Source: Balneolaceae bacterium
GTDB taxonomy: Bacteria > Bacteroidota > Rhodothermia > Balneolales > Balneolaceae
NCBI GenBank assembly: GCA_007118525.1
Contig: SKRK01000095.1
Location: forward strand, 1-10,245
DNA length: 10,245 bases
Direction: 5' to 3'
Position numbers and translations under genes: made by a program. The notes beneath the pieces are model-generated. The model was not told where the DNA came from, did no database searches, and saw nothing but the letters and a program-made list of their open reading frames with translations. Numbering within the stretch: position 1 is the stretch's first letter; each line of letters starts with the position of its first letter. Positions 1 through 10,245 of the stretch are shown piece by piece.

Positions 1-615
1 TATTTGACGGGCGTATCCGCTGAACTCCTGCTGAATGGTTACCGGCATTGCGTCCATAAGGTGTGTGCGCCCTGTTTTTACCACATCTTTAAGTTCATCA
101 CCTTTGGCCAGAATGGTTTTATGCAGGTGCTTCAGGGCCGGAATCAGGTTTTCCTGAACCGAGAGAACTGCTGAAATGCGAATAGCCGTCGGAATCACAT
201 CGTTTGAGCTTTGGCCAAAATTGACGTGATCGTTCGGGTGGATAAATGTATCTGTGCCCTCTTTAAGTTCATTGGCACGCTTGGCGATCACCTCGTTAGC
301 ATTCATGTTGGTAGACGTACCGGAACCGGTTTGAAAGATGTCTAAAACAAAATCCGCGTCGAACTTTCCCTCAATTACTTCATTTGACGCTTTTTGAATG
401 GCATCGGCTATTTTTTTATCGATCAGACCCAACTCTGCGTTCACTTTTGCAGCCGAATACTTCACACGTCCCACAGCCGATATAAACTCCCTGCTAAACC
501 GGATACTACTCACCGGGAAGTTATCGTGTGCACGTTGTGTTTGCGCTCCATAGTAAGCATTAGCAGGCACTTTAACCTCGCCCATAGAGTCCTTTTCAAT
601 TCGATAATCGCTCAT
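1..615 (-). CDS. fumC: Fumarate hydratase, class II (N-terminal part, runs off the left edge)
   Basis: Class II fumarase interconverts fumarate and malate in the TCA cycle as a cytoplasmic homotetramer. The gene starts with ATG at 615-613 and the 205 codons seen are open to base 1; the C-terminal half, including the GSSxMPxKxN signature loop, lies outside the window. Visible family motifs are [16 protein letters not shown] (residues 94-109), [15 protein letters not shown] (126-140, substrate-binding region) and [12 protein letters not shown] (182-193). His185 in GRTH matches the catalytic His of fumarases; aspartase has Gln in this place, which argues against aspartate ammonia-lyase. There is no clear Shine-Dalgarno site, only an A-rich leader. 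It lies 171 bases downstream of the sphingolipid genes on the same strand and probably has its own promoter there; no functional link to them is apparent. Confidence 0.95.
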
Positions 616-786
616 AGTATGATCTTAATTTCCAAAAGTTTTTAGTTCTATAACTTACTAAATTTTGTCGAAAATGAGAAGGAAAGCGCTTCCGAAAAAA
701 ATAAAGGATCAGTAGCCAGTGAAGAAACTACCTAACAGAGTGATGGGGTGAATGGCAGTAAAAAAGTGACAAAGCCGGGATCCGGA
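616..786. promoter_or_regulatory. Intergenic region: probable fumC promoter and 3' end of the ceramide synthase gene
   Basis: This 171-base gap lies between two minus-strand genes, so it should hold the end of the upstream transcript and the start of fumC transcription. Read on the minus strand, a short GC-rich self-complementary stretch just after the GNAT gene stop (776-785) is followed by a T-rich run, which could act as a weak terminator. A near-palindrome with core AAGCGCTT lies at 684-692, and a T/A-rich inverted repeat (TTTAGT and ACTAAA arms) at about 641-662. No convincing Bacteroidota-type -33/-7 pair could be placed, so the exact promoter is not called. Confidence 0.4.
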
Positions 787-1920
787 TTAAAGCTTTTTCG
801 AATACATCCTGTAGACCTTATCCAGCTGGCCACCGATTTTTTCAGCTACGCGGACCATTTGGACATTCTCTTCCAGTATCCAGCCAACTTCGGACGAGTA
901 GAAATCTTTTATCAATCCATTTTCAATGGCTTCTCGGTGCAGAAGTACATCAATACCTTTACCCTGATACTCCGGCAGAACCCCCATAAGTGCGGTACGA
1001 ATTTTATTGATTTTCTTCTTATTCCAGAGAATTTTTAAAATACCGAATGGCAGCAGCCGTCCATTCATATTCCTTAAAATCTGGTTGTAATCGGGAAGGC
1101 CAACCGAGAAACCGACCGGTTTACCGCCTATCTCGGCTATATGAGCAAAATCCGGATCAACAATTGTTTTCAAATCGGCTGCAAGCGAATCAAATTCAGC
1201 TTCAGAAAGAGGTATGTAACCCCAGTTCTTGCTCCATGCAGCATTAAAAATTTTACGGATTATTTTAACCTCTTCTCTAATATTCTTCAGCTCTATTCTC
1301 CTGATGTGGATCTCCGGAAGACGTTTTTTAACAATTTCAACTGCCCGGTTGGCACGGTCTCTGTCCACACTGTCTTGTGTAACCAGATAGGTAAACAGAT
1401 CCATCGCTTTATCGTATCCCACTCCTTTCAGGAGTTTGTCGTAATACTTTTTACTGTACGGCATCATAATACTTGGATACTTTTCAAAACCATCAACAAG
1501 TATTCCGATCTCATCCATCATACTGGGGTTTGCAGGCCCCAAAACGTCTTCCATTCCATTTCGTCTCATCCAGTCTTCGGCAACCTTGAAGAGCAGATCT
1601 GCTGTAGGCTGATGATCAATACACTCAAAAAAACCAAAAAATCCGGTTTTGGTTTTATGATAGTCATTATACCGGTGATCGATGATTGCTGCCAGCCGGC
1701 CGGCCGGCTTATCGTTGTGCTCTGCCAGAAACAGAACTATCTCGGCATTTTCGTAGAATGGGTTTTTCTTTTCGTTGAGCAGTTTTTTCTGCTCAATCAG
1801 CAGCGGCGCCACCCAATAGGTATCTTCTGAATAGTGTGCGTACGGAAAATGTATAAAATCTTTCTTCTCCTGCTTGGTAGAAACAATAGATACAGCGTTG
1901 GTAGGAGGTCTGTTTTCCAC
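787..1920 (-). CDS. bcerS: GNAT-fold N-acyltransferase, probable bacterial ceramide synthase
   Basis: The probable role is N-acylation of a sphingoid base with a fatty acyl thioester, giving (dihydro)ceramide. The 377-residue product starts with GTG at 1920-1918, only 3 bases after the spt stop codon, which suggests coupled expression. The N-terminal half has an aromatic-rich conserved-looking stretch (KNPFYENAEIVLFLAE, 52-67; GFFGFFECID, 93-102) and LGPANPSMMDE (127-137). The C-terminal half has a GNAT core with the acetyl-CoA-type loop VLPEYQGKGID (314-324), where the usual last Gly/Ala of the loop is Asp324. No signal peptide or membrane segment is obvious. A GNAT-like acyltransferase (CC_1154 / CCNA_01212) is the ceramide synthase of Caulobacter; the role here is inferred from the family and from adjacency to spt. 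The alternative is an acyltransferase with another amine substrate. Confidence 0.75.
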   Translation of the reverse strand: MENRPPTNAVSIVSTKQEKKDFIHFPYAHYSEDTYWVAPLLIEQKKLLNEKKNPFYENAEIVLFLAEHNDKPAGRLAAIIDHRYNDYHKTKTGFFGFFECIDHQPTADLLFKVAEDWMRRNGMEDVLGPANPSMMDEIGILVDGFEKYPSIMMPYSKKYYDKLLKGVGYDKAMDLFTYLVTQDSVDRDRANRAVEIVKKRLPEIHIRRIELKNIREEVKIIRKIFNAAWSKNWGYIPLSEAEFDSLAADLKTIVDPDFAHIAEIGGKPVGFSVGLPDYNQILRNMNGRLLPFGILKILWNKKKINKIRTALMGVLPEYQGKGIDVLLHREAIENGLIKDFYSSEVGWILEENVQMVRVAEKIGGQLDKVYRMYSKKL

Positions 1921-1923
1921 AAG

Positions 1924-3171
1924 CTATACTTCTAAATCTATCAATGATTTTCCATTTTTGTCGATAATTCCATGCTTTATACCCACTGTTCTGAACGCAT
2001 CCAAAATTTTATCAAGATGTTCATTTGTGTGGGTGGCCATATAACTGGTTCTCACCAAGGCCTGTCCCTGCGGCACGGCAGGCGGCACCACGGCATTAAC
2101 GTAAACCCCCTCCTCAAACAGGTCTTTCCAAAACTGAAAACATTTCATCATCTCACCTACAACAACCGGAATGATTGGCGTTTGGCTGGACCATACGTTA
2201 AAGCCGAGATCGCGCAAATTTGCACGCATGTAGTTGGAAATCTCCTCAAGGCGTTCCAGTCTCCAAGGTTCGCTTTGCAGAATTTCGAGTGATTTTAACA
2301 CAGTTGCCACATTTGCCGGAGGCATACTTGCACTGAAAATATGAGCGGGCGACTTATGGCGGATATATTCTATAACTGTACGGTCGCCCACCAGGAACCC
2401 TCCGAGTGATGCAAAAGATTTTGAAAATGTACCGCTGATCAGGTCAACATCGTCCATTAAACCAAAAACGGATGCTGAACCTCGCCCTCCGTCACCTATT
2501 ACCCCAACAGCGTGTGCATCATCGAGGTATAAACCTGCACCGTACTCTTTTGCCAAAGCTACCAGTTCAGGTACTTTAGCCAGTGTGCCCGACATTGAAA
2601 ATACACCGTCGCTCACTATAATCTTGCCGGCTCCCGGCTCAGCTTTAGCCAGCAGAGTGCGCAGATGCTCCATATCGTTGTGTCGAAACCTGACCGTTTT
2701 CGCATTTGAAACCTGTGTTCCCACAACAATGCAGGCATGGTTTTCACGATCAGAGAAAATGATATCATTACGGTCAGCTATGGTCTGAATTGACCCTTCG
2801 TTGGTTTGATAGCCGGTGCTGAACAGAACGCAAGACTCCTTCTTCATAAAGACGGCAAGTTTCTCTTCGAGTTCCAGATGGAGATCGAGAGTACCGTTCA
2901 AATATCGAGAACCTGTACAACCGGTACCGTAGGTGGTAATCACATCCTGGGCGGCTTTTATGGTACGAGGATCATTTGTGAGGCCAAGATAATTATTTGA
3001 ACCGGCCATAATTACATCGCGGCCTTCAATTTTCACAGTAGTTCCGTCAGTTGCCTGAAGGGGTTTGAAATAGGGATAGAGCCCTAATTCTTTAATTTCA
3101 TCTGCAATTGTAAAGTCGTATGCTTTTTTAAATACTTTCTGATATGTTGTTTCGGCGTTGGTATCAGCCAT
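1924..3171 (-). CDS. spt: Serine palmitoyltransferase (PLP-dependent alpha-oxoamine synthase)
   Basis: It condenses L-serine with a long-chain acyl thioester to 3-ketosphinganine, CO2 and free thiol carrier, the first committed step of sphingolipid synthesis, in the cytoplasm or at the inner membrane face. The 415-residue length is typical of bacterial soluble SPT. Key PLP-fold residues are visible: His145 (DRENHAC, stacks on PLP), Asp217 and His220 (LDDAH), Lys251 in GTFSKSFASLGG (forms the PLP aldimine), and Arg374 in VRTSYMATHT, matching the carboxylate-binding Arg of Sphingomonas SPT. The stretch GTGCTGSRYLNGTLDLH (82-98) is typical of the alpha-oxoamine synthases and close to SPT. Glycine C-acetyltransferase or BioF are alternatives, but the ceramide-synthase-like neighbour favours SPT. 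Start is ATG at 3171-3169, with no clear Shine-Dalgarno site. A promoter-like element lies just upstream. Confidence 0.88.
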   Translation of the reverse strand: MADTNAETTYQKVFKKAYDFTIADEIKELGLYPYFKPLQATDGTTVKIEGRDVIMAGSNNYLGLTNDPRTIKAAQDVITTYGTGCTGSRYLNGTLDLHLELEEKLAVFMKKESCVLFSTGYQTNEGSIQTIADRNDIIFSDRENHACIVVGTQVSNAKTVRFRHNDMEHLRTLLAKAEPGAGKIIVSDGVFSMSGTLAKVPELVALAKEYGAGLYLDDAHAVGVIGDGGRGSASVFGLMDDVDLISGTFSKSFASLGGFLVGDRTVIEYIRHKSPAHIFSASMPPANVATVLKSLEILQSEPWRLERLEEISNYMRANLRDLGFNVWSSQTPIIPVVVGEMMKCFQFWKDLFEEGVYVNAVVPPAVPQGQALVRTSYMATHTNEHLDKILDAFRTVGIKHGIIDKNGKSLIDLEV

Positions 3172-3200
3172 GACGGGGAGTTACATTTTCATTAATCGGG

Positions 3201-3231
3201 TAAATATACCGAGTATTAAGATTCTATCAAA
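3201..3231 (-). promoter_or_regulatory. Bacteroidota-type promoter candidate for spt
   Basis: On the minus strand, TTTG (3231-3228) is followed after exactly 19 bases by TATATTTA (3208-3201). This fits the Bacteroidota pattern of a -33 TTTG and a -7 TAnnTTTG box, with one mismatch at the last base. The -7 box ends 29 bases before the spt ATG, allowing a short leader. It lies in the 85-base gap between the second glycosyltransferase and spt, so spt and the ceramide synthase gene may be transcribed separately from, or in addition to, the glycosyltransferases. It was found by eye; no transcript data were available. Confidence 0.45.
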
Positions 3232-3256
3232 TTCTGTAAACGTAACTGACGGGTAA

Positions 3257-4366
3257 TTAATTCAGGCTTTTTAAAAAAGCCAGGTATTTATCTACCACAG
3301 CGTCCCAGTTAAACGTTTTTTTTACAAAATCTTCGGCTTTCTTTGAAAGGTTTTTTAATTCGCTATTTAAAACCTGGTCGACCTTTGCAGCGAACATACC
3401 TGCATCTCCTGCAGGTACTCTGTATCCATTTACTCCCTGAACAATTACATCCTTAATGCCTTCCAGGTCGGATGCCACAGCCGGCACTCCGGCACGGTTG
3501 GCTTCCAGCAATACAATTCCAAAACCTTCCATATCCCCCTTTACAGGGATGTTTGGCATTACAAAAAGATCAGCTCCTGCATAAGCAGCATTTAATATCT
3601 CTTCAGGTTGTTTACCCGTAATGATGATCTTTTGTTTCAAAGAAGATGCTTCTCTTGCCAGATTAATTGAATCGTGCTCCGGGCCATCACCAATTATCAT
3701 ATATATAACATCGGATTCAATCTTATCCAATACTTCTTCAATAAACCATTGATGCCCTTTTCGCTTCACCTGCCGGCCAACGGTGAGAAGTAACCTTGCA
3801 GAAGACAGATCCAGATTGAATTTTTTTTCCAGAATACTTCTGGCCTCCTCCTTTTCCGGCAATTCCCTCATTGCGCCGGCGTCAAATCCGTTCGGCAGGG
3901 CAACACCGATGGCCGGTTTCATCCCACGCTTTATGGAAGCCTGCCTGGTGGCTTCAGATACTGAAATAACGCCTTGCAGATTTTTAAATACAGTTGGCAG
4001 ATACCATTGATAAATAAAAAATGGCAGCGTAACATCCTGCCCGTGGTTAATTGTAACATATGGAACTTTTGGCTTTCGGATCATAAATGGAAGTACGCCT
4101 GCCGTAACCATCGATGAGAAAAGCACAACATCCGGGTTGAACCGTTTAACCGCTTTGGGAATTCTCCAGAGCAGTTTAAACAGAAAAAAGAACGTTTTAA
4201 GCCCAATATATCTCCAGGATGTACGTAAAATGATGGTTTCAATCTCTACATCATCCCGTTTTTTCATGGCTTCCACCATCTGAATACTGACGTTTTGCAT
4301 TCCCCCGATACTTTTCAGAGGGGCGTCTTCAGGTGGATGCAAATGTGAAATGTATAAAATCCGCAC
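3257..4366 (-). CDS. GT4-family glycosyltransferase (second of pair)
   Basis: A 369-residue retaining glycosyltransferase of the GT-B fold. The N-terminal acceptor domain opens with MRILYISHLHPPE and a Gly-rich loop at SIGGMQ (19-24). The C-terminal donor domain has TVGRQVKRKGH (195-205, Arg198 and Lys202 probably contacting the nucleotide-sugar phosphates), IIGDGPE (224-230) and the EX7E motif at Glu280-Glu288 (EGFGIVLLE). No transmembrane helix or signal peptide is clear; such enzymes usually act at the cytoplasmic membrane face on lipid acceptors. The start is GTG at 4366-4364, 9 bases after the stop of the preceding glycosyltransferase, so the two are probably co-transcribed. From context the acceptor may be ceramide or a monoglycosylated ceramide; the sugar donor cannot be told from sequence alone, and an exopolysaccharide or glycerolipid role is not excluded. 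Confidence 0.85.
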   Translation of the reverse strand: MRILYISHLHPPEDAPLKSIGGMQNVSIQMVEAMKKRDDVEIETIILRTSWRYIGLKTFFFLFKLLWRIPKAVKRFNPDVVLFSSMVTAGVLPFMIRKPKVPYVTINHGQDVTLPFFIYQWYLPTVFKNLQGVISVSEATRQASIKRGMKPAIGVALPNGFDAGAMRELPEKEEARSILEKKFNLDLSSARLLLTVGRQVKRKGHQWFIEEVLDKIESDVIYMIIGDGPEHDSINLAREASSLKQKIIITGKQPEEILNAAYAGADLFVMPNIPVKGDMEGFGIVLLEANRAGVPAVASDLEGIKDVIVQGVNGYRVPAGDAGMFAAKVDQVLNSELKNLSKKAEDFVKKTFNWDAVVDKYLAFLKSLN

Positions 4367-4375
4367 TTTTTCGAT

Positions 4376-5509
4376 CTAATACTCCAATACCTGTTTATAA
4401 TAACCCAACAAGTTCTCGTTTATATTTTCCCAGCTATAGTTCTTCGCCATTTCGATGGATAAACCGGCCATATTCTCACGTAACTCTGAATCAGTCACCA
4501 ATTTTTCAATATACGTGTAAAAGTCCTCTTTTTTATCAACACTGGCAAGAAATCCATTAGCGTTATGTTCAACCAAAGATTTGCTGCCCACGGCATCGGC
4601 CACTACACAGGGTAAACCGCTGGCCATAGCTTCCAGTGTAACATTGCCAAAGGTCTCCGTATCGGACGGAAAAAAGAAAATATCGCTACTGGCGTACGAT
4701 GTTGCCAGTTCATCGCCTGTTAAAAACCCCGTATAAACGGCCTCCGGAAAATGCTCCCTGAGCTCATCACCTGCGGGCCCGTCGCCCACAACCAGGGCTT
4801 TTACATTCGAATACTTCCGGCGAATTTTTTTTAGAACATCAGCATAAATCAACAGATTCTTCTCCCAAACCAGCCGCGAAACAAACGTCACAACGATATC
4901 ATCTTCGCCAAATCCTCTTTCAGCTCTCCATGAATCACTCCGTTTTGAGGGATTAAACGCCTCATTATCTATTCCCCTGGCCCAGATTTTAAGTTCACTG
5001 TCAATCCCCTTCTCTTCCAGGAATTCTGCCATCGAGGGTGTGGGAATGTAGAGTTGGCTGCAATGGCTGTAAAACCACCCGAGGTATTTCCAAAGCAGGG
5101 GTTCCAATATCGAGAGTTTATAGTACTTGAGATAACTTGCAAAATGTGTGTGATAGGAGGATACAACCGGCTTCTGATTATTTATTGACCATTTAAGAGC
5201 TTTATAACCCAGAATATCGGGTGTTGCTATATGGATCAGATCAGGATTAAACTCTTCCAGCTTTTTTCTCGCCTCTTTTGGAAATGCGGTGCTCACACGA
5301 TATTCAGGCCTGCCGGGAAGGCTTTTGGAAGGCACAACAATCAGTTTTCCGTTATGCTGTAGCGCAGGTTCATCAATAGAGGGGCCAAACACCAGCACCT
5401 CTACACCGTTTTGGAGAAGAAACTTTACCAAACGGTTCAGCGTAAGCGATACACCATCGCGAATATGATTATAATTACCGGTAAATAGGGCTACCCGAAA
5501 CCTGCTCAT
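4376..5509 (-). CDS. GT4-family glycosyltransferase (first of pair), MgtA/SQD2-like
   Basis: A 377-residue GT-B glycosyltransferase resembling the GT4 enzymes that glycosylate membrane lipids (MgtA-like mannosyltransferases, SQD2). Motifs in order: FTGNYNHIRDGVSLTLNRL (9-27, acceptor-side loop), SSYHTHFASYL (117-127, like the His-Thr motif of that group), FVSRLVWEKNL (209-219, Arg212 and Lys217 for the donor phosphates), VGDGPAGDEL (241-250) and EX7E at Glu285-Glu293 within PSDTETFGNVTLEAMASG. No membrane segment is obvious. ATG at 5509-5507 is the first gene of the minus-strand block; its start overlaps by 4 bases the end of a doubtful 61-codon frame. From the neighbouring ceramide genes it is a candidate to add the first sugar to ceramide. 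The link is inferred; the donor is unknown. Confidence 0.85.
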   Translation of the reverse strand: MSRFRVALFTGNYNHIRDGVSLTLNRLVKFLLQNGVEVLVFGPSIDEPALQHNGKLIVVPSKSLPGRPEYRVSTAFPKEARKKLEEFNPDLIHIATPDILGYKALKWSINNQKPVVSSYHTHFASYLKYYKLSILEPLLWKYLGWFYSHCSQLYIPTPSMAEFLEEKGIDSELKIWARGIDNEAFNPSKRSDSWRAERGFGEDDIVVTFVSRLVWEKNLLIYADVLKKIRRKYSNVKALVVGDGPAGDELREHFPEAVYTGFLTGDELATSYASSDIFFFPSDTETFGNVTLEAMASGLPCVVADAVGSKSLVEHNANGFLASVDKKEDFYTYIEKLVTDSELRENMAGLSIEMAKNYSWENINENLLGYYKQVLEY

Positions 5510-5691
5510 ACAGTTTTAATTGCAATTGCCATCTTTGTATCTTCAATGGCTGTCGCTTTTAGTATTAGTGAGATTGTTATGCGAACTGTATTTTGAAACC
5601 GTTCACTTCGAACAGGCACGGAACTCCAAATCTTAACCGCTAATTTTAGTACCGATACAGATTTATTGAAACGGAAGTTACCTGACGTCAT
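5506..5691 (-). CDS. Doubtful small reading frame ahead of the glycosyltransferase
   Basis: A 61-codon frame from ATG at 5691-5689 ends in an ATGA overlap with the start of the downstream glycosyltransferase, a spacing often seen for coupled genes. The product would be basic and rich in Val, Ile, Thr and Ala, with no signal peptide, cysteines or recognisable motif. Against it, the codons (several CTA, ATA and TTA) differ from those of the neighbouring genes, no ribosome binding site is visible, and the stretch fills most of a divergent promoter region. It resembles no family known to me. The overlap may be chance. Confidence 0.2.
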   Translation of the reverse strand: MTSGNFRFNKSVSVLKLAVKIWSSVPVRSERFQNTVRITISLILKATAIEDTKMAIAIKTV

Positions 5692-5753
5692 GATACTTAA
5701 CTGAACAGCCTCTGTTTTTCAGAAATTTTCAACGGGTTGAATATACAAATTAA
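5510..5753. promoter_or_regulatory. Divergent intergenic region between the glycosyltransferase and ketosphinganine reductase genes
   Basis: This 244-base gap must hold the start signals for both the minus-strand glycosyltransferase block and the plus-strand reductase block, so it is the likely control point of the cluster. Perfect short palindromes are seen: AATTGCAATT (5518-5527), overlapping GCAATTGC (5522-5529), and TGACGTCA (5683-5690). An imperfect inverted repeat with CTGA/TCAG ends spans 5701-5722. No convincing TTTG / TAnnTTTG pair was found in either direction. Palindromes this short can arise by chance. Confidence 0.45.
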
Positions 5754-6728
5754 ATGAACGCATTTGTTACCGGTGCAACAGGTTTTATCGGAAGCCATCT
5801 TGTCGACAGTCTTATTGAGCTCCCAAATTACGAACAGATTAAATGCCTGGTACGAAGTAACGAGAAGTGGTTAGAAGGCAAATCGTATCAAAAAGTTTCC
5901 GGAGATCTTCACTCCTTTCGTGTTCTGGGTGATGCCCTCGAAGATACGGATATTGTTTTCCATCTTGCTGCAGTGGTAAAGGCGCCAAGCCAAAAAGAGT
6001 ATGACTACGCAAATGTAGAGGCTACAGAGAATTTACTGAGGCTGGCTCATAAAAAAGGTGTAAAAAAGATGGTGATTCTCTCATCGCTGGCCGCAGCCGG
6101 ACCGAGCCGGGGCGAACCGCTTACGGAACAGAATTCCCTGAATCCGGTTAGCAAGTATGGAGTGTCCAAAAAACGGATGGAAGATATGATTCACGCCGTG
6201 GCCGATCCCAGAATGTCGATTACGATTTTGCGCCCGCCAGCCGTATATGGCCCCAGGGAAGATCAGATCTTTACCCTCTTTAAAATGATGAAGTACGGCA
6301 TTGCCCCCATTGTTGGCGACGGCAATCACCCCGAACTCTCCATGCTTTACGTTAAAGATTTAATTCAGGGTATATTAAAAGCTGCCCAACAAACAAAACC
6401 GGGCGTCCATACCTACTTTATAACGGGTAAGGAGATTGCCAACTGGAATCAAATCCGCGATATTGTATCAACGGTATTAGGAAGAAACAGCTTAACTGTG
6501 CGCCTGAAGCCAAAATGGGTAAAAAATATTGCCGGTACAATTGAAACAACTGCGTCATTTTTTGGTACATATCCCGTTATAAACAAGGAAAAAGCGAACG
6601 AAATGATACTTGAGTGGACTTGTTCCGGTGAGAAAGCCATGAAGGAGCTCAATTACAAACCCCAATACACACTGGAAGAAGGAATCTCGCGCACACTGAG
6701 ATGGTATAAAACACATGGATGGTTATAA
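5754..6728 (+). CDS. cerR: Extended SDR oxidoreductase, probable 3-ketosphinganine reductase (CerR-type)
   Basis: The likely role is reduction of 3-ketosphinganine, the SPT product, to sphinganine, or the same reaction on the N-acylated ketone, using NAD(P)H in the cytoplasm. The 324-residue protein is an extended short-chain dehydrogenase annotated in the epimerase/dehydratase family: Rossmann motif TGATGFIG (6-13), LAA (71-73), catalytic Ser in LSSLAAAGPS (109-118), active-site Tyr135-Lys139 (YGVSK), and RPPAVYGPR (160-168). Bacteria lack the eukaryotic-type KDSR and use an SDR of this epimerase-like type (CerR in Caulobacter, homologues in Bacteroides). Divergent placement opposite the glycosyltransferase-spt-ceramide synthase block supports this role. 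ATG at 5754 directly follows an A/T-rich leader with no Shine-Dalgarno site. The alternative is a nucleotide-sugar or sterol-type SDR; the SDR class is certain, the substrate is inferred. Confidence 0.75.
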   Translation: MNAFVTGATGFIGSHLVDSLIELPNYEQIKCLVRSNEKWLEGKSYQKVSGDLHSFRVLGDALEDTDIVFHLAAVVKAPSQKEYDYANVEATENLLRLAHKKGVKKMVILSSLAAAGPSRGEPLTEQNSLNPVSKYGVSKKRMEDMIHAVADPRMSITILRPPAVYGPREDQIFTLFKMMKYGIAPIVGDGNHPELSMLYVKDLIQGILKAAQQTKPGVHTYFITGKEIANWNQIRDIVSTVLGRNSLTVRLKPKWVKNIAGTIETTASFFGTYPVINKEKANEMILEWTCSGEKAMKELNYKPQYTLEEGISRTLRWYKTHGWL

Positions 6729-6731
6729 CCT

Positions 6732-8300
6732 ATGAATAGAACTCTTTTACTGCCGGTATTTACTACCCTTATATTTCTGATATCACTCTCAACCGCATTT
6801 GCACAGTCACAGTGGAGCCAGGATTTCCGGAAACAGATGGAGATCCCGAACATTATCAATATTGAGAGTTCAGATTCTCATTTCTATGTGCTCTCTGAAA
6901 GTGAAGGGCTTGTCGTGTTCAGGGCGCACCCCGACTCACTGCAATGGCTCTATACTTCTACGGGCATGCAGCAGCGCGGCAATATTCTTCAAAGCGATAT
7001 CCGGTTTGCCTATCTCTATGGAAATAACCGGAGGCTTACCGTTATTGAACCCACTTCGGTTCTGGGTGTCTATTCGTCAACCGTTTTACCCCAGCAGCCA
7101 AGGGCAACCATGAGGGTAGGCAACAATCTCTATATAGCTCTTGGCAGCGGCGGACTCGGCAAATTAAGCCTGGAAAGCCCTGAGAGCGTAGACTCTGACA
7201 TCACATATATCGACCGCGACAGGTTCAGAAACCGAACGGTAAACGATCTTACCACCGATCGCAACCAGATTCTCTATGTGCTCAGTGAAAACAACTACAT
7301 TGACATCTACTCCATCCGTCCGGAGGATGAACAAGCCGTGGTTGAACATGAAGAACGTGTTCAGATTGACAGAACTACGCAACGAATATTTCTTACTCAA
7401 AACGAACTGATCGGGTCGAGCCGCGACGGAACCATTTTTCTGATTAATTCGGATGGCAGGACCCGAACCATAGCCAATGTTGAGAATCCTGTTAACAAAT
7501 TAAGGATCTGGAATGACCAGCTTGTGGTGCATACCGAGAATAAAAATCTCTGGATTGGCCCTTTTCAGGAATCATTGGTGAGATGGAAATCGAACGAACG
7601 TGCAGGCAACTATTTTACAGTTACCGAAAATCAGCTCTGGATTTCCGAGTTTAACAATCTCTCCCCTGTGGTTAAACGAGAAGCCTCTGCAGAAAGAGAA
7701 GCAGCAGGCAGAGGAGACGGCACACTTCGGCTAAAAGAGATCAGCGATGTCATTATTCCGTTTCCGCGGCCTTTAATTCTGCCCATTGAACTTGAGCATA
7801 GTGTTGACGCATCGGTCTCATTCAGCTATGAAGCGCCATTTAATAATGCACGCATTCGCGGAAATTCATTTTACTGGCAGCCATCAGCTACGCAAACCGG
7901 CCGTCACAATGTTGAAATAATCGCCACCAGCGACGATGGACAAACCCACAGCCGTCAGTTTAATATTGATGTAAGGCCTTTCAATGCGCCTCCGCGGTTC
8001 ACCCCTTCGCGACCCGTAACTATACCTATTGGAGAAACCTTTCAGCTAGATATAAAAGCGGTGGATCCTGATGGGAAAAACAAGGATCTGATCCGGTACC
8101 TGGGCGTGGATATGCCCGACGGTGCGCGGCTGAATGAGAAAACCGGCAGGTTTACCTGGAACCCAAACATCCGCCAGGTGGGTACGCACAGATTCCAGGT
8201 TGTGGCAACGGATCAATATGGGGCAGCCGCATCTCAGAATTTTGAGATCACGGTAGTTGAGCTGGCGGAAGAGGCCGAAATCGAACAGGAAGAGTTTTAG
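6732..8300 (+). CDS. Exported protein: beta-propeller-like N-terminal region and two Ig-like (He_PIG-type) domains
   Basis: The 522-residue product starts 3 bases after the reductase stop codon. Residues 1-24 form a signal peptide with a hydrophobic core and a probable cut after AFA24. Residues about 27-312 show recurring short strands (YVLSESEGLVVF, LYIALGSGGLGKL, ILYVLSENNYIDIYSI, LIGSSRDGTIFLI) in the manner of a beta-propeller, without a named repeat family that I can assign. A charged linker (about 313-330) precedes two cadherin/Ig-like domains, about 335-415 and 418-505. Their endings, such as GRFTWNPNIRQVGTHRFQV, with TDQYG after them, fit the putative-Ig (He_PIG) pattern. The last residues are acidic (EEAEIEQEEF). 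No lipobox or C-terminal sorting domain is seen, so a periplasmic or secreted place is likely. No enzymatic residues are recognised; the function is unknown. Confidence 0.8.
   Translation: MNRTLLLPVFTTLIFLISLSTAFAQSQWSQDFRKQMEIPNIINIESSDSHFYVLSESEGLVVFRAHPDSLQWLYTSTGMQQRGNILQSDIRFAYLYGNNRRLTVIEPTSVLGVYSSTVLPQQPRATMRVGNNLYIALGSGGLGKLSLESPESVDSDITYIDRDRFRNRTVNDLTTDRNQILYVLSENNYIDIYSIRPEDEQAVVEHEERVQIDRTTQRIFLTQNELIGSSRDGTIFLINSDGRTRTIANVENPVNKLRIWNDQLVVHTENKNLWIGPFQESLVRWKSNERAGNYFTVTENQLWISEFNNLSPVVKREASAEREAAGRGDGTLRLKEISDVIIPFPRPLILPIELEHSVDASVSFSYEAPFNNARIRGNSFYWQPSATQTGRHNVEIIATSDDGQTHSRQFNIDVRPFNAPPRFTPSRPVTIPIGETFQLDIKAVDPDGKNKDLIRYLGVDMPDGARLNEKTGRFTWNPNIRQVGTHRFQVVATDQYGAAASQNFEITVVELAEEAEIEQEEF
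8287..8294 (+). promoter_or_regulatory. Shine-Dalgarno site deciding the mutY start
   Basis: AGGAAGAG lies within the last codons of the preceding gene and 7 bases before GTG at 8302. It is the clearest ribosome binding site in the window and supports the GTG start over the in-frame ATG at 8257, which would overlap the upstream gene by 44 bases and add 15 basic residues with no family counterpart. Confidence 0.65.
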
Positions 8301-8301
8301 C

Positions 8302-9396
8302 GTGTCAGAATTTTTTACAGAAGATCTGCTGCAGTGGTACCGTCATGAAAAACGCGACCTCCCCTGGAGACGCACGGATGATCCCTACAAAATCTGGATC
8401 TCCGAGATTATGCTCCAACAAACCCGTGTTGACACGGTTATACCCTATTACAACCGATTTGTTGATGTATTTCCCACGGTTCACGACCTTGCCGATGCCG
8501 GGCAGCAGCAGGTTTTAAAACTCTGGGAGGGCTTAGGCTACTACAGCCGCGGACGAAATCTCCATCAGGCAGCAAAAACAGTTGTGAGTGATTTTGATGG
8601 AGTACTTCCGGCCACCCATGATGAGATCTCCAAACTGAAGGGAGTTGGCCCTTACACTTCAGCAGCCATTTTGAGTATTGCCTTCCAAAAACCGTATGCT
8701 GTTGTGGATGGAAACGTTATCCGGGTTTTAACCCGTTACTTTGGCATCAAAGAGGATATCCGATCATCAAAGGTAAAAAACAGGGTGCAGGAGCTGGCTG
8801 ACGAATTGATCAGCCCGGACTCCCCCGGCGATTATAATCAGGCGGTAATGGAGCTGGGCGCCATGGTTTGCACTCCAAAAAATCCGGACTGCAACAAGTG
8901 TCCGGTATCATCCGGCTGTGTGGCGTACAATTCTGCTCAAACCGACATCATCCCCTATAAGTCGCCGGCTAAAAAAATACCTCATCACCAGATTGCGGTC
9001 GGCCTGATCGTAAATGGTAACAGTGAGCTGTTAATTGCACTGCGCCCCAACAATGTGATGCTTGGCGGGCTCTGGGAGTTTCCCGGCGGGAAGAGTCAGA
9101 GCGGCGAGTCGCTCCATCAAACTGTGACTCGCGAACTGAATGAAGAGCTTGGCGTTGAGGTGGAAGTATTTGAGAAATACCGGCAGTTAAAACACGCTTA
9201 TTCTCATTTTAAAATAACCCTGCACGCCTACTGGTGCCGCATCACTGAGGGTGACCCGCAACCTCGATCGAGTATGGAATTAAAGTGGGTAACACTGAAT
9301 GAGATCGATGATTACCCCTTTCCCAAGGCAAACAAAACGCTGATTGAAGGCCTGCAAAGCCTGAATGACAGCGAACTAAAACGGTTCCTGGTTTGA
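8302..9396 (+). CDS. mutY: A/G-specific adenine glycosylase with MutT-like C-terminal domain
   Basis: MutY removes adenine mispaired with 8-oxoguanine in base excision repair. With the GTG start the protein is 364 residues. Glu35 (SEIMLQQTRV) and Asp136 (VVDGNV) match the catalytic pair, KLKGVGPYTSAA (111-122) is the helix-hairpin-helix, and Cys190-X6-Cys197-X2-Cys200-X5-Cys206 binds the [4Fe-4S] cluster. The C-terminal domain (about 229-350) is MutT-like: GLWEFPGGK (256-264) begins a stretch that satisfies the Nudix pattern GX5EX7REUXEEXGU from Gly263 to Val285 (Glu269, Arg277, Glu278, Glu281, Glu282). YSH (300-302) takes the place of the FSH loop that reads 8-oxoG in MutY. The gene follows the exported protein by 1 base and overlaps the next gene by 1 base (TGATG). 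Confidence 0.95.
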   Translation: MSEFFTEDLLQWYRHEKRDLPWRRTDDPYKIWISEIMLQQTRVDTVIPYYNRFVDVFPTVHDLADAGQQQVLKLWEGLGYYSRGRNLHQAAKTVVSDFDGVLPATHDEISKLKGVGPYTSAAILSIAFQKPYAVVDGNVIRVLTRYFGIKEDIRSSKVKNRVQELADELISPDSPGDYNQAVMELGAMVCTPKNPDCNKCPVSSGCVAYNSAQTDIIPYKSPAKKIPHHQIAVGLIVNGNSELLIALRPNNVMLGGLWEFPGGKSQSGESLHQTVTRELNEELGVEVEVFEKYRQLKHAYSHFKITLHAYWCRITEGDPQPRSSMELKWVTLNEIDDYPFPKANKTLIEGLQSLNDSELKRFLV

Positions 9397-10235
9397 TGAA
9401 GCCACTTCCAAAACTCAGAAAACGCTCCAAAAAAGCACTCTTCGAGCTCAAGCCGTATCTCGACGATATAAACGACCGGGTAGAGCAGACCGGCTATATC
9501 GGGCACGATCCGGTTCAGTTTATGCACGCTTTTACCGATAAAAAAGATATTGAAATTGCGGGCTTTTTTGCAGCTACCATGGCCTGGGGCCGCCGCGACA
9601 TCGTGATATCCAAAGTGGATGACCTGCTAAAGCGAATGCACTACGACCCCTTCAATTTTATAGAGAACTACACCCAGGCTGAATTCAATCGTTTCCTGAA
9701 TTTCAAACACCGGACATTTAAACCGGTGGATATTCATGGAATGATCTTATCGCTTCAACAAATCTACCGGGATTATGATGATTTTGAAGCTTTTTGGAAG
9801 ATGTGTTATGAGAGCGGATCTGAACAAAACCGCCCGTTCCTGGCCCTTTTTCATGAAGAGTTTTTTGCCCGCAGCAGTGATCTATCCGGGCGCACCCGAA
9901 AACACATTTCAAATCCTGAAAAAGGGAGCACCTGCAAAAGGCTCTACATGTACCTGAGATGGACCATTCGCAAAGAGAGCCCCGTCGATTTGGGAATATG
10001 GAACTTCATGAACGCTTCCGAGCTGCTGGTTCCTTTTGATGTGCATGTAGCCCGTCAGGCGCGCCGGTATGGGCTCATCGCCAGGCGAACCAACGACTGG
10101 AAAACCGTGAATGAACTCACCTCCACCCTTGCGCTGATGAATCCTAAAGATCCCGCCCGATACGACTATGCCCTTTTTGGACTCGGAGCACTCGACCACG
10201 AACTGCCAAAACGATTTCTATTGAACAAGGTTTGA
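9396..10235 (+). CDS. TIGR02757 / DUF2400 family protein, uncharacterised
   Basis: The 279-residue product belongs to the TIGR02757 (DUF2400) family, common in Bacteroidota and relatives, with no established function. Recognised segments are AATMAWGRRD (59-68), TCKRLYMYLRW (179-189), SPVDLGIW (195-202), PFDVHVARQARRYGL (213-227) and DYALFGLGALDH (257-268). The PFDVHVAR stretch with Asp215 resembles the VDTHV motif of HhH-GPD DNA glycosylases, where the Asp is catalytic; this similarity is my observation and not proof of activity. ATG at 9396 is chosen because its A is the last base of the mutY TGA (TGATG), giving translational coupling; an in-frame TTG lies one codon earlier. No Shine-Dalgarno site is seen. 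The length is complete for the family, and the stop lies 10 bases before the window end. Confidence 0.9.
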   Translation: MKPLPKLRKRSKKALFELKPYLDDINDRVEQTGYIGHDPVQFMHAFTDKKDIEIAGFFAATMAWGRRDIVISKVDDLLKRMHYDPFNFIENYTQAEFNRFLNFKHRTFKPVDIHGMILSLQQIYRDYDDFEAFWKMCYESGSEQNRPFLALFHEEFFARSSDLSGRTRKHISNPEKGSTCKRLYMYLRWTIRKESPVDLGIWNFMNASELLVPFDVHVARQARRYGLIARRTNDWKTVNELTSTLALMNPKDPARYDYALFGLGALDHELPKRFLLNKV

Positions 10236-10245
10236 GTAAGGTGCA

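Follow-up and report, generated by a model that had tools for sequence, protein, structure and literature searches.

Analysis of a 10,245-nucleotide stretch of a Rhodohalobacter-like Balneolaceae genome, referred to here as the window, identified a five-gene locus that we read, with a probability of about 0.6, as a complete ceramide-backbone module joined to a dedicated lipid-glycosylation pair. Homology gave the gene identities, and a residue typical of serine palmitoyltransferase (SPT), conserved gene order, co-occurrence and natural SPT-GNAT fusions were observed directly; what the enzymes act on, that acylation precedes reduction, that ceramide accepts the sugars, which glycosyltransferase acts first and which sugars are used are inferred. 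The features of the locus are as follows.

787..1920, minus strand: GNAT N-acyltransferase of the CerS/YghO family, candidate ceramide synthase (homology, co-occurrence with SPT, fusions)
1924..3171, minus strand: SPT-type alpha-oxoamine synthase (scores, K251/A281, tree)
3257..4366, minus strand: GT4 glycosyltransferase GTb, putatively adding a second sugar (Pfam, EX7E, synteny)
4376..5509, minus strand: GT4 glycosyltransferase GTa, putatively adding the first sugar to the lipid (NCBIfam neighbours, EX7E, synteny)
5510..5753, no strand: divergent intergenic region of 244 bases, presumed to drive both arms (coordinates)
5754..6728, plus strand: extended SDR, candidate keto-ceramide reductase of CerR type (PF01370, co-occurrence, E. 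coli match)
6732..8300, plus strand: protein judged by eye to look secreted, its C-terminal domain Ig-like (PF05345; conserved neighbour)

In the proposed pathway, SPT would form 3-ketosphinganine by condensing L-serine with a fatty acyl thioester, and GNAT, encoded 3 bases downstream and probably in the same operon, would N-acylate this product. The SDR of the divergent arm would then reduce the 3-keto group to give dihydroceramide, to which GTa would attach the initial sugar; in loci that encode GTb, this enzyme would add the second. The end product would be an envelope ceramide bearing one or two sugars.

The sequence-only reading had placed five genes around a 244-base divergent region, and the coordinates confirmed this arrangement together with the exact spacing of 3 bases for SPT and GNAT and 9 bases for the GT4 pair; SPT and the adjoining GTb are separated by 85 bases. 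Pfam scans backed every gene class (PF00155 for SPT, PF00534/PF13439 for both glycosyltransferases, PF01370 for the SDR), the GNAT domain PF00583 being matched weakly (26.5 bits). Genes ordered and oriented as GNAT-SPT-(GTb)-GTa<>SDR, where <> marks divergence, were found in all 20 loci fetched around SPT from the same taxonomic order, representing five families, and this recurrence indicates that the cluster is more than chance. The divergent region is 36% G+C. TAnnTTTG is the promoter motif of Bacteroidota, and it is absent from both strands of these 244 bases. The 6732..8300 gene was the next window gene after the SDR in 20/20 of these loci, where only the window's genes were scored; its product showed a weak PorZ-like match (NF052228, 26 of 260 bits) and a PDB structure search gave nothing better than E 0.5.

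Identity of the three backbone enzymes

Comparison of the window SPT with solved enzymes revealed the S. multivorum SPT as the closest, at 424 bits versus 221-232 bits for cysteate-C-fatty acyltransferase (CFAT). Identity was about 45% to one Bacteroides finegoldii SPT and 37-39% to the SPTs of E. coli and Sphingomonas, which form another subgroup. Six residues, N59, H145, D217, H220, K251 (the PLP-binding lysine) and R374, were invariant across 18 aligned SPTs of the order; N59, H145, H220, K251 and R374 also match the reference SPTs, with Tyr at position 59 of the Sphingomonas SPT as the sole deviation. Among 12 NCBIfam families matched, the best was NF047600, the equivalog for CFB-type SPT, at 497.9 bits; this score lies below the 640-bit cut-off, so the protein is not filed under that label. 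The PLP enzyme is closest to the SPT type and is predicted to use serine.

Position 281 distinguishes this enzyme from its relatives. Lys281 (SulA numbering) is described as a CFAT marker (PMC9304779). Alanine occupies this position in the window SPT, in all 18 aligned SPTs of the order and in 5/5 reference SPTs; lysine is found in CFAT-like paralogues, asparagine in two Kbl proteins and threonine in one BioF-like protein. In a tree of 64 rows, built by a quick method without bootstrap and with long branches flagged, the window SPT stood apart from the CFAT group (support 100) and from Kbl/BioF (90). S. multivorum SPT fell in a four-row group whose fork with the window's 50-row group lacks resolution in this tree.

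These results bear on two other identities for the PLP enzyme. If it were a CFAT (SulA/CapB), the locus would make glycosylated sulfonolipids, lipids that Bacteroidota are known to have (PMC10191378), and the two enzymes belong to a common superfamily. We rejected this identity as very improbable, on the basis of Ala281, the scores given above and the tree. Relatives of the window moreover carry a separate enzyme of this kind, one such protein scoring 467 bits to solved CFAT, and lysine stood at position 281 in 6/6 of the separate CFAT-type enzymes aligned. Still more remote is the identification as glycine C-acetyltransferase (Kbl) or BioF with unrelated neighbours. The fold is shared and NCBIfam Kbl and BioF models match at up to 388 bits, all under their own cut-offs, but the relatives hold a separate true Kbl (702 bits, above cut-off) and a separate BioF-like enzyme (416 bits, slightly short of the 426 cut-off). 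A phylogeny had been proposed as the check on this point; tree position and residue 281 both keep the enzyme out of the Kbl and BioF groups, and this identity was likewise rejected.

The GNAT is related to the YghO/CerS family over its full length and is, judged from its sequence, a candidate ceramide synthase. It aligned with E. coli YghO at 35% identity over 373 amino acids (E 2e-73) and with the Sphingomonas homologue at 35% over 383 columns. A profile built from 18 GNATs of the order scored YghO at 321 bits, the Sphingomonas protein at 306, a Rubrobacter protein at 367 and an Aureispira protein at 344. In E. coli BL21, ECD_02850 and ECD_02852 are described as the presumed N-acyltransferase and presumed reductase, respectively (PMC9386255); the matching five-gene order in the E. 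coli record suggests that ECD_02850 is yghO.

For the SDR, a profile search of one complete E. coli chromosome gave a best match of 133 bits, situated between the matches to spt and yghO and hence in the sphingolipid locus. The next match scored 114 bits, a small margin, and the SDR is considered a candidate keto-ceramide reductase of CerR type. In the second phylogeny named as a check, it groups with reductases of other SPT-bearing genomes, although the branch separating them from a small outgroup of three other E. coli SDRs is weakly supported (73%). Caulobacter CerR is reported to be periplasmic (PMC11087976); the window SDR opens right at the Rossmann motif, and no signal peptide was seen by eye.

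The same three backbone families are encoded by spt, cerS (CC_1154) and cerR (CC_1164) of Caulobacter crescentus, compared here via the relatives in E. coli and Sphingomonas. Unlike Caulobacter, the window locus lacks acpR and aasR and contains a glycosyltransferase pair. The spt loci of E. coli and Sphingomonas (acpR, aasR, epi, yghO) share the GNAT and reductase families with the window but have a different SPT subgroup and carry acyl carrier genes, with an acyl-AMP ligase in E. coli. The sphingolipid genes of Bacteroidota (S. multivorum, Bacteroides) are a further close system, which includes the nearest solved SPT. The absence of acyl carrier protein and acyl-ACP synthetase genes, noted in the sequence-only reading, was borne out by a Pfam scan of nine window proteins, which detected neither an acyl carrier nor an AMP-binding domain. 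The matches to an E. coli AasR query in 5/5 genomes searched, including the window's own, were all weak and partial, none above 59 bits.

Co-occurrence, fusions and the order of steps

Comparative analysis of 296 genomes of the phylum, partly related and hence not independent observations, for which reason p-values carried no weight here, revealed that SPT and a high-scoring GNAT were concordant in 287 (219 with both, 68 with neither), and SPT and SDR in 291. Classes were set at E 1e-100 for SPT and GNAT and at E 1e-43 for the SDR, and were fixed after the tables had been inspected; the SDR class has no clean gap, the best SPT-negative genome scoring 9.5e-42 and the weakest counted positive 3.7e-44, and 11 genomes without an SDR match were identified by their absence from the match rows. 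One genome scored as discordant (G335) has its GNAT split across two frames next to SPT. SPT status was mixed within six families (f19, f20, f22, f24, f37, f45). SPT and GNAT agreed in 23/24 genomes of f19, f20, f22 and f45. In f24 and f37 together, GNAT was absent from just one of four SPT-negative genomes (G336; present in G121, G132 and G332), and two SPT-positive genomes of f24 (G080, G262) had no GNAT.

Family scans, the diagnostic residue, co-occurrence and synteny together upheld the earlier proposal that SPT-, CerS- and CerR-type enzymes lie side by side here, and a ceramide core is very likely. The claim that such compact clustering is unusual was not borne out. GNAT-SPT<>SDR without glycosyltransferases occurred in 14/20 loci elsewhere in the phylum, hand-picked mostly by high SPT score, and on an Aureispira plasmid. 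SPT followed by GNAT was found in many other phyla, among the 80 loci of a search whose query carried both SPT and GNAT and was thus biased to adjacency. The compact three-gene locus was therefore dropped as a novelty. PMC11324152 places bacterial cerS always in another operon, whereas the cerS-like gene here follows spt after 3 bases; the B. finegoldii genes for GNAT and SPT lie on separate records, each of which carries housekeeping genes.

Three fused SPT-GNAT genes were read directly, and such fusions recur in several lineages. Among the best 120 of 932 matches to a fusion query, 109 align to each of the two models over more than 85% of its length, with SPT preceding GNAT, and all 109 keep the PLP lysine and Ala281. 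This search took proteins 0.55-1.75 times the length of an 820-residue query and mostly excluded single-domain SPTs, so that fusion frequency cannot be read from these counts. The fusions favour N-acylation straight after condensation, and acylation before reduction is the probable order. A 3-ketosphinganine reductase is described in Bacteroides (PMC9278070), which makes reduction first possible elsewhere in the phylum. A literature search, with most subscription papers outside its reach, found nothing on point on SPT-GNAT fusion enzymes.

The GT4 pair and its acceptor

The GT4 pair between SPT and SDR is the special feature of the locus and a conserved variant of the order. The SPT<>SDR interval held a GT4 in 20/20 loci of the order and both GTa and GTb in 16/20, across five families. 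GTa was at the locus in all 20; GTb was absent from three and replaced by another GT4 in one. At E <= 1e-50, GTa was detected in 74/74 genomes of the class and in 81/222 other genomes of the phylum; GTb (E <= 1e-40) was detected in 36/42 genomes of the order, 30/32 others of the class and 1/222 others of the phylum. The motifs E285-X7-E293 in GTa (19 aligned members) and E280-X7-E288 in GTb (15 aligned members) are invariant. PDB searches with GTa and GTb profiles returned only distant GT4s.

Two known systems offer a comparison. The sgt1-sgt2 genes of Caulobacter crescentus are likewise two GT4 genes, described as acting in sequence on ceramide (PMC11324152, PMC6445935). The alpha-galactosylceramide synthase BF9343_3149 of Bacteroides fragilis is also a GT4 enzyme, set apart by its description as having DX7E (PMC9692976), whereas GTa and GTb have EX7E.

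The pair is organised differently outside the order. GTa and GTb adjoin in 28/32 other genomes of the class, on another contig than SPT or at least tens of kb from it. In sister families the pair forms a separate unit, which in some loci lies close to a cluster; the single protein scanned from that cluster is an MMPL protein. A tie of GTa/GTb to sphingolipid genes everywhere was accordingly dropped as a proposal.

This separation is one point in favour of an alternative in which the core is real but GTa/GTb act on diacylglycerol, another lipid or an envelope glycan, and merely came to lie next to spt in the order's ancestor. The best NCBIfam matches of GTa are lipid glycosyltransferases, namely diacylglycerol and phosphatidylglycerol glycosyltransferases, all far under cut-off (NF053787, 146 of 480 bits; NF049988, 96 of 400 bits), and outside the class 7 of the 81 genomes with GTa relatives have no SPT. 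Against it, a GT4 lies inside the SPT<>SDR interval in every locus of the order, on the SPT strand and amid the genes of one pathway, a position that would be hard to retain without a shared role. Some other Rhodothermia have a different glycosyltransferase (PF13528, one representative scanned) beside SPT in 5/16 SPT loci, as if separately recruited for the same lipid. We regard this alternative as the less probable, and the evidence leans towards ceramide as the acceptor of at least one of the two enzymes. The most plausible product of the locus is a glycosylated ceramide. Literature searches, which left most subscription papers out of reach, turned up no record of the lipids of the source organism or of its order, and nothing on point on sphingolipids of Balneolota or Rhodothermota.

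Sphingolipid and sulfonolipid branches

A CFAT-type enzyme was also present in 35/36 Balneolaceae genomes. The suggestion has been made that sphingolipids and sulfonolipids are mutually exclusive (PMC10191378); that these genomes encode enzymes of both the SPT and the CFAT type argues against exclusion.

A low-scoring GNAT paralogue was observed beside the CFAT gene, tail to tail, in 5/20 fetched loci, all from one family; two of the 20 had been picked with this knowledge, and the count is 3/18 without them. As a weak lead, this paralogue may be the missing sulfonolipid N-acyltransferase. GNAT matches in 59/62 CFAT-positive, SPT-negative genomes are not decisive for such a role, since a Bacteroides GNAT scores alike. 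Genomes with two GNATs were also compared, by counting by hand, and this comparison was left out of account.

A broader picture is conceivable, although we rate it at somewhat below even odds. A single five-enzyme locus would provide Balneolota with a diglycosyl ceramide not yet described, with condensation and N-acylation coupled and a keto-ceramide intermediate, and Balneolaceae would add a sulfonolipid branch, so that one cell would hold both lipid classes. The joint presence of SPT and CFAT in Balneolaceae makes the exclusion question raised in PMC10191378 directly testable, and the SPT-CerS fusions allow a clear-cut test of the disputed order of steps in bacteria, acylation before reduction. 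If the GT4 pair acts on ceramide, an entire order would possess a pathway dedicated to glycosphingolipids, encoded in a single block amenable to expression and assay.

Identity and co-occurrence of the core enzymes

The gene coordinates and intergenic gaps of the sequence-only reading proved correct.

Genes of the window
1-615, minus: start of fumC
787-1920, minus: GNAT acyltransferase
1924-3171, minus: alpha-oxoamine synthase (SPT-type)
3257-4366, minus: GTb, GT4 glycosyltransferase
4376-5509, minus: GTa, GT4 glycosyltransferase
5754-6728, plus: extended SDR
6732-8300, plus: secreted-looking protein with Ig-like domain
beyond the Ig-domain gene, plus: mutY and a DUF2400 gene

The top solved relative of the window PLP enzyme is the S. 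multivorum serine palmitoyltransferase (SPT) at 424 bits; scores against solved cysteate-C-fatty acyltransferase (CFAT) are far lower (232 and 221 bits). According to PMC9304779, cysteate enzymes are marked by lysine at position 281, where SPT has alanine. Ala281 is present in the window enzyme and all five aligned reference SPTs, and the alignment has asparagine in two Kbl enzymes and threonine in one BioF-like enzyme. A quick tree of 64 rows placed the window enzyme apart from the CFATs and from Kbl/BioF; a grouping with Kbl/BioF is what the sequence-only reading had named as refuting it. The tree did not fix how the group of the window enzyme joins that of S. multivorum SPT. The enzyme is called SPT-type, and the NCBI CFB-type SPT label is not used, because its score of 498 bits is below that model's cut-off of 640.

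An NCBIfam scan of the window GNAT gave no family match. Its closest named relatives are from Rhodohalobacter and Balneolaceae, in line with a Balneolaceae genome, and full-length relatives including E. coli YghO occur in the plasmid collection. A profile of 18 Balneolales members scored 321 bits with YghO and 306-367 bits with the Sphingomonas, Rubrobacter and Aureispira proteins; in the records opened from these four sources, spt adjoins the GNAT relative or shares its locus. The five-gene order around yghO matches the E. coli BL21 locus of PMC9386255, in which one gene is presumed to encode the N-acyltransferase and another the reductase. On an actinobacterial plasmid, that of Rubrobacter radiotolerans, SPT, GNAT and SDR lie in tandem (L130:5923-9290, plus), followed by an LTA-synthase-family gene.

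Among 296 phylum genomes, 219 have both SPT and GNAT (E < 1e-100 each), 68 have neither and nine are discordant; the SDR profile (E < 1e-43) matched 220 of the 225 genomes with SPT and none of the 71 without it. Six families mix SPT-positive and SPT-negative genomes. SPT and GNAT are concordant in 23/24 genomes of four of them (f19, f20, f22, f45). Concordance is poorer in f24 and f37, where only G336 of four SPT-negative genomes is without GNAT and the SPT-positive G080 and G262 have none. Two otherwise normal loci carry an in-frame stop inside SPT (L043, G028:C100) or a GNAT spread across two frames (G335:C1:3667665-3668779), either assembly error or decay.

Occurrence of the compact locus and of SPT-GNAT fusions

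The three genes are stated not to lie near each other in sphingolipid-producing Bacteroidota (PMC11334938), and cerS always to be in a separate operon (PMC11324152). Neither statement holds generally. Among 20 hand-picked loci outside the class, 14 have GNAT-SPT adjacent to a divergent SDR, four have SPT divergent from SDR with GNAT non-adjacent, and two have SPT-GNAT without SDR, one of them fused. In 80 named loci from a search of the genome collection biased toward SPT/GNAT adjacency, GNAT is a separate ORF downstream of SPT in 58, fused in just two and absent from the stretch in 20; the 60 loci with GNAT span 15 phylum labels, some unnamed, and SDR is within the stretch in 52/80. The sequence-only reading contrasted the compact cluster with Caulobacter and Bacteroides, where the genes are often separated; these loci do not support the view that compact clustering is unusual. 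The core ceramide locus (SPT, GNAT and SDR) is well supported by homology, Ala281, co-occurrence and gene order, and is ordinary in kind.

SPT and GNAT form a single chain of 795-830 residues in three genomes of two families.

SPT-GNAT fusions
L184:2203-4590, minus
L185:2851-5313, plus; same genome also encodes a separate GNAT
L186:3091-5583, plus

In a database search with one fusion, 109 of the best 120 of 932 proteins cover more than 85% of both models, a proportion that gives no fusion frequency because the search's length limit excludes most single-domain SPTs. All 109 have the order SPT-GNAT, the PLP lysine and Ala281; source names among the best 120 include Kapabacteria, Ignavibacteriae, Chlorobi and FCPU426. 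The fusions are the strongest hint that GNAT may act on the direct product of SPT, so that acylation would precede reduction; the same sequence of steps has been proposed for Caulobacter (PMC11087976). Fusion shows coupling of the two enzymes, not chemistry.

A second, CFAT-type synthase

Balneolaceae genomes hold a second alpha-oxoamine synthase alongside SPT. One scores 467 bits to solved CFAT, and Lys281 is present in 6/6 aligned.

Representative CFAT/SulA-type synthases
L150:5760-6992, minus
L151:5680-6909, minus
L154:5795-7033, plus

By profile, this type occurs in 35/36 sampled Balneolaceae, the sole absentee being the window's own genome (81% complete); the near-identical G021 has the gene by score and span. 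It was not found by profile in any of the six sampled genomes from the order's other families. SPT and CFAT types occur together by profile in 45/296 phylum genomes, against the suggestion in PMC10191378 that sphingolipids and sulfonolipids may be mutually exclusive. In 3/3 other class genomes with CFAT it belongs to a single chain of 1108-1143 residues; the AMP-ligase, ACP and CFAT arrangement of the two scanned for domains bears on acyl-chain supply.

Chains with CFAT as C-terminal part
L293:2472-5852, plus; scanned as AMP-ligase, ACP, CFAT
L294:4571-7897, minus; scanned as AMP-ligase, ACP, CFAT
L295:2145-5576, plus

In L279, L282, L287, L291 and L292, all of one family, the CFAT gene has a GNAT paralogue as its tail-to-tail neighbour (5/20 fetched loci, two of the 20 selected with adjacency already known), a weak lead to a candidate sulfonolipid N-acyltransferase.

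The GT4 pair of Balneolales

GT4 genes lie between SPT and SDR in 20/20 Balneolales loci: GTa with GTb in 16, GTa only in three, and GTa with a different GT4 in one. This order-specific pair is a real, conserved variant. Past SDR, the Ig-domain gene is the next of the window's genes in all 20; its product has a weak PorZ-like match, and a search for a solved-structure relative found none. Of the 80 named loci listed by the adjacency-favouring search, four contain GTa/GTb, all Balneolota; a fifth Balneolota contig stops short of the site.

Elsewhere in Rhodothermia, 28/32 genomes have GTa and GTb next to each other but distant from SPT; in some of these loci a cluster lies nearby, and the one member of it that was scanned is an MMPL protein. 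GTb is almost restricted to the class (1/222 phylum genomes outside it; E 1e-40). On the simplest reading, the pair would predate the cluster and would have joined the SPT locus in the ancestor of the order. A different glycosyltransferase (PF13528; L094:10745-11878, minus; one representative scanned) adjoins SPT in 5/16 other Rhodothermia SPT loci, the rest being L089, L090, L103 and L104.

A constant GTa and a changeable GTb fit the first and second sugar, respectively. The acceptor may be diacylglycerol, and the occurrence of GTa relatives in seven genomes lacking SPT speaks against a strict link to sphingolipids. Ceramide is nevertheless the likeliest acceptor, with a probability of about 0.6, because the curated models closest to GTa are lipid glycosyltransferases and two GT4s work in sequence on ceramide in Caulobacter (PMC6445935). 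A glycosylated product of the GT4 pair, as predicted from its genes, is plausible.
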